Shown one piece after another: positions 1-64,000 of a stretch of 64,000 nt of DNA; positions within the stretch are counted from its first letter, which is position 1; every line of letters begins with the position of its first letter. The DNA lies in the NCBI RefSeq assembly GCF_900626155.1, contig NZ_LR130844.1, forward strand, positions 538,191 to 602,190. Direction: 5' to 3'. The notes beneath the pieces are model-generated. The model saw only the letters and a program-made list of their open reading frames with translations, did no database searches and was not told where the DNA came from. Source of the stretch: Anaerococcus vaginimassiliensis (lineage in GTDB: Bacteria; Bacillota; Clostridia; Tissierellales; Peptoniphilaceae). A program made the translations under genes and the position numbers.

Positions 1-30
1 GCAAGCATAGCCTCATAATTTAAAAAGCTA

Positions 31-66
31 AAAGACGGAAACAATTTAACTCGTTCCCGTCTTTTT
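31..66. terminator. Terminator at the end of the lac/GalNAc operon
   Basis: An imperfect inverted repeat with arms around AAAGACGG and CCGTCTTT is followed by T-runs in both directions. It lies just past the lacD stop codon, so it should end the long minus-strand operon and may also stop plus-strand transcription entering from the left. Confidence 0.7.
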
Positions 67-73
67 ATTTGTC

Positions 74-1057
74 TTAGTCTTCTATTTTTTCAAAAACAGA
101 GTGTGCTGTTTCTTTTAGAACTTCATTTAATTTTTCTATGTTTTCTTTTCCTGTTGATTCTAGCCATTTTTTAGCTTCGTCTTGGTCTTTACCGAATATA
201 TCTACTGAATCTTTCCATGTAGCTCTACCACATAAAACTCCGTTGAAGTTTGAATCAGCTTCTTTAGCAAGTCTTAGAGTTTCTTGGAAGATTTCTGCAC
301 TTACTCCACCTGATAAGAATATAAATGGCAAGTTTGTTGATTCAGATTGTTCTTTGAAGTATCCTATAGCTTCATCTCTTGTATAAACTGGATTTTCTTT
401 GCCAATTCCTTCTACAAAGTTCATGTTTGTTGGTGTTTCTACCTTTAGAACATCTACCTTGTATCTAGGATCAGAGAATTCTTTCATAGCTGTGTTTACC
501 TTGTTTGGTCTAACCTTAGCGTATTCTTCTCCCTTTTCAGAATCCATATTTCTATCGTAAGTGATGATTTCTAAGAAATGTGGTAAACCTAATCCTTCAC
601 ATTCATAGCCAACTCTTTCTACCCAAGCTCTCTTGATGTCGTTTGTTTTTTCATCATCGTCGCAATCATAATAAAGAAGTGTTTTAATTGCGTTAGCTCC
701 CATTTCTTTAGCTCTTAACACACTCATAAAGTCGATTAGACGTGGAAGTCTGCCTTCGTCATATTCGTCATATCCTGTTTGCTCATAGCTTAGGATAAGT
801 CCAACATTTTTTGCCTTAGCTGTAATTCCTTTTTCTCCATAAATTGGGTCAAGTAGGATTGATGAAGCATATGGTGTAAGTTCTTTAGAAACTAACTCCT
901 TGTAAGCTCCAATTCCTTCTACATTGTTTAGGTCAGGGTTAGCCTTATCCATCATTTTTTCCATAGATCCTCTTTGATCTATTGCAAGAGCTGCTATAGC
1001 TCCATCTTCGTTTACTAATTGTTTAAGGTTTTCTAGTTTTTCTTGTGAAATTTTCAT
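74..1057 (-). CDS. lacD: Tagatose 1,6-diphosphate aldolase
   Basis: This 327-residue protein matches LacD, the class I aldolase that splits tagatose-1,6-bisphosphate into dihydroxyacetone phosphate and glyceraldehyde-3-phosphate in the cytoplasm. Length and the start MKISQEKLENLKQL are typical, and the segment DVLKVETPTN near residue 205 carries the Schiff-base lysine expected for the family. It is the last gene of the operon and overlaps the lacC stop by 4 bp, so the two are probably translationally coupled. It serves both the lactose/galactose and the galactosamine branches encoded upstream. Confidence 0.95.
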   Translation of the reverse strand: MKISQEKLENLKQLVNEDGAIAALAIDQRGSMEKMMDKANPDLNNVEGIGAYKELVSKELTPYASSILLDPIYGEKGITAKAKNVGLILSYEQTGYDEYDEGRLPRLIDFMSVLRAKEMGANAIKTLLYYDCDDDEKTNDIKRAWVERVGYECEGLGLPHFLEIITYDRNMDSEKGEEYAKVRPNKVNTAMKEFSDPRYKVDVLKVETPTNMNFVEGIGKENPVYTRDEAIGYFKEQSESTNLPFIFLSGGVSAEIFQETLRLAKEADSNFNGVLCGRATWKDSVDIFGKDQDEAKKWLESTGKENIEKLNEVLKETAHSVFEKIED

Positions 1058-1983
1058 TTGTATTCCTCTACTTTTATTTTCTCAAAATATTCGTCAAACT
1101 TATCCATTTCAATGTGGGCAATCTCTTCTGTTAAAACATTCAAAAGTCCACATGTCATTGATGTTTTTATAGCATCTACATCTTCTTCGTTCTTATCTAT
1201 AGCAAATAAAGCTCCAGCAAGGGAAGAATCTCCACTTCCTACAGGATTAATTGCATCAACCTTTGGAACAATCGCATTGTAGATTCTATCATCTACCTTT
1301 ACTATGGCTCCATCTTTTCCCATTGATACAATTATATACTTAATATCCTTGAAAGGTTCTTCTAATAGAATATCTTTAAGTTCACTTTTTTCTATCTTCC
1401 TTCCAAGAACATCTCCTATTTCTGTCTCGTTAGGTTTGATTAAGTCAGGCTTTACATCTGCATTAATCATATCTTTTAGGGTTTGTCCAGATGTATCTAC
1501 TGATACAAACTTGTTATTGTCCTTGGCAAACTTTATTATTTTCTTGTAAAATTCACTAGTAAGTCCCTTTGGCAAAGATCCAGAGATATTTATCACAGAG
1601 CAGCCTTCACTAATTTTTGAAAGACTATCTAAGAATTTCTCTTCTTCTTTGGCACTTATACTAGGACCTGCTTCCAAAATTTCAGTTTGCTTTCCTTCAT
1701 GAATGATTGCTATACAATTTCTTGTTTCGCCATCAACTTTTACAAATCTTGCTTGATGACCTCTTTTTTCAAGGTCTTCTTCTATATATTCTCCGAGTTT
1801 ACCGCCGACAAATCCAGAATGAACCGGACTTGCTCCCAACTCTTTTAGGACATATCCAACATGGATGCCCTTGCCTCCTGCGTGTTTGTTAACGTCAGAT
1901 GTTCTTGTAACATCGTCTATATTTAGTTTATCCAGCTGATAAGCTACATCTACAGAAGGATTTGCTGTAATTGTTAATATCAT
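1054..1983 (-). CDS. lacC: Tagatose-6-phosphate kinase
   Basis: A 309-residue PfkB-family sugar kinase. The N-terminal glycine motif (HAGGKGIHVG, about residues 33-42) and the C-terminal signature GSGDSSLAGALFA (about 249-261, with the catalytic Asp) are intact. In the tagatose pathway it phosphorylates tagatose-6-phosphate to the 1,6-bisphosphate that LacD cleaves. It overlaps nagA upstream and lacD downstream by 4 bp each, which points to a tightly coupled nagA-lacC-lacD unit. The close relative 1-phosphofructokinase (FruK) is less likely, given the adjacent lacD. Confidence 0.92.
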   Translation of the reverse strand: MILTITANPSVDVAYQLDKLNIDDVTRTSDVNKHAGGKGIHVGYVLKELGASPVHSGFVGGKLGEYIEEDLEKRGHQARFVKVDGETRNCIAIIHEGKQTEILEAGPSISAKEEEKFLDSLSKISEGCSVINISGSLPKGLTSEFYKKIIKFAKDNNKFVSVDTSGQTLKDMINADVKPDLIKPNETEIGDVLGRKIEKSELKDILLEEPFKDIKYIIVSMGKDGAIVKVDDRIYNAIVPKVDAINPVGSGDSSLAGALFAIDKNEEDVDAIKTSMTCGLLNVLTEEIAHIEMDKFDEYFEKIKVEEYK

Positions 1984-3107
1984 CCAAAAACTCTCTTCCC
2001 ATTTAAAAATGTTGCCTTAAGATCTAAATTCTCATCTAAAACTATAAAATCAGCGTCGTATCCTTCGTGAAGTTTACCGCAAACATTATCTATACCAAGA
2101 GATTTTGCTGGCACAAGACTTGCCATTTGAATAGCTTCAAATACATCTGCTATCTCCCACTCTACGACATTTTTAACTGCTTCTTTTAATCTTAGAATTG
2201 ATCCTGCAAGGTTACCGCTATCTTTTAGTCTTGCTGTGCCGTCTTTTACAATTACAGGGAACTCTCCAAGCTTATAATCTCCTTCAGGCATGCCACCTGC
2301 TGACATACAATCTGTAATAAGTGCAATTCTATCTCTACCCTTGGCATTCATAAGGATATTTGCTGCATTTGGATTTACATGGTGGCCATCACAAATTAGC
2401 TCTCCATATGAATCTGTACTCATGGCAGCTCCAACCATACCAGGATTTCTATGATGAAGTCCGCTCATACCATTATAAACATGGACAAAGATATTAGCTC
2501 CTGCATCAACTGCGTCTACAGCCTCATCAAAGCTTGCATCTGAATGTCCCAAGGCAACTCTTACTCCCATAGCATTTGCTTCTTTTATAAAGTCAATTGC
2601 TCCTTCTCTTTCTGGAGCTATGGCAATTTTATTTACTAAGCCATCTGATAGCTCTTTCCATTTTTTAAGTTTCTCTATATCAGGATCTGACATATATGAT
2701 GCGTTTTGAGCACCCTTGTATTTTTCTGTGAAGAATGGTCCTTCCAAGAATATTCCCCTAACCTTGGCACCTGTAACTGATTTATATTCGTCACCAATCA
2801 CCTTGCAAGCTTCATTTAGCTTTTCTGTTGAATCTGTTAGGGTTGTTGGCAAAAAGCTTGTAACTCCACACTCCAAAATACCTTTGGATATTTCATCTAA
2901 GTAGCCTTTTTTACAATCCATTATATCCTTGCCACCATAACCATGAATGTGAGTATCAACAAGGCCTGGAGCGATAATTTCTCCCAAGTCTTCGTATTCT
3001 TCTACTTCCTTTTTGGAAAATGATTTAATCTTGCCATCTTCTACTTCCATGTAACAGTTTTCTAAAATCCTATCTTCTAATACTATATACTTTGCAAAAT
3101 AATGCAT
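1980..3107 (-). CDS. nagA: N-acetyl-hexosamine-6-phosphate deacetylase
   Basis: A 375-residue amidohydrolase of the NagA family. Visible metal and catalytic elements are HIHGYGG (about 53-59), LEGPFF (about 121-126), GHSDAS (about 187) and ITDCMSAGG (about 264-272, with the catalytic Asp). NagA enzymes remove the acetyl group from GlcNAc-6-phosphate or GalNAc-6-phosphate. Next to agaS, lacC and lacD, the likely substrate is GalNAc-6-phosphate (AgaA role), but sequence alone does not separate the two. It ends in a 4-bp overlap with lacC. Confidence 0.9.
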   Translation of the reverse strand: MHYFAKYIVLEDRILENCYMEVEDGKIKSFSKKEVEEYEDLGEIIAPGLVDTHIHGYGGKDIMDCKKGYLDEISKGILECGVTSFLPTTLTDSTEKLNEACKVIGDEYKSVTGAKVRGIFLEGPFFTEKYKGAQNASYMSDPDIEKLKKWKELSDGLVNKIAIAPEREGAIDFIKEANAMGVRVALGHSDASFDEAVDAVDAGANIFVHVYNGMSGLHHRNPGMVGAAMSTDSYGELICDGHHVNPNAANILMNAKGRDRIALITDCMSAGGMPEGDYKLGEFPVIVKDGTARLKDSGNLAGSILRLKEAVKNVVEWEIADVFEAIQMASLVPAKSLGIDNVCGKLHEGYDADFIVLDENLDLKATFLNGKRVFG

Positions 3108-3121
3108 TTTATCTCCTTAGT

Positions 3122-3823
3122 TTATCTCGGATTATAACTTGTTTCATAATAGAACCTATCTCCTCTGGCATAAGAGATAGTATATTCTATCAAATTGTCA
3201 TCAAAATCATAGCTTTTTCTAATAACCTTAAGACTGGGTGAGTCTATTCTCTGATCTAAGAAATCGGCAATTTTCTTTGTAAGATTTGCCACTGAAAATC
3301 TTTCCTTTACTGTAAATATCTTTGCGTTTGCCTCTTCAAATATCTCGTACAGAGGTTTTTTTGCTACTAATTCTTTGGATATATTTCTAAATCTTTCATA
3401 TGGGATAAAGCTTGTCTCATACATCATTGGCTCATCATCAGCAAGCCTAAGTCTGATGATTTCTATAACCAAGTCCATTTTGTTTATACCCATAGTCTTA
3501 GCTAAATCCTTACTTGCCTTTTTCACTCTAAAATCAATTATCTTAGATGTTGGGCTCATGCCCCTAAGCTTTGTTCTTTGAGTAAAAGAATAATAATTTG
3601 ATAGGTTATCCTTTAAATCATCCTTGCCAGTAACAAAACTTCCCTTTCCTTGAATCTGAAAAATTAGTCCGTCGTTGACCAACTGACCTATAGCGTTTCT
3701 TATAGTAGTTCTACTTACGCCATAGTCTTTGCAAAGTTGCCTTTCCGAAGGAATCTTGTCTCCTTTTTCCATAGTAGATATTTTTTCAGTAATATCCTTA
3801 ACTATTTCTGAATAAAGACTCAT
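3122..3823 (-). CDS. GntR-family regulator with UTRA ligand domain
   Basis: This 233-residue protein has an N-terminal winged helix typical of GntR regulators (KGDKIPSERQLCKDYGVSRT at about 20-39) and a C-terminal UTRA domain of the kind that binds sugar phosphates. It lies between agaS and nagA with gaps of 6 and 14 bp, so it is cotranscribed with the genes it presumably controls. Relatives such as NagR/YvoA and AgaR2-type proteins respond to hexosamine phosphates; control of the GalNAc branch is an inference from position. Confidence 0.9.
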   Translation of the reverse strand: MSLYSEIVKDITEKISTMEKGDKIPSERQLCKDYGVSRTTIRNAIGQLVNDGLIFQIQGKGSFVTGKDDLKDNLSNYYSFTQRTKLRGMSPTSKIIDFRVKKASKDLAKTMGINKMDLVIEIIRLRLADDEPMMYETSFIPYERFRNISKELVAKKPLYEIFEEANAKIFTVKERFSVANLTKKIADFLDQRIDSPSLKVIRKSYDFDDNLIEYTISYARGDRFYYETSYNPR

Positions 3824-3829
3824 AATACC

Positions 3830-5008
3830 CTACTTGTTATATTCGTGGATACTTACACCCTTTACAACCCTGTTTACAGTTTGTGACTTAGATGGGTTAT
3901 CCGGAGTATTTCCCACTCTAAGGGCTGTAATTAAACTTATAAGTTGCGCTACTATCGCATATAAAACTGCTAGGTATCCATCATCGACACCATCTATATC
4001 GTAGATGAGTTTTTCATAAGATCCGCTAACTTCCTCGTTTGCTACAGCTATTACCTTTTTTGCTATCCCGTCTAGGTATATCTCATCTAAAATATCAGTA
4101 TCGTATTTTCTAGTGTAAGGATTGTTTGAGATAAAGGATACTACCAGTGTGTTTTTATCTATGAAAGATTTTGGACCATGTCTAAAGCCCATGCTTGATT
4201 CATACATGCTAGAAACACTTCCTGCAGTAAGCTCCAACACCTTTAGTCTAGCCTCGTTAGTTAGCTTATACAAAGGTCCACTTCCAAGATAAATAATTCT
4301 ATCAAAATCAAAATCTACTAAGTTTTCAATATTTTCTCTATCTTCTAGGATTTTTCTCCCTGCATCAGAAATCTTACTTACAATTTCTTTTTTATTAGAA
4401 TTTGTCTTATCAAATATAAGTAAACTTGTCAAAAGCATGGATGTAAAAGAGCTTGTCATTGCAAATCCCTTGTCATTTGTACCGTCTGGTTCGATAAAGA
4501 CATAGGCGTTTTCATCATCATAAAGCTTTTGGGCAAGCTTGCCATCCTCAGCACAAGTTATAGCTAGATTGTAGCAATCATCTACCAAATCTTCCATAAG
4601 CTCTACTGCAGCTAGAGACTCTGGTGAATTTCCACTTCTAGCAAAAGAAACTAGCAAGACCTTCTCGTCCTTTTTAAAATGAAGGTAAGGAGCAGAGACA
4701 AGATCTGTAGTTGCGATTGACTCAAACTCAAAATCTCCATTAGCTTTCAAATATTCCTTGGCTATATTTCCAACATACTCGCTTGTGCCAGCACCTGTAA
4801 ATATAACCTTGCTATCTTTAACCTTTTCTAAGAATTTACTAATATCTTCTTTTCTTTTTTCGTACAAGTCATAAACAAGCTCCCAAATATTAGCTTGTTG
4901 TAAAATTTCGCTATAAGTATTTATAGCATCATTTTTATTAATATAATCTAAATCTAAAAACATTTGAACCTCCAACTGGTAACTACCACTTCCATTATAT
5001 TCTTTCAT
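3830..5008 (-). CDS. agaS: Galactosamine-6-phosphate deaminase/isomerase (SIS domain, AgaS)
   Basis: A 392-residue protein with two SIS sugar-isomerase domains. Phosphosugar-binding features include FTGAGTSEYVGN (about 70-81) and SFARSGNSPES (about 121-131). AgaS converts galactosamine-6-phosphate to tagatose-6-phosphate plus ammonia. The following nagA and lacC-lacD provide the step before and the two steps after, which supports this role over the SIS domain of glucosamine synthase (there is no glutaminase domain). It lies 6 bp upstream of the GntR gene. Confidence 0.9.
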   Translation of the reverse strand: MKEYNGSGSYQLEVQMFLDLDYINKNDAINTYSEILQQANIWELVYDLYEKRKEDISKFLEKVKDSKVIFTGAGTSEYVGNIAKEYLKANGDFEFESIATTDLVSAPYLHFKKDEKVLLVSFARSGNSPESLAAVELMEDLVDDCYNLAITCAEDGKLAQKLYDDENAYVFIEPDGTNDKGFAMTSSFTSMLLTSLLIFDKTNSNKKEIVSKISDAGRKILEDRENIENLVDFDFDRIIYLGSGPLYKLTNEARLKVLELTAGSVSSMYESSMGFRHGPKSFIDKNTLVVSFISNNPYTRKYDTDILDEIYLDGIAKKVIAVANEEVSGSYEKLIYDIDGVDDGYLAVLYAIVAQLISLITALRVGNTPDNPSKSQTVNRVVKGVSIHEYNK

Positions 5009-5041
5009 TTTCCTTAGTCAACTACAGATTCTAATGTTCTC

Positions 5042-5797
5042 TTAGATTTTATAAATTAAGTTAGTAAATTTTTCAATATCTTTTTTGCCCTTGTTACTTA
5101 TCTCATCATCACTTATTACATCAGCATTTTCTATCTTATAAAACCCATAGAAATCCTCAACGCCAATCTTAGATGAATCGGCAATTAGATATGCCCTGTT
5201 CGAATTATCTAATATCTTAGCCTGAAGTATGCCTTCATCCACACTGTAAGTATAGGCAAGACCATCGTGAATGCCATTTACACCGATAAAGGCCATAGAG
5301 AACTTGAGCTTTTCAATAACATCTATTGCGAGGCTTCCAACAAAGGCTCCTGTAATCTCCCTAAATTCTCCTCCTATTAGAAATACTCTTACTGCCCTTA
5401 AGTTTTTAAGCTTTTCAAATAAGTACAAGGAGTTTGTGTAAATATTACACTTTTTGTTAGACAAGTAGGTGCTAACATATTCTATAGTCGTCCCTGCACC
5501 TAGGAATATATTTTCATCACTATCAATAAGAGATGCTATAATTTGAGCTATATACTCTTTCTTTTCTTTGTTTTTATAAATTTTTTCTTCATTGGAAAAT
5601 TCTCTAGGCAAAGCCTTATCCAAGCTCTTTGCCCCACCGTGAACTCTAAGAAGGAGGTTTTGATCCTCAAGCTCCTTTAGATCACGTCTTATAGTCATAT
5701 CTGTTACATTTAGAATATTTGTAAGAGTCGAAACTTGAATTATTCCGTCTTTTTCTAATTTGTCTAGTATTATTTCGTGTCGTTCTTCTTTTAACAT
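5042..5797 (-). CDS. lacR: DeoR-family repressor of the lactose cluster
   Basis: A DeoR-type regulator. The N-terminal helix-turn-helix (about residues 6-57 of the chosen frame, with VTDMTIRRDLKELE) precedes a phosphosugar-sensing isomerase-like domain containing FLGAGTT. The start at 5797 (protein MLKEERHE...) is preferred because AAAGGA lies 7 nt upstream; a longer in-frame start at 5827 has no such site. LacR repressors of this family are relieved by tagatose-6-phosphate. The gene sits between lacG and agaS, so it could control both halves of the cluster. Confidence 0.85.
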   Translation of the reverse strand: MLKEERHEIILDKLEKDGIIQVSTLTNILNVTDMTIRRDLKELEDQNLLLRVHGGAKSLDKALPREFSNEEKIYKNKEKKEYIAQIIASLIDSDENIFLGAGTTIEYVSTYLSNKKCNIYTNSLYLFEKLKNLRAVRVFLIGGEFREITGAFVGSLAIDVIEKLKFSMAFIGVNGIHDGLAYTYSVDEGILQAKILDNSNRAYLIADSSKIGVEDFYGFYKIENADVISDDEISNKGKKDIEKFTNLIYKI

Positions 5798-5811
5798 AGC
5801 TATTTCCTTTA

Positions 5812-5836
5812 ATAAAAATAGCGTCATTGAGACGCT
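5812..5836 (-). terminator. Hairpin between lacG and lacR
   Basis: On the minus strand, AGCGTC and GACGCT form a stem with a 5-nt loop, followed by ATTTTTATT. It could end part of the transcription coming from lacG. A TATAAT (5843-5848) lies just upstream, so lacR may also start here, with the hairpin at its 5' end. Confidence 0.5.
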
Positions 5837-5858
5837 ACCTTTATTATACTCGAATTAA

Positions 5859-7259
5859 CTACTTTAGTTCTTTACTTTCTGATAATTCCTTCCACCAGTA
5901 AGCACTCTTCTTTGGATATCTCTTTTGTGTTTTGAAATCTACAAAGAAGAAACCGTATCTCTTATTATAACCGTTTGACCAACTAAACATATCCATCAGA
6001 CTCCATAAGAAGTAGCCTTTTACGTTAGCGCCATTTTCGTTGGCTTTCAATACAGCTTCTAAGTGTTTAGATACATAGTCAATTCTTGCATCATCTTCTA
6101 CGGTATTATTTTCGTTAAGTTCTTCCTTAATACCTATACCGTTTTCTGTGATATATATTTTCCTACAATTTTCGTATTGAGAAACTCTCATGATCATATC
6201 ATATAGACCCTTAGGATATATTGACCAATCCCAATCGGTCTTTGGTATATCATCTCTTTTTACTTCTTCGCCCATTCCTTTTAGACGGCTTTCAAAGGTT
6301 CCTTTATCACCAGTACCGTTGTGGTGGTGAACATTTTCACCCTTGTATTCTTTCATCCAGTGAGCTTGGTAAGAGTTAATACCCAAGAAGTCGATTTTTG
6401 GAGCTGCTTTTTTCATTTCTTCCAAATCTTTTTCACCTGGTTTAAATTCATCAAATCCATTGACTTTCAATATATAGTTAACTCTATCCAAGGTTTCTTT
6501 AGTATATTCACCAAGTAATACTGATTCTATAGCCAAGCCATTTGCTATTGCATCATATCTTTTGGCAGCTTCTATATTTTCTTCATTATCATCTATTGAA
6601 TAGTAAGTTTCTAGGGAATGGATTACTCCCATTTCTCCTTCTTTGCCGCTATCTTTGAAGTGGTTTAATACTCTTGCGTGTGCTGTGAGCATACCGTGAA
6701 TATTTGAAACAGTTTTGTTAAATTGGTATTTTTCTCCTGGAGGAAATGTTCCTGTAACAAATTGGTTAACTGACCAAGGCCATATTTCATTAAATGTTGC
6801 CCATTTTTTGACTTCTGTAAATTCATCTAAGCAGAACTTAGCATATTCCACAAAATAATCTTCTACTTCTTTGTTAGAAAAATCTCCGTCTTTGTTAAAT
6901 AGGTATGGAGTATCAAAATGGTGAAGTGTTACATAAGGTTCAACACCATTGTCAATCGCATATTTGAAAAGCTCATGATAGTGATCTACACCTTGTTTAT
7001 TAACTTCTCCATATCCTTTAGGGAATATTCTTGTCCAAGCTATAGATATTCTTATTCCGTTTATGCCGAATTTTACGCAATTATCTATATCTTCCTTGTA
7101 CTTATGATAAAAGTCACTGGCTGGATCTGGGTTATATCCATTTGTTTCATCATAATATACATCCCAACAAACTAGGCCTTTTCCATCTTCCTTAGTAGCT
7201 CCTTCGCATTGGTAAGCTGCTGTAGCTCCTCCAAATACAAAATCATCAGAAAATCTCAT
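5859..7259 (-). CDS. lacG: 6-phospho-beta-galactosidase (GH1)
   Basis: A 466-residue GH1 enzyme of the usual LacG length. The acid/base motif TFNEIWPWS (about 157-165) and nucleophile motif YITENGIG (about 371-378) are intact. It hydrolyses lactose-6-phosphate, delivered by LacEF, to glucose and galactose-6-phosphate in the cytoplasm. The adjacent lacE and the lacAB genes favour LacG over a 6-phospho-beta-glucosidase. It lies 8 bp downstream of lacE. Confidence 0.93.
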   Translation of the reverse strand: MRFSDDFVFGGATAAYQCEGATKEDGKGLVCWDVYYDETNGYNPDPASDFYHKYKEDIDNCVKFGINGIRISIAWTRIFPKGYGEVNKQGVDHYHELFKYAIDNGVEPYVTLHHFDTPYLFNKDGDFSNKEVEDYFVEYAKFCLDEFTEVKKWATFNEIWPWSVNQFVTGTFPPGEKYQFNKTVSNIHGMLTAHARVLNHFKDSGKEGEMGVIHSLETYYSIDDNEENIEAAKRYDAIANGLAIESVLLGEYTKETLDRVNYILKVNGFDEFKPGEKDLEEMKKAAPKIDFLGINSYQAHWMKEYKGENVHHHNGTGDKGTFESRLKGMGEEVKRDDIPKTDWDWSIYPKGLYDMIMRVSQYENCRKIYITENGIGIKEELNENNTVEDDARIDYVSKHLEAVLKANENGANVKGYFLWSLMDMFSWSNGYNKRYGFFFVDFKTQKRYPKKSAYWWKELSESKELK

Positions 7260-7267
7260 AATTACTC

Positions 7268-8929
7268 CTATTCATCCATTTTGCTTAGAATAAACTTGAC
7301 TGCTCCGTCTGGATCTCTAGTCAAATCAATATATTCTTTTCCGCCTGTCTTAACTAACTTGTTTCCTATTCTATCTGTATCTTGTTTTATATCTTCGTAA
7401 TAGTTTGCAACTTGTGGTGCCAAAACTACTACATCAAATTTTGGTAATATATCGTGGTGAGAACCATAGCTTCCTGCTGCTGCATGAACTTTCGCTCCAG
7501 ATTCTTCTGCACCTTCATTTAGTGCATTTGCTAATAGACCGCTTGTTCCACCACCAGCACATAATACTAAGACGTTTGTGATTTTCTCACTTGCCTTACT
7601 CTTTTCGAGTAGGTTTTCGTCTATTCCTTCTGCTTCTTCTTCTAATTCTAGTAACTCTTCCTCTTCTTTTTCTTTTTCAAGGATTTGTTTATCATAAACT
7701 TTGAAGAATGGATAGTATATTAATACGTCAACTGCTATAATTATTGCCATCATCAACAATGATAATGGAGCAAAACCTGTTGATATGAAAGCACCAATTG
7801 GTCCTGGTGTTGTCCAAGGCATTTGTGCTACCATTGAGTTCATTCCCAAAACTTCTACGAAAAATTTAAATATCCAAACATTAAGTATTGGAGCCACGAT
7901 AAATGGTATCATGAACACTGGGTTTAGAATCAATGGACCACCGAATAAGATTGGCTCATTTACACCAAATGATGTTGGTACTACTGCAGCTCTACCTACT
8001 GCTTTGTTTTGTTTTGATTTAGCTAACCACATGAACATAAATGGTACTACGAAAGTTGCTCCTGTACCTCCAAGAGTTGCTATAAACTCTCCTGTATTTG
8101 GAGTAACTATTGCCGTTGCGTGTTGACCAGCTTGAAAAGCTGCGATATTGTTTGCTTGGTTAATATAAGCAATAGCATTTATTGCTGGGTTTACTATTGA
8201 TGGTCCGTGGATTCCTATAAACCAGAAAAATGCCATAGCTCCGTATATCAAAGCTGTTCCTCCCCAGCTATCTGCAGCTGAGAATAGTGGTTGGATAAGA
8301 ACTATTATAGCTTCTGCTAAACTTGTTCCTACAAATTTTCTGATTATCATATCTATAATCCAGAAACATAATAGAGATAGACCGAAAGGAATAATATCTT
8401 TAAATGCTTGAGAAATATTTGGTGGTACTTCCTTAGGCATTTTTATTGTTAGATTCCTCTTTATACTAGCCTTGTAAATATTACCAGCTATAAATGTTGA
8501 GATAAATGCAGCTATAAGTCCTGTTGAACCTAGGTAAGAATTAGTTATTCCACCTTCAATAAAGTCAACAGATAAGAACATAAATCCAACTAGTGATGCA
8601 AACATAACAGAAGTTGCATTTATTTGATTATCTACTGGCATCTCTCTATTTAAAGCACCGGTAAAGTGTTTTGCTGTTGTAATTGACATAACCAAACCCA
8701 ATAGTCCCATTGATAGGTTGTAAGGTTTAGTTAGAATTGCCTCCATATTTTCTGACCAATAAAATCCAAAAATATTTGGAATATAAGCCACTAATAGAAA
8801 CAATGATGAGAAGATTACTATAGGCATAGTTTCCATGAAACCATCTTTTATAGCAACCATGTATTTATTTCTTGAAAGTTTTTCAAAAAACGGTGTTATT
8901 TTTTCAATCCCTTTTAGTATCGCATCCAT
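7268..8929 (-). CDS. lacE: Lactose-specific PTS permease, EIICB
   Basis: A 553-residue fusion of a membrane EIIC domain (about residues 1-410, several hydrophobic helices) and a cytoplasmic EIIB domain. EIIB starts near residue 452 with VLVLCAGGGTSG, whose cysteine is the phosphorylation site. An acidic linker (about 415-440) joins the two. It imports and phosphorylates lactose with LacF. Its position directly between lacF and lacG supports lactose specificity. Confidence 0.94.
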   Translation of the reverse strand: MDAILKGIEKITPFFEKLSRNKYMVAIKDGFMETMPIVIFSSLFLLVAYIPNIFGFYWSENMEAILTKPYNLSMGLLGLVMSITTAKHFTGALNREMPVDNQINATSVMFASLVGFMFLSVDFIEGGITNSYLGSTGLIAAFISTFIAGNIYKASIKRNLTIKMPKEVPPNISQAFKDIIPFGLSLLCFWIIDMIIRKFVGTSLAEAIIVLIQPLFSAADSWGGTALIYGAMAFFWFIGIHGPSIVNPAINAIAYINQANNIAAFQAGQHATAIVTPNTGEFIATLGGTGATFVVPFMFMWLAKSKQNKAVGRAAVVPTSFGVNEPILFGGPLILNPVFMIPFIVAPILNVWIFKFFVEVLGMNSMVAQMPWTTPGPIGAFISTGFAPLSLLMMAIIIAVDVLIYYPFFKVYDKQILEKEKEEEELLELEEEAEGIDENLLEKSKASEKITNVLVLCAGGGTSGLLANALNEGAEESGAKVHAAAGSYGSHHDILPKFDVVVLAPQVANYYEDIKQDTDRIGNKLVKTGGKEYIDLTRDPDGAVKFILSKMDE

Positions 8930-8950
8930 AAGCTCCTCCGATAAGCTGAC

Positions 8951-9274
8951 CTACTTTTTATAAATATTGATTAAATCATAAATGATATCTTTTAGTAAGA
9001 TTGTTGTCATCAAGTGGTCTTGGGCATGGATCATGATGATTCCAATGTCTAAATCCTTACCTTGTGCATCTAAAGCTAACATTTCTGTTTGTTTAGCATG
9101 AGCTAAGTTAAGGTTTTCTTGAGCAGCTTGAATTTTTTCTTCTAATCCATCAAACTTGCCGTTTCTTGCATCTTTTAATGCTTCAAGCAAGCTGCTCCTT
9201 GCATCTCCAGAGTATGCAACAATTTCAAAACCTAGCATACCAATATCTCTTCTTGACATTTCCTTATCTGACAT
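8951..9274 (-). CDS. lacF: Lactose-specific PTS EIIA component
   Basis: A 107-residue EIIA of the lactose/cellobiose class, a small helical protein forming trimers. The phosphorylated histidine is expected in HAQDHLMTTILL near the C-terminus (about 82-93). It passes phosphate from HPr to the EIIB domain of LacE, encoded 21 bp downstream. Confidence 0.93.
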   Translation of the reverse strand: MSDKEMSRRDIGMLGFEIVAYSGDARSSLLEALKDARNGKFDGLEEKIQAAQENLNLAHAKQTEMLALDAQGKDLDIGIIMIHAQDHLMTTILLKDIIYDLINIYKK

Positions 9275-9308
9275 AATTTCCTCCTTATATTTTAAATTTA
9301 TAAATCAC

Positions 9309-9839
9309 TTAATCGTGATATTCTCCCCTATCCCATTTCTCGATGAATTCATCAAAGAATTTTTCGTTAGACACTTGGTCTTTTTCATCGTCTTTGTATT
9401 TTTCTTCGATTGCCATTAGTTTTTCAATTATCTTATCTTTTTCTTCTGTTGGTTCATATTCTGTATTGATGAATGAATCAACTATTTCAAAAGCAAGGTC
9501 TCTTCCGACAATCATTCCACCAAAGGATATTACGTTTGCGTTTAGGTCTCTTTTTGCATGGATTGCTGTCGCACAATCTCTAACAAGAGCGCAACGTGTA
9601 CCAAAAGCTTTGTTTACAGATGTTGATATTCCAACCCCTGTTCCGCAAAGTACAACTCCTAGATCACAATCTCCACTCGCTACAAGCTCTCCTACCTTTT
9701 TACCAAAAATAGGATAGTGTGTTCTTGTATTATCGTAAGTTCCAACGTCTACCACTTCATGACCAAGACTTTTGAGATGGTCTGAAACTTCCATTTTTAA
9801 ACTTGTAACTATATGGTCACATCCTAATGCTATTTTCAT
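9309..9839 (-). CDS. lacB: Galactose-6-phosphate isomerase subunit LacB
   Basis: A 176-residue member of the RpiB/LacAB family, starting MKIALGCDH and containing the active-site motif [12 protein letters not shown] (about 62-73). LacA and LacB together isomerise galactose-6-phosphate to tagatose-6-phosphate. Typical LacB proteins are about 171 residues, longer than LacA, which agrees with the assignment. lacA lies 9 bp upstream. Confidence 0.93.
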
Positions 9840-9848
9840 TCCTACCTC

Positions 9849-10301
9849 CTACATCATCTTATTTAACATATCAATTCTAATTTGGTGACGACCTCCGTCA
9901 TATCCATGGCTTAGGAAGTTTCTTAGGCAAGATTTTGCTAAATCTTCTCCAACTATTCCTGATCCCATAACTAGAATTCTTGCACCGTTGTGTCTTTTTG
10001 TCATTAGAGCACTTCTTTCATCTGATACTTCTGCAGCAACCATTCCCTTGTGTTTAGAACATGCCATGTAGCTTCCTGCTCCATATCTATCAATAACAAT
10101 CCCTACTGATGCGTCATCAGAACCTGTTGTCAAGATTCCATCTACTTCTAATAGTTTTTCACAAACTGCATTTGAACTATCGACAAAATCAAAACCTTCT
10201 TCTGTCAAATCTTCGTATTCAAATGATAAATTCTCTAGCTCTTCGATTAAAGCATCCTTCAATCCTAGAGCATCCATGTCTGAAGAAATATATACCTTCA
10301 T
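9849..10301 (-). CDS. lacA: Galactose-6-phosphate isomerase subunit LacA
   Basis: A 150-residue RpiB-family protein. The ATG at 10301 (protein MKVYISSDMD...) is chosen because AAAGGTGG lies just upstream; an in-frame GTG three codons earlier falls inside that ribosome site. The cysteine seen in LacB's GTG motif is replaced here (ILTTGSDDASVG), as is usual for the partner subunit. It works with LacB to form tagatose-6-phosphate. Confidence 0.9.
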   Translation of the reverse strand: MKVYISSDMDALGLKDALIEELENLSFEYEDLTEEGFDFVDSSNAVCEKLLEVDGILTTGSDDASVGIVIDRYGAGSYMACSKHKGMVAAEVSDERSALMTKRHNGARILVMGSGIVGEDLAKSCLRNFLSHGYDGGRHQIRIDMLNKMM

Positions 10302-10358
10302 AAAACCCACCTTTCTTTTTTTATATCAATGCACATGCATTAACTTTCATAAATTTAT

Positions 10359-11801
10359 TTACTCACTTAAATAATCATCTGAAAATAAGTAATCTAAGCC
10401 AGTTTCATTTAACTTTTTATACCAATAAAAACTTTTTTTCTTATATCTATTTAGACTACCAGAGCCGTCATCATTTCTATCAATATAGATGAAACCCCAT
10501 CTTTTTCTCATAGTTCCTGTGGTTCCACTTACAAAGTCTTCTACAGCCCAATTAGTATAACCTATAACCTCTACTCCATCTGCCAATGCTTTATTTAGCT
10601 CCAAGAGGTGATTTCTCAAAACTCTTATTCTATAATCGTCATTTACTGTAAGATTTCCATTTTTATCTTCTTCGAGTTTTTCTATCTTGGCAAAGCCATT
10701 TTCACAAATGAACAGCGGCCTATCATACCTGTCCCACAAGACATTACACAAAATCCTAAGTCCAACATGATCAACTGGCCAATCCCACTCTGTATATTCA
10801 AGTTCTGGATTTTTTAGCTCACTAATTTGATTGCTATATGTGCTATCAAACTCTTCTTCGTTGAACTTAGATATTCCACTGACATAATATGAAAACGCCA
10901 GATAATCAACTGTATTTTCTCTTATATCTTTTATTTCAGCTTCGTTTGTATCTAATTTAATTCCCTTTGACTCCAATTGTTTTATTTTCCACTTTGGATA
11001 CCCTCCAAAAACATGAACATCTGTGTGGAACAAGCCATTTCTATTGTCGAAATAAGCTTGCAAGTTATCAAGAGGATTCATAGAGTATGGATAACTTGGA
11101 CCGAGGGCAGTAGAACAAGCTACTTTAGCCATAGGATTAATTTCTTTTATGATTTTTATTGCTCTAGCGTTTGCTAAGAACATATTATAATTTAGCTGTT
11201 CTTTCGCCTGATCATCATACTTTATCTTTCTAGTATCTACTCCCAGGTGAAAAAACGGCTGTCTATCAGCAATATTTATTTCATTGAAAGTAATCCAATG
11301 TTTTACTTTATCTTTATATCTTTTTACAATAGTGTCGACATATTTAAGGTAGAAATCTATTACTTCTTTATTTAAAAATCCACCATAGTTATCCGCCAAG
11401 TATAGAGGCGTTTCCCCTGTATGTGTTATTGTAATAACTGGTTCAATGCCATGTTTAATAAGCTCATCAAACATATCATCATAATGCTTCAAGCCCTTTT
11501 CATTAGGCACATCTTCAATCCCTTTAGGAAAAATCCTTGCCCAAGATATAGAAGTTCTATAGGCTTTGATACCTAATTCTCCAAACAGAGAAATATCTTC
11601 TTTATATCTATTATAAAAATCAACTCCTAAATGTTTAAGATTTCCTTCTTCTGGTTTCTCAGTCCTAGGATCATTAGGAGAATGAGGCAATACATCAGCT
11701 ACTTGCGCTCCTTTTCCATCTTGGTTAAAGGCTCCTTCATTATGGTAGGCTGCCGCTGCAGATCCAAGTAAGAAATCTTTAGGAAAATAATTTTTCACCA
11801 T
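10359..11801 (-). CDS. GH1 phospho-beta-glycosidase, first gene of the lac operon
   Basis: A 480-residue GH1 enzyme with an intact acid/base motif TFNEIN (about 167-172) and nucleophile motif FICENGFA (about 372-379). It resembles the BglA/BglB group of 6-phospho-beta-glucosidases more than LacG, and shares only family-level similarity with the lacG product of this cluster. It is promoter-proximal, 57 bp ahead of lacA with no terminator between, so it should be expressed with the PTS. Its substrate could be another phosphorylated beta-glycoside taken up by LacEF; this is inference. Confidence 0.85.
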   Translation of the reverse strand: MVKNYFPKDFLLGSAAAAYHNEGAFNQDGKGAQVADVLPHSPNDPRTEKPEEGNLKHLGVDFYNRYKEDISLFGELGIKAYRTSISWARIFPKGIEDVPNEKGLKHYDDMFDELIKHGIEPVITITHTGETPLYLADNYGGFLNKEVIDFYLKYVDTIVKRYKDKVKHWITFNEINIADRQPFFHLGVDTRKIKYDDQAKEQLNYNMFLANARAIKIIKEINPMAKVACSTALGPSYPYSMNPLDNLQAYFDNRNGLFHTDVHVFGGYPKWKIKQLESKGIKLDTNEAEIKDIRENTVDYLAFSYYVSGISKFNEEEFDSTYSNQISELKNPELEYTEWDWPVDHVGLRILCNVLWDRYDRPLFICENGFAKIEKLEEDKNGNLTVNDDYRIRVLRNHLLELNKALADGVEVIGYTNWAVEDFVSGTTGTMRKRWGFIYIDRNDDGSGSLNRYKKKSFYWYKKLNETGLDYLFSDDYLSE

Positions 11802-11861
11802 TGCTCCTTTCTATATTCTGTTTGTTTATGTTTTTTATTTATCTTTTTTGTTTATTTATCT

Positions 11862-11905
11862 TCATATTACATTACAAACAAACATTTGTCAAGCGTTTTC
11901 AAAAC
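11862..11905 (-). promoter_or_regulatory. Promoter and operator region of the lac/GalNAc operon
   Basis: Read on the minus strand, TTGACA (11892-11887) and TAATAT (11867-11862) are separated by 19 bp, a little long. TGAAAACGCTTGACA overlaps the -35 box and resembles a CcpA cre site with one extra base. Between here and the start codon, repeated ATAAACAAA-like and TTTGTTTGT tracts occur, similar in style to DeoR/LacR operators. Catabolite and LacR control are inferred. Confidence 0.55.
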
Positions 11906-11920
11906 ATTTTTTACAGAAAT

Positions 11921-11960
11921 AAAAAATGCCCTCTATGCTAGCTACTCCAGCAAAGAGGGT
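11921..11960 (-). terminator. Terminator of the GNAT-like gene
   Basis: On the minus strand, CCCTCT pairs with AGAGGG and is followed by CATTTTTTATTT. It lies 24 bp past the stop of the 11984-12703 gene and separates it from the lac promoter. Confidence 0.75.
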
Positions 11961-11983
11961 AAAGTATATTCTAAAATAAGAAA

Positions 11984-12703
11984 TTATTTAATTTTATTCC
12001 CACAAATACAAACATTCATATCAAATCCGGCTCTTATCGCTGTATTTATAGATGCCGTATGTGAAAATTGGGTCGTATATATTGGACTAACCTCGGGGTA
12101 TTCTTTTTTAATTATTAGAGCTAAACTTCTAACAATAGCAGAGGATAATCCTTCATACTTTTTATCAAAATAAAACTTTTCAACTCCAATACTCCACAGA
12201 TATTTTCCTATAGTAGATGCTCCACAAAGAGCAACTAGCTTATTATTATCATAGAAAGAAAGACCAATTCTATCATCTTCATCAAAGGCAAAAGGCATCT
12301 TGCTTATTCCTTTATATGATAGTATATCTTTTTTATCAATCCTATTGAACTTAAAGTTCTTTGTTTTCACATACCTATCAGAAAAAGTCATAAGTGGAAA
12401 GAAATTGTCAATCTTTATATTATAGTTTCTTAATATAATTTCTAACTTCTTAATATTTTCAAATTCTGTAAACCACTGGGCCGGATAATCACTGTAGTCA
12501 TTTTTTAAACTATTAATAAGATCACTATTATTAGATCTTACAAAAACTCTATTGGATAAAATAATAATTGAAAAAGAATACTTGTTATAGAAAAGAAATG
12601 ACTCGTGTACGTCATTTACAGTAAATATATTTTTCCCCAAATCAAATTCTTCTTTAGTTATTGAAAAATCATTTAATATTTGGCTTTTGAAATTGATATC
12701 CAT
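11984..12703 (-). CDS. GNAT-like acetyltransferase family protein
   Basis: A protein of about 239 residues. The C-terminal part (YEGLSSAIVRSLALIIKKEY at about 179-198, followed by TASINTAIRAGFDM) looks like the acetyl-CoA-binding and final strand region of GNAT-fold proteins. The N-terminal half is unlike well-known families, so the substrate is unknown. The start at 12703 is chosen because GGGAG precedes it; the longer frame would run into tRNA-Gln. It follows the tRNA gene closely and may be read through from the tRNA promoter. Confidence 0.6.
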   Translation of the reverse strand: MDINFKSQILNDFSITKEEFDLGKNIFTVNDVHESFLFYNKYSFSIIILSNRVFVRSNNSDLINSLKNDYSDYPAQWFTEFENIKKLEIILRNYNIKIDNFFPLMTFSDRYVKTKNFKFNRIDKKDILSYKGISKMPFAFDEDDRIGLSFYDNNKLVALCGASTIGKYLWSIGVEKFYFDKKYEGLSSAIVRSLALIIKKEYPEVSPIYTTQFSHTASINTAIRAGFDMNVCICGNKIK

Positions 12704-12746
12704 AACTTCTCCCATAAATAAAAAACTATAGAAAACCTGTAGCATC

Positions 12747-12822
12747 TGGCTGGGATAGCAGGACTTGAACCTGCGCTCTCCAGAGTCAGAATCTGGTGCC
12801 TTACCGACTTGGCCATATCCCA
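12747..12822 (-). tRNA. tRNA-Gln (anticodon CUG)
   Basis: A 76-nt cloverleaf with encoded CCA. The acceptor stem TGGGATA pairs with TATCCCA, the anticodon stem is CCAGA/TCTGG and the loop TTCTGAC places CTG at 34-36. The T-arm carries TTCAAGT. Identity follows from the anticodon and the TGGG start typical of bacterial tRNA-Gln. Confidence 0.93.
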
Positions 12823-12840
12823 ATAATATATACACTTTTA

Positions 12841-12870
12841 ATTAAACACTATTTTAATATGATATGTCAA
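12841..12870 (-). promoter_or_regulatory. Promoter of tRNA-Gln
   Basis: On the minus strand, TTGACA (12870-12865) and TTTAAT (12846-12841) are 18 bp apart and end 18 bp before the tRNA. It lies downstream of the rRNA terminator, so tRNA-Gln seems to be transcribed independently of the rRNA operon. Confidence 0.7.
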
Positions 12871-12912
12871 TATATGAAACAGCTTTTACGAGATTATCTA
12901 TCTTTATATATC

Positions 12913-12939
12913 AAAAAAAGACTGGAATATATCCAGTCT
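12913..12939 (-). terminator. Terminator of the rRNA operon
   Basis: On the minus strand, GACTGGA pairs with TCCAGTC around a short loop and is followed by a T7 run. It lies shortly after the 5S gene. Confidence 0.85.
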
Positions 12940-12947
12940 GTTTCGTT

Positions 12948-13062
12948 TGGCGACTACCTAGTCTCCCGGGAGGTTGCCCTCCGAGTACCATCGGCGTTAT
13001 AAGGCTTAACTTCTGTGTTCGGTATGGGAACAGGTGTATCTCTTATGCCATCATCACCATAT
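12948..13062 (-). rRNA. rrf: 5S ribosomal RNA
   Basis: About 115 nt with the conserved segments ACCTGTTCCCATACCGAACA and GAAGTTAAGC on the minus strand. The 5' TATGGTGATGATGGC and 3' end near GTAGTCGCC can pair. Ends are estimated to a few bases. Confidence 0.92.
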
Positions 13063-13196
13063 AATGACCTAACCCAAAAACTTGTTTTTGCTGGTAGGTC
13101 AGATGTCGCGAAGTCCAAATCTTTGATTTGGCTAACGGAGCCGACTTACTAGCCAGTTTTGTTAGGTTGAACCTTCTAAATCAGCAAAAAATATTT

Positions 13197-16265
<3,069 letters not shown>

Positions 16266-16459
16266 AAATATTTTTTGCTATTTAGTTTTATGCCTAAGCT
16301 GAGTGGGTTCGAAATCTTTGATTTCGAATTATTTTAGAATTTGTCGCTTTAGCGTCAAATGATAAAATAACGTTACTTACTAATAACTTTTTCACTTCTT
16401 TAGGCTGGTTCGATTTTGAGCTTACCGTCTCTTCGTATTAATATACTCAGCGTTTGAAT

Positions 16460-16491
16460 CCACTCCGTGGTGGGTCCTCTCAAAGCCGGAC
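16460..16491 (-). repeat. 16S-23S spacer copy of an rRNA leader motif
   Basis: A 32-nt segment in the 16S-23S spacer matches 18259-18290 in the 16S leader at 28 of 32 positions, in the same orientation. It contains CCACGGAGTGG, which can form a small hairpin (CCAC/GTGG). Antitermination or processing roles are possible but unproven. Confidence 0.6.
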
Positions 16492-16502
16492 GGACTTGCT
16501 CA

Positions 16503-16578
16503 TGGTGGAGATAAAGAGATTCGAACTCTTGACCCCCTGCGTGCAAGGCAGGTGCTCTCCCAGCTGAGCTATATCCCC
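16503..16578 (-). tRNA. tRNA-Ala (anticodon UGC)
   Basis: A 76-nt cloverleaf in the 16S-23S spacer with encoded CCA. The acceptor stem GGGGATA pairs with TATCTCC, the anticodon stem is CCTGC/GCAGG and the loop CTTGCAC gives TGC. No tRNA-Ile accompanies it. Confidence 0.95.
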
Positions 16579-16660
16579 ATGTTTAATGATATTTATTTGT
16601 TTTTAGGTTAAAAATACCTTAATATTTTAATACCAACGATCTTTATTTTCTTTTCTGTGT

Positions 16661-16685
16661 GAGAAGCTAGCGTACCAGCTTCTCA
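16661..16685. other. Hairpin just downstream of 16S rRNA
   Basis: GAGAAGCT and AGCTTCTC form an 8-bp inverted repeat six bases past the 16S 3' end. It is probably part of the processing structure of the precursor rRNA. Confidence 0.45.
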
Positions 16686-16686
16686 T

Positions 16687-18219
<1,533 letters not shown>

Positions 18220-18258
18220 AGTTTGTTATGAGAATCTTCCCTCGTCCTTCGTCCTCGA

Positions 18259-18290
18259 CCACTCCGTGGAGGGTCCTCTAGGAGCCGGAC
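18259..18290 (-). repeat. 16S leader copy of the rRNA spacer motif
   Basis: It matches the spacer segment 16460-16491 at 28 of 32 positions and lies about 40 nt ahead of the 16S 5' end. Both copies contain CCACGGAGTGG and GTCCGGC on the transcribed strand. Confidence 0.6.
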
Positions 18291-18483
18291 AGGCTAATTC
18301 TGACTCTTTCATTTACATCTGACATTCGTCTGATGCGTGATTTAAATTTGTCCTTATTTTATAAATAAGAATCATTGTACTCAAAGTATTAACTTTGGTT
18401 GTTGTTATATTCTATATAATTGTATGATTATCATCCGTAGATGTTAACCTTGGTTCAACGTCGTATCTCTCAACGACTATTAC

Positions 18484-18512
18484 ATAATACCACATAATTT
18501 TTAGCTTGTCAA
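18484..18512 (-). promoter_or_regulatory. rRNA promoter P3 (16S-proximal)
   Basis: On the minus strand, TTGACA (18512-18507) and TATTAT (18489-18484) are separated by exactly 17 bp. Confidence 0.8.
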
Positions 18513-18579
18513 CTTTTTTTATCATTTTTTTGTGATTTTTAAAGTTTTTTGCTTTAAAAACTTATGTCGCATTAATTAT

Positions 18580-18608
18580 ATGATACACCATCATATGCTT
18601 TTTGTCAA
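18580..18608 (-). promoter_or_regulatory. rRNA promoter P2
   Basis: On the minus strand, TTGACA (18608-18603) and TATCAT (18585-18580) are separated by 17 bp. Confidence 0.78.
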
Positions 18609-18656
18609 ATATTATTTATTTTTAAATATTTGATCTGCATTTCGACGTGCCTTATT

Positions 18657-18684
18657 ATAATACTTGCTATTATTTTTTTGTCAA
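18657..18684 (-). promoter_or_regulatory. rRNA promoter P1 (distal)
   Basis: On the minus strand, TTGACA (18684-18679) and TATTAT (18662-18657) are separated by 16 bp. P1, P2 and P3 share the context ATTTGACAAAAA or a close variant. Confidence 0.75.
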
Positions 18685-18841
18685 ATATTATTTTCCTATA
18701 TTTTCCTATTATGTTTCCTACTATATATAGGTATTAATATTCCCTTTTTATCTATTACTATTATTTTTTATTAATTTTTATTTACAAATTAATAAAATAA
18801 GTCTATAGTTAATTATTATATTATAAGTAGGATGGTTTTAT

Positions 18842-20260
18842 ATGTTTGATAGTTTTATTAAGTTAAATAGTGAAGTGAGTGACTTTTTGTGGGGATATCC
18901 TATGATCACTAGCTTATTCTTTGGTGGTATATACCTTGTCTATAAGTCTAGGTTCTGGGTTTATAAGAACTTCTTTTATATTTTTTCTCAAACTTTTGGC
19001 AAGATTTCTTCTAACAAGGATACTAACGAATCTTCCATTTCTCCTTTTCAAGCGGTTTCGACAGCTCTTGCTGGTACAATTGGAGCAGGCTCTATAATCG
19101 GTGTTTCTACTGCTATTGAATTTGGTGGACCTGGATCTATATTTTGGATGTGGCTTGCCGCTATAGTCTGTATGTCTACAAAGATGGCAGAAGTTTGTTT
19201 CGCTGTTGCTACTAGAAGAGTTGACCTTGATGGTAAGTTCGTTGGCGGCCCTATGTATTACATTTCTGAAGGTGCTAAGAAGCCAGTCTTAGCTAAAGTT
19301 TTCGCTGGCTTTTCTATAATCGCTATTTTAGGTACTGGCGCTTTAGTCCAATCAAATTCCATATCTGAATCTATTAAAGATTTAAGTGGTTTGCCTTTAA
19401 ATATATTAGGACTTGTTATAATCGTCCTTTTATTTTTAGTTTTAGTTGGCGGTATCAAAAGAATAGGAGCTTTCGCTGAAAAAATTGTTCCCTTTATGGC
19501 TCTTTTCTATGTTTTAGGTTCTGTTTTTATAATATTTCTTCAGAGAAATCATCTAGCTGATGCCTTCAGATTAATCGTTAGCGATGCTTTTTCTAGTGAG
19601 TCGTTAGTTGGTGGTGCTTCTGGATCAGGAGTAATGCTAGGGGTTAGATGGGGACTTGCAAGGGGGATTTTTTCAAATGAGGCTGGTCTTGGAACTGCCC
19701 CTATGGCACACGCTTCAAGTAATACCGACCATCCTGTTAGACAAGGTATGTGGGGTGCAATGGAAGTATTTATTTCTTCTATTGTGATTTGTACAATGAC
19801 AGCTCTTGTTATCATAACTTCTGGATTGTGGCAAGATCCAAACCTATCTGGAGCTAGCCTTACTGCCGCTGCTTTTTCTAAGAGTTTCCCTTTTGGTAGA
19901 TATATAGTAAGTGTAAGCTTGATACTTTTTGCGTTTACCACTGCGGTTTCTTGGTGTTATTATGGGGAAAGATCCATATTTTATCTAACCAAGTCAAGAA
20001 AAATCACTGCAGCTTTTAAGTATTTGTATATTGGATTTTGCTATTTAGGAGCTATCGGCGGATTAAAATTTGCATGGAATGTAGCTGATACTGCAAATGC
20101 CTTAATGGCTATTCCAAATATAATTTCTCTTGTCATTATGGCTAATGTTTTCTACAAGTTGATAAAAGATTTTGATTTTCTTAGGGAAAATAACAGATTA
20201 GGTGATTACTCATGGACTTTCGATAATAAGTGGAAAGATTTTTTCAAAAAATATATATAA
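18842..20260 (+). CDS. Sodium:amino acid symporter, AGCS family
   Basis: A 472-residue membrane protein of the alanine/glycine:cation symporter family with about ten hydrophobic segments. Family landmarks are the N-terminal WGYP, FQAVSTALAGTIGAGSI (about 66-82), the GARG-like LGVRWGLARGIFSNEAGLG and the AHASSNTDHPVRQG motif. It imports alanine, glycine or related amino acids with sodium; the exact substrate cannot be read from sequence. Start: ATG preceded by AGGATGG. It is a single gene followed by a terminator. Confidence 0.88.
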   Translation: MFDSFIKLNSEVSDFLWGYPMITSLFFGGIYLVYKSRFWVYKNFFYIFSQTFGKISSNKDTNESSISPFQAVSTALAGTIGAGSIIGVSTAIEFGGPGSIFWMWLAAIVCMSTKMAEVCFAVATRRVDLDGKFVGGPMYYISEGAKKPVLAKVFAGFSIIAILGTGALVQSNSISESIKDLSGLPLNILGLVIIVLLFLVLVGGIKRIGAFAEKIVPFMALFYVLGSVFIIFLQRNHLADAFRLIVSDAFSSESLVGGASGSGVMLGVRWGLARGIFSNEAGLGTAPMAHASSNTDHPVRQGMWGAMEVFISSIVICTMTALVIITSGLWQDPNLSGASLTAAAFSKSFPFGRYIVSVSLILFAFTTAVSWCYYGERSIFYLTKSRKITAAFKYLYIGFCYLGAIGGLKFAWNVADTANALMAIPNIISLVIMANVFYKLIKDFDFLRENNRLGDYSWTFDNKWKDFFKKYI

Positions 20261-20266
20261 GGATAT

Positions 20267-20302
20267 AAACTTCAAATCTAATCATGGTTTGAAGTTTTTT
20301 TA
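20267..20302 (+). terminator. Terminator after the AGCS gene
   Basis: AAACTTCAAA and TTTGAAGTTT form the stem, followed by a T-run, 6 bp past the stop codon. Confidence 0.85.
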
Positions 20303-20481
20303 TTAAGCATATATCTATCACATCATAATTGACAAATGAAATATAAACCCATACCATAAGCTAGTATTCATTAATTTATATTACTTATAAATATATTACT
20401 TATAAAAGAGAAAGGAGTTTAAATGAAAGAAAAATCATCTTATATAAAAATAATAAGGTTTTTAGCTTATCATTAGCCGTT

Positions 20482-21984
20482 TTGCTATTATTAGTATTTA
20501 TGGGAATATTTATCCCTACATCTTTTGGAAATGTTACTGAAAATCTAACTTCAAGAATAACAACTAACTTCGGCTGGTTTTACCTTTTGTTAGTTACAGG
20601 AATTTTGTTTTTTCTATTTTATCTAATAGTAAGTCCTATCGGACAAATTAAACTAGGAAATCCTAATTCCTCACCGGATCATTCTACACCTTCTTGGATA
20701 GCTATGATGTTTTCTGCTGGTATGGGAATAGGATTAGTATTTTACGGAGCAGCAGAACCTCTAAGCCACTATGCTATTAACACCCCAATTCATAATGAAG
20801 GAAATAAAGAAGCTATATCAGATGCTTTTCAATACACATTTTTCCATTGGGGAATCCACGCTTGGGGAGTGTATGCTGTAGTAGGTCTCGCTCTTGCATA
20901 TTTCGTTTTCAGAAAACAAGAGAAGTATCTACTATCTGCCACTTTTAAACCTTTATTAGCAGATAAATCCGAAGGATTTTTGGGAAAAGCCATAGATATA
21001 ATTACAATTGTTGCTACTGTTATAGGAGTTGCAACTACCTTGGGATTTGGAGCAAGCCAAATAAACGGAGGTCTGCCCTACCTTTTTGGTATAGCCAACA
21101 ATTTTAAGGTTCAAACAGTCATTATAATTATTACTACCATGCTTTTTATCCTAAGTGCTATGTCAGGTCTTGGAAAAGGAGTTAAGATTTTATCCAACCT
21201 AAATTTAATTCTTGCAGTTTTCCTATTAGCTTTGGCTATAGTTATAGGACCATCAGTTAGGATTTTTGACAATTTGACAGACTCTATAGGTAATTATTTA
21301 CAAAATTTCTTGCAAATGAGCTTTAGATCTTCATCTTTTGACCCAGAAAATCGTGGTTGGATCAATATGTGGACAATATTTTATTGGGCGTGGTGGATAT
21401 CTTGGTCTCCATTTGTTGGAGTTTTTATAGCGAGAATATCTAAGGGAAGAACTATAAGAGAGTTTCTTACCGTTGTACTTCTAGTTCCAACTATGTTAAG
21501 CCTATTATGGTTTACTACTTTCGGAACCTTGTCCACAAGCGTTCAAGCATCAGGAGTTGATCTTACGGGATTTGCTACAGAGGAAGTCCTCTTTGCTACA
21601 TTTTCCAATTATAATCTAGGAAATATAATGTCCATCGTAGCATTGATTCTTATAATATCCTTTTTCGTAACATCAGCAGATTCAGCTACTTTTGTCCTTG
21701 CTATGCTATCAGAAAAGGGAGAGCTAAATCCATCAAATAAGAAAAAACTCACTTGGGGAATCCTTCTTTCTATAATAGCAATTTCCTTATTATTCTCTGG
21801 TGGACTTGATGCTTTACAAAACACTCTAATAATTGTAGCCCTACCATTTTCTATAGTCATCATTTTTATGATGGTTTCTCTCTTAAAAGAGTTAAACCAC
21901 GAAAAGGATCAGATGGGTCTTTCTATAACTCCAGACAGACTCCCTAAGAAAAATCAACCTTTCAAATCTTATACAGAAGACTAA
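20482..21984 (+). CDS. BCCT-family betaine/choline/carnitine transporter with shifted N-terminus
   Basis: About 500 residues of a BCCT transporter, with the hallmark MFSAGMGIGLVFYGAAEPL region and the tryptophan-rich WAWWISWSPFVGVFIARI segment. It takes up betaine, choline or carnitine with sodium or protons. The open frame given begins at a TTG without a ribosome site. The natural start seems to be the ATG at 20423, which has AAAGGAG in front but lies in another frame; one extra A in the A5 tract at 20446-20450 would join the two into a typical N-terminus ending in the first membrane helix. The gene may be frameshifted, slippage-dependent, or mis-sequenced. A strong terminator follows. Confidence 0.8.
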   Translation: MLLLVFMGIFIPTSFGNVTENLTSRITTNFGWFYLLLVTGILFFLFYLIVSPIGQIKLGNPNSSPDHSTPSWIAMMFSAGMGIGLVFYGAAEPLSHYAINTPIHNEGNKEAISDAFQYTFFHWGIHAWGVYAVVGLALAYFVFRKQEKYLLSATFKPLLADKSEGFLGKAIDIITIVATVIGVATTLGFGASQINGGLPYLFGIANNFKVQTVIIIITTMLFILSAMSGLGKGVKILSNLNLILAVFLLALAIVIGPSVRIFDNLTDSIGNYLQNFLQMSFRSSSFDPENRGWINMWTIFYWAWWISWSPFVGVFIARISKGRTIREFLTVVLLVPTMLSLLWFTTFGTLSTSVQASGVDLTGFATEEVLFATFSNYNLGNIMSIVALILIISFFVTSADSATFVLAMLSEKGELNPSNKKKLTWGILLSIIAISLLFSGGLDALQNTLIIVALPFSIVIIFMMVSLLKELNHEKDQMGLSITPDRLPKKNQPFKSYTED

Positions 21985-22012
21985 AAATCGCCCCGATAGG
22001 GCGGTTTTTTTG
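21985..22012 (+). terminator. Terminator after the BCCT gene
   Basis: CGCCC and GGGCG arms with a short loop are followed by T8. It begins right at the stop codon. Confidence 0.9.
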
Positions 22013-22021
22013 TAAATAAAA

Positions 22022-22257
22022 AGGAAGCGTCTAGCTTCCACAGATTGTTGACAAAGTGACAAAATCCAAAAGTAAGCGTTCCATTCGGAAGAAATTTCAA
22101 GAAATTCAAATCGAAATAATACGCCCGTAAATCGCACTGTTTGAGCATTAGCGAGTTTGCGATTTACAGTATTATGAGATTTAGAATTTCTAAATTTCTG
22201 TAGTTGGATAAGCGTTTTTTGATTTTGTCTACGCTCTGAGGAAGCGTCTAGCTTCCA
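22022..22257. repeat. Intergenic element bounded by identical 19-bp palindromic repeats
   Basis: The 19-mer AGGAAGCGTCTAGCTTCCA occurs at 22022-22040 and 22239-22257 in direct orientation; each copy is itself a hairpin (GGAAGC/GCTTCC). Between them lie a 9-bp inverted repeat (GTAAATCGC at 22127-22135, GCGATTTAC at 22159-22167) and no convincing gene. The copy at 22022 has TTTTTATTT after it on the minus strand and can act as terminator for the radical SAM gene; the copy next to that gene lacks a T-run. It looks like a dispersed or duplicated intergenic repeat. Confidence 0.6.
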
Positions 22258-22263
22258 ATTTTG

Positions 22264-23142
22264 CTATCTCGCTTCTCTTTCGTTAGTTGAGTTTAAAATG
22301 TCTTGACTTAAATTATCTAAGGCATAATTTAGTTTATCTAAAATTTGATCCTTGTGTTTCCACCTGTGAGTTACATTTACTAGATTTACCATGTGTCCTG
22401 AAGAAAATAAAGTATCCTCAGGAAGATCTAGGTTTTCTACTAAAATTATTTGCTCTTTTATAATCTCACCAAGGCTTGCCTCTACGAAATCTCCTCTTTG
22501 TCTCATCTCATATAATTTTGATCCATATTGAACTGAAGTCGTCATAGGAAAAACTGACTTTGGAGGGTAAATGTTTAGAAACTCTGCTGTAGCCTTGGCA
22601 TTTACCTCACCATTACCCGCTCCAGCAACCCCCATCATAAGTATTGCATGGTAGGACATACCTGCGCTTTTTAGTTTTTCCAGCCCTTCTTTATATTCAT
22701 TTAGATTGCAACCTTTATTTATATTTAGTAGAGCCTTCTCGTAGGCAGTTTCGACTCCTATATAAAGTTCATCATATCCAAGAGCCTTTAGTTTTTTCAA
22801 TTCATCTACGCTCTTATTTTTAAGATTATAAAACGATGCGTAAGATGTGATTGTCTTTACATTTGGCAAATAATGATTTATGAGCCCTCCTATTTCGTAC
22901 AATTTATCAAAAGATAAGACAAAAGGATCTCCATTTAAAAGATAGATTCTGTCAATATTAGGTGCGTATGTCCTAACTTCCTCCAAATCACTTATTATAT
23001 TTTCCATAGGTGCTATAGAAAAAGGAGTCCTCTTGTACATAACACAAAAAGCACATTCGTTATGAGAACAACCCCTAGTTACTTCTAATAAAACTGTCCT
23101 AGCCTCCAAAGGCGGTCTATAAACTTCTCCTGTATAATGCAT
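22264..23142 (-). CDS. Radical SAM protein
   Basis: A 292-residue radical SAM enzyme. The start at 23142 (MHYTGEVYRPP...) is chosen because AGGAGG stands 8 nt upstream; a longer frame to 23256 would overlap the divergent gene. The cluster motif TRGCSHNECAFCVMYK (about residues 22-37) has CX4CX2C spacing rather than the classical CX3CX2C, which is seen in a family of uncharacterised Firmicutes radical SAM proteins. Later segments include YIGVETAYEKAL and MMGVAGAGNGEVN. No SPASM or B12 domain is visible. The substrate is unknown. Confidence 0.8.
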   Translation of the reverse strand: MHYTGEVYRPPLEARTVLLEVTRGCSHNECAFCVMYKRTPFSIAPMENIISDLEEVRTYAPNIDRIYLLNGDPFVLSFDKLYEIGGLINHYLPNVKTITSYASFYNLKNKSVDELKKLKALGYDELYIGVETAYEKALLNINKGCNLNEYKEGLEKLKSAGMSYHAILMMGVAGAGNGEVNAKATAEFLNIYPPKSVFPMTTSVQYGSKLYEMRQRGDFVEASLGEIIKEQIILVENLDLPEDTLFSSGHMVNLVNVTHRWKHKDQILDKLNYALDNLSQDILNSTNEREAR

Positions 23143-23188
23143 ATATCCTCCTAAAATAACTATACAAGTCCTACAAATCTTTGCACGA

Positions 23189-23202
23189 GTAACATTTGTT
23201 AC
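23189..23202. promoter_or_regulatory. Inverted repeat in a divergent promoter region
   Basis: GTAAC-ATTT-GTTAC lies between the divergent radical SAM and hemerythrin-like genes, upstream of a TATAAT (23225-23230) that could serve the plus-strand gene. A regulator-binding site is possible; none is identified. Confidence 0.35.
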
Positions 23203-23246
23203 ATATTTTGTTAATGTTAAAGTATATAATATAAGTAGGTGATAAT

Positions 23247-23798
23247 ATGTATGCAATAGATTATTTAATAGAAGAACACGAACAAATATCTAACTTTTTA
23301 GACAGATTAGAAGAAAAATGTATAGAAGTTATAAACGAAAAGACTGTAGATTTTAATTTTTTTAGAGCAAGTATTTCCTTCATAAGAGAATATGCGGATG
23401 GTATCCACCACAAAAAGGAAGAAGATATCCTATTTAAGTATATGATAAGTGATTTGGGAATGTTGGGAGAAAAGGTAATAAAAGGAGGAATGTTAGTTGA
23501 ACATCAACTGGCTAGAGGATATGTATATGATTTAGAAATAGCTATATCTTCCTACAAAGATAGTCCAAACGATAAAAATCTCCTCCAAATCATAGCAAAT
23601 GCTATGGCTTATGTAAATCTCTTGAGAAAGCATGTAGAAAAGGAAAATACAACAGTCTACAAATTTGCAGAAGATAGGCTGAGTGAAGACAGGAAATCTC
23701 TTATCGAAAAAGAATCTAGCGAAAGAATTGAAACAGAAAAGAAATATGATAAACGAAAGGAAGAACTTTTATCTATAATTTTTAAGGAAAATAAATAG
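23247..23798 (+). CDS. Hemerythrin-like HHE domain protein
   Basis: A 183-residue helical protein with the spaced histidine and glutamate ligands of a hemerythrin HHE domain: His11 (EEHEQ), His54/55 and nearby Glu (GIHHKKEED), His86 (VEHQLARGY) and His129/Glu133 (KHVEKEN). Such proteins bind a di-iron centre and are linked to oxygen, nitric oxide or iron handling, which fits an anaerobe. The C-terminal tail is charged. Start: ATG preceded by AGGTGA. It is a single gene ended by a shared terminator. Confidence 0.85.
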   Translation: MYAIDYLIEEHEQISNFLDRLEEKCIEVINEKTVDFNFFRASISFIREYADGIHHKKEEDILFKYMISDLGMLGEKVIKGGMLVEHQLARGYVYDLEIAISSYKDSPNDKNLLQIIANAMAYVNLLRKHVEKENTTVYKFAEDRLSEDRKSLIEKESSERIETEKKYDKRKEELLSIIFKENK

Positions 23799-23805
23799 GA
23801 TATAA

Positions 23806-23843
23806 GAAAAGCCCTCAATCCATATTTTGGATTAGGGCTTTTA
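23806..23843. terminator. Bidirectional terminator between convergent genes
   Basis: AGCCCT.AATCC and GGATTAGGGCT arms have A-tracts on the left and T-tracts on the right. It serves the hemerythrin gene (+) and pepF (-). Confidence 0.85.
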
Positions 23844-23846
23844 AGT

Positions 23847-25625
23847 TTATAAAATAGCTTGTCTTAAATCTTTTAGAGCATCTCTTGCTACATCCATAGC
23901 CTTTCGCATGGCTGTCTTGTTAGTCATATCAACGCCTGCTTTTTTGAGAACTTCTAATGGATATTCACTCTCTCCTGCTTTTAGAAAGTCTAAGTAAGCC
24001 CCTCTTTGATCATCAGTTCCATTTAAGATATTTTGACTTAGGGCAACCGCACTCATAAATCCTGTCGCATATTGGAATACATAGTAGAACATATAGAAGT
24101 GTGGAATCCTTGCCCATTCTGCTGATATATACTCATCTACTTCTATGTCCTCACCAAATAAATCTTCATTTAGCTCTTTGTATATTTGGTGGAGTCTTTC
24201 CGCTGGGATTGGCTCACCATTTTCTACTAATTTGTTTACCTTGTGTTCAAATTCCGCAAACATAGCTTGCCTAAATACTGTAGATTTGAATTGATTTACA
24301 AAATAGTTCAATAGATAAGCTGTCTCTTCTTCAGACTTGGAGTTTTTGAGCATATAATCAAGTAATAATAGTTCATTAGTAGTTGATGCAATCTCTGCCA
24401 AAAATATTGAATAAGATCCATAATGGTAGTCTTGAGTATTCCTTGTGTAGTAAGAATGCATGGAGTGACCCAACTCATGGATAACTGTAAATACATCATC
24501 AATTGTGTCTGTGTAGTTTAGTAAGATAAATGGTTGGGTGTCATAAGATCCTGATGAATAAGCTCCACCTCTCTTGCCCTTGTTAGGACAAACATCAAAC
24601 CAGCCATTTTCAAATCCCTCTCTTGCAACTCTTACATAATCTTCTCCTAGAGGTTTGATTGCTTCAAGAACTATCTCTTTTGCCTCGTCAAACTCTATCT
24701 TTCTATCATAATCTTTTACCAAAGGAACATAAATATCATGAAAACCTAAATCATCTACACCCAAGAACTCTTTTCTTAGACTTGTATAGTCCCTGTGGAT
24801 ATCCACATTTTCATGAACCACTTCAAGAAGGTTATCATAAATTTCTTCTGGGAGATTGTTCGCAAACAAACTCATTTGTCTAGCTGAATCAAAGTTTCTA
24901 AGTTTAGCTTCTGTATTGTGGGCAGAATAATCTCCGTCCAAGGTACTAGCTAAAGTGTTTGCGAATTGTCTATAGGTTTCATAGTATTTTTCATACACTT
25001 CACGTCTAAAGTCTCTATCCTTATCTTGCTCTAGGTTTACGAAATTTGCACCAGTAATTTGAATCTCTTCTCCATCTTTTTCTACACTTGGAAAACTTAG
25101 GTCAGCATTTTCAAAAATCATATATGTTGAGCTTGGATTTTGGGCAGTTTTTCCAAAACTCGCTATAATCTGTTCACTCTTTGGGTCTAAAGTATAGTCT
25201 TTGTATCTGTAAATATCTTCAAAATAATGGTCTAGGTTTTTGATTTCTGGATCTTTCAAATATTCTTTTATTAAATCGTAGTCTGTAGCTAATAGTTCTG
25301 GTCTTATGAAGGATAGGGCTTCGCTTGTTGATACATAAGTATTTGTAGCGATTTGCTTCATCTCTTGATACTTGGTTACTCTTGTATCTTCGTCAGATTT
25401 TAATGAGGAAAATACATATGCCTTTTCCATTTTTCTAGAGAATTTCTCATCTAACTTTAAAAAACTTTTAAAAGTATCAAGATCTTGGGTGATTTTCCCT
25501 TCAAAATCTTTCAATTCCTCAGCTAGACTTTTTATACTTTCAATATCTTCATAAAAATCTTCGTCTTTTTCATAAATTGATGTGGTATCCCACTTCAATC
25601 TCTTATCTATATCTTTTCTTTCCAT
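23847..25625 (-). CDS. pepF: Oligoendopeptidase F (M3 metallopeptidase)
   Basis: A 592-residue M3B peptidase of full family length. The zinc-binding site HELGHSMHS starts at residue 383, and the downstream glutamate region (LAEIASTTNE, about 418-427) supplies the third ligand. PepF degrades oligopeptides in the cytoplasm. An oppD/oppF system elsewhere in the window could supply peptides. It is 18 bp upstream of the convergently placed terminator and 18 bp from the rhomboid gene. Confidence 0.94.
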   Translation of the reverse strand: MERKDIDKRLKWDTTSIYEKDEDFYEDIESIKSLAEELKDFEGKITQDLDTFKSFLKLDEKFSRKMEKAYVFSSLKSDEDTRVTKYQEMKQIATNTYVSTSEALSFIRPELLATDYDLIKEYLKDPEIKNLDHYFEDIYRYKDYTLDPKSEQIIASFGKTAQNPSSTYMIFENADLSFPSVEKDGEEIQITGANFVNLEQDKDRDFRREVYEKYYETYRQFANTLASTLDGDYSAHNTEAKLRNFDSARQMSLFANNLPEEIYDNLLEVVHENVDIHRDYTSLRKEFLGVDDLGFHDIYVPLVKDYDRKIEFDEAKEIVLEAIKPLGEDYVRVAREGFENGWFDVCPNKGKRGGAYSSGSYDTQPFILLNYTDTIDDVFTVIHELGHSMHSYYTRNTQDYHYGSYSIFLAEIASTTNELLLLDYMLKNSKSEEETAYLLNYFVNQFKSTVFRQAMFAEFEHKVNKLVENGEPIPAERLHQIYKELNEDLFGEDIEVDEYISAEWARIPHFYMFYYVFQYATGFMSAVALSQNILNGTDDQRGAYLDFLKAGESEYPLEVLKKAGVDMTNKTAMRKAMDVARDALKDLRQAIL

Positions 25626-25643
25626 GTTATCTCCTAATCTAAG

Positions 25644-26327
25644 CTAATAAATAGCTAGGCTCTTGTTTCCGATTCTAATAAATAAGAAACACAAAATCAC
25701 AAAGGCTGCGACTGATATCACAATCGTTGTAAGAGGTAAGTTTCTATTAACAACTGGGAAAATTCCTGCAAGAAGAACTCCTGCCAAGAAACCTCCCAAG
25801 TGACCTTGAATTCCAATTCCTGGAGCTAAAAGAGAATATATCAAGTTTATTACAATAATAGAAATAAAACTTGCACCAAGTCCTCTTAGAACTGCATCAT
25901 CTTTGTAATTGATCATAAGTCCCATAGCAAGTCCAAACATCCCATATAAACTAGTAGATGCTCCCGCTGATACCGTGCTTACATCTCCAAAGGCATAGGT
26001 GAACAAATTCCCCATAACACCTGCCAAAAGGTAAATAATAAGGAAATTAATAGATCCATATAGCCTTTCAAATAGTGGCCCTATATTATATAGAAAATAC
26101 ATATTAAACATAATATGGAAAAATCCTATATGGATAAAGGCGGCACTTAGTATCCTCCACCACTGTCCATCATGTACTAAAGGTTTGACCATAGCACCAT
26201 ACCTAACGAGATTACTAATATTTTCACTGCCTCCTGTTAGACTCATAAGAATGAAAACTGCTATGTTTACAATCATCAAGACTAGCGTCACTTTTGTTTC
26301 TCCTAATTTTTTTATATTCATATTCAT
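25644..26327 (-). CDS. Rhomboid-family intramembrane serine protease
   Basis: A 227-residue protein with about six or seven hydrophobic helices. The catalytic serine lies in GASTSLYG (Ser124) and the histidine in QGHLGG (His176); the amphipathic WWRILSAAFIH and HIMFNMYFL regions near 56-77 are typical. Rhomboids cleave membrane proteins within the bilayer. The substrate is unknown. It is on the same strand as pepF and the glycerate kinase gene with short gaps. Confidence 0.9.
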   Translation of the reverse strand: MNMNIKKLGETKVTLVLMIVNIAVFILMSLTGGSENISNLVRYGAMVKPLVHDGQWWRILSAAFIHIGFFHIMFNMYFLYNIGPLFERLYGSINFLIIYLLAGVMGNLFTYAFGDVSTVSAGASTSLYGMFGLAMGLMINYKDDAVLRGLGASFISIIVINLIYSLLAPGIGIQGHLGGFLAGVLLAGIFPVVNRNLPLTTIVISVAAFVILCFLFIRIGNKSLAIY

Positions 26328-26354
26328 AATTATTAATTGTACCGCTTTTTTACT

Positions 26355-27443
26355 TTAATTTAAGTACTTGCTATTTACATCGTGAGCAAGTTTTTCAATC
26401 TCATCTAAAAGGCTCTTTCTATCCAAATGATTTTCAATTTTATATTCATAGATATAATCAAAAAACTCATCATTAGAAATTTTCTTATCTTCGCTATCAT
26501 GAAGGAAAATTATTTTTACTTCCTTTTTATATCTCTTGGCAAGTTTAGCCATACTTATTGAAGAATAAGCATCGAACTGACTCAGATCTTCTCCCAAGAT
26601 AATGTAATCCATATCTCTGACCAAGCTTTTAAAATCAATCTTCTCCAAAATATAATCCATAGGTTCGCTAATCCTCGCCTTAAAATAAGTAAATAAGGCC
26701 CAAGCAGCTCCCCCACCAGAACCTAGAGAAGGAAAATCTACATGATTTATTCCCAAAAGCTCAGATGTCTTTTCCATAAAATTCTCACAGCCTCTAAAAA
26801 GTCTCGCCACATCATAATCATCAGCACCCTTCCTATAAGCTCTATCCTCAAGGAAAGAATTCTCTCCAAAAAGGGTCATCTCACTACTTGTAGCGATTTT
26901 AATATCAGCATTTATAAATCTTTTATCAAGTTTTTCTATATCAATTCTGTTGACCTTGACCAAATTTTTAGCAACAGGACTTAGACTATTATCTTCCTTA
27001 TCATAAAATCTAGCGCCCAAAGCATATAACATGCCCATGCCCATATCGTTACAAGCACTATCACCAAGACCTATGTAAAAGCTCTTCGCACCGTTGTCCA
27101 AAGCATCCAAGAAAACCTCTCCAAGACCTAGAGAAGAAGCATTCATCACATCCAAATCTTCCTTATACAAGAGAGAAAGGCCGGATGATTCAGCCATTTC
27201 TATAGTAGCAAAATCATTATTTATAAGGTATCTCGCTGTAATCGCTTCATTTAAAGGATTGTGAACATTGACATACTTATAAGTACCACCTGCAATAAAC
27301 TTCATAGACTCGATAGTACCTTCGCCTCCATCAAGAAAGGGAATCGCATAAGATTTGCCATCTAGCACTTTTTTAAAAACTTCTCCCATAGTAACAGAAT
27401 CTTCAAAATTTTTAATTGTATCTATAGCTATTAATGTCTTCAT
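26355..27443 (-). CDS. glxK: Glycerate kinase
   Basis: A 362-residue member of the glycerate kinase type 1 family. PFLDGGEGTIES (about 35-46), the TIEMAESSGL segment and GLGDSACNDMGMGML (about 125-139) match conserved family stretches. It phosphorylates glycerate to phosphoglycerate. Sequence in the C-terminal third looks divergent (short, charged tail), so activity is likely but not certain. Start: ATG after GGAGATAAA. Confidence 0.88.
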   Translation of the reverse strand: MKTLIAIDTIKNFEDSVTMGEVFKKVLDGKSYAIPFLDGGEGTIESMKFIAGGTYKYVNVHNPLNEAITARYLINNDFATIEMAESSGLSLLYKEDLDVMNASSLGLGEVFLDALDNGAKSFYIGLGDSACNDMGMGMLYALGARFYDKEDNSLSPVAKNLVKVNRIDIEKLDKRFINADIKIATSSEMTLFGENSFLEDRAYRKGADDYDVARLFRGCENFMEKTSELLGINHVDFPSLGSGGGAAWALFTYFKARISEPMDYILEKIDFKSLVRDMDYIILGEDLSQFDAYSSISMAKLAKRYKKEVKIIFLHDSEDKKISNDEFFDYIYEYKIENHLDRKSLLDEIEKLAHDVNSKYLN

Positions 27444-27610
27444 TTTATCTCCTCACTTTACCTATACCCTAGTTAGACATATATAAAATACTTTTGTTAA
27501 AAAAATCACTTAGAAATATAAAATATTTTATTTTTAGATATCATTTTTCGGGTAAATGCCATAATGAAGGATGTATTATAGAGGATAGAAGTAATTAAAA
27601 GGATAATACT

Positions 27611-27826
27611 ATGATAGATATAATTCTCATTTTGATAACAATAACATTTGTTGTGATTGCTGCTTACCAAGCTGATAAAAATAAGCATAAAAGCAATAAG
27701 AGTTTTTCATACAAACTATCAAAATTTATTGCAAACATATTGAATTTTGTTACTTTTTTAGATACTAAAGACGTTAATAATATAATTGATGATATAGAAG
27801 ATAAAAATAGGAAAGATAAAGATTAG
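27611..27826 (+). CDS. Small single-pass membrane protein, unknown
   Basis: A 71-residue ORF with a hydrophobic segment at residues 3-20, followed by a lysine-rich stretch and an acidic C-terminus. AAAGGA stands 8 nt before the ATG. Not recognised. It lies alone on the plus strand, facing a group of small membrane-protein genes across a shared terminator. It may be a true small protein. Confidence 0.5.
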   Translation: MIDIILILITITFVVIAAYQADKNKHKSNKSFSYKLSKFIANILNFVTFLDTKDVNNIIDDIEDKNRKDKD

Positions 27827-27830
27827 GATA

Positions 27831-27859
27831 AAAAAGAGGGCTTACTTAGTCCTCTTTTT
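27831..27859. terminator. Bidirectional terminator
   Basis: AAAAAGAGG and CCTCTTTTT arms flank an 11-nt loop. It sits between convergent small genes. Confidence 0.75.
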
Positions 27860-28208
27860 GGCTTATTTTTAAACAATATTTAAATAGATAAATAGGTGCT
27901 ATAAATGCAAATTTATAAGATGCGAACGGTATTAACAAACCAGTTAGATCATTTTCCTTTTTATCTAAATAAATATTTTCGCTTGGCACACTACACAAAG
28001 CTCCTAAGCTTAAATAAATAAATATTATTTTTTTTAATACTTGATTTATATTAAATCTTTCTAATAAGTAATAAAACAATATTATAAAAATAGCACTAAA
28101 CACTATACCCAATATATTAATAATAAATTTAGAAAACTTAAATTCGTATTTAACTTCATTATTTTGGGTTATTATAAAGATAAGGAAATATTTTATAGCT
28201 TTAAACAT
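27846..28208 (-). CDS. Small multi-pass membrane protein, immunity-like by context
   Basis: About 120 residues with three or four hydrophobic segments. The ATG at 28208 (MFKAIKYFLI...) has AGGAGG 8 nt upstream; an in-frame TTG two codons earlier is less likely. Its ATG overlaps the stop codon of the preceding frame by one base (TAATG), so it was probably coupled to that gene. No family is recognised. Small membrane proteins following a short peptide gene are often bacteriocin immunity proteins; that is only a contextual guess. Confidence 0.5.
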   Translation of the reverse strand: MFKAIKYFLIFIITQNNEVKYEFKFSKFIINILGIVFSAIFIILFYYLLERFNINQVLKKIIFIYLSLGALCSVPSENIYLDKKENDLTGLLIPFASYKFAFIAPIYLFKYCLKISQKED

Positions 28209-28429
28209 TACCAAAACCTCCTACATTTATATGTACTTAGAGCTGCTCCAGCCGCATTACTATCATAAAATCGAGTTTTGGATAATATTTGACCTACGGT
28301 GTTCCATGCATTGTTTGCCACAGTTTCACCTAATGCTTGCCAAGTATTACCATCAAGAGCATCAAATAACCAAGCAAATTGATCATTGTTTGAGACATCT
28401 TCTAATAAATCTAGATTAGTTATTATGTG
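28208..28429 (-). pseudogene. Remnant of a small peptide gene lacking a start codon
   Basis: An open frame of about 73 codons with no ATG, in front of the small membrane gene and sharing TAATG with it. The translation contains LLEDVSNNDQFAWLFDA, NAWNTVGQILSK and ends STYKCRRFW. It has glycine/alanine-rich, amphipathic composition reminiscent of secreted peptides. The reading frame opens directly after a stop, so the 5' end seems lost or frameshifted. The ribosome site of the next gene lies inside it. Confidence 0.4.
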
Positions 28430-28558
28430 TTAGCTATTTTAAATTATTTCTCAAACCACTCCAAAATAAAACTCTAATTGTTTCGATAGCTCCTTTACTT
28501 ATTAATATGTAAAATATACATTTGTATTACCCTCTTCTTACTGTTTTAAAACTTTCCA

Positions 28559-28732
28559 TTATTTAGATTTAGAAAAATGCCTTATACAGTAATAAACAAT
28601 TCCAAAAGCAAAATACGCTATAGTGGCATTTCTATTGTAAAAATCAATACTATTAGAAAACAAATTTAATATTAAAGTTATTAAGAAAATTCCTCCCATA
28701 ACAACCAATGTTTCTCTAAAATCATTTTTCAT
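28559..28732 (-). CDS. Small two-helix membrane protein, unknown
   Basis: A 57-residue protein starting MKNDFRETLVVMGG, with GGAGG 8 nt before the ATG and two hydrophobic segments. An upstream in-frame extension to a TTG at 28819 lacks a ribosome site. Its stop overlaps the ATG of a tiny 10-codon ORF (28527-28559, MESFKTVRRG) by one base, the same TAATG arrangement as at 28208. No family recognised. Confidence 0.45.
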   Translation of the reverse strand: MKNDFRETLVVMGGIFLITLILNLFSNSIDFYNRNATIAYFAFGIVYYCIRHFSKSK

Positions 28733-29029
28733 GTTATAACCTCCATAAAGTACAAAATAATCACGTGAAAATCTTCTGATTTGGAATAGTTTTCTTCTAT
28801 TAGAAGCAACATCTTCCAAATAAGAATAAGTTCTTTAATAAAGCACCCTCTACTAACAACTTACCCGAATCATAATAGGTTAGACAAAATAAAATTTAAA
28901 ATCATGATAAAAGTTTTATATTTCAGCAAAAATTAATATATCTATTTTAATTATTTTCATAATATTCTTAAATTTCTTGTGCAATCGTTTAAATGTTGTC
29001 TACATTTAGCTAATTTAAGACAAAAACAC

Positions 29030-29058
29030 TTTACAGAAATGCCAAGTCTTGTTATACT
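29030..29058 (+). promoter_or_regulatory. Promoter upstream of the EamA transporter
   Basis: TTTACA (29030-29035) and TATACT (29053-29058) are 17 bp apart. Confidence 0.8.
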
Positions 29059-29065
29059 AGATTAG

Positions 29066-29150
29066 AAAGAATATAACTTTCGCTGTTTAACTCATGCAAT
29101 CTAGGAGATTGCAACCATCAAAGACCATTACACGAGTAATGGTTTTTTTT
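29066..29150 (+). promoter_or_regulatory. Structured leader with intrinsic terminator (attenuator or small RNA)
   Basis: The transcript from the promoter at 29030 would fold a 7-bp hairpin TGCAATC-TAGGA-GATTGCA (29095-29113), then a terminator ACCATTAC-ACGA-GTAATGGT (29124-29143) with T8. This comes about 100 bp before the EamA start codon, so expression requires read-through or a second promoter. A riboswitch, attenuator or independent small RNA would all fit; no known class is securely matched. Confidence 0.6.
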
Positions 29151-29250
29151 ATTTATGTAAATACTTATTTACCATAAACTTTATATAGCTTTGATAAATA
29201 GCTTATTTTAAGTAAAGTAATAATATTATGAATTACTTTAGGAGGTTTTT

Positions 29251-30159
29251 TTGTTAAAAAATAAAAAAATAGCAATTATTTTTTCAATACTTGCAATGCT
29301 CTTGTGGGGTTCAGCCATCCCTACTATAAAAACTACCTATCTCGAACTAGGAATCGCAGGCTCTGATACAGGAGCAAAGATCTTAGTCGCTGGAATTAGA
29401 TTTTTTATGGCTGGTATTATAACACTCATATACTTTTTGATATTTGATAGAAACTTTAAAGATTTTAAGAAGCTTAATTGGAAATTTGTCCTAGTTTTAG
29501 GTCTAATTCAAACAAGCATTCAATATCTTTTCTATTATATAGGATTGTCAAACACTTTCGGTGTCAAATCATCAATCATTCAAGCCGCTAACTCTTTTAT
29601 AGTTGTAATATTTTCTGCTCTATTTCTACCAGAAGATAAGATTAACTCAAAAATGATTGCAGCCCTTGTTATTGGAACCATTGGCATTATTATAACAAAT
29701 ACTGGTAAACCTGTCGGTGGTGAGGCAATGAAGCTAACTGGTGAAGGTTTCATCCTAATATCAACTTCTATAAATGCCCTTTGCACGGTTCTAGTTAGAA
29801 AATACGGCAAGGGTCAAAATGGGTTCTTGCTAACAGGAATTCAATTTTTAGTAGGATCTATTATTCTAATTATAGTAGGATCAACCCTTGCTAAATCTAG
29901 TCTAAACTTTACTTTAAAAGCTGGAATACTTTTGGTATATGCTGCCTTCATATCAGCAACAGCATTTAGTATATGGACTCTAGTCCTACAACTACATTCA
30001 GCAAATGAATTTGGAATATACAAACTATTTATCCCACTATTCGGGTCTATCCTATCAGTTATAATTCTAGGAGAATCCTTTACAATGAGATTGGCACTAG
30101 GAATGATACTAGTCCTTTCTGCATCACTTATTTTAAATTTGAATAAGAAAAAAGTTTAA
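29251..30159 (+). CDS. EamA/DMT-family transporter
   Basis: A 302-residue membrane protein with ten predicted helices in two EamA repeats (about 7-147 and 160-296), of the drug/metabolite transporter superfamily. Such proteins usually export amino acids or other small metabolites. Start is TTG at 29251, with TAGGAGG 7 nt upstream. A leader with a terminator precedes it, implying ligand- or peptide-controlled expression. A long hairpin terminator follows. Confidence 0.87.
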   Translation: MLKNKKIAIIFSILAMLLWGSAIPTIKTTYLELGIAGSDTGAKILVAGIRFFMAGIITLIYFLIFDRNFKDFKKLNWKFVLVLGLIQTSIQYLFYYIGLSNTFGVKSSIIQAANSFIVVIFSALFLPEDKINSKMIAALVIGTIGIIITNTGKPVGGEAMKLTGEGFILISTSINALCTVLVRKYGKGQNGFLLTGIQFLVGSIILIIVGSTLAKSSLNFTLKAGILLVYAAFISATAFSIWTLVLQLHSANEFGIYKLFIPLFGSILSVIILGESFTMRLALGMILVLSASLILNLNKKKV

Positions 30160-30165
30160 ATAAAA

Positions 30166-30229
30166 CTGGTAGCTTAAGAAATATCCTCATATTTAGGATA
30201 ACTTTCAAATAAGCTACCAGCTTTTTTAC
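30166..30229. terminator. Bidirectional terminator between EamA and pdxS genes
   Basis: CTGGTAGCTTA and TAAGCTACCAG form an 11-bp stem over a 33-nt loop with T-runs on both sides. Confidence 0.85.
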
Positions 30230-31086
30230 CTTAATTCCATTATTTCTTCTATTTCATTTGGGTTTATTCCAACCATGGCTTCTCCTAGGTTCTTGCTTAC
30301 TTCAAGTAAAACCTTAGGGTCGTCGTAGTTTTCTACAGCCTTTACTATGGCCTTGGCTCTTTTTTCTGGATCTCCAGATTTAAATATTCCTGATCCTACA
30401 AAGACTCCCTCTGCTCCTAATTGCCTCATTAAGGCAGCATCTGCTGGAGTTGCAACCCCACCGGCTGAAAAGTTTAAGACTGGAAGTTTCTTATTATCTC
30501 TTACATATTTTAAAAGATCATAATCTACTCCGAGATCTTTGGCCTTGGTGTAAAGAGCATCATCTCCTAGGGCAGATACTTCTGCTATTTGAGAGTTGAT
30601 TGTTCTTAAATGTCTTACAGCCTGAACAACATCACCTGTTCCAGCCTCTCCCTTGGTTCTAATCATTGAGGCTCCCTCTTTGATTCTTCTTAAAGCCTCT
30701 GATAGGTTTCTTGCCCCACATACAAAAGGTGTTTTAAATTTAGTCTTATCAACATGGTTATCATCATCTGCAGGAGATAAAACTTCTGATTCATCTATGT
30801 AATCTACTCCTAGTGCCTCTAAGATTTGTGCTTCTACAAAATGTCCAATCCTAACCTTGGCCATAACTGGGATAGAAACCGCCTCTTGGATTTTAGCTAT
30901 CATTTCTGGATCACTCATCCTGGATACGCCACCAGCTGCCCTAATGTCTGCAGGGACTCTTTCAAGAGCCATCACAGCAACAGCACCCGCCTCTTCAGCA
31001 ATCTTTGCCTGCTCTGCATTTACAACATCCATTATTACTCCGCCCTTAAGGCTTTCATTTATTTTTAATATTTCTTTATCCATCAT
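30226..31086 (-). CDS. pdxS: Pyridoxal 5'-phosphate synthase, PdxS subunit
   Basis: A 286-residue TIM-barrel PdxS of typical length. The catalytic lysine segment [13 protein letters not shown] (about 74-86) and [10 protein letters not shown] (about 142-151, second lysine and phosphate site) are intact. PdxS makes pyridoxal phosphate from ribose-5-phosphate, glyceraldehyde-3-phosphate and ammonia supplied by the glutaminase PdxT. No pdxT is next to it or elsewhere in the window, unlike the usual pdxST pair. Start: ATG after GGAAAGGA. Confidence 0.95.
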
Positions 31087-31271
31087 TTTTCCTTTCCTAA
31101 ATAGCTTTTAACTTACATGAATATTATACAATACCTAGAGGCTTTTGTTAATTGTTTATCCACATACTAAGTATTTCTAAAATAGTTTCTTATAAATTAA
31201 CAGAGCTTTAAGATTTATCCTTTACTTTTAATAGAGAATTTCAAATCATTTCCTTAGCCAGGTAATTTAAT

Positions 31272-31307
31272 TTGACTTTTACCTTAGAATGATTATAATT
31301 ATTATAG
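31272..31307 (+). promoter_or_regulatory. ahpCF promoter with PerR-like box
   Basis: TTGACT (31272-31277) and TATAAT (31294-31299) are 16 bp apart. TTATAATTATTATAG at 31293-31307 matches the PerR box consensus TTATAATNATTATAA at 14 of 15 positions and covers the -10 box, so a bound repressor would block transcription. A second AT-rich inverted segment (about 31316-31340) may be an additional site. Confidence 0.78.
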
Positions 31308-31377
31308 GCGGAGTGATAACGATTATTATAATTGTTTTAACTCCCAAGAACTACTAGAATTTTAAAGGAGAAAAAAT

Positions 31378-31947
31378 ATGGCTTTTATAGGAAGAACATT
31401 ACCAGAATTTAGTCTAGATGCATACGATCCATCAAAGGATGAGTTTGTTACAGTAACAGATAAGGACCTTAAAGATAAGTGGACCGTACTTATTTTTTAT
31501 CCAGCAGATTTTACTTTCGTATGTCCAACAGAGCTTGAAGACATGCAAGAATCATACAAAGAACTAAAAGATTTAGGAGCAGAAGTATACTCAGTATCAG
31601 TAGATACTCACTTTGTTCACAAGGCATGGCACGATGCTTCTGACGCAATAGGAAAGATTGAATACACCATGATTGGTGACTCAAATAAAGAACTTACAAG
31701 AGAACTTGACCTACTTGACGAATCAGGCAAGGCCCTAAGAGCAACTCTTGTAATAGATCCAGAAAACGTGATCCAAACTATCGAAATCAACGCTGACGGT
31801 ATCGGTAGAAAGGCAAACGTAAATGTTAACAAGATTAAGGCTGCAAAATATGTAGCAGAACACCCAGGTGAAGCTTGTCCAGCTAAATGGGAAAGTGAAG
31901 AAGATGCTACTCTTACACCAGGACTTGACCTTGTAGGAAAAATCTAA
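31378..31947 (+). CDS. ahpC: Alkyl hydroperoxide reductase subunit C (peroxiredoxin)
   Basis: A 189-residue typical 2-Cys peroxiredoxin. The peroxidatic Cys49 lies in FVCPTE and the resolving Cys167 in GEACPAKW. It reduces hydrogen peroxide and organic peroxides and is recycled by AhpF, encoded 1 bp downstream. AAAGGAG precedes the ATG by 7 nt. Control by a PerR-type repressor is suggested by the promoter box. Confidence 0.96.
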
Positions 31948-31948
31948 T

Positions 31949-33487
31949 ATGTTAGATCAAAATCTAAAGAACCAGTTAGCCCAATATCTTGACTTACTAA
32001 AAACAGAGGTCACTATTGGGCTTTCTGTTGCTAATGACGAAAACTCAAAGAAAGTTAAAGAATTTATAGATGATGTGGCTAGTTTATCTGAAAAAATCAA
32101 AGTGGAAGAAAAGAAGTTAAAATATACTCCTTCCTTTGACCTAAAAGGTGACTTTGACCATGGAGAGATTATCTTTGCTGGTCTTCCTTTGGGTCATGAG
32201 TTTGCTTCCTTTGCCCTAGCCCTCCTTCAAGTGGGAGGCATAAGCCCAAAGGTAGATGATAAAACCATCCAAAGGATAAAATCCCTTGATGAAAGTATGG
32301 ATTTTGAAACTGTAGTTTCCCTATCCTGCCACAATTGTCCTGATGTTGTCCAAGCTTTAAATATTATGGCTATAATTAATCCAAAGATTAACCACACCAT
32401 GATAGAGGGTGGAATGTTTAAAGACCTTGCCGAAAGCCGTGAGGTCCTTGCAGTGCCAGCTATCTTTAAAGATGGCAACTTCTTTGAAGGTGGCAAGCAA
32501 TCAATGGATAACCTTCTCGATCTTTTGGGAAGTGAGAAAGATACCAGTCATTTTGAAAACAAGGGAATCTTCGATGTCCTTGTGATCGGTGGAGGCCCTG
32601 CTGCTGCGACAGCTGGGATTTATGCAGCAAGAAAGGGACTAAAGACAGGAATTCTTGCAGATGAATTTGGTGGCCAGGTAAATGAAACCCTAGCTATAGA
32701 AAATATTCCTGGCTTTAAATATACAGAAGGCCCTGACTTTATGGTTCAGATGAAAGATCAAGTATCTTCCCTCGGTGTAGATATCATGACAGGAGCCCTA
32801 GCAAATGATATAAAAAGGCTTGAAAATGAGAAAGTAGTTGAGATTAGCCTAGATAATGATATTACTCTTAGGGCTAAGACTGTAATTTTAGCTACTGGAG
32901 CTAGGTGGAGACTGATAGGAATTCCTGGAGAAGTAGAATTTAGAAACAAGGGAGTGGCCTATTGTACCCACTGTGACGGACCTTTATTTAAAGATAAACC
33001 TGTAGCTGTTATTGGTGGAGGAAACTCAGGAGTAGAGGCTGCAATCGACCTTGCAGCAATGGCAAGTAAGGTTACAGTCCTAGAGTTTTTACCAGAACTT
33101 AAGGCAGATAAGATCCTTCAAGATAAGCTAAGAAGTCTTGAAAATGTCGAAATAATTACCAACGCCCAAACAACAGGCCTTTATGGAGATGGCAAGGTAG
33201 AAAACCTAGAATTTACAGACAGGGTATCTGGAGAGGAAAAAAATATCGATATAGACGGATGTTTCATCCAGGTTGGTCTTGTTCCAAATACAGAATGGCT
33301 TAAGGAAAGTGACCTAGACCTTAATAAATTTGGTGAAATCCCAACCAACAAGGATGGATCTACAAATATCGAGGGAGTTTTTGCAGCAGGAGATGCAACA
33401 GAAACTGCCTTCAAACAAATTGTCATTGCCGCAGGTACAGGAGCAACAGCAGCCCTTGGAGCCTTTAACTACTTGGTGGTAAACTAA
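31949..33487 (+). CDS. ahpF: Alkyl hydroperoxide reductase subunit F
   Basis: A 512-residue flavoprotein with the full AhpF layout: an N-terminal double thioredoxin fold with CHNC at 127-130, an FAD-binding site (GGGPAAATAG, about 214-223), and a thioredoxin-reductase-like dithiol CTHC at 339-342. It passes electrons from NAD(P)H to AhpC. It begins one base after the ahpC stop codon, so translation is coupled. A strong terminator follows. Confidence 0.95.
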   Translation: MLDQNLKNQLAQYLDLLKTEVTIGLSVANDENSKKVKEFIDDVASLSEKIKVEEKKLKYTPSFDLKGDFDHGEIIFAGLPLGHEFASFALALLQVGGISPKVDDKTIQRIKSLDESMDFETVVSLSCHNCPDVVQALNIMAIINPKINHTMIEGGMFKDLAESREVLAVPAIFKDGNFFEGGKQSMDNLLDLLGSEKDTSHFENKGIFDVLVIGGGPAAATAGIYAARKGLKTGILADEFGGQVNETLAIENIPGFKYTEGPDFMVQMKDQVSSLGVDIMTGALANDIKRLENEKVVEISLDNDITLRAKTVILATGARWRLIGIPGEVEFRNKGVAYCTHCDGPLFKDKPVAVIGGGNSGVEAAIDLAAMASKVTVLEFLPELKADKILQDKLRSLENVEIITNAQTTGLYGDGKVENLEFTDRVSGEEKNIDIDGCFIQVGLVPNTEWLKESDLDLNKFGEIPTNKDGSTNIEGVFAAGDATETAFKQIVIAAGTGATAALGAFNYLVVN

Positions 33488-33508
33488 AAACAAATATATC
33501 CTAAGCAA

Positions 33509-33544
33509 AAAACTACTAACTGGACTTGGTTAGTAGTTTTTTTA
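33509..33544 (+). terminator. Terminator of ahpCF
   Basis: ACTACTAAC and GTTAGTAGT arms are followed by T8. Confidence 0.9.
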
Positions 33545-33586
33545 TAAATTCTCTTAAATTTTACTAACTTGCATAACAAGTTAGTC

Positions 33587-34342
33587 TTATTCTCCAAGCT
33601 CTTTTTTGTAGGCTTTTATTAGGTCCTCTTCTCTTATGTCCCTTGCTCTTAATTCTAGGACAATTTTTCCCTTCTTTAACATAATAATCCTATCCGAATA
33701 TCTTACTACATCTCTTAGGTTGTGGGAGATTAGTAGGGTTGTTATTTTTTCCTTATCTATGAGATTTCTCGTCATGTCCATTATATTTCTGCTTGTTTTC
33801 GGATCTAGGGCAGCTGTATGTTCATCTAATAAAAGTAAATCAGGTTTTTTGGCTGTTGCCATAAGAAGTGCCAGAGATTGCCTTTGTCCACCTGACAAGA
33901 GTCCTGTTTTGGTGTGAAGTTTATTTTCAAGTCCTAGTTTTAGTTTTTTAAGTCTTTCTATTACCTCTTTTTCATCAGTTAATTTTTTTAATGATTTTAG
34001 TCCAAACTTTCCGCCCTTTTTTAGAGCGAGAGCCATATTTTCATATATATCAAGGTTAGTGGCAACTCCGTCTTTGGGATCTTGGTTTACCTTGCCCATA
34101 TATTTTGATCTTTTTTCTTCGCTAAGCTTAGATATATCTATCCCGTTTACTAAGATTTGACCCGAATCAAGGGGAAGGCTTCCGCTTATAAGGTTCATCA
34201 AAGTTGACTTGCCACAACCATTTGGCCCTATAATTGTTGTTGCTGTATTTTCTTCTACCTTTAGCGAAAAATTATTGAATATTGTATTTTCCTCACTTGT
34301 TCCTATGTTAAATGTTTTGGATATATTTTTAATTTCCAACAT
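33587..34342 (-). CDS. ABC importer ATPase (TrpZ-like)
   Basis: A 251-residue ABC ATPase with Walker A GPNGCGKST (about 38-46), signature LLSGGQRQS (about 147-155) and Walker B LLLLDEH (about 170-176). It is the energising subunit of the importer encoded by the next two genes and overlaps the permease gene by 14 bp. The three-gene set resembles the TrpXYZ/ABC_sub_bind importers for aromatic amino acids. Confidence 0.88.
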   Translation of the reverse strand: MLEIKNISKTFNIGTSEENTIFNNFSLKVEENTATTIIGPNGCGKSTLMNLISGSLPLDSGQILVNGIDISKLSEEKRSKYMGKVNQDPKDGVATNLDIYENMALALKKGGKFGLKSLKKLTDEKEVIERLKKLKLGLENKLHTKTGLLSGGQRQSLALLMATAKKPDLLLLDEHTAALDPKTSRNIMDMTRNLIDKEKITTLLISHNLRDVVRYSDRIIMLKKGKIVLELRARDIREEDLIKAYKKELGE

Positions 34343-35204
34343 TTTTTACCATCCTTTTATAATTCCTAGACCCTAAATAGTTGTTGTAGGCAATAAATCC
34401 TATAACTATAAGTGCAGTTACAAGTTTTAAGTCGTTTGGATTTAGACCTAGATATATGGCTAAACCAGATATAAGTCTATAGATCAAAGCTCCAAGTATG
34501 GCTCTTGAAGTATCTTTTAATTTATCAGAAGATTTCATAATAGTATCTCCTATTATGATAGAAGCAAGTCCTGTAACTATCATTGCTGTTCCCATCTGGA
34601 TATCAGCAAAGCCTTGGTAGTTTGCCATAAGTCCTCCACTCAAAGCTATAAGAGCATTTGATAAAACTAGACCTACCATTATATATGTGTCAGGATTCTT
34701 GCCAAGTTGTTTTACAAGCTTTCTATTGTTTCCAGTTATTTTTAAAAGATAACCAACTTCACTTTTTAGATAATAGTCGATAGCTATTTTAACCAAGATA
34801 GCAATTATCAAAAGAAATGACCACTTTGGTAGGTTAAAAAATATATCCGCTCTTCCTGCTAGGGTAATATTGCTTGCTCCACCTATTTTTAAGTTGATCG
34901 AATAAAGCATGGTTAAGGTTAATATTCCAGAAAGAAGTGGATCTACTTTTATCTTTTTGTAGAAAAAATATGTCAATAATCCTGCGAGTCCTCCACAAAT
35001 GATAGCTCCCAAGATTCCAAGATACGGATTAAGTCCTTGTTGAATAAGAACTGCCGCAAGAAATGCCCCAAGAGGGTACGTTCCTTCTAGTGAAAGATCA
35101 TAATATTTTAAGTATTTGTAAGTAAGCATGTATCCCATAGCAAGTATTGAAAATATCAATCCAACTTCTATAGAAGAAAGCATACTTGATAATAAGCCAG
35201 TCAT
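34329..35204 (-). CDS. ABC importer permease (TrpY-like)
   Basis: A 291-residue permease of the branched-chain-amino-acid/ribose type fold with about eight to nine hydrophobic helices. It forms the membrane channel with the ATPase encoded downstream. The binding-protein gene is 9 bp upstream. The substrate class is inferred from the binding-protein family and T-box. Confidence 0.87.
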   Translation of the reverse strand: MTGLLSSMLSSIEVGLIFSILAMGYMLTYKYLKYYDLSLEGTYPLGAFLAAVLIQQGLNPYLGILGAIICGGLAGLLTYFFYKKIKVDPLLSGILTLTMLYSINLKIGGASNITLAGRADIFFNLPKWSFLLIIAILVKIAIDYYLKSEVGYLLKITGNNRKLVKQLGKNPDTYIMVGLVLSNALIALSGGLMANYQGFADIQMGTAMIVTGLASIIIGDTIMKSSDKLKDTSRAILGALIYRLISGLAIYLGLNPNDLKLVTALIVIGFIAYNNYLGSRNYKRMVKNVGN

Positions 35205-35213
35205 TTTCTCTCC

Positions 35214-36167
35214 TTAATCAATCTTCTCTGCGTTTTTTATAATTTCATTTTCTAAATCAAGTCCCAGGGTCTTTGCTGTATTTGTATTTACTAGAGTTGT
35301 AAGGCTATCTGCTTTTTCATATGGAAGATCTTTAATACTTTTATTATTTTTAAGTATTTCAACTGCCATAGCTCCCGCTTGATCTCCTAGTTTTTTATAA
35401 TTTACTCCCTCACTTATCAAGGCTCCGTTTCTTACACTTCCCTCATCATAAGCGATTGACGGAATCTTATCTTTTGCCAAGGCTTCGCTAATAACTGGCA
35501 TTGCATTTACAACTACATTATCAGTTACTGTAACCATAGCATCGATTTTACTCTTTAAGCTAGTTATGGCTTGAGGAATATCATTGATAGATGAAACACC
35601 TTGTTTTTCAAGATTTAGTCCTCTATCTATTAGGGCTTTTTCTAAAGCTTCAACTTGGACATTTGAATTTTGCTCGTTTGTATTATACATTGTTCCAAAA
35701 GTTTTAGTTTCTGGATACAATTTCAAAAAATCATCTATTAGTTTTCCTGCCTCAACATAATCAGATACGCCAGTGATATTTTCACCTGTTAGCCCTGCTC
35801 CCTCAGGGTCTGTTACAGCTGCAAAAAGGATTGGTTTATCTTTTATTGTATTAGCTACCCCTTGGGCTGCTGGAGTTCCTATGGTATAGATTAAGTCTGC
35901 TTTTTTGTTTTTCATATCACTTGCAAACTGAGGGATAAGGGATAGATCTCCATTTACCCTTTGGTCAATTAACTTGTAGTTTATATTTTCACTATCAAGT
36001 TTTTCGATAAATCCTTCTCTTGCAGCATCTAAGGCTGGATGATCTGCCACTTGTACTATTCCTATAGTAAGTTCGGCTTCTGTTTTGTCATTAGAAGCTT
36101 TCTCGCAAGATGCTAATAATAAACAAGTAAGTCCTAGTCCTAACAATTTCTTTAAAGTTTTTTTCAT
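35214..36167 (-). CDS. ABC importer substrate-binding lipoprotein (TrpX-like)
   Basis: A 317-residue periplasmic-type binding protein of the ABC_sub_bind (PF04392-like) family. It has a lipoprotein signal peptide with lipobox LLAS-C at about residues 17-21, so it is anchored outside the membrane. Segments such as IGIVQVADHPALDAAREGF and GVSSINDIPQAITSL are typical. Family members bind tryptophan or tyrosine. It is the first gene of the operon behind a T-box that favours tyrosine. Confidence 0.9.
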   Translation of the reverse strand: MKKTLKKLLGLGLTCLLLASCEKASNDKTEAELTIGIVQVADHPALDAAREGFIEKLDSENINYKLIDQRVNGDLSLIPQFASDMKNKKADLIYTIGTPAAQGVANTIKDKPILFAAVTDPEGAGLTGENITGVSDYVEAGKLIDDFLKLYPETKTFGTMYNTNEQNSNVQVEALEKALIDRGLNLEKQGVSSINDIPQAITSLKSKIDAMVTVTDNVVVNAMPVISEALAKDKIPSIAYDEGSVRNGALISEGVNYKKLGDQAGAMAVEILKNNKSIKDLPYEKADSLTTLVNTNTAKTLGLDLENEIIKNAEKID

Positions 36168-36194
36168 AATTTTCTCCTTGTATGTATTAGATAG

Positions 36195-36465
36195 AAGTAA
36201 TTTTTAGTGAAATAAAAAACTCGCCCTACATAGGACGAGTGAGATTCGTGGTACCACCTAATTTTATAACCCAAAAAGATTACCTTAACAAGAGTCTATC
36301 AACTCCTTGCTTCAGATAACGGAAGCTTCCGTAATAGCTTACTAAGTTCGGCTATTCTGCCTACAGAGGGAATAAGTAAATAATCCTTATAAGACTTGCA
36401 CCAACCGTCTATTCTCTACAATAAGTCATATAAACTGTCTTTCTGTAATCACATTTTCTCTTTAA
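36195..36465 (-). promoter_or_regulatory. T-box riboswitch, probably tyrosine-specific
   Basis: The leader contains Stem I closed by TACAGA/TCTGTA, a distal GGTTGGTGCAAGTC loop, the T-box AGGTGGTACCACG and a terminator (ACTCGTCC/GGGCGAGT, then T6). The T-box bulge reads TGGT, whose last base pairs with a tRNA ending in A at position 73, as in tRNA-Tyr; tRNA-Trp (G73) would need TGGC. A TAC codon sits on the 3' side of Stem I near the base, where the specifier is expected. The specifier was placed by eye. Confidence 0.85.
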
Positions 36466-36500
36466 CTAGATAATACAACCTTTCAAAATATTTGTCAAAT
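36466..36500 (-). promoter_or_regulatory. Promoter of the T-box/ABC operon
   Basis: On the minus strand, TTGACA and TATTAT are separated by 17 bp (spacer AATATTTTGAAAGGTTG), just ahead of the T-box leader. Confidence 0.8.
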
Positions 36501-36551
36501 ATTTTTGCTTTTTTATTTATTTTTATTAATAAAACTTATTTTATAACAACC

Positions 36552-37562
36552 TTAATCAGCCCTCAAGGTAGCATATAATATCGCCTTTACTGCAGGTATT
36601 CTATTTTCTGTTTGGTCAAATACCATAGATTTAGCTGATCTAAATACTTTATCAGTCACTTCCATTCCATCAAAATCCATATCATTTGGTAATTGGTCTA
36701 GCACTTTTTGGGCAAGCTTTGATTTTTTATCATGAAAAGCTGGCAAGCAATGCATAAATATAGAATTGTCCTTAGTTTTCTCCATAACTTTATCATCTAC
36801 TCTGTAAGGATAAAGCTTGTAAATCCTATCTATTGGAACCTTATCAATCTCAGTTAGAGCTATCCACATATCAGTATAGATTATATCCGCTCCTTTGATG
36901 GCTGAGTCTAAATCTTCTGTGTAGGTCACCGAAGACTTGTTATCTTTGGCAAAATCTTTGGATAAGTCTATGAAATCTTTTTTTGGAAAGTATTCTTTAG
37001 GTCCACAGGCAGTGAAGTTAATACCTAACTTTGCACAAGTTATGGCTAGGGAGTTTGGCATGATATCTCCAGGATAACCCAAATAAACTAAATTGAGTCC
37101 ACGAAGATAGCCAAATTTCTCCTTTATAGTTAGCATATCTGATATCATCTGACTTGGGTGGGTCTTTTCTGTCATAGCATTATAAATTGGAACTTCTGTC
37201 ATATTTACTAATTTTTCTAGCATATCTTGCTTGTTGCCACGATAAACTATCCCATCATAATAACGGTCGAATACATTTATACTGTCTTCTATAGATTCCT
37301 TAGCTCCAAGTTTGCTTGTCTCAGAATCTATCAAACTCACTCCCATACCCAAATCAAAGGCAGCAACTTCAAAGGAAGTTCTAGTTCTGGTAGAAGCTTC
37401 TTCAAATAAAAGGATTAGGTTTTGTCCTTCCAAAAATTTGTGAGGCTTTTTTTCCTTTTTTAGTCTTTTAAAATCACTTGCCAAATCTATTAAATAAAGA
37501 ATCTCCTCTTCTGTAAAATCTTGCATAGCTAGTAGATTTCTATTTCTTAAATCAATTTCCAT
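36552..37562 (-). CDS. Ornithine carbamoyltransferase paralogue with altered substrate site
   Basis: A 336-residue aspartate/ornithine carbamoyltransferase family protein. The carbamoyl-phosphate site is intact: STRTRTS at 57-63, HPSQ at 135-138 and HCLPAFHD at 271-278. The ornithine-binding parts differ from the canonical enzyme encoded at 46679: the RNNMGNS segment is GDIMPNS (165-171), and the SMG loop is MWIALTE (232-238). It therefore probably transfers carbamoyl groups to an acceptor other than ornithine. It stands alone between a T-box operon and the deo operon. Confidence 0.82.
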   Translation of the reverse strand: MEIDLRNRNLLAMQDFTEEEILYLIDLASDFKRLKKEKKPHKFLEGQNLILLFEEASTRTRTSFEVAAFDLGMGVSLIDSETSKLGAKESIEDSINVFDRYYDGIVYRGNKQDMLEKLVNMTEVPIYNAMTEKTHPSQMISDMLTIKEKFGYLRGLNLVYLGYPGDIMPNSLAITCAKLGINFTACGPKEYFPKKDFIDLSKDFAKDNKSSVTYTEDLDSAIKGADIIYTDMWIALTEIDKVPIDRIYKLYPYRVDDKVMEKTKDNSIFMHCLPAFHDKKSKLAQKVLDQLPNDMDFDGMEVTDKVFRSAKSMVFDQTENRIPAVKAILYATLRAD

Positions 37563-37612
37563 TTCTTTCTCCTTTGTAATAATATACCATATTTTATATA
37601 TTATATTAAAGA

Positions 37613-37640
37613 AAAAGACCTCATCTAAGTGAGGTCAATG
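37613..37640 (-). terminator. Terminator of the deo operon
   Basis: On the minus strand, GACCTCA and TGAGGTC pair and are followed by TTTTTCTTT, 12 bp past the pdp stop codon. Confidence 0.85.
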
Positions 37641-37648
37641 TCTATATG

Positions 37649-38950
37649 TTATTTTAGTATTTCCTCTACTATTGGAATTGGAGCTACCTTTTTATCTGTA
37701 AATGATAGGGTGTTGTAGAAATCTTCTATCCATTCGTCTGTAAGCTCTTCGTCGTGATATACTGTACAAAGTAAGTCGCCTTTTTTGACGTAATCACCTT
37801 TCTTAGCATTCATCTCAAGACCAACAGCGTAGTTTATTGGGTCAGTTTTCTTAGCTCTTCCAGCACCAAGTTTCATAGCTTGGATACCAAGACCCTTAGA
37901 GTGAATATTTTCAATATATCCTTCTTCTCTAGCTAACATTTCTGTCTTATGTTTTGCTTGTGGCAATAGGTCTGTATTTCTAATTTGTTCTACATTTCCA
38001 CCTTGATATTCAACCATTTTTTCAAGTTTTTCATAAGCTTTGCCAGATTTAACAGCTTCTTCTAACATAGCTCTAGCTTCTTCTTTAGTTTCTGCTTTGC
38101 CTGCTTGCATTAGCATAATTTCTCCTGCACACATACAAAGTTCAGTAAAGTCCTTTGGACCTTCTCCTTTTACAGTTTCTATAGCTTCTCTTACTTCTAA
38201 TGCGTTTCCTATAGTGTTTCCTAGAGGTTGATTCATGTCAGTAATCATTGCCATAGTATTTTTACCAAGTTTATTTCCTATTGAAATCATTGCTGTAGCA
38301 AGCTTTCTAGCATCTTCTACTGTATGCATAAAAGCACCTTCTCCATATTTTACATCAAGTAAGATTGTATCTGATCCTGATGCAAGCTTTTTGGACATGA
38401 TTGATGATGCGATTAGTGGAATAGAATCTACTGTTGCTGTTACATCTCTTAGGGCATAAAGCTTTTTGTCAGCTGGAACCAAATCTCCTGTTTGACCGAT
38501 TATAGCAAGACCTATTTCATTTACTTGTTTTTTGAATTCTTCTTCTGTTAGGGCTATGTTAAATCCTTCTATAGATTCTAGTTTATCAAGAGTTCCACCA
38601 GTGTGTCCTAGTCCTCTACCACTCATTTTTGCAAGTTTTAATCCGCAAGCAGCAACCATAGCACCTAGAGCCATTGATGTTTTATCTCCTACTCCTCCTG
38701 TTGAGTGCTTGTCAGATTTGATTCCTTCTATATCTGATAGGTCAATCACATCTCCAGAATGCATCATTGCTTCCGCAAGTTTTGCTGTTTCATGCTCTGT
38801 CATTCCATTTAGTCTAATAGCCATAAGTAAAGATGCTATTTGATAATCTTCTATGGAATCATCTGTAACTCCATCTATAAAAAATTGAATTTCTTCGTCT
38901 GTTAGTTCTTCTTTGTTTTTCTTTTTTTCAATAATATCTATAAATCTCAT
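37649..38950 (-). CDS. pdp: Pyrimidine-nucleoside phosphorylase
   Basis: A 433-residue protein of the thymidine/pyrimidine phosphorylase family. The signature region SGRGLGHTGGTLDKLESI (about 113-130) and the KHSTGGVGDKTS phosphate-binding segment (about 81-92) are intact. It splits uridine, thymidine and deoxyuridine into base and (deoxy)ribose-1-phosphate. Last gene of deoC-deoB-nupC-pdp, 15 bp after nupC. deoA is a possible alternative name. Confidence 0.94.
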   Translation of the reverse strand: MRFIDIIEKKKNKEELTDEEIQFFIDGVTDDSIEDYQIASLLMAIRLNGMTEHETAKLAEAMMHSGDVIDLSDIEGIKSDKHSTGGVGDKTSMALGAMVAACGLKLAKMSGRGLGHTGGTLDKLESIEGFNIALTEEEFKKQVNEIGLAIIGQTGDLVPADKKLYALRDVTATVDSIPLIASSIMSKKLASGSDTILLDVKYGEGAFMHTVEDARKLATAMISIGNKLGKNTMAMITDMNQPLGNTIGNALEVREAIETVKGEGPKDFTELCMCAGEIMLMQAGKAETKEEARAMLEEAVKSGKAYEKLEKMVEYQGGNVEQIRNTDLLPQAKHKTEMLAREEGYIENIHSKGLGIQAMKLGAGRAKKTDPINYAVGLEMNAKKGDYVKKGDLLCTVYHDEELTDEWIEDFYNTLSFTDKKVAPIPIVEEILK

Positions 38951-38965
38951 TTTCTTCTCCTTATT

Positions 38966-40168
38966 TTAGAATAACAACCAAATACCAACTATTAATGCTG
39001 ATAGTACGCTAACACAGAAACCTGCAAACATTGCTCTCATGGCAAGTTTTGCAAGGACTGGTCTTTTTTCTGGACACAATACTGATATTCCTGATATACA
39101 AATTCCTATAGAACTTACATTGGCAAATCCTGCAAGAGAAACTGCAAGCATCATACCTGTTCTTTCTGTCATTGATGCTAACATTGGTCCTAATTTTCCG
39201 AAAGCTACGAATTCGTTAAGGATTAATTTTGACCCTAAAAGCTCTCCTGCTGTTAATACTTCTTTACCCTCAAGTCCCATTAGATAACCCATTGGGGCAA
39301 ATACATATGATAAAATTGTTTCAAGGGATATGTTAAATATGCCAAGTATACCATTTATCAAAGCTACTATGGAAATGATAGCTATAAGACTGGCACCAAT
39401 TGCCATAGCCATATTCATTCCGTCTAGGGCACCACTTGCTAGGGCATCTAGGACATTTTCGTTATCTCCTTTTCTATCCATCTTAACTTCTCCAAGTTCT
39501 TGGATTTTTTCAGTTTGTGGACAAACGATTTTCGATAATAAAATAGATCCTACTGGAACCATCGTTGATGCAATTAGTAAATATTCCATTGGAATTCCCA
39601 AGGCAACATATCCAGCTATAATAGATACTGACATAGATCCCATACCTGATACTAAAACTAGCATAACTTCACTTTCAGTCATGAAATTAAGATATTTTGC
39701 AACCAGTATTGGTGAGTCTGTTTGACCTAAGAACATATTAGCTACTGCTACAAATGATTCAACTTCTGAGGTCTTAAATAGCTTTCCTATAACCCAACCT
39801 ATCTTTGATACTACAAATCCCAATATTCCTGTGTAGAATAATACTGCTACCAAAGCTGAGATAAATACAATGTTTGTCAAAGTTTGAAAGGCAAATATAA
39901 ATCCGGTTGGGGCAGCTGGATCTCCCAAAGATCCAAAGACAAATTGGATACCTTCGCTACCATAAGATAGAACTTTCTCAACGCCTGTACTTACTGCTGC
40001 TATAGCTTTCCTACCTTGAGGCAACTTTACAAGAAGGCCCGCTATAATAAACTGAGCAAGTAAGGTAGTAAAGATTCTCTTTACATTTACAGCCTTCCTA
40101 TTCATTGATATCGCAAACATGAAAGCGATAACAACAACTATCCCAAGAAGGTTTAACACTAACTTCAT
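38966..40168 (-). CDS. nupC: Concentrative nucleoside transporter (NupC/CNT family)
   Basis: A 400-residue membrane protein of the CNT family with the conserved GQTDSPILVAKYLNFMTESE segment (about 148-167) and NEFVAFGKLG near residue 307. It imports nucleosides with protons or sodium for breakdown by Pdp, DeoB and DeoC. It lies 9 bp downstream of deoB. Confidence 0.92.
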   Translation of the reverse strand: MKLVLNLLGIVVVIAFMFAISMNRKAVNVKRIFTTLLAQFIIAGLLVKLPQGRKAIAAVSTGVEKVLSYGSEGIQFVFGSLGDPAAPTGFIFAFQTLTNIVFISALVAVLFYTGILGFVVSKIGWVIGKLFKTSEVESFVAVANMFLGQTDSPILVAKYLNFMTESEVMLVLVSGMGSMSVSIIAGYVALGIPMEYLLIASTMVPVGSILLSKIVCPQTEKIQELGEVKMDRKGDNENVLDALASGALDGMNMAMAIGASLIAIISIVALINGILGIFNISLETILSYVFAPMGYLMGLEGKEVLTAGELLGSKLILNEFVAFGKLGPMLASMTERTGMMLAVSLAGFANVSSIGICISGISVLCPEKRPVLAKLAMRAMFAGFCVSVLSALIVGIWLLF

Positions 40169-40177
40169 ATAGATCTC

Positions 40178-41353
40178 CTATTTTCTAACTTCTCTATAAA
40201 AACTTGTTCCTGGTATTGAACTCTCTATGCCAAATATATCGGCAACAGTCTTTCCAATATCCGCAAAAGTATTTCTTGTCTTTAGATCAACACCAGCTTT
40301 AATCTTATCACCAAATATTATCATAGGAACATATTCTCTGGAGTGATCTGTAGATTCTGTTGATGGGTCACAACCGTGGTCTGCTGTAATAATTACTATG
40401 TCATCTTCTCTAAGTTTATCCATCATTTGACCTAATTGCTTGTCAAACTCACTAGCTGCATTTGCATAGCCATCGACATCATTTCTATGACCATAAATCA
40501 TATCGAAGTCAACCAAGTTTACAAAGCACAAACCGTTGAAATCCTTATCACATAGGTCAAGAGTTATGTTCATTCCGTCGATATTATCTTCCATCTTGTA
40601 ACTTTCTTCAACAGATTTTCCTGCAAATATATCGTAGATCTTTCCTACTCCAATTGAGTCAAAACCATTTTTCACTAAATCATCCATTACAATTGGACCT
40701 GTTGGATCAAGGGCGTAATCATGTCTGTTTCTAGTTCTTTCAAAAGATCCTTCTTTTCCAACAAATGGTCTTGCTATAACTCTTCCTACAGCAAGATCTC
40801 CTTGTAGCATCTCTCTTGCAATCTCACAACAACGATATAATTCTTCAAGGCTTACTACATCTTCATGGCCTGCTACTTGGAAAACTGAATCTGCAGATGT
40901 ATATACTATCAAAGCCCCAGTTTCTAGATGTTCTTTTCCATAATCTTTTATAACTTCTGTTCCAGAGTATGGTTTATTGCAAAGAATTTTTCTGCCTACT
41001 CTTTCTGAGTATTCTTCCAAGAAATCTTCTGGGAATCCATTAGGGAAAGTTGGGAATGGCTTTTCAGAAATTATTCCTGCCATTTCCCAATGACCTGTAG
41101 TTGTATCTTTCCCATTTGAACTTTCAGCAAGTCTTGCAAAAGAAGCTTGAGGATTTTCTACGCCTTCCTTACAATCAACTCCTTCTATATTGAAAAGACC
41201 AAGCTTTTCTAAGTTTGGAGTGTCATACTTTTCGCTTTTAACAATTGCAGCTAAAGTACTACTACCTTCATCTCCATACTTTTTTGCATCAGGCATCTCG
41301 CCTATTCCAAAACTATCTAAAACTATTAAAAATACTCTCTTCTTATTTTCCAT
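40178..41353 (-). CDS. deoB: Phosphopentomutase
   Basis: A 391-residue alkaline-phosphatase-superfamily enzyme. Metal ligands are visible in LDSFGIGEMPDA (about 8-19), the nucleophile threonine region GKDTTTGHWE (about 80-89) and ITADHGCDPST (about 324-334). It converts (deoxy)ribose-1-phosphate to the 5-phosphate that DeoC cleaves. It is 9 bp downstream of deoC. Confidence 0.95.
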   Translation of the reverse strand: MENKKRVFLIVLDSFGIGEMPDAKKYGDEGSSTLAAIVKSEKYDTPNLEKLGLFNIEGVDCKEGVENPQASFARLAESSNGKDTTTGHWEMAGIISEKPFPTFPNGFPEDFLEEYSERVGRKILCNKPYSGTEVIKDYGKEHLETGALIVYTSADSVFQVAGHEDVVSLEELYRCCEIAREMLQGDLAVGRVIARPFVGKEGSFERTRNRHDYALDPTGPIVMDDLVKNGFDSIGVGKIYDIFAGKSVEESYKMEDNIDGMNITLDLCDKDFNGLCFVNLVDFDMIYGHRNDVDGYANAASEFDKQLGQMMDKLREDDIVIITADHGCDPSTESTDHSREYVPMIIFGDKIKAGVDLKTRNTFADIGKTVADIFGIESSIPGTSFYREVRK

Positions 41354-41362
41354 GGCAAATCC

Positions 41363-42031
41363 TTAATAATCTGATTTATTTTCTTCGCCCTTTAGCATCT
41401 TGATTGCAGAGCTTGTTCCAATTCTATCGCAGCCTGCTTCGATGAAGGCTATCAAATCTTCTTTTGTTCTAACTCCACCAGCTGCTTTAATTTTAACATT
41501 TTCTCCGATGTTATCTTTAAATAGGATTACATCTTCCATCCTAGCTCCGTCTGTACCAAAGCCTGTAGATGTTTTAATATAGTCAGCACCTGCATTAGTT
41601 ACTGCCTTACACATGGCTATTTTCTCTTCTTCTGTTAGATAACAAGTTTCAACAATAACCTTTAAAATTCTTTCTCCAACAGCTTCTTTTATAGCTCTAA
41701 TCTCTTCTTCAACCTTTTCGTAGTCGCCATTTTTAACATCAGAAATATTTACAACCATATCAATTTCGCTTGCTCCATATTCTATGGCCTTTTTAGCTTC
41801 TACTATCTTTGACTCTGTAAGATTGTATCCTAGAGGAAATCCGATTACTGTGCAGATTGTTAGCTTATCACCGTATTTTTTGTTAATTCTTTCGATGTAT
41901 GATTGAGGAACACAAACAGATGCAGTCTTGTATTCTACAGCCTCATCACATAGTTTTTCTATATCTTCCCATGTAGAAAAAGGTTTTAGTAATGTGTGAT
42001 CAATATGAGCATAAATTTCTTTATTTTCCAT
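41363..42031 (-). CDS. deoC: Deoxyribose-phosphate aldolase
   Basis: A 222-residue class I aldolase of usual length. The Schiff-base lysine lies in VIVETCYL or the adjacent strand (about 145-152), with the second lysine region YIKTSTGFG (about 173-181). It splits deoxyribose-5-phosphate to acetaldehyde and glyceraldehyde-3-phosphate. It is the first gene of the deo operon, behind a clear promoter and opposite the deoR gene. Confidence 0.95.
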   Translation of the reverse strand: MENKEIYAHIDHTLLKPFSTWEDIEKLCDEAVEYKTASVCVPQSYIERINKKYGDKLTICTVIGFPLGYNLTESKIVEAKKAIEYGASEIDMVVNISDVKNGDYEKVEEEIRAIKEAVGERILKVIVETCYLTEEEKIAMCKAVTNAGADYIKTSTGFGTDGARMEDVILFKDNIGENVKIKAAGGVRTKEDLIAFIEAGCDRIGTSSAIKMLKGEENKSDY

Positions 42032-42102
42032 AATAACTCCTTATAACCCTTTGTGAAAGGTTTTCCTTATTGTCTAGACATTTCGTTTCTTTTGTTATTT
42101 TT

Positions 42103-42145
42103 ATTCTACAACAATTATGTTAATATGTCAACATAAAATGTTATA
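42103..42145 (-). promoter_or_regulatory. deo operon promoter and likely operator
   Basis: On the minus strand, TTGACA (42131-42126) and TAGAAT (42108-42103) are 17 bp apart. AACATTTTATGTT and TGTTGACATATTAACA overlap the -35 region as inverted repeats and could bind the divergently encoded DeoR protein. A perfect palindrome TGTCTAGACA also lies in the leader at 42071-42080. Confidence 0.75.
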
Positions 42146-42223
42146 ATTTTACCATTATTTTCTTAAAATAGCTTCTAGCCCTTAATTTATCAGATATTTA
42201 TGGTACAATTAAGCTAAAGGTGG

Positions 42224-43027
42224 TTGGAGTATATGGCTAAAAAAGACGAAAGATTAAATAAAATAATAAGCATAGTCAAGAATAAAAACGGGTCTTCCAT
42301 CAAGGAATTGGCAAGCGACCTGTCAGTCTCTGAGATGACTATAAGAAGGGATATAAAGATTCTTGAAGACAATAACATTATAGAGGTTTACCATGGGGCT
42401 GTTGTTTATAACCCTTCCTTGGATAACCCGACTCTCTCCCAAACTGAGCCGGACTATGACTTAGATCAGAATTTGAAATTAAACAATAGGCAAAAGGATT
42501 TGATTGGAAGAAGGGCTTCTAGTTTAATTAACGATGGAGATATTGTAATAATAGATACTGGAACTACTACTGATAAGCTTTCTAAGTATATCTCTAATGA
42601 TATTTCTTCAACTTGTCTTGTTTTCTCATCAAATAACTTCCTGAATTTGATGTATAAGGATAATATCGACCTAATCCTTGCGGGAGGATTTTTCCACAGG
42701 AATACAGGGATGTTCGAATCACAAGCAAGCCTTAATGTTATAGAAAACACAAGAGCCAACAAAGTCTTCTTATCAGCAGCCGGAGTACATAAAAATTTGG
42801 GCATAACTTGTTCCAACTCCTACGAGTTAGCCACTAAGAAGCTAATTATTAAAAATTCTCTAGAGGTTATTTTGCTTGTAGATTCAAGCAAGTTCGATGC
42901 TGTAAAGGCTGTTCATTTTTGTGAGCTTGATGATATAGATATTGTTGTAACTGATAAAAATATAAGTAGAGATTGGCTTAGCTATTTAGAAGAAAAAAAT
43001 ATAAAAGTGATAATAGCTGATAAATAA
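42224..43027 (+). CDS. DeoR-family regulator of the deo operon
   Basis: A DeoR-type repressor with an N-terminal helix-turn-helix (about 10-60, with VSEMTIRRDIKILED) and a sugar-phosphate sensing domain (IDTGTTTDKLSKY). The frame opens at an ATG at 42224; the ATG at 42233 (MAKKDERLNK) is closer to GGTGG and may be the true start. Divergent orientation from deoC suggests control by deoxyribose phosphates. Confidence 0.87.
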   Translation: MEYMAKKDERLNKIISIVKNKNGSSIKELASDLSVSEMTIRRDIKILEDNNIIEVYHGAVVYNPSLDNPTLSQTEPDYDLDQNLKLNNRQKDLIGRRASSLINDGDIVIIDTGTTTDKLSKYISNDISSTCLVFSSNNFLNLMYKDNIDLILAGGFFHRNTGMFESQASLNVIENTRANKVFLSAAGVHKNLGITCSNSYELATKKLIIKNSLEVILLVDSSKFDAVKAVHFCELDDIDIVVTDKNISRDWLSYLEEKNIKVIIADK

Positions 43028-43028
43028 A

Positions 43029-43077
43029 AGGCAGTGCTTAGGGTCTTTCTATAAACCTTAGGCACCGTCTTTTTTTG
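43029..43077. terminator. Terminator between convergent deoR and P-type ATPase genes
   Basis: GTGCTTAGG and CCTTAGGCAC form an imperfect stem followed by T7 on the plus strand. Confidence 0.7.
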
Positions 43078-43081
43078 TTTA

Positions 43082-45157
43082 TTAAATTTTATAATCTTTC
43101 ATGTTCTTGCCAGCAATCATAACTGTCGATAGGTTGTGAAGGAGTGAAGAACTTGTATTTGACAAAATTCCTAGAACTCCTAAGATTATAAGGCTTGAGT
43201 TAATGGATACAATCTGCTTGTAGTCAGTTTTTATCCTTTTATCCATAGCCTTTGATAGTTTTACAACATCAACTAGGCCTTCTAGGCTGTCGCTTCCTAT
43301 GGATATGTCAGAGATTTCTTTGGCTATATCAGCTCCCTGGTGCATTGATATGCCGACGTCTGAACTTGATAGGGCTACAGAATCATTTATTCCGTCTCCT
43401 ATCATGACAACAGTCCTTCCCTTATCTTTCTCATCTATCACATATTTTTGTTTATCTTCCGGTAGAACTTGGGACTTGTAATAGTCAAGGCCTAGCTTTT
43501 CAGCTACACTCCTTGCTGCATTTTCTGCATCTCCTGTAAGCATGGCTATGTTATCGAAAGATAAGTCTCTAAGGTATTCCACCATGTCCTTGGCTTCTTC
43601 CCTTAGGGGATCTTCAATACAGATTACTGCTATAAGTCTATCGGCAAAGGCCATATAGAGAAGTGAATAATCTTCTTTGAGCCTATCAATTATATCCCTA
43701 GTCTCATCGTCTATTTCGACTCCCTCATCATCCAAAATAAAGTGTTCTGATCCAATCATAGCTACCTTGTCTACTATAGTAGTCTTTATACCATGAGCTA
43801 CTATATATTCAGGCTTGGAGTGCATCTCTTCGTGTTTTAAATCCCTTGCCCTAGCAGCTTCTACTACAGCACTTGCTATAGAGTGTGGGAAGTGCTCTTC
43901 AAGACAAGCGGCGATTCTTAGACATTCATTTTCCTCGATATCATCAAGGGCAATAACTTTAGCAACCCTTGGTTCAGACTTAGTTAGGGTACCAGTCTTG
44001 TCGAAGACAATGGTGTTAGCCTTAGATAAGTTTTCTAAGTATTTTCCTCCCTTAACCAAGACTTTCTTTTCAGATGCTTGGCTAATCGCCTTCATTATAG
44101 CTATAGGAATAGTAAGTTTTAGGGCACATGAGAAATCTACCATCAAGAACGACTTGGCCTTTTCTAAGTTTCTTGTAAGAAGATAGGTAAGTCCTGCTCC
44201 TACGAAAGAGTACTTAACTAGGCTATCAGCCATATTCTCTGCATTTTTCTGAGCCAAAGACTTGTTCTTTTCGCTATCTGAAATAAGCTCAATAATATGG
44301 CTTAACCTAGATTCATCGTACTTTTTCTTGGTTTCAACGATGATTGCTCCCTCTTCGAGGGCAGTTCCTGCAAAGACTATAGATCCCTCTGATTTCTTGA
44401 CAGGATTAGACTCTCCTGTAAAAGAAGATTCGTTGACCATGGCAACACCCTTGATGACCTTGCCATCTACAGGAATTAAGTTACCCATCTCAACTTCTAT
44501 TAAATCTCCTTCTTCAACTTCCTTGATATTTTTGATAATCTTCTCACCATTTTCGATTACAAACACATTATCAACATTTAAGGCAAGGGAATGAGCTAAG
44601 TCTTCTTGGGATTTCTTCATGGTGTAATCTTCAAGTTTTTCACCAAGGCCCAATAGGAACATTATGTTTGCGGCATCGCCAAACTGTCTTGTTGCAAGAG
44701 AGATTGAAATTGCAGTCGCATCCAAGACTTCTACATTTACCTTTCTCTTAATCAAAGACTTAACTCCAGCTTTGATAAATGGATAGGCCCTAAAGAATAG
44801 ACTTATGGTTCCTAAAGGCTGAGGTAGGATATATTTAAAAAATATCCTAGTATACATGGCATCTCTTAAAATATGGAAGATGTCATTTTCTGATTGAGCC
44901 TCAAAGTCTACTCTTTCTATAGAGGTTTCCTCAATAGTCTTTAGGTCTAGGTCAAGGATTGCCCTAGCTATTTGAGGAATAAATCTCTCCTCGTAATTTA
45001 CCGTGATGGACTTTGTGAGTATCGACACCCTACAAGACTTGACGCCTTCGATTTCTTCGATGCGATATTTTAGCTTATTTAAATTTTCCTCTTTGATATA
45101 ATCTTCATAGGTGAAACGGCTTCTGCCTTCGATTCTATGAGCAATAGAGGCTCTCAT
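43082..45157 (-). CDS. P1B-type metal ATPase with SCA membrane motif
   Basis: A 691-residue heavy-metal P-type ATPase: TGES at 247-250, phosphorylation site DKTGT at 386-390 and MIGDGINDS near 592. The transmembrane metal motif normally written CPC or SPC is SCA (343-345, context DFSCALKL). The N-terminal ferredoxin-like region (about 1-80) lacks the CXXC of metal-binding domains. The metal is not predictable from these features; manganese or another divalent metal is conceivable. Its start overlaps the stop of the small Cys-rich gene upstream. Confidence 0.88.
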   Translation of the reverse strand: MRASIAHRIEGRSRFTYEDYIKEENLNKLKYRIEEIEGVKSCRVSILTKSITVNYEERFIPQIARAILDLDLKTIEETSIERVDFEAQSENDIFHILRDAMYTRIFFKYILPQPLGTISLFFRAYPFIKAGVKSLIKRKVNVEVLDATAISISLATRQFGDAANIMFLLGLGEKLEDYTMKKSQEDLAHSLALNVDNVFVIENGEKIIKNIKEVEEGDLIEVEMGNLIPVDGKVIKGVAMVNESSFTGESNPVKKSEGSIVFAGTALEEGAIIVETKKKYDESRLSHIIELISDSEKNKSLAQKNAENMADSLVKYSFVGAGLTYLLTRNLEKAKSFLMVDFSCALKLTIPIAIMKAISQASEKKVLVKGGKYLENLSKANTIVFDKTGTLTKSEPRVAKVIALDDIEENECLRIAACLEEHFPHSIASAVVEAARARDLKHEEMHSKPEYIVAHGIKTTIVDKVAMIGSEHFILDDEGVEIDDETRDIIDRLKEDYSLLYMAFADRLIAVICIEDPLREEAKDMVEYLRDLSFDNIAMLTGDAENAARSVAEKLGLDYYKSQVLPEDKQKYVIDEKDKGRTVVMIGDGINDSVALSSSDVGISMHQGADIAKEISDISIGSDSLEGLVDVVKLSKAMDKRIKTDYKQIVSINSSLIILGVLGILSNTSSSLLHNLSTVMIAGKNMKDYKI

Positions 45158-45474
45158 TACTTATTTTCTTCCTCAGAAGTTTCTTCTTCGCATCCACACT
45201 CGCATTCGCAAGCTACTTTGTTAATATCTTGTTCAGCTTCTTTTTTTGCTTCTTCAGCTTCTTCCTTAGCCTTTACTTCCTTAGCTTCTGCTAGGACATC
45301 TTCTGCTGAAACTCTGATAGATTCAATAGTTTTATCGATAGATTCCTTTACCTTTAGTCCTCCAACAACTGTGTTAACTGTTGCTTTTTTGGCAAGTTTT
45401 GAGTTGAGAACTTTTCCTCCAACTAATCCTACCAATAATCCTGCTCCAACGCTTAATGCTTTCTTTTCTAACAT
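45157..45474 (-). CDS. Small Cys-rich partner of the P-type ATPase (DUF6110-like)
   Basis: A 105-residue protein with a hydrophobic N-terminus (about 6-22, glycine-rich), a long charged helix and a tail with CECECGC (about 89-95). The cysteine cluster could bind metal and hand it to the ATPase, whose gene starts at the same base where this one ends. Similar small genes accompany SCA-type ATPases in other Firmicutes as far as recalled; the DUF number is tentative. GGAGG precedes the ATG. Confidence 0.65.
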   Translation of the reverse strand: MLEKKALSVGAGLLVGLVGGKVLNSKLAKKATVNTVVGGLKVKESIDKTIESIRVSAEDVLAEAKEVKAKEEAEEAKKEAEQDINKVACECECGCEEETSEEENK

Positions 45475-45613
45475 GAATTCCTCCTTAAATTTTTAGGCTT
45501 TAATATCTTAACGAAAGTTTTACCTTAGCTTTGACCTAAAGCCTTTACTATGATTCAATTATACTCTTATTATTTAATTTTGAATAGAGGGTTTTCTAAT
45601 TTTAAAACAATTC

Positions 45614-46585
45614 TTACTTTCCATCGATTACAGTATCTGAAAATCCAATCATTAAATTCAAATCAGAATTTTCTATTTGTAGAATTCCGTATTCTACTAG
45701 GCTTACTTCCGGATTATCCTTATATCTTTTATCGGGGCTTCCATCTTTGTTGGCGTGTTTATAAGTTTTTTCTAAGATTGTTGCATCTTTGGCGATTTCC
45801 CCTTCTTCCTTAAAGTCTTCTGCCCTAAGATCTACTTTTAGATCCTTGTAGTCAATAGCCTTAAGGTCTTTGTTTTTCTGAAGTAGAAGGGCATCTGGCA
45901 AGAAGCTTATCATTATATCATCCGTCTTGAGGCTTATTATCTCTACATTTGTATCTATTCCATTAGGAAGTCCCTTCACTATTCTTAGGGGGCTCCTATC
46001 TAGGATTAGATCATTTTCTAGATCATTTATTAGAAAGACTTCATCACTTTCTAATATCCCTGCCAAAAGCTTATTGCTAAGGTCGTATTCTTCCTTGGAT
46101 CCGTCTTCGAAGTCATATTCTAGGCTTACTGGTTCTGGATTTTTCTTATAGAAATAAAGAATAGCACCTATTATTGTAAGGCCTATGAGTAAGGGATTTA
46201 TGAAAAATAAAAATATTCCTGCAACAGAAAGAATAAGGCCGACAAGCTTGTAGGGTCTTTCTTCCTTTCTACTTTCTAGGACATCTTCTAGGGCAGTTGA
46301 CTTGATGTTTTTAAAGTCAATAGTTGATGTTTTATTTATTATTTTTCCTTCTTTGTTTTTGTTTTCTTCTGTATGATTTTTCCCTAAATCATTTAGGGGA
46401 TTTTTGAATTCTTTCTGATAGGATAGGCCTGTTCCGGGGATATAGGCCGTTCCCCTGATATTTCCCTTGGCTGTTTTTGTTATCCTAAAGCCTTTTCCGC
46501 CCCAAGAAAACCCAGGACCAGTCTTAGACATATTTATCCTAAAACCCTTACCTAAATTTATACTTTTTCTAAATCTAACTCCCAT
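45614..46585 (-). CDS. DUF4236 domain membrane protein
   Basis: A 323-residue protein. The first 60 residues (RFRKSINLGKGFRINMSKTG and GTAYIPGTGLSYQ) match the DUF4236 domain seen in many bacterial proteins of unknown role. Two hydrophobic segments follow (about 113-143). The remaining 180 residues are acidic and predicted soluble, without a recognised domain. Single gene. Confidence 0.75.
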   Translation of the reverse strand: MGVRFRKSINLGKGFRINMSKTGPGFSWGGKGFRITKTAKGNIRGTAYIPGTGLSYQKEFKNPLNDLGKNHTEENKNKEGKIINKTSTIDFKNIKSTALEDVLESRKEERPYKLVGLILSVAGIFLFFINPLLIGLTIIGAILYFYKKNPEPVSLEYDFEDGSKEEYDLSNKLLAGILESDEVFLINDLENDLILDRSPLRIVKGLPNGIDTNVEIISLKTDDIMISFLPDALLLQKNKDLKAIDYKDLKVDLRAEDFKEEGEIAKDATILEKTYKHANKDGSPDKRYKDNPEVSLVEYGILQIENSDLNLMIGFSDTVIDGK

Positions 46586-46637
46586 AATATCATCCTTTCA
46601 TAAGTATTATATCATAAGAAAAATATTTTTAGGCAAA

Positions 46638-46670
46638 GAAAAACTGCTAGGTTATACCCAGCAGTTTTAA
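46638..46670. terminator. Terminator after arcB
   Basis: AAAACTGCT and AGCAGTTTT arms have A and T tracts on both sides, so it can work on either strand. It is just past the OTC stop codon. Confidence 0.8.
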
Positions 46671-46678
46671 TTTTTCTA

Positions 46679-47683
46679 TTATTTTAGTGTTGCATACATT
46701 ATAGCTTTGATTGTATGCATTCTGTTTTCAGCTTCATCAAATACTTTAGATTTGTGTGATAAAAATACATCTTCTGTAACTTCCATACCGTTTAGTTCGT
46801 ATTTGTCGCCGAATTTATCATAGATCTCTTTACCAACTGTTGTGTTTAAGTCGTGGAAAGATGGTAGGCAGTGCATGAAGATTGTATCTTCTTTAGCATT
46901 GTCCATTACCTTTTGGTTAACTTGGAATGGGTGAAGTTGTTCGATTCTATCAGCCCAAACTTCTTCTGGTTCTCCCATTGATACCCAAATATCTGTGTAA
47001 ATTACATCAGCATCTTTTGTGCTTGCCATTACATCTTCGCTAAATTCAACTTTTGAACCGTGTTTTTTAGCAAATTCTCTAGCTAGTTCTTGAACATCTT
47101 CTTCTGGCCATAGGTCTTTTGGTCCACAACCGATGAAGTTGATACCAAGTTTTGCACATGTTACTGCTAGGGAGTTACCCATATTGTTTCTGCAATCGCC
47201 CATATATACAAAGTTTAGACCACGAAGGCGTCCAAAGTTTTCTTTGATTGTAAGCATATCAGCGATCATTTGAGTTGGATGCCATTTGTCTGTTAGACCA
47301 TTCCATACTGGAACTCCTGCATTATCAGCTAACTCTTCTACTAAATCTTGTCTAAATCCTCTATATTCGATACCATCGTAGAATCTACCTAAAACTTTTG
47401 CAGTATCAGCTATTGATTCTTTCTTACCCATTTGGCTTGAACCTGGATCTAGATATGTTACTCCCATACCAAGGTCCATACCAGCAACTTCGAATGAGCA
47501 TCTTGTTCTTGTTGATGTTTTTTCGAATAATAATACTATGTTTTTACCTTGTAGATAGTTGTGTGGTGTTCCTGTTAATTTTAAGTTTTTAAACTCTTCT
47601 GATAGTTTGATTAAGTATAAAACTTCATCTTCTGTAAAATCTTTAATAGCTAATAAATTGCGTCCTCTTAAGTTAACTCCCAT
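46679..47683 (-). CDS. arcB: Ornithine carbamoyltransferase (catabolic type)
   Basis: A 334-residue OTC with all substrate motifs intact: STRTRCS at 57-63, HPTQ at about 135-138, RNNMGNS at about 165-171, the ornithine loop WVSMGE and HCLPSFHD near 271. It interconverts citrulline plus phosphate and ornithine plus carbamoyl phosphate. With carbamate kinase on the same transcript, it probably works in the catabolic direction. clpB lies 23 bp upstream. Confidence 0.93.
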   Translation of the reverse strand: MGVNLRGRNLLAIKDFTEDEVLYLIKLSEEFKNLKLTGTPHNYLQGKNIVLLFEKTSTRTRCSFEVAGMDLGMGVTYLDPGSSQMGKKESIADTAKVLGRFYDGIEYRGFRQDLVEELADNAGVPVWNGLTDKWHPTQMIADMLTIKENFGRLRGLNFVYMGDCRNNMGNSLAVTCAKLGINFIGCGPKDLWPEEDVQELAREFAKKHGSKVEFSEDVMASTKDADVIYTDIWVSMGEPEEVWADRIEQLHPFQVNQKVMDNAKEDTIFMHCLPSFHDLNTTVGKEIYDKFGDKYELNGMEVTEDVFLSHKSKVFDEAENRMHTIKAIMYATLK

Positions 47684-47706
47684 TTTAATCTCCTTATTTT
47701 TTTATT

Positions 47707-50211
47707 TTACATAATGCTAAAGGAAAAATTATCATCCTCTAACATAATTGTAAGCACGTTTGTACTATCCAAGTCATCTTGTAAGATTTTTCTAGAAACC
47801 ATGGTTACTATCTTATCATCAACCACTCTTCTAATCTCTCTAGCCCCAAATTCTTCATAATCTGAGAGGTCTACTATTTTTTCGATGACTTCATTTGTGT
47901 AGGCAAAGTTTACTCCAATTTCCCTAAAGTCATTTTTAACTTCTGCAAGGTAAATCTTTGTGATTTCCATAAGATCTTCATAAGATAAGGTATTAAACTT
48001 AACTATTGCATCAAGCCTATTTATAAATTCAGGCTTAAAGTATTGGTAAAGTTCATGCTTATATAGATTACTATCATCTTCCCTAGCCAATATATTAGAT
48101 GTCAAAATTATAATAGTATTGGTAAAGTCTATGGTTATGCCTCTATTATCAGTCAGCCTTCCCTCATCGAGTATTTGAAGAAGAATATCAAAAATCTGCT
48201 TGTTAGCCTTTTCTATCTCATCAAATAGAATTACCGAATAAGGATTTATTCTTACTTTTTCAGTAAGCTGGCCACCTTCTTCATAACCGACAAATCCTGG
48301 AGGAGCTCCAATAAACTTAGTTGTGGAATTTGAATCCATATACTCACTCATGTCAAATCTTATTAGGCTTTCTTCCCCTTCGTAGAGGGTATCAGCCAGA
48401 ACCTTTGCCAAATAGGTCTTACCAAGTCCTGTATTTCCTGTAAAAAGAAATGTCCCTATTGGCTTGTGCCTATTTTTCATGCCAACAGCCGTTCTTATTA
48501 TTGCATTTGATATCTTTTCTACGGCTTCTTGTTGACCTATTACTTTTTTACCCAGAGCCTTGTCTATATTTAAGATTTTTTCCTTCCTATCTTGATTCAA
48601 ATCCTCTACTGGTATCTTAGTTATCCTAGATATCAGCGTTTTGATATGATTTTCTTCAAGTTTTTCTATTTTGACAAATTCGTATTTCTTGTTTAGGTAG
48701 GATTTCTCTTCTTTTCTAAGCTCCGGAAGTTTTACCTTAGTAATTTTAGTATATTCCTCGAATTTATATTCATTTAGTAATCTTTTTTTGATAAATTCAA
48801 GCTCTCTTATATCGCTTCTTATCCTTCTTAGATCTTTTAGATTTTCTGTTTCTTCTTGTTTTATTTCTAGATTCTTATCGTAAAGCTTCTTTAGCTCATT
48901 TAACTTGTTTTTATTCTTATCGTCATCTTCAAGCTGTAGGCTTTCTTCCAATTCTAGAATATCTTCTCTTAAATCATCAAGACTATCCGGCGTATTTTCA
49001 AGCTTATTTTTAAGCATTGATGCCGCCTCATCCATAAGGTCTATTGCCTTATCAGGTAGCTTTCTGTCAGTTATATATCTATCGGATAGATCTACACAAG
49101 CCTTTATCGCCTCATCTGTTATTATAAGATTGTGAAAATTCTCGTAGTTAGTCTTTATTCCACGAAGAATATCATAAGATTCCTCGATACTTGGCTCTTT
49201 TATCAAAATCTTCTGGAAACGGCGTTCAAGTGCTCCGTCTTTTTCTATATGAGACCTGTATTCAGCAACAGTTGTCGCTCCTATTATAGTTACTTCTCCT
49301 CTGGATAGCTTTGGTTTTATGATATTTGAAATATCAATTCCACCTGAAGAGCTTCCTGCTCCAACTATTGTATGAATCTCATCAATAAATAGGATGATTT
49401 TTCCTTCAAACGAGGTTACTATGTCCATCAAATCTTTAACTCTTGATTCAAATTCACCTCTTAGACCAGTACCTGCCAATACACTTGATATATTTAGTGA
49501 AAATATTATCTTATCTTTTAGAAAATCTACCACATCTCCTTGGGCGATCTTTAGAGCTAGTCCCTCTACAACTGCAGATTTACCAACTCCAGGCTCGCCT
49601 ATTAGGATAGGGTTGTTTTTTATCCTTCTTGTTAGAATTTCAGATAATCTATCTACTTCATAATCCATGCCTATAACTGGATCAATTTTACCTTCTTTAG
49701 CTCTTTTGGTAAGGTCTATCCCATATTTATCAATTAGATCTCCTATTTTTTCGCTAAATCGTTCGCTAGTTTCTACTTCCTTTTCTTTGTTTACAAGATA
49801 TTCTTCACATTTTTCTTGCCTTAGGCCAACTTTTTCTAGGATATGTTTGCTAGTAGTCTTGCCTAGGTCAAAGAAAGCTAGAAATAGATGGCTTGTAGTT
49901 ATTTTCTCAGCGTATCTTTTCTTGGCATTTTCTTTGGCAATTAGCAAGGCACGTTGGTAATCTCTCGAAAAATAAAGCTTGCTAAGTCCATCATTTGACC
50001 TTAATTTTCCTATAGCTTTTGTTATTTCATCAGCTAAGTTATCTTTATCTACAGAAAATTCCTCAAGCATTGTATCTAGGACATGATTTTCTTGATCTGT
50101 TACAGACTTTAGTAGATGAAGGTCTGTTACTTCTTGATTTTTATTGAGGAGGGCGAGGTTTCTGGCTTCCTTAATCGCCATTGATGCCTTTAGTGAATAT
50201 ATATCTTTCAT
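47707..50211 (-). CDS. clpB: ClpB-type disaggregase AAA+ ATPase
   Basis: An 834-residue protein with an N-terminal Clp repeat region, two AAA+ modules (Walker A GEPGVGKSA near 205; second Walker A GNTGLGKT near 590) and an acidic coiled-coil insertion (about 400-520) corresponding to the ClpB middle domain. ClpB rescues aggregated proteins with DnaK; no ClpP-binding loop is evident. The Walker A2 GNTGLGKT differs slightly from the usual GPTGVGKT. It is placed between arcC (18 bp) and arcB (23 bp), an unusual operon setting. Confidence 0.85.
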   Translation of the reverse strand: MKDIYSLKASMAIKEARNLALLNKNQEVTDLHLLKSVTDQENHVLDTMLEEFSVDKDNLADEITKAIGKLRSNDGLSKLYFSRDYQRALLIAKENAKKRYAEKITTSHLFLAFFDLGKTTSKHILEKVGLRQEKCEEYLVNKEKEVETSERFSEKIGDLIDKYGIDLTKRAKEGKIDPVIGMDYEVDRLSEILTRRIKNNPILIGEPGVGKSAVVEGLALKIAQGDVVDFLKDKIIFSLNISSVLAGTGLRGEFESRVKDLMDIVTSFEGKIILFIDEIHTIVGAGSSSGGIDISNIIKPKLSRGEVTIIGATTVAEYRSHIEKDGALERRFQKILIKEPSIEESYDILRGIKTNYENFHNLIITDEAIKACVDLSDRYITDRKLPDKAIDLMDEAASMLKNKLENTPDSLDDLREDILELEESLQLEDDDKNKNKLNELKKLYDKNLEIKQEETENLKDLRRIRSDIRELEFIKKRLLNEYKFEEYTKITKVKLPELRKEEKSYLNKKYEFVKIEKLEENHIKTLISRITKIPVEDLNQDRKEKILNIDKALGKKVIGQQEAVEKISNAIIRTAVGMKNRHKPIGTFLFTGNTGLGKTYLAKVLADTLYEGEESLIRFDMSEYMDSNSTTKFIGAPPGFVGYEEGGQLTEKVRINPYSVILFDEIEKANKQIFDILLQILDEGRLTDNRGITIDFTNTIIILTSNILAREDDSNLYKHELYQYFKPEFINRLDAIVKFNTLSYEDLMEITKIYLAEVKNDFREIGVNFAYTNEVIEKIVDLSDYEEFGAREIRRVVDDKIVTMVSRKILQDDLDSTNVLTIMLEDDNFSFSIM

Positions 50212-50229
50212 TGACCCTCCTTATATCTT

Positions 50230-51162
50230 TTACTTAACTATTTTTGTTCCTACTTTTCCTTCTAATCCATCCAAAGCTTTGTCTAGTGAAGTGATTATTG
50301 CTTCACCTTCTGGATTTTCTTCTAAGAATTTAAGACAAGCTTCTATTTTTGGTAACATAGATCCCTTAGCAAATTGGCCTTCTTCTATATATTTCTTGGC
50401 TTCATCTACGCTAATTTCTCTAAGTTCCTCTTGGTTTTCCTTTCCAAAATTGATATATACACTATCAACTGCAGTTAGGATTAAAAGTTTATCTGCATTT
50501 ATATCTGCTGATATTTTACTTGCAACAAAATCTTTATCAATTACAGCATCAACTCCAACAATAGTACCATCTTCATCAAATACTGGAATTCCACCACCGC
50601 CACCTGTAACTACAGCTGTATTATTTTCTAGCAAAGTTTTTAGGGTTTCTATTTCCTTTAACCTAACTGGTTTTGGACTTGCAACTACTCTTCTATAGCC
50701 TCTGCCTGCATCTTCTTTGAAAGTATAACCGTCTTCTTTTTCGATTCTTTCTGCTTCTTCTTTGCTATAGAATGTTCCTATTGGCTTAGTTGGATCTTTG
50801 AAGGCTGGGTCGTTCTTATCAACTTCTACTTGGCTAACTATTGTCACAACCTTCTTGTCGATCTTTCTTTTCTCAACTTCATTTTCAATTGCTTGTTGAA
50901 GGTGATAACCTATATAACCTTGGCTTAAGGCAACACATTCTACCAAAGGAAATTCTGGTATGCTTGTATCAATCTCACTTGCCTTAGATAATCCTAGGTT
51001 TATTACACCAACTTGTGGTCCATTTCCATGAACTATGGCTACATTTTCATAATTTTCTATAATATCTGCCAAGGCCTTAGAAGATCCCTTTACTGCCTCT
51101 AATTGCTCTTTTGGACTATTTCCTAGGGCGTTTCCACCCAATGCTACTACTATTGTCTTCAT
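50230..51162 (-). CDS. arcC: Carbamate kinase
   Basis: A 310-residue amino-acid-kinase-family enzyme, starting MKTIVVALGGNALG, with NGPQVG (about 47-52) and the GGGGGIPV loop (about 188-195) of carbamate kinase. It transfers phosphate from carbamoyl phosphate to ADP, giving ATP, carbon dioxide and ammonia. It supports a catabolic role for arcB downstream. Confidence 0.95.
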   Translation of the reverse strand: MKTIVVALGGNALGNSPKEQLEAVKGSSKALADIIENYENVAIVHGNGPQVGVINLGLSKASEIDTSIPEFPLVECVALSQGYIGYHLQQAIENEVEKRKIDKKVVTIVSQVEVDKNDPAFKDPTKPIGTFYSKEEAERIEKEDGYTFKEDAGRGYRRVVASPKPVRLKEIETLKTLLENNTAVVTGGGGGIPVFDEDGTIVGVDAVIDKDFVASKISADINADKLLILTAVDSVYINFGKENQEELREISVDEAKKYIEEGQFAKGSMLPKIEACLKFLEENPEGEAIITSLDKALDGLEGKVGTKIVK

Positions 51163-51204
51163 CTATGCTCCTTTCTCAAAAATGATGGTTTGTGTAAATT
51201 TTCT

Positions 51205-52617
51205 TTATTTCTTATTTTTTTGATCTAGCTTATAATAATTCTCTCCATTAAAGAATTCTTTCTTAATATCTTTTATCTCTCCGCTCATAGCTATAAGTCC
51301 TATCATATTAGGTATTACTACAAGTCCTAATGTAAAGTCTAAGAATACTCCAGCCTTTTCGAAAGATACAAATATTCCAAGAAGAATCATAAGTGATGCT
51401 ACAACTCTCATTATCTTACCAACCTTAGTACCAAATAGATATTCAGCTTGTTTTTCACAATAAAATACTATTACTATAATTGTTGATAATACAAATAAGA
51501 ATAAGCTTATTGATATTATGATTGATCCCGCTTGACCAAATATAGTGTTAAATGCTCTTTCAACTGCTACCGGTGCTAATTGATCGCTTTCTGCTTGGCT
51601 TAGACCTGGTTGCCATACTCCTGATAAAAGAACTGTTAGGGCTGATATTGTACAGACTATAATTGTATCTGCAAATACTTCAAATACTCCCCACAAACCT
51701 TGTCTTGCTGGATGATCTGTGGTAGCTGCAGCATGACCATATCCTGCAGAACCCATACCAGCTTCGTTAGAATAAACACCACGAGCAACACCCATAGATA
51801 TTACCTTAGATAAAGCAGCTCCACCAACTCCTCCAGCAACTGCTTTTGGATTGAAGGCACCTTTGAAAATATATCCAAGGACTCTTGGCACATCACCTAT
51901 GTGCATAATAATTATGATTATACCAAAAAGTATATATAAAGCTGCCATTATTGGAACTAGTTTTTCTGTAACTCTACCAATTTGTTTTACTCCACCAAAC
52001 ACTACAATTGAAACAATTATAAAAATAACTATGATAGCAATTGTTTTGATAATGTTTTCGTTTAAGTTAGTTGCAGCAAATACATTTTTAACAGGATTTG
52101 CTGCTGATAGAGTTTGAAGAGTAATTGATGGAAGGATTTCAATCATAAAGAAGAAAGCTGCCAAAGCTCCCATAGCCTTACCAAGACCACCCTTTAGTCC
52201 GTTCTTTAACATATAAGAACATCCACCAACGAAGTCTCCATCTTCATTCTTCTCCCTATATTTTATAGATAGAGCAACTTCTGCAAACTTTGTTCCTTGA
52301 CCAATTATTGCAGCTATCCACATCCAGAATACAGCTCCTGGACCTGCTGCAAATATAATAGTTGGAGCGACAACTATGTTTGCTGCTCCAATTGATGAAG
52401 CAAGAGCTGTGGTCATGGCTTGGAAGGCAGAAACTGTACCAGATCCTTCTTCATTTTTAGAAAACATCTTTCCAAAAGTTTGTCTCATGATATATGGGAA
52501 ATATTTTAATTGAATAAAGCCTGTTCTAATATTAATAATTAGCCCACCACCCATAACTAGGGCAAGCAGTGGCCATCCCCATAGCCATTCCGTAAACGAT
52601 TTTATAATTTCTAGCAT
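51205..52617 (-). CDS. AGCS-family amino acid symporter
   Basis: A 470-residue transporter related to the one at 18842 but clearly diverged. It has the N-terminal WGWP, FQAMTTALASSIGAANI (about 65-81), GVARGVYSNEAGMGSAGYGHAAATTDHPARQG landmark (written here only by family; starts near residue 272) and ten hydrophobic helices. It is first in the arcC-clpB-arcB transcript, so it may bring in the amino acid used by that pathway. Direct evidence for citrulline, ornithine or another substrate is lacking. Confidence 0.87.
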   Translation of the reverse strand: MLEIIKSFTEWLWGWPLLALVMGGGLIINIRTGFIQLKYFPYIMRQTFGKMFSKNEEGSGTVSAFQAMTTALASSIGAANIVVAPTIIFAAGPGAVFWMWIAAIIGQGTKFAEVALSIKYREKNEDGDFVGGCSYMLKNGLKGGLGKAMGALAAFFFMIEILPSITLQTLSAANPVKNVFAATNLNENIIKTIAIIVIFIIVSIVVFGGVKQIGRVTEKLVPIMAALYILFGIIIIIMHIGDVPRVLGYIFKGAFNPKAVAGGVGGAALSKVISMGVARGVYSNEAGMGSAGYGHAAATTDHPARQGLWGVFEVFADTIIVCTISALTVLLSGVWQPGLSQAESDQLAPVAVERAFNTIFGQAGSIIISISLFLFVLSTIIVIVFYCEKQAEYLFGTKVGKIMRVVASLMILLGIFVSFEKAGVFLDFTLGLVVIPNMIGLIAMSGEIKDIKKEFFNGENYYKLDQKNKK

Positions 52618-52971
52618 AATTTACTCCTTGTTGAAAATCACAACAAACCACCATCTTTTTTTAATTTTATTATCTAAAGTAGATGTAAACTTCAAATAAT
52701 ATAGTCAATCTAGGAATTATTTCTATCCTAGCTTTATACGAGAAATCCTTCATTTATCATGAAAGATAACTCGTCTTATAAACCTATCTATAACATTTAC
52801 TCATAATATAGAGGTTTAATATGTGACCCTGTAATTATTATACAAAAGAAATCGTTTTTATATAAGACAAATACATATTTTATTTTTGTAAATAGAAATA
52901 TATTTACCTTGGTATTTAATCTTTGTGATATAATTGTTATATAAAATGTCAGGCACAAAGAAAAAGAGGAG
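52618..52971. promoter_or_regulatory. Divergent control region between AGCS/arc operon and AraC gene
   Basis: A 354-bp AT-rich region without genes. It contains two inverted repeats: CTAGGA/TCCTAG (52710-52731) on the arc side and GTAAATA/TATTTAC (52888-52907) on the araC side, plus TATAAT-like boxes in both directions. The repeats are candidate sites for the AraC-type protein, but no -35/-10 pair is certain. Confidence 0.55.
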
Positions 52972-54210
52972 ATGATTCGTATAACTAAAAAGACAAATAT
53001 CCAAGATGAGTCTACTTATTTTGAGACAAATAAAAATAAACTTCCCCTAATAGATTTGGGAGATGAAATTTTCACCGAAAAGACAGAACCACTCCTTCAT
53101 ACAAATGCAAGGTTTTGGATCATAAAAAAGGGATCTGCCCTTGTTAACATCCAAGGAGAAGATGTAGAAATAAAAGAAGGATCTATGGTAGGGATCCTTC
53201 CTTGGTATTACACTCAGATAAAGGAAGTAACCGAAGATCTTCTTATGGATGTAGTTGTTTATGATTTAGACTTTGTAAATATCCTCTTTAAAAGAACTAA
53301 TGATTTATTTATGAAAGACTATTCCCTAAGCAAGTTAGTTTCTGACAATATTTATGTCACTCTTTCTAGCGAAGAAGAAAAGGAAGTAGCCTTTATCCTT
53401 GATAAGCTTAAAAATGAACTCGCCAAATACAAACAAGGTGACAAGTTTTCTAACCATATGATTTTTGTAAAGCTTATGGAACTTGTTGTGATATTTGAGA
53501 AAAATATAGATTATTCTAGTAAAAAAAAACTAAAAAATAAGCACGATATCCAAATTTTCCACTATATTTACTCTCATTTAAATGAAAATATTAATCTAAA
53601 AAATATATCTGAGAATTTCTATCTCAGTCAATCTCAGACCAGCAAGTATATAAAGGAAACTACAGGTCTAAGCTTTAGCTCGCTTGCATCTATGATGAAG
53701 CTCATTAAGCTAATGGGATATCTAAACTTTTCACAAATGAACCTAGAAGAACTTTCTGTTATATTGGGATTTAAAGATCCATCACATCTTTCCAAGTTTT
53801 TTAAGGCAAAGCTTGGGATAAATACTAGTGAATTTAAAAATAAAACTAACAACAATACAAAAAAAGTCATAGACTTAGCTAAAATGGAGGAGATAACTTC
53901 ATATCTATACAAGTACTATTATATGGAATTAAACCTTGAGGATTTGTCCATAAAATTTAGACTAAACCCTACAGAGATAAACAATTCCTTCGATTTTTAC
54001 CTAGATAAATCCTTTGATTCCTACTTAACTTATGTAAGGATTATAAATGCAGCCAAAATCCTTCTGATAAAAGATGATACGGTAACAGATATAGCCTATA
54101 CTGTTGGTTTCAATACGACCAAAACTTTTAATAGAAATTTTAAGAAAATCTATGGAATAAATCCCAGCGATTTTAGGAAAAAATTAATCTACCAAACCGA
54201 AATTATGTAA
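52972..54210 (+). CDS. AraC-family regulator with two HTH domains
   Basis: A 412-residue protein. The N-terminus (about 20-110) resembles a cupin sensor domain (HTNARFWIIKKGSALVNI). Two AraC-type DNA-binding domains follow: about 193-290 (LKNISENFYLSQSQTSKYIK, then HLSKFFKAKLGI) and about 305-405 (ISIKF-like LEDLSIKFRLNPTEI, then FNRNFKKIYGINPSDFRK). Normal family members have one. It is divergent from the AGCS-arc operon and faces the cyclodeaminase-like genes, which it may control. Confidence 0.85.
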   Translation: MIRITKKTNIQDESTYFETNKNKLPLIDLGDEIFTEKTEPLLHTNARFWIIKKGSALVNIQGEDVEIKEGSMVGILPWYYTQIKEVTEDLLMDVVVYDLDFVNILFKRTNDLFMKDYSLSKLVSDNIYVTLSSEEEKEVAFILDKLKNELAKYKQGDKFSNHMIFVKLMELVVIFEKNIDYSSKKKLKNKHDIQIFHYIYSHLNENINLKNISENFYLSQSQTSKYIKETTGLSFSSLASMMKLIKLMGYLNFSQMNLEELSVILGFKDPSHLSKFFKAKLGINTSEFKNKTNNNTKKVIDLAKMEEITSYLYKYYYMELNLEDLSIKFRLNPTEINNSFDFYLDKSFDSYLTYVRIINAAKILLIKDDTVTDIAYTVGFNTTKTFNRNFKKIYGINPSDFRKKLIYQTEIM

Positions 54211-54245
54211 AGTATTTAAAATAAACCATAAATTTTATGTATACA

Positions 54246-54275
54246 AAAAATCCACCCCTGAAAGGTGGATTTTTC
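54246..54275. terminator. Terminator between araC-type and cyclodeaminase-like genes
   Basis: AATCCACC and GGTGGATT arms have A and T tracts on the two sides. Works for both convergent units. Confidence 0.88.
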
Positions 54276-54291
54276 TTATATTCTATGCTTT

Positions 54292-55398
54292 TTATTTTTG
54301 ATTTAAATTTCTATCAATATTTTTAACGAAGTCTTGAGAGTTTGTAACCATTGTTTTTGCAGTTAATGTTCCTCTGTCTGATAGTTTATTAACAGCAAAT
54401 TCTTGGATATCAACTGTATACATGAATACTGGTCTTATTTCTCCATTGATCTCATTGTAAGATGGAGTCATATTACCTGTAGCAATTGTAAATAGAATTG
54501 CTGATGACATGATTACTGTTGATGATTTTTTGATGTTTCTTCTCATCTCATCTTGAGCTTCGTATACATTGTTGTAAGTGTCATTAAAGGTATATCTATC
54601 TCTGATTGTTCCAGCTATTACTAGATTTACATTATTTCTAACCGCAGCTGCAACAAATCCCGTTTCTATTCCTTCTTTTTCTACATATTCTTTGATAGAA
54701 CCGTATTCGTTTACTCTGTTGATTACTTCATAGAAGTTTTCTCTTGTATTTTGGCTATTTAGATATTCTTCTTGACCTTCAACTGTCTTAAACTTAGCTC
54801 TTTCAAGGTCGTAAGCAACAGCTGCTGTACCACAGAATATCGCATTTGCATATCCATTTTCTACAAGTCTAGCTAGGGCATCGTCACTTTCTTCATCGAG
54901 AGATGTTGCTGTACCAAGTACCCAAGTTACATAGCCATTATTTTCTTTTTCATATTTTAGGATTTCATAAAGTTCGTCGTAGTCTTTAGAAAAGGCAGTT
55001 TCTCTTGATCTTCCTTCTCTAAATCCAAATGTAGCTTCTTCTTTGCTGGATTTATCTACGAAACCTTCTGTATAAACATAGATTCCTTCAGATCCGTCTT
55101 CTTTACGTCCAACAACGACTTTGTCACCTTTTTTAAGGTTTCTAAATTCTACAACATCAACTCTTTCATTTCCTGGTTCATCTATTGCTACTGCAACAGT
55201 ATCCATTCTAGATTGTAGGGCTAGAACCCATTTATCATTTATCTTGAAATATTCTGGGAAAACTGATAGAGCGTGATAGCCTTCTGGGCTTATTCCGTCT
55301 TCTTCTACTTCTACAAGTTTAGCATTTGGAAATTTATCAAATTTCTCATCAAATTCTTTAGGGAAGTATTTTGGCATTTCAAATTTATAGTCCATCAT
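54292..55398 (-). CDS. Diverged paralogue of alternative-type ornithine cyclodeaminase (TIGR00300-like)
   Basis: A 368-residue homologue of the adjacent upstream protein, with the same layout (REFRNLKKGDKVV-type N-domain, then a Rossmann-like C-domain). The motif GGNAMATHDLE of the partner reads CGTAAVAYDLE here (189-199), and GSIRDDGPLPEV is replaced by GTIRDRYTFND (263-273). Family-defining residues are thus lost, which suggests a structural or regulatory subunit or a new specificity. Its ATG directly follows the stop of the upstream gene. Confidence 0.75.
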   Translation of the reverse strand: MMDYKFEMPKYFPKEFDEKFDKFPNAKLVEVEEDGISPEGYHALSVFPEYFKINDKWVLALQSRMDTVAVAIDEPGNERVDVVEFRNLKKGDKVVVGRKEDGSEGIYVYTEGFVDKSSKEEATFGFREGRSRETAFSKDYDELYEILKYEKENNGYVTWVLGTATSLDEESDDALARLVENGYANAIFCGTAAVAYDLERAKFKTVEGQEEYLNSQNTRENFYEVINRVNEYGSIKEYVEKEGIETGFVAAAVRNNVNLVIAGTIRDRYTFNDTYNNVYEAQDEMRRNIKKSSTVIMSSAILFTIATGNMTPSYNEINGEIRPVFMYTVDIQEFAVNKLSDRGTLTAKTMVTNSQDFVKNIDRNLNQK

Positions 55399-56577
55399 CT
55401 ACTCCTCTCTTCCTTGGCTCATTGCCTTTTTATCTTCAATAGAAGCTTCACTGCTTGCTTCTTCTACTTCGTAAACGTGTTCTTCGTCATAAGATAGGTA
55501 TTCTTCTGGAACAAGTTCTTTTTCTAAGTTCACTACAAAGTCTTGAACATTTGTTACAAGAGTTCTTACAGCGATTCCTTCTCTAGCAGCAGATACTTTT
55601 CTAACTGCGTTTTCTGTAACATCCACTGTAAAGATAAATACTGGAACTATATTGCCATTTTCATCTACTCTATAGCTTGTAGCTGTCTCTGCAGTTGAAG
55701 CTGAGTGGAGGGTTGTAGCAAGACAAATAATAAGATTTGACTTATCTGTAGCAACTCTTACATTGTCCAAAGAGTCGTATACATTGCCTGTAACTTCTGG
55801 AAGTGGTCCATCATCTCTGATAGATCCAGCTAGAGTAATTGGAACTCCAAGTCTGTTTAGAGTTTTAACGAATCCATCACGAACATTTCCTTCGTTTATG
55901 AATTCATCTATAGAACCAACTTTTCTTATAGCATTTAGTGTATCCAAGTGGTTGTAGTGACCTAGTGGATCAGATTCTTGAGTATAAATATCTTGACCAA
56001 GAGCTGTGTTTAAATAACCACCTTCAAGGTCGTGAGTAGCCATAGCATTTCCACCAAGAAGAGCTTGAACGTATCCGTTTTCTGCAAGTCTTGATAGACC
56101 ATTTCTTGTATCATAGTCAAATACAACAGCAGGTCCTAGAACCCAAGTAATATTTCCTTCTGATTCTTTTTCAGCTCTAAGTAATTCGTAAAGAAGTTTG
56201 TAGTTTGATGTATTTGATGCCTCAACAAAATCTCCTCCACGAGAAAAAACTTCCTCAGAGAAACCTTGTGCATATTTTAAAACACCTTCACTACCATCAG
56301 TAACACTTGCGATAACTACCTTATCACCTTTTTTAAGATTTCTAAACTCTCTTACAAAAACCTTTCCATCTTCAACAACTGCAACACAGTCTTGAGAACT
56401 TCTTTCTGGAATTTGCCAAGATCCATCAACCTTATAATAAGTTGGCATGTGGCTTGTTAAATAAAAACCCTTTGGGCTTACACCATCTTTCGTAACTTCT
56501 GCTGTAGTTACATCTTTAGCAGAAGCGTATTTTTCTTCCGAAAAATTAGGTGGTGTAAATAATAAGTCTTCTCTCAT
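55399..56577 (-). CDS. Alternative-type ornithine cyclodeaminase homologue (TIGR00300-like)
   Basis: A 392-residue protein of the family that includes archaeal TIGR00300 proteins and the C-terminal part of cyanobacterial ArgZ/AgrE. Conserved stretches are GGNAMATHDLE (175-185), GHYNHLDTLNAIRKVGSI (206-223) and GSIRDDGPLPEV (251-262). Characterised relatives convert ornithine to proline and ammonia with NAD. The acidic tail of about 40 residues is extra. Upstream gene of the pair and near arcB, which makes ornithine; the pathway link is inference. Confidence 0.82.
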   Translation of the reverse strand: MREDLLFTPPNFSEEKYASAKDVTTAEVTKDGVSPKGFYLTSHMPTYYKVDGSWQIPERSSQDCVAVVEDGKVFVREFRNLKKGDKVVIASVTDGSEGVLKYAQGFSEEVFSRGGDFVEASNTSNYKLLYELLRAEKESEGNITWVLGPAVVFDYDTRNGLSRLAENGYVQALLGGNAMATHDLEGGYLNTALGQDIYTQESDPLGHYNHLDTLNAIRKVGSIDEFINEGNVRDGFVKTLNRLGVPITLAGSIRDDGPLPEVTGNVYDSLDNVRVATDKSNLIICLATTLHSASTAETATSYRVDENGNIVPVFIFTVDVTENAVRKVSAAREGIAVRTLVTNVQDFVVNLEKELVPEEYLSYDEEHVYEVEEASSEASIEDKKAMSQGREE

Positions 56578-56613
56578 TTTTTCCTCCTATTTCTTTAAAC
56601 GATCTCTTATAAT

Positions 56614-56642
56614 ATCATATTAGTTTAAACTAAGGAAATCAA
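56614..56642 (-). promoter_or_regulatory. Promoter with palindromic operator for the cyclodeaminase pair
   Basis: On the minus strand, TTGATT (56642-56637) and TATGAT (56619-56614) are 17 bp apart. The perfect 14-bp palindrome TTAGTTTAAACTAA fills most of the spacer (56620-56633), a classic repressor position. Confidence 0.68.
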
Positions 56643-56867
56643 TAACTATTCCCGAGGCAAACGGACATATGAACTATTATTTCTGGTATATTAAACATTT
56701 ACCCAATTTGTTTGTTTTTTTAACAAAAAACTTCATCATTTATTTTATAAATCATATTAAATTTGTAAATAATATTAAAATTGATATTAATTTTTATTAT
56801 TTGACAAAGACAAATTTCGAGTATAATTAAACTAGATGTTAGATATATTAAACCTCAAGGAGGACTT

Positions 56868-57131
56868 ATGAATAAACTCATGAAAATAAAAAACTTCATA
56901 CCTATGTATTTTAAGGCCATGAAAAATAAAAATACACCAAAAGCTGCCAAGTTTTTAGGCATCCTTGCAATCGCATATGCGATTTTGCCAGCAGATATGA
57001 TCCCAGATGCTATCCCAATACTTGGAGTACTAGATGATGCAACCATTCTTCCTCTACTAATCTATCTTACAACAAAGATGATACCTAAAGATATATACAA
57101 GGAAGAAGAAGTAGAAATAATAGAAGGATAA
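56868..57131 (+). CDS. YkvA-like DUF1232 membrane protein
   Basis: An 87-residue protein with the DUF1232 hallmark YAILPADMIPDAIPILGVLDD (key residues P44, D47, P50, D51 and the following helix, about 38-60). Family members are small membrane proteins of unknown role. AGGAGG stands 6-7 nt before the ATG, and a TTGACA/TATAAT pair lies upstream (about 56800-56830). Single gene. Confidence 0.85.
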   Translation: MNKLMKIKNFIPMYFKAMKNKNTPKAAKFLGILAIAYAILPADMIPDAIPILGVLDDATILPLLIYLTTKMIPKDIYKEEEVEIIEG

Positions 57132-57135
57132 AAGC

Positions 57136-57167
57136 AAAAATCCCGCCAAAAAGGCGGGATTTTTTTA
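57136..57167. terminator. Bidirectional terminator between DUF1232 and glmS genes
   Basis: ATCCCGCC and GGCGGGAT arms around A5, with A and T tracts outside. Confidence 0.92.
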
Positions 57168-58988
57168 TTCTACTGTTACAGATTTAGCTAAATTTCTTGG
57201 TTTGTCTACGTCAATTCCTTTGGCTATTGATGTGTAATATGCCATAAGTTGAGTTGGGATTACAGAAAGGATTGGATACAAGATATCCATTGTTTCTGGA
57301 AGGACAAGTGTTTTTTCACTAACTTTTCTTATCCTAGAATCATCTTTACTTGTTATAGAGAATACTTTTGCTCCACGACTTTTAACTTCTTCTACATTGG
57401 ATAGAGTTTTATCCAAGAGATTTCCTTGAGTCATTATGGCTATTACTGGAGTAGCTTCTTCGATTAAGGATATGGTTCCGTGTTTAAGTTCTCCAGCAGC
57501 AAAGGCTTCTGTATGGATGTATGATACTTCCTTTAGCTTCAAAGCAGCCTCGATGCTTGTTGCATAATCCAAAGATCTTCCTATATAAAACAAGCTCTTG
57601 CTATCCTTTATTTCGTGAGCAAATTCTTTGATTGATTCATCATTCTTTACAAGTTCTTCTACTTTCTTAGGAAGTGTTTTAAGTTCCTTCAAGATATTTT
57701 CATAAGATGAAAGCTCAATTCTACCTAGTTTTAAAGAAAAGTCTAGGGCTAGTAAATACAAGTTTACAACTTGAGTGATGTAGGCCTTGGTACTTGCAAC
57801 TGCGATTTCTGGACCTGCATAGCAATAGATAGATTTAAGAGCTTCTCTATCCATTGATGAGGCAAGAGTGTTTGTTATAAGTAATGTCTTAGCATTTTTT
57901 TCTTTGCTAAGTCTAAGCGCCTTCAAACTATCAGCTGTTTCTCCTGATTGAGATATCAATATTACTAGAGTGTTTTCATCTATAAATGGATCATTGTACC
58001 TAAATTCTGAAGCTATATCGCAAATTACTGGAATTTTCGCTATTTTTCCAAAAGCATATTTTCCTACAAGACCTGCATGGTAGGCTGTTCCACAGGCTAC
58101 TATATAAATCTTGTTTATATTTGCTATTTCTTCTTTATCAAAAGAGTTTTCTTCAAAATCAACCCTATTATCTTTTACATTTACCCTCAGAAGTTCATCA
58201 ATGGCAGAGCCTTCTTCATTGATTTCCTTGATCATAAAATGATCGAAGCCATCCTTACTTGCAGCATCTACTGACCATTCTATGGTCTTGATTTCTCTAG
58301 AAACTTCACTATTATTCTCATCGTAAATCGTGTAGCTATCACCATTTATGTCGACTAAGTCTCCATTTTCAAGATATATTACATCTCTTGTGTATTTTAA
58401 AAGAGATGGAATATCACTTGCCATTAGAAATCCATCTTCCATCACTCCAAAGACAAGTGGAGATTCTACTCTCATACCTATTAATCTATCTGGCTCATCT
58501 GCTGTAATTATTCCACAAGCAAAGGATCCTACAAGTTTTTCTTTGACTATTTCACAAGCTTTGAGGATATCACCTTGGTAATATTTTTCGATTAATACAG
58601 CTATGACTTCAGTATCTGTTGATGATTTGAAAGTATAACCTTCCTTTTCAAGCTCATTTTTAAGCTGTCTATAATTTTCAATAATCCCATTGTGAACTAC
58701 AGCAATCTTACCATTGTTTGATAGATGTGGGTGGCTATTGGTATCTGTAGCTGCTCCATGAGTTGCCCATCTTATATGACCTATACCAACATTTCCCTTT
58801 AAAGGATTTTCTTCTAGAGCTTCCTTTAGATTGATTAGCTTTCCAGCTTTTTTCTCAAATTCTATCCCTTTAGCATTTGCCACAGCTATCCCTGCTGAGT
58901 CGTAACCACGATATTCTAGTTTTTCTAGTCCATCAATGATTACCTCTCTTGCATCTAGCTTTCCTTTATACGCTACTATTCCGCACAT
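57165..58988 (-). CDS. glmS: Glutamine:fructose-6-phosphate aminotransferase
   Basis: A 607-residue enzyme of full length. The N-terminal CGIVAY exposes the catalytic Cys2 of the glutaminase domain; two SIS domains follow (about 290-430 and 460-600), ending in the family's LAKSVTVE tail. It makes glucosamine-6-phosphate for cell-wall synthesis. Regulated by the glmS ribozyme upstream. Confidence 0.97.
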   Translation of the reverse strand: MCGIVAYKGKLDAREVIIDGLEKLEYRGYDSAGIAVANAKGIEFEKKAGKLINLKEALEENPLKGNVGIGHIRWATHGAATDTNSHPHLSNNGKIAVVHNGIIENYRQLKNELEKEGYTFKSSTDTEVIAVLIEKYYQGDILKACEIVKEKLVGSFACGIITADEPDRLIGMRVESPLVFGVMEDGFLMASDIPSLLKYTRDVIYLENGDLVDINGDSYTIYDENNSEVSREIKTIEWSVDAASKDGFDHFMIKEINEEGSAIDELLRVNVKDNRVDFEENSFDKEEIANINKIYIVACGTAYHAGLVGKYAFGKIAKIPVICDIASEFRYNDPFIDENTLVILISQSGETADSLKALRLSKEKNAKTLLITNTLASSMDREALKSIYCYAGPEIAVASTKAYITQVVNLYLLALDFSLKLGRIELSSYENILKELKTLPKKVEELVKNDESIKEFAHEIKDSKSLFYIGRSLDYATSIEAALKLKEVSYIHTEAFAAGELKHGTISLIEEATPVIAIMTQGNLLDKTLSNVEEVKSRGAKVFSITSKDDSRIRKVSEKTLVLPETMDILYPILSVIPTQLMAYYTSIAKGIDVDKPRNLAKSVTVE

Positions 58989-59004
58989 AGTAACCTCCTA
59001 TTAG

Positions 59005-59150
59005 ATTGTAAATTTTATGAGGCCACTGTATCTTCTCTGTCCATTTGATTGCTCAAATGTTTTGTCTAATACTAGGGCTGTGAACCCAGACAGCTCCCGC
59101 CGAACTTTCGATAACTGTCTTCCTCGTCATCCCCTAGGGATCTGGCGCTT
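59005..59150 (-). ncRNA. glmS ribozyme-riboswitch
   Basis: The leader on the minus strand has the conserved core AGCGCCAGA (cleavage before the G at 59148), then GATGACGAGGAAGACAG, ATCGAAAGTTCGGCGGGAGC and TGGGTTCACAGCC. Glucosamine-6-phosphate triggers self-cleavage and lowers glmS expression. Its 3' boundary is approximate. Confidence 0.93.
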
Positions 59151-59173
59151 CTTTGTTTTTACCTCATCTTGTT

Positions 59174-59202
59174 ATTATATTCTATTTTTAAATTTTCCGC
59201 AA
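59174..59202 (-). promoter_or_regulatory. glmS promoter
   Basis: On the minus strand, TTGCGG (59202-59197) and TATAAT (59179-59174) are 17 bp apart, about 25 nt before the ribozyme cleavage site. Confidence 0.7.
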
Positions 59203-59205
59203 AAC

Positions 59206-59250
59206 AAAATCCCTCTTAATTAATAATTTAAATATATAGAGGAGATTTTT
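59206..59250. terminator. Probable terminator between the ABC gene and glmS
   Basis: AAAATCCCTCT and AGAGGAGATTTTT form an AT-rich imperfect stem over a long loop. It overlaps the upstream edge of the glmS promoter. Confidence 0.45.
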
Positions 59251-59261
59251 AATTCATTTAT

Positions 59262-60641
59262 TCAATTTTTATGAACAACTTCAATTACGCATTTATTCTT
59301 TGAAATTTCCAATATTTTTTCTCTTATTATTTTTGAATTCTTCTTATCTAAATTTGCGTTAATTTCATCTAAGAGAAGAACTTCAATATTATCAAATTCT
59401 TCAGAAAATATTATTTCATCAAACACGCTTATAATTCTTTGACCAGTAGATGCTTGCAAATTTTCTTTATCAAAGTTAAAATACAGATTACTATCTGATG
59501 ATAACAAATAAGCTTTATCCTTTAACTTTTCTTTTAATTGTGCAAGTAGGCTAGATTTACCACTAGCATTATCCCCTATCAAAGTAAACAATCCTGGGGA
59601 AAATCCATTTGTTATAATCCCTATATCATTTACAGAAGATAAAGAAAAATATTTTTTATCATGATATATTTTAATTTTAGAAAAATCAATTATTCCCTTA
59701 GTAGCCTTGTTTTTCATATTTAGCTTATCAATAAGATTATCCATCCTTCTAACCTTATCTTTTCCACTAAGTATTATATTAATAAATTCAGATAAATACT
59801 GGAGCATGCTCAATTGTCTAGGTAAGGTAGCTAGGATTATAGTTTTAAGGGCAAGGTTATTATAGCTTGAAAAGTAAGTCGAAACTATAGCAAAAATTAC
59901 AGGAATAGAAGATATTATAAGCAAAACAAAAGCGAAAACATCGATGTTTAGATCAAGCTTAGCCTTACTATCTGACGCATCTTTGCATTTATTATTAAAA
60001 TTTTTATACCAAATCTTAAAGTTATATAGATTCCCTAGTATTATAGATGACATCCCATAGTTTTGGTGTTGCATAAGATTATTATGGCTTTTTTGAAAAT
60101 CATCGGATAAAATTGCCATACGACTATTTAACAATTTAATAAACATTATCGAAATTGGAATAGATGCTAAATAAGCAATAATAAATATAGGACTTATAGT
60201 AAATGCAATAGCTAATATAGAAAAAAATATATTAAAAAACAACTCAACAAAATCTCTTAAGAAGTTTATACTTTCGTCTACAATAGAAAAAGATTCGTGC
60301 GTAAAATAAGCCTTATTTTCATTTAGAAATTTTCTATCATAAGCAGAAAAAACTTCCCCATAATTTTCGTAAGAAAAATCATTCATTAGATTCTTAAAGG
60401 ATAGGTATTTAGATTTGTTAAAGTAGTAATTCATAAAAGTGCTTGGAAGATAAACAAAACTAAGTGATAAAATATATCCTATAATCCATATTAAAAATTC
60501 ACCATCGTCATTAATATTAATTGCTATTTTGTTGATAATCAGTATAGAAGATGCTACTATAATCTGCTCTATTAAGGCAAAAAATATGCCAAGGTAACTG
60601 TATCTATTTAATACTTTTTTAATTGTATTTACCTTATACAA
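59262..60641 (-). CDS. Compact ABC exporter-like protein (fused membrane and ATPase domains)
   Basis: A 459-residue protein, shorter than the usual 570-600. Residues 1-300 hold about six hydrophobic helices; the ATPase domain has Walker A GDNASGKSS (356-364), a degenerate signature QASTGQR (396-402), Walker B VLLLDE (421-426) and final His457. The gap between Walker A and signature is only about 35 residues, against 90 or more normally, so the helical subdomain is reduced. Start is TTG, 3 nt after a 29-residue ORF. Transported substrate unknown; a peptide is possible. Confidence 0.72.
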   Translation of the reverse strand: MYKVNTIKKVLNRYSYLGIFFALIEQIIVASSILIINKIAININDDGEFLIWIIGYILSLSFVYLPSTFMNYYFNKSKYLSFKNLMNDFSYENYGEVFSAYDRKFLNENKAYFTHESFSIVDESINFLRDFVELFFNIFFSILAIAFTISPIFIIAYLASIPISIMFIKLLNSRMAILSDDFQKSHNNLMQHQNYGMSSIILGNLYNFKIWYKNFNNKCKDASDSKAKLDLNIDVFAFVLLIISSIPVIFAIVSTYFSSYNNLALKTIILATLPRQLSMLQYLSEFINIILSGKDKVRRMDNLIDKLNMKNKATKGIIDFSKIKIYHDKKYFSLSSVNDIGIITNGFSPGLFTLIGDNASGKSSLLAQLKEKLKDKAYLLSSDSNLYFNFDKENLQASTGQRIISVFDEIIFSEEFDNIEVLLLDEINANLDKKNSKIIREKILEISKNKCVIEVVHKN

Positions 60642-60644
60642 ACT

Positions 60645-60734
60645 CTATTTATCCTTTCTAAATTTTATAAATAAAAAGGGTCGTCTCATTTTGAATATAT
60701 TATCTCGGTTATAAAAACTTTTAAATGAGTTCAT
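60645..60734 (-). CDS. 29-residue ORF preceding the compact ABC gene
   Basis: An ORF starting MNSFKSFYNRDNIFK and ending KFRKDK, with TTAGAGG in front of its ATG. It is strongly basic, and its stop lies 3 nt before the TTG of the ABC gene, so translation would be coupled. It may be a peptide substrate, a leader for translational control, or chance. Its 3' half is also part of an inverted repeat with GGGTTGTTTC further upstream. Confidence 0.4.
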   Translation of the reverse strand: MNSFKSFYNRDNIFKMRRPFLFIKFRKDK

Positions 60735-60784
60735 TAACAACCTCTAAAAATAAACATTCATATTTTTGAAACAACCCTGTTTTA

Positions 60785-60973
60785 TTAAATTATTAAAGCA
60801 AATATTATAAAAGGTGAAAGTATCAACAGTACCCAAGGCAAGAATACTTTCATTGCCGCCATAAACATGGCCATTTGGTCGTGTTTATCTAGGTTATCCT
60901 TGTCTAATAGACTTTCTTTTTCATAGATTTCTTCAGGACTTTTTCCTTTGAATCTATCTATGGGAGCTTTCAT
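60785..60973 (-). CDS. Small membrane protein at the end of the opp operon
   Basis: A 62-residue protein with an acidic, charged N-terminal half (RFKGKSPEEIYEKESLLDKD) and one hydrophobic helix (about 38-61). Its ATG overlaps the stop of oppF by 4 bp, showing cotranslation with the transporter. The family is not recognised; an accessory role for the Opp system is possible. Confidence 0.6.
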   Translation of the reverse strand: MKAPIDRFKGKSPEEIYEKESLLDKDNLDKHDQMAMFMAAMKVFLPWVLLILSPFIIFALII

Positions 60974-62589
60974 ATTGCACTCATTTCTTCCAATTCTTCT
61001 TCTTTTTTAGCTTTTTCTAACTTATTTTTCTCGAAGGCTTTTTGTTTTTCTTCTTCAGATACATCTAACAAGTGACAAGCTACAAAGTGACCATCTTCTC
61101 TTTCTTTAAATTCCGGCTCGAAGTTTGCACAGATATCCATTGCATATTCGCATCTTGTGTGGAACCTACATCCTTTTGGTGGTTTAACTGCTGAAGGTAT
61201 ATCTCCTTCTATAACTTGAAGCTCTTGACCTTGGTCCACATCAGTTCTTGGGATCGCTCTTAGTAGAGCCTTTGTATAAGGATGAAGTGGATTTGCAAAT
61301 ATCTTTTCAGAATCAGCAAGTTCTACTAATACTCCCAAATACATTACCCCTATCCTATCTGATATATATTTTACAACTGATAGGTCGTGGGTTATGAATA
61401 GATATGTTAGATTATTCTCATCTTTTAAGTCTTGGAGAAGGTTTATGATTTGTGATTGGATTGATACGTCAAGAGCACTTACTGCCTCATCACAAACTAT
61501 AAAGCTTGGCTTTAGGGCAAGGGCTCTGGCTATACCTATTCTTTGTCTTTGTCCACCTGAGAATTGGTGAGGATATCTGTGAAGGAAGTATGAAGCAAGA
61601 CCACACTTGTCCATAGTTTCCTTGATATATTCGTTGTACCCTTCTTCTTTTCTGCTCTTGAACAAATCATGTCCAAGAACACCTTCGCCTATGATATTTC
61701 CTACAGTCATCTTGGTATCAAGAGATCCATAAGGGTCTTGGAAGATCATCTGTAGGTCTTTACGTAAGCCTCTCATCTCCTCATCATTAAGCTCTGATAA
61801 GTCTATTCCGTCATCTCTAAGCTCTTCTAGTTCCCTAAACTTATCATTTCCTTCAAGAGTTTTTCTATAGGCTTCAATCTTAGAATTTTTCTCTTCAATT
61901 TCTCTTGTCTTGGCGTCTCTTTGATTTATTAGATCCTTGTATTTGGGATCTTTAGCCAAGCTATCATGGTATTCATCCCATGATCTAGATCTCATTTGAG
62001 TTTTTTGCTCTTTTTCTTCGATGCTTGTTAGAATAGCTGCTCTTTGTTTGAGGATATCGTACTTTTCTTTTAACAAGCCAGATACCTTGTTCAAGTCATC
62101 ACTAGAAAGAAGACCACCTGCGATTCTTACCATGTTTAAATAGTTTTCTTCGATTTCACGACGTTTAAACATAGCCTTCTCATTTAGTTCAGCTCTCTTC
62201 TCATCAGTATCAGCCTCATCTAGATTTTTATAAATATCATTTAGTTCATCAAGCTCTGTGTGATACTTTGGAAACTGACTTGGGATTTTCTTTATCATAT
62301 CGAGCATGTAGGCTGGAGCCATATCCTCGATTGTCTTTCCATAATAAAGAGTTGTTCCTTCTGTTTGATCGTATATTTGTAGGAGAGTTCTACCAAAGGT
62401 TGATTTACCACAACCAGATTCTCCTACAAGTCCTAGAGTTTCACCTTGGTATATATCCAAAGTTATAGATTCGTTAGCGTGAACGTATTCTCCTGGGCCC
62501 TTGTCAAAGAAGGATTTTTTCTTAAGAGGGAAATATTTTTTTAAGTTTCTTATTTTAAATAAGACTTTTTTCTCATCGTTAGTTTGCAT
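60970..62589 (-). CDS. oppF: Oligopeptide ABC transporter ATPase OppF with a large insertion
   Basis: About 539 residues, compared with about 320-340 for usual OppF. Start at 62589 (MQTNDEKKVLFK) is chosen for the GGAGAGGGA ahead of it; the longer frame begins inside oppD. Walker A GESGCGKST (about 56-64) is followed by an insertion of about 180 charged, helical residues (about 87-272) before the Q-loop IFQDPYGSL. The signature FSGGQRQR, Walker B and the oligopeptide-transporter C-terminal HTRCEYAMDIC follow. It pairs with OppD. Confidence 0.88.
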   Translation of the reverse strand: MQTNDEKKVLFKIRNLKKYFPLKKKSFFDKGPGEYVHANESITLDIYQGETLGLVGESGCGKSTFGRTLLQIYDQTEGTTLYYGKTIEDMAPAYMLDMIKKIPSQFPKYHTELDELNDIYKNLDEADTDEKRAELNEKAMFKRREIEENYLNMVRIAGGLLSSDDLNKVSGLLKEKYDILKQRAAILTSIEEKEQKTQMRSRSWDEYHDSLAKDPKYKDLINQRDAKTREIEEKNSKIEAYRKTLEGNDKFRELEELRDDGIDLSELNDEEMRGLRKDLQMIFQDPYGSLDTKMTVGNIIGEGVLGHDLFKSRKEEGYNEYIKETMDKCGLASYFLHRYPHQFSGGQRQRIGIARALALKPSFIVCDEAVSALDVSIQSQIINLLQDLKDENNLTYLFITHDLSVVKYISDRIGVMYLGVLVELADSEKIFANPLHPYTKALLRAIPRTDVDQGQELQVIEGDIPSAVKPPKGCRFHTRCEYAMDICANFEPEFKEREDGHFVACHLLDVSEEEKQKAFEKNKLEKAKKEEELEEMSAI

Positions 62590-63580
62590 TTTCTTCCCTC
62601 TCCTTTCTATTTGGATAATGGCATCTGATCTTTTGGTTCTCATTTACAGAAACAAGATCAGGCATTTCTTCTATACATTTTTTGGTAGCAAACTTACACC
62701 TATCAGCAAACTTACATCCTTTTGGCAAGTTTAGTGGGTGTGGTACGCTTCCTGGTATTATATCTAATCTCTCATTCCTATCTGATGTTATAGATGGAAT
62801 TGAATTTAGTAGTGCAACAGTATATGGGTGGTTATAATCTGTTATATCGTGTTTAAAGATAAACTCTACTGGAGATTGCTCTACGATTTGCCCACAATAC
62901 ATTACAGCTACTTCATCTGCCATTTGATTTATAACTCCTAAATCGTGAGTTATAAATAAGATTGAAGTTCCAGCTTTTTCCTTTAGATCATTCATTAACC
63001 TAAGTATTTGGGCTTGGATTGTAACATCTAGGGCGGTTGTTGGCTCGTCAGCTATAAGAAGTTTTGGTTCGCAAGCAAGAGCCATGGCAATCATAACCCT
63101 TTGGTTCATACCACCAGATAACTCAAATGGATATTGTTTAGCCACAACATGTGGGTTTGGGATTTTAACTGAAGCAAGAAGTTCCTCACATCTTTGGGCA
63201 GCTTCTTTTTTGTTCATTCCCCTATGAAGCATCAAAACTTCTGATATTTGTTTTTCGACTGTAAATACAGGGTTTAGAGAGCTCATTGGCTCTTGGAATA
63301 TCATAGAGATAGCATTTCCTCTGATATGTTCCATTTGACTAGTTTTATATTCTGATATTTTTTCTCCATCAAATATAATCTCACCGTCATAAATTCTTTG
63401 GTTAGATTCAAATAGTTGAAGGATACTCATAGCAGTTTGACTCTTTCCAGATCCACTTTCTCCAACAAGACCCAAGGTCTTTCCAGCATCGACTGTAAAT
63501 GATACGTCATTTACAGCCTTTATAAGACCACGTCTTGTTTCAAAGTAGGTGTGGAGATTTTTTATTTCTAATAAGCTCAT
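62579..63580 (-). CDS. oppD: Oligopeptide ABC transporter ATPase OppD
   Basis: A 333-residue ATPase of usual length: Walker A GESGSGKSQ (about 39-47), signature ELSGGMNQR (about 152-160), Walker B LLIADEPTT and the C-terminal cysteine motif with CKFADRCKFATKKC (about 288-301), which binds an iron-sulfur cluster in related transporters. It overlaps oppF by 11 bp and is 8 bp from the permease gene. Confidence 0.94.
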   Translation of the reverse strand: MSLLEIKNLHTYFETRRGLIKAVNDVSFTVDAGKTLGLVGESGSGKSQTAMSILQLFESNQRIYDGEIIFDGEKISEYKTSQMEHIRGNAISMIFQEPMSSLNPVFTVEKQISEVLMLHRGMNKKEAAQRCEELLASVKIPNPHVVAKQYPFELSGGMNQRVMIAMALACEPKLLIADEPTTALDVTIQAQILRLMNDLKEKAGTSILFITHDLGVINQMADEVAVMYCGQIVEQSPVEFIFKHDITDYNHPYTVALLNSIPSITSDRNERLDIIPGSVPHPLNLPKGCKFADRCKFATKKCIEEMPDLVSVNENQKIRCHYPNRKEREENAN

Positions 63581-63588
63581 AATTTCAC

Positions 63589-64000
63589 CTATCTCTCATT
63601 TGCTCTTGGGTCGATGGCATCTCTTAGGGCGTCACCGATTAGGTTTACAGAAAATGATGTTAAGAATACTGCAAGTGCTGGGAATACCCATCTCCACCAG
63701 TAAGTATTTAATACGTCTGATGATTGAGCTGCAGTTAACATATTACCCCAAGAAGGAGTTGGTTCTTGTACACCAAAACCTAGGAAGGATAAACCTGATT
63801 CTGTTAGTAGGTTTCCTGCGTATCCTATAGTTGCATTTACTATTACTATTGAAAGAATATTTGGGAAGATGTGTTTGATCATAATAGACCAATCCTTAAC
63901 TCCCAAAGCTCTAGCTGCTGTTATATAGTCACGTTCTCTTTCTGCTAGGATTTGTCCACGAACAAGACGGGCAAGACCAGTCCATCCGAGTAGTCCTAGA
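63589..64000 (-). CDS. oppC: Oligopeptide ABC transporter permease OppC/DppC, partial
   Basis: The C-terminal part of a peptide permease; the frame is open to the window edge. It shows the conserved EAA loop (YITAARALGVKDWSIMIKHI) and the end PRANER typical of OppC/DppC proteins. The upstream part lies beyond 64000. First visible gene of the operon permease-oppD-oppF-small protein. Confidence 0.92.
   Translation of the reverse strand, partial: LGLLGWTGLARLVRGQILAERERDYITAARALGVKDWSIMIKHIFPNILSIVIVNATIGYAGNLLTESGLSFLGFGVQEPTPSWGNMLTAAQSSDVLNTYWWRWVFPALAVFLTSFSVNLIGDALRDAIDPRANER

Follow-up and report, generated by a model that had tools for sequence, protein, structure and literature searches.

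A two-gene variant of the NF052526 cyclodeaminase with an active site apparently split between reciprocally degenerated paralogues

The NCBIfam family NF052526 (ODC_var) is named 'putative NPN-dependent ornithine cyclodeaminase', where NPN stands for nickel-pincer nucleotide. More distant relatives are found among the TIGR00300 proteins, which include the C-terminal domain of AgrE and ArgZ. Solved relatives recovered by PDB sequence match are 3c2q, 6lrf-6lrh and 6juy, and we take 6lrf-6lrh and 6juy to be the C-terminal parts of AgrE and ArgZ. This naming fits reference entries in PMC11659421 and PMC8262935. According to PMC11796402, about 15% of analysed genomes, many of them cyanobacterial, encode larB, larC and larE without larA, and that paper infers NPN clients other than LarA. 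The NF052526 family, together with the gene pair described here, is a natural candidate for such a client. In the open-access literature, we found no paper that names both 'ornithine cyclodeaminase' and 'nickel-pincer nucleotide', and no co-mention of cyclodeaminase, nickel and pincer. Among the matches listed, TIGR00300 is not named in the open-access ornithine cyclodeaminase literature, and no description of a two-gene form was found there. The single-chain form is already catalogued by NCBIfam.

The pair lies in a window of 64,000 nucleotides, the whole stretch of DNA that was analysed. Its parts are as follows.

55399..56577, minus strand: gene A (subunit A), the upstream gene, 392 aa
54292..55398, minus strand: gene B (subunit B), the downstream gene, 368 aa
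55393..55410, minus strand: A/B junction, with the TAG stop codon of A followed by ATGATG, zero gap and the same frame

An ORF and motif check confirmed what had been noted earlier, namely two abutting reading frames carrying GGNAMATHDLE and GSIRDDGPLPEV in A and CGTAAVAYDLE and GTIRDRYTFND in B. A and B are paralogues, with 38% identity over 362 aligned positions (E 9e-75), and their resemblance is far beyond chance. The purine-rich AGAGAGGAG stands immediately 5' of the A stop codon and, together with the gapless junction, would fit coupled translation. We rejected a single read-through A-B product in nature: the genes share one frame in the window, and other pairs are out of frame.

Both proteins contain the ArgZ-like C-terminal fold that the earlier note had assigned to them. 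Pfam PF21570 (ArgZ-like_C_2nd) gives 149.8 bits for A and 144.7 bits for B, each above the gathering cut-off of 27. PF21571 (ArgZ-like_C_1st, gathering cut-off also 27) gives 31 bits for B and 19.6 bits for A, and the low score of A is in line with its lost N-terminal residues (see below). NF052526 matches nearly the full length of both proteins at 416.8 bits (A) and 436.4 bits (B), just below its cut-off of 440 bits, which A and B proteins of several relatives pass. Matches to TIGR00300 (cut-off 410.8) are weaker and miss the cut-off, at 177.2 bits for A and 161.6 bits for B. By profile score, A and B are nearer to NF052526 than to TIGR00300.

We examined how often the two genes occur together. 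The window's genus is represented by 31 genomes; the 16 that match each carry exactly two copies, side by side. Across the family, 43 of 130 genomes match; 39 have an adjacent pair, and in the remaining four a single gene of a distant type matches (274-288 bits). No lone A or lone B was found among these 130 genomes. We compared 40 pairs: that of the window, 38 more of the family and one that belongs to a genome of another family. In all 40 the genes share a strand and A precedes B, and the junctions range from -89 to +7 nt as counted from the leftmost possible B start; TAATG was the commonest (14 pairs). A 41st pair (L149), from a scan of named genomes, has A then B with a gap of 10 nt. Consistent co-occurrence in related genomes had been put forward as support for a heteromer, and it is observed without exception (39/39 in the family, 16/16 in the genus, adjacent and in the same order).

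Beyond the family the pair is rare. A class-wide draw of 391 genomes contained it in four: the window genome, two members of the same family and G054 of another family. A draw of 398 genomes from the phylum, with loci given for part of its matches, showed two full-length copies in the window genome only. In G641 and G814 of the phylum draw the matches are short fragments, two or three of them, at 32-184 bits. Among 12 genomes of the family to which G054 belongs, the pair is present in one. Since the G054 pair sits beside arcB, arcC, agcS, CD0519-type and AraC-type genes, transfer as a unit is suggested, and this is presumably a transferred copy.

To compare conservation, we aligned four groups: A (41 proteins), B (41 proteins), S (88 single-copy members of NF052526) and D (30 distant, TIGR00300-like proteins). 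The S rows consist of 80 proteins found outside the class search, minus five with lengths outside 340-420 aa, giving 75, plus 13 others; the D rows include L117, the lone copy of G446. Columns conserved at at least 95% in S numbered 101, and a column was called kept when it was conserved at at least 95% in A or B. By this measure 34 columns are kept in A only, 41 in B only, 17 in both and nine in neither. A or B together therefore keep 92 of the 101, and the 41 positions lost by A proteins are all kept by B. The nine columns kept in neither count against complementary tiling. Retention in A and retention in B are negatively associated (Fisher p 8.7e-7); in control comparisons, retention in A is positively associated with D (p 0.0097), and retention in B shows no relation to D (p 1.0). 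The A-kept and B-kept labels fall in blocks along the sequence, with five switches versus a shuffle mean of 37, and 0 of 20,000 shuffles were as low. The N-terminal part belongs to B, the first half of the Rossmann domain to A and most of the remainder to B.

The named-genome scan supplied 69 of the 88 S rows; it was seeded with two A-type peptides and so biased towards A-set columns. We therefore repeated the count with the 19 HMM-found S rows alone. In 91 columns, 27 were kept in A only, 35 in B only, 16 in both and 13 in neither (p 7.5e-4). This unbiased set gives the same result as the 88 rows, at lower strength. Fifty columns are conserved at at least 95% in D too, and 49 of them are retained by A, B or both (12 in both, 20 in A only, 17 in B only). 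Entropies follow the same division: A-only columns have 0.01 bits in A and 1.42 in B, and B-only columns have 0.01 bits in B and 1.47 in A. The sequence has drifted in the lost halves (1.4-1.5 bits) and is frozen in the kept ones (0.01 bits). These data indicate that A and B have each lost half of the conserved columns, and not the same half.

The division holds within every pair. In all 41 pairs, A has 33-34 of the 34 A-set positions and B has 39-41 of the 41 B-set positions. The window's A has 34/34 A-set and 14/41 B-set positions, and the window's B has 41/41 B-set and 11/34 A-set positions. On the Rossmann side, the A set includes P149, F153, N177, A178, H182, E185, L193, GHYxH 206-210, DGP 256-258, A287 and H291 (A numbering). 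The B set includes, towards the N terminus, E49, Y50, R64, M65, D66, R86, R98, F124, F126, R127 and R132, then Y279, Q282, R286, A306, G308, N309, P312 and R322, and in the last part F334, K338, L339, D341 and G343 (B numbering). Most of the Rossmann-side set is gone from B, and most of the N- and C-terminal set is gone from A. The earlier note was right that B lacks the signature residues; it missed that A is incomplete as well.

Three histidines conserved in S and D are present in A (H182, H210 and H291). B has lost all three of these deep invariants, the third being kept in 15% of B proteins. This loss of the best-known motifs, and the strict pairing, would suit a complete, active A accompanied by a degenerate B that regulates or stabilises it. 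However, A has lost 41 positions conserved in single-copy proteins, among them Arg, Met, Asp, Phe and Lys positions that are invariant in B, and we reject A as a complete enzyme on that count. One of these is K338 of B, where the lysine is invariant in S, D and B. A regulatory B would also have no need to retain precisely those positions that A has lost.

Selection on the two genes bears on the same question. A proteins form one clade and B proteins form another, both at full support; the B clade of 40 proteins spans 12 genera of the family and one genome of another family. In a topology tree of 18 A, 18 B, 36 of the 88 S and 10 of the 30 D rows, a grouping of A with B (AU 0.375) and one of S with A (AU 0.382) score almost alike, and neither topology is preferred. 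The distance matrices of A and B co-vary (Mantel r 0.95, 41 pairs). NG86 omega was 0.015-0.084 for B (10 of 12 comparisons) and 0.054-0.166 for A (11 of 12), three of the 24 values not being computable owing to saturated dS. Omega was lower for B than for A in 9/9 comparisons in which both were computable, several of them with dS above 1. Both genes are under purifying selection, and B is more constrained and evolves more slowly than A.

Neither A nor B looks to be decaying. A recent duplicate on its way to loss would account for the missing signature motifs of B, but the low omega and the conservation of one B clade over so many genera led us to reject this idea, to which we give almost no credence. 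In-frame TGA codons in L031 and L040 were also considered and rejected as meaningful; both ORFs reach full length, at 369 and 360 aa, which puts the TGA at the end of the gene. The stronger constraint on B equally opposes a degenerate B beside an active A. Since each copy lacks a different conserved half and B is the slower of the two, we dropped that arrangement, which we regard as improbable. Of the alternatives offered in the earlier note, a heteromeric enzyme or a new regulatory subunit, the first is strengthened by pairing in 39/39 genomes and by purifying selection, and the second, with its degenerate partner, is weakened by the reciprocal loss.

A and B might instead be separate homomeric enzymes with new activities that are merely co-transcribed, given that each protein has its own conserved set and that the sets occupy different blocks of sequence. 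However, none of the 43 matching genomes of the family has A or B alone. The 80 loci kept from the named-genome scan comprise six pairs and 74 single genes that score about equally against A and B. Moreover, the retained positions are old family invariants and none is new; the two sets nearly tile the ancestral one (49/50). We consider separate homomers unlikely, if marginally less so than an active A with a degenerate partner.

Because A and B each lack a different half of the residues, they most likely function only jointly. Were the site contained in a single chain, A and B would each be without one; an inter-chain site is the simplest account. The complementary loss, strict co-occurrence, fixed order, abutting junctions, purifying selection and co-divergence that we observe point with good confidence to a heteromer of some kind. 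With somewhat less assurance, we favour an obligate heteromer that has one composite site divided between its subunits. The physical complex and the location of the site at its interface are deduced from sequence.

Under this favoured model, the ancestor would have been a single-chain ornithine cyclodeaminase of the NF052526 type, presumably homo-oligomeric, and A and B would have arisen from it by duplication. Its active site would have spanned the subunit interface, with the Rossmann side of one chain (the three invariant histidines, an asparagine and the DGP loop) facing Arg, Asp, Met, Phe and Lys residues in the N- and C-terminal parts of its partner. Once the gene had duplicated, one of two reciprocal sites may have been given up, so that A kept the Rossmann side only and B the other side only. 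An A-B unit would then have one complete composite site and one dead site, and each chain alone would be inactive. A would supply the histidine cluster holding the cofactor, and B would supply residues for binding the substrate or closing the site. The predicted reaction is the conversion of L-ornithine to L-proline and ammonia through a hidden redox step on the NPN cofactor.

The neighbouring genes point to ornithine. In the window these are as follows.

54246..54274, no assigned strand, listed on the plus strand: terminator-like hairpin of 11 pairs, in the gap where B and the AraC-type gene run towards each other
52972..54210, plus strand: AraC-type regulator transcribed convergently to the pair, with homologues close to the pair in 14/39 relatives
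51205..52617, minus strand: AgcS-type sodium:amino-acid symporter
50230..51162, minus strand: arcC, carbamate kinase (TIGR00746, 381.8 bits, cut-off 358.25)
47707..50211, minus strand: ClpB-like AAA+ ATPase, below the ClpB cut-off; a recurrent neighbour (21/39 relatives)
46679..47683, minus strand: arcB, ornithine carbamoyltransferase (TIGR00658, 409.5 bits, cut-off 280.85)

The hairpin is statistically weak, with two terminator-like sites in the stretch versus a shuffle mean of 1.1, slightly above shuffle level; promoter-like sites in the stretch showed no excess over shuffle level. Since the AraC-type gene and the hairpin stand between the pair and the agcS-arcC-clpB-like-arcB group, the whole is probably not one operon. 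Within stretches of 9-18 kb around the pair in 39 relatives, we found an arcB homologue in 24, arcC in 16, agcS in 17 and a CD0519/CD1768-type membrane protein in 17. The other 15 relatives gave no arcB homologue near the pair, in stretches some of which are short. Around the 74 single-copy loci, which have shorter flanks, arcB occurred in three and arcC in one. The proposed arc link therefore holds as proximity in 24/39 relatives and is weakened in the window by the intervening AraC-type gene and hairpin.

From the family naming and the neighbourhood, ornithine is the probable substrate and proline the product. An arcA homologue elsewhere in the window genome scores 452.7 bits against a cut-off of 489.1. 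PrdA of D-proline reductase is full length in 3 of the 31 genus genomes and has no match in the window genome. The pair of the window genome could convert ornithine from the arginine deiminase route to proline for synthesis.

If NPN is the cofactor, the genes for its synthesis should accompany the pair. We counted LarE and LarB only above curated cut-offs. The window genome has larB, larC and larE, and the pair is associated with these genes across the family: all three occur in 31 of 39 pair genomes and in 21 of 91 other family genomes (p 2.7e-9, kinship ignored). Within the genus the figures are 16/16 pair genomes and 1/15 others. In three relatives (L082, L085 and L091), larE-larB-larC lie directly 3' of the pair, and lar genes are inside the stretch around the pair in 5/39. 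Fourteen pair genomes have larB, larC and larE and lack LarA, which makes the pair a candidate NPN client in those genomes. The three PrdA genomes are the same three that have lar genes directly after the pair and lack LarA. Taken together, these data make NPN the likely cofactor of A and B.

Not every genome conforms. LarB, LarC and LarE are all missing from 7 of the 39 pair genomes (G326, G414, G430, G431, G432, G444 and G445; completeness 76-99%), and one more, G457 (68% complete), has LarC only. The seven lar-less genomes, from two genera, keep all 34 A-set and all 41 B-set positions, which does not fit a simple dependence on NPN. One tentative way to accommodate them is a split-site, possibly NPN-dependent heteromer whose lar-less genera (g9 and g228) import NPN like a vitamin or use another cofactor.

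These genomes also favour a related reading that overlaps with ours and disputes only cofactor and substrate, in which the heteromer is correct and the cofactor is not NPN (NAD(P), metal-free or imported) or the substrate is not ornithine. The 'putative' in the NCBIfam name and the relatives in which no arcB homologue was found agree with it. Against it stand the lar genes beside the pair, the 14 LarA-less genomes with a complete larB, larC and larE set, and the coincidence of PrdA with a lar-flanked pair and no LarA. We judge it rather unlikely, though the most credible of the alternatives.

If the split-site model is true, the pair offers a clean example from nature of an enzyme that, once duplicated, became an obligate heteromer through reciprocal loss of half-sites. 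For a family that is poorly understood, it also sorts the conserved residues into two groups, expected on opposite sides of an interface. If the NPN link holds, a heteromeric client would be added for a cofactor whose users beyond LarA are largely unknown. For annotation, automatic tools would label either gene alone as an ornithine cyclodeaminase.

The TIGR00300 and AgrE-ArgZ proteins have the ArgZ-like Rossmann domain in common with A and B, and the TIGR00300-like D rows share the deep invariants of the A/B family. Unlike A and B, they are single chains with both residue sets. The single-copy members of NF052526 likewise hold both sets in one chain, whereas the window pair has a half-set per gene. 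Heterodimeric ABC exporters, and the deoxyhypusine synthase of trypanosomes with its paralogue, have one working and one degenerate composite site. Their folds and reactions are unrelated to those of A and B, for which the arrangement is read from sequence; the likeness lies in paralogous subunits, composite sites at the interface and a loss that leaves one working kind. By this comparison, the pair appears to be a variant of the NF052526 cyclodeaminase in which the active site has been split between two reciprocally degenerated paralogues.

We identified larB, larC and larE, genes of nickel-pincer nucleotide (NPN) biosynthesis, in 11 family genomes (of 130 searched) that have no match to the known NPN client LarA, no A-B pair and no lone cyclodeaminase homologue (G121, G419, G420, G421, G422, G423, G425 (genus g3), G441, G443, G455 and G471). 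Because none of these three accompanies the NPN genes there, these genomes may contain another NPN client. Within the window's own genus, 16 of the 17 genomes having LarC match it as two consecutive pieces (for example, G000:C1:650522-651699), and both LarC1 and LarC2 are present at the related locus L085. The two-piece matches would fit a LarC produced by frameshift or as two chains.

When we searched the pair-bearing genomes G326, G414, G430, G431 and G432 (genus g9) and G444 and G445 (genus g228), no LarB, LarC or LarE was found. Despite the missing NPN genes, all of these genomes keep every conserved residue specific to A (34 residues) or to B (41 residues). G444 was also observed to carry a LarA homologue in the absence of NPN genes. 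In the fetched stretches of the g9 loci, we saw no arcB-cluster genes. At five of the six g9 loci (L093-L096 and L098), the opposite strand carries a short gene, encoding about 91-96 aa, upstream of the pair; the L093 copy, the only one tested, had no NCBIfam match at E 1e-5.

The window itself contains two ornithine carbamoyltransferase paralogues, spaced 9 kb apart, and a ClpB-like ATPase.

Ornithine carbamoyltransferase and ClpB-like genes in the window
36552-37562, ornithine carbamoyltransferase paralogue 1 (TIGR00658, 331 bits)
46679-47683, ornithine carbamoyltransferase paralogue 2 (TIGR00658, 410 bits)
47707-50211, ClpB-like AAA+ ATPase (score below the ClpB cut-off)

The genes beside paralogue 1 look like putative nucleoside catabolism genes. 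The ClpB-like ATPase is a repeated neighbour of the pair and the arc genes in an amino-acid catabolic cluster, both in the window and in 21 of the 39 related loci.
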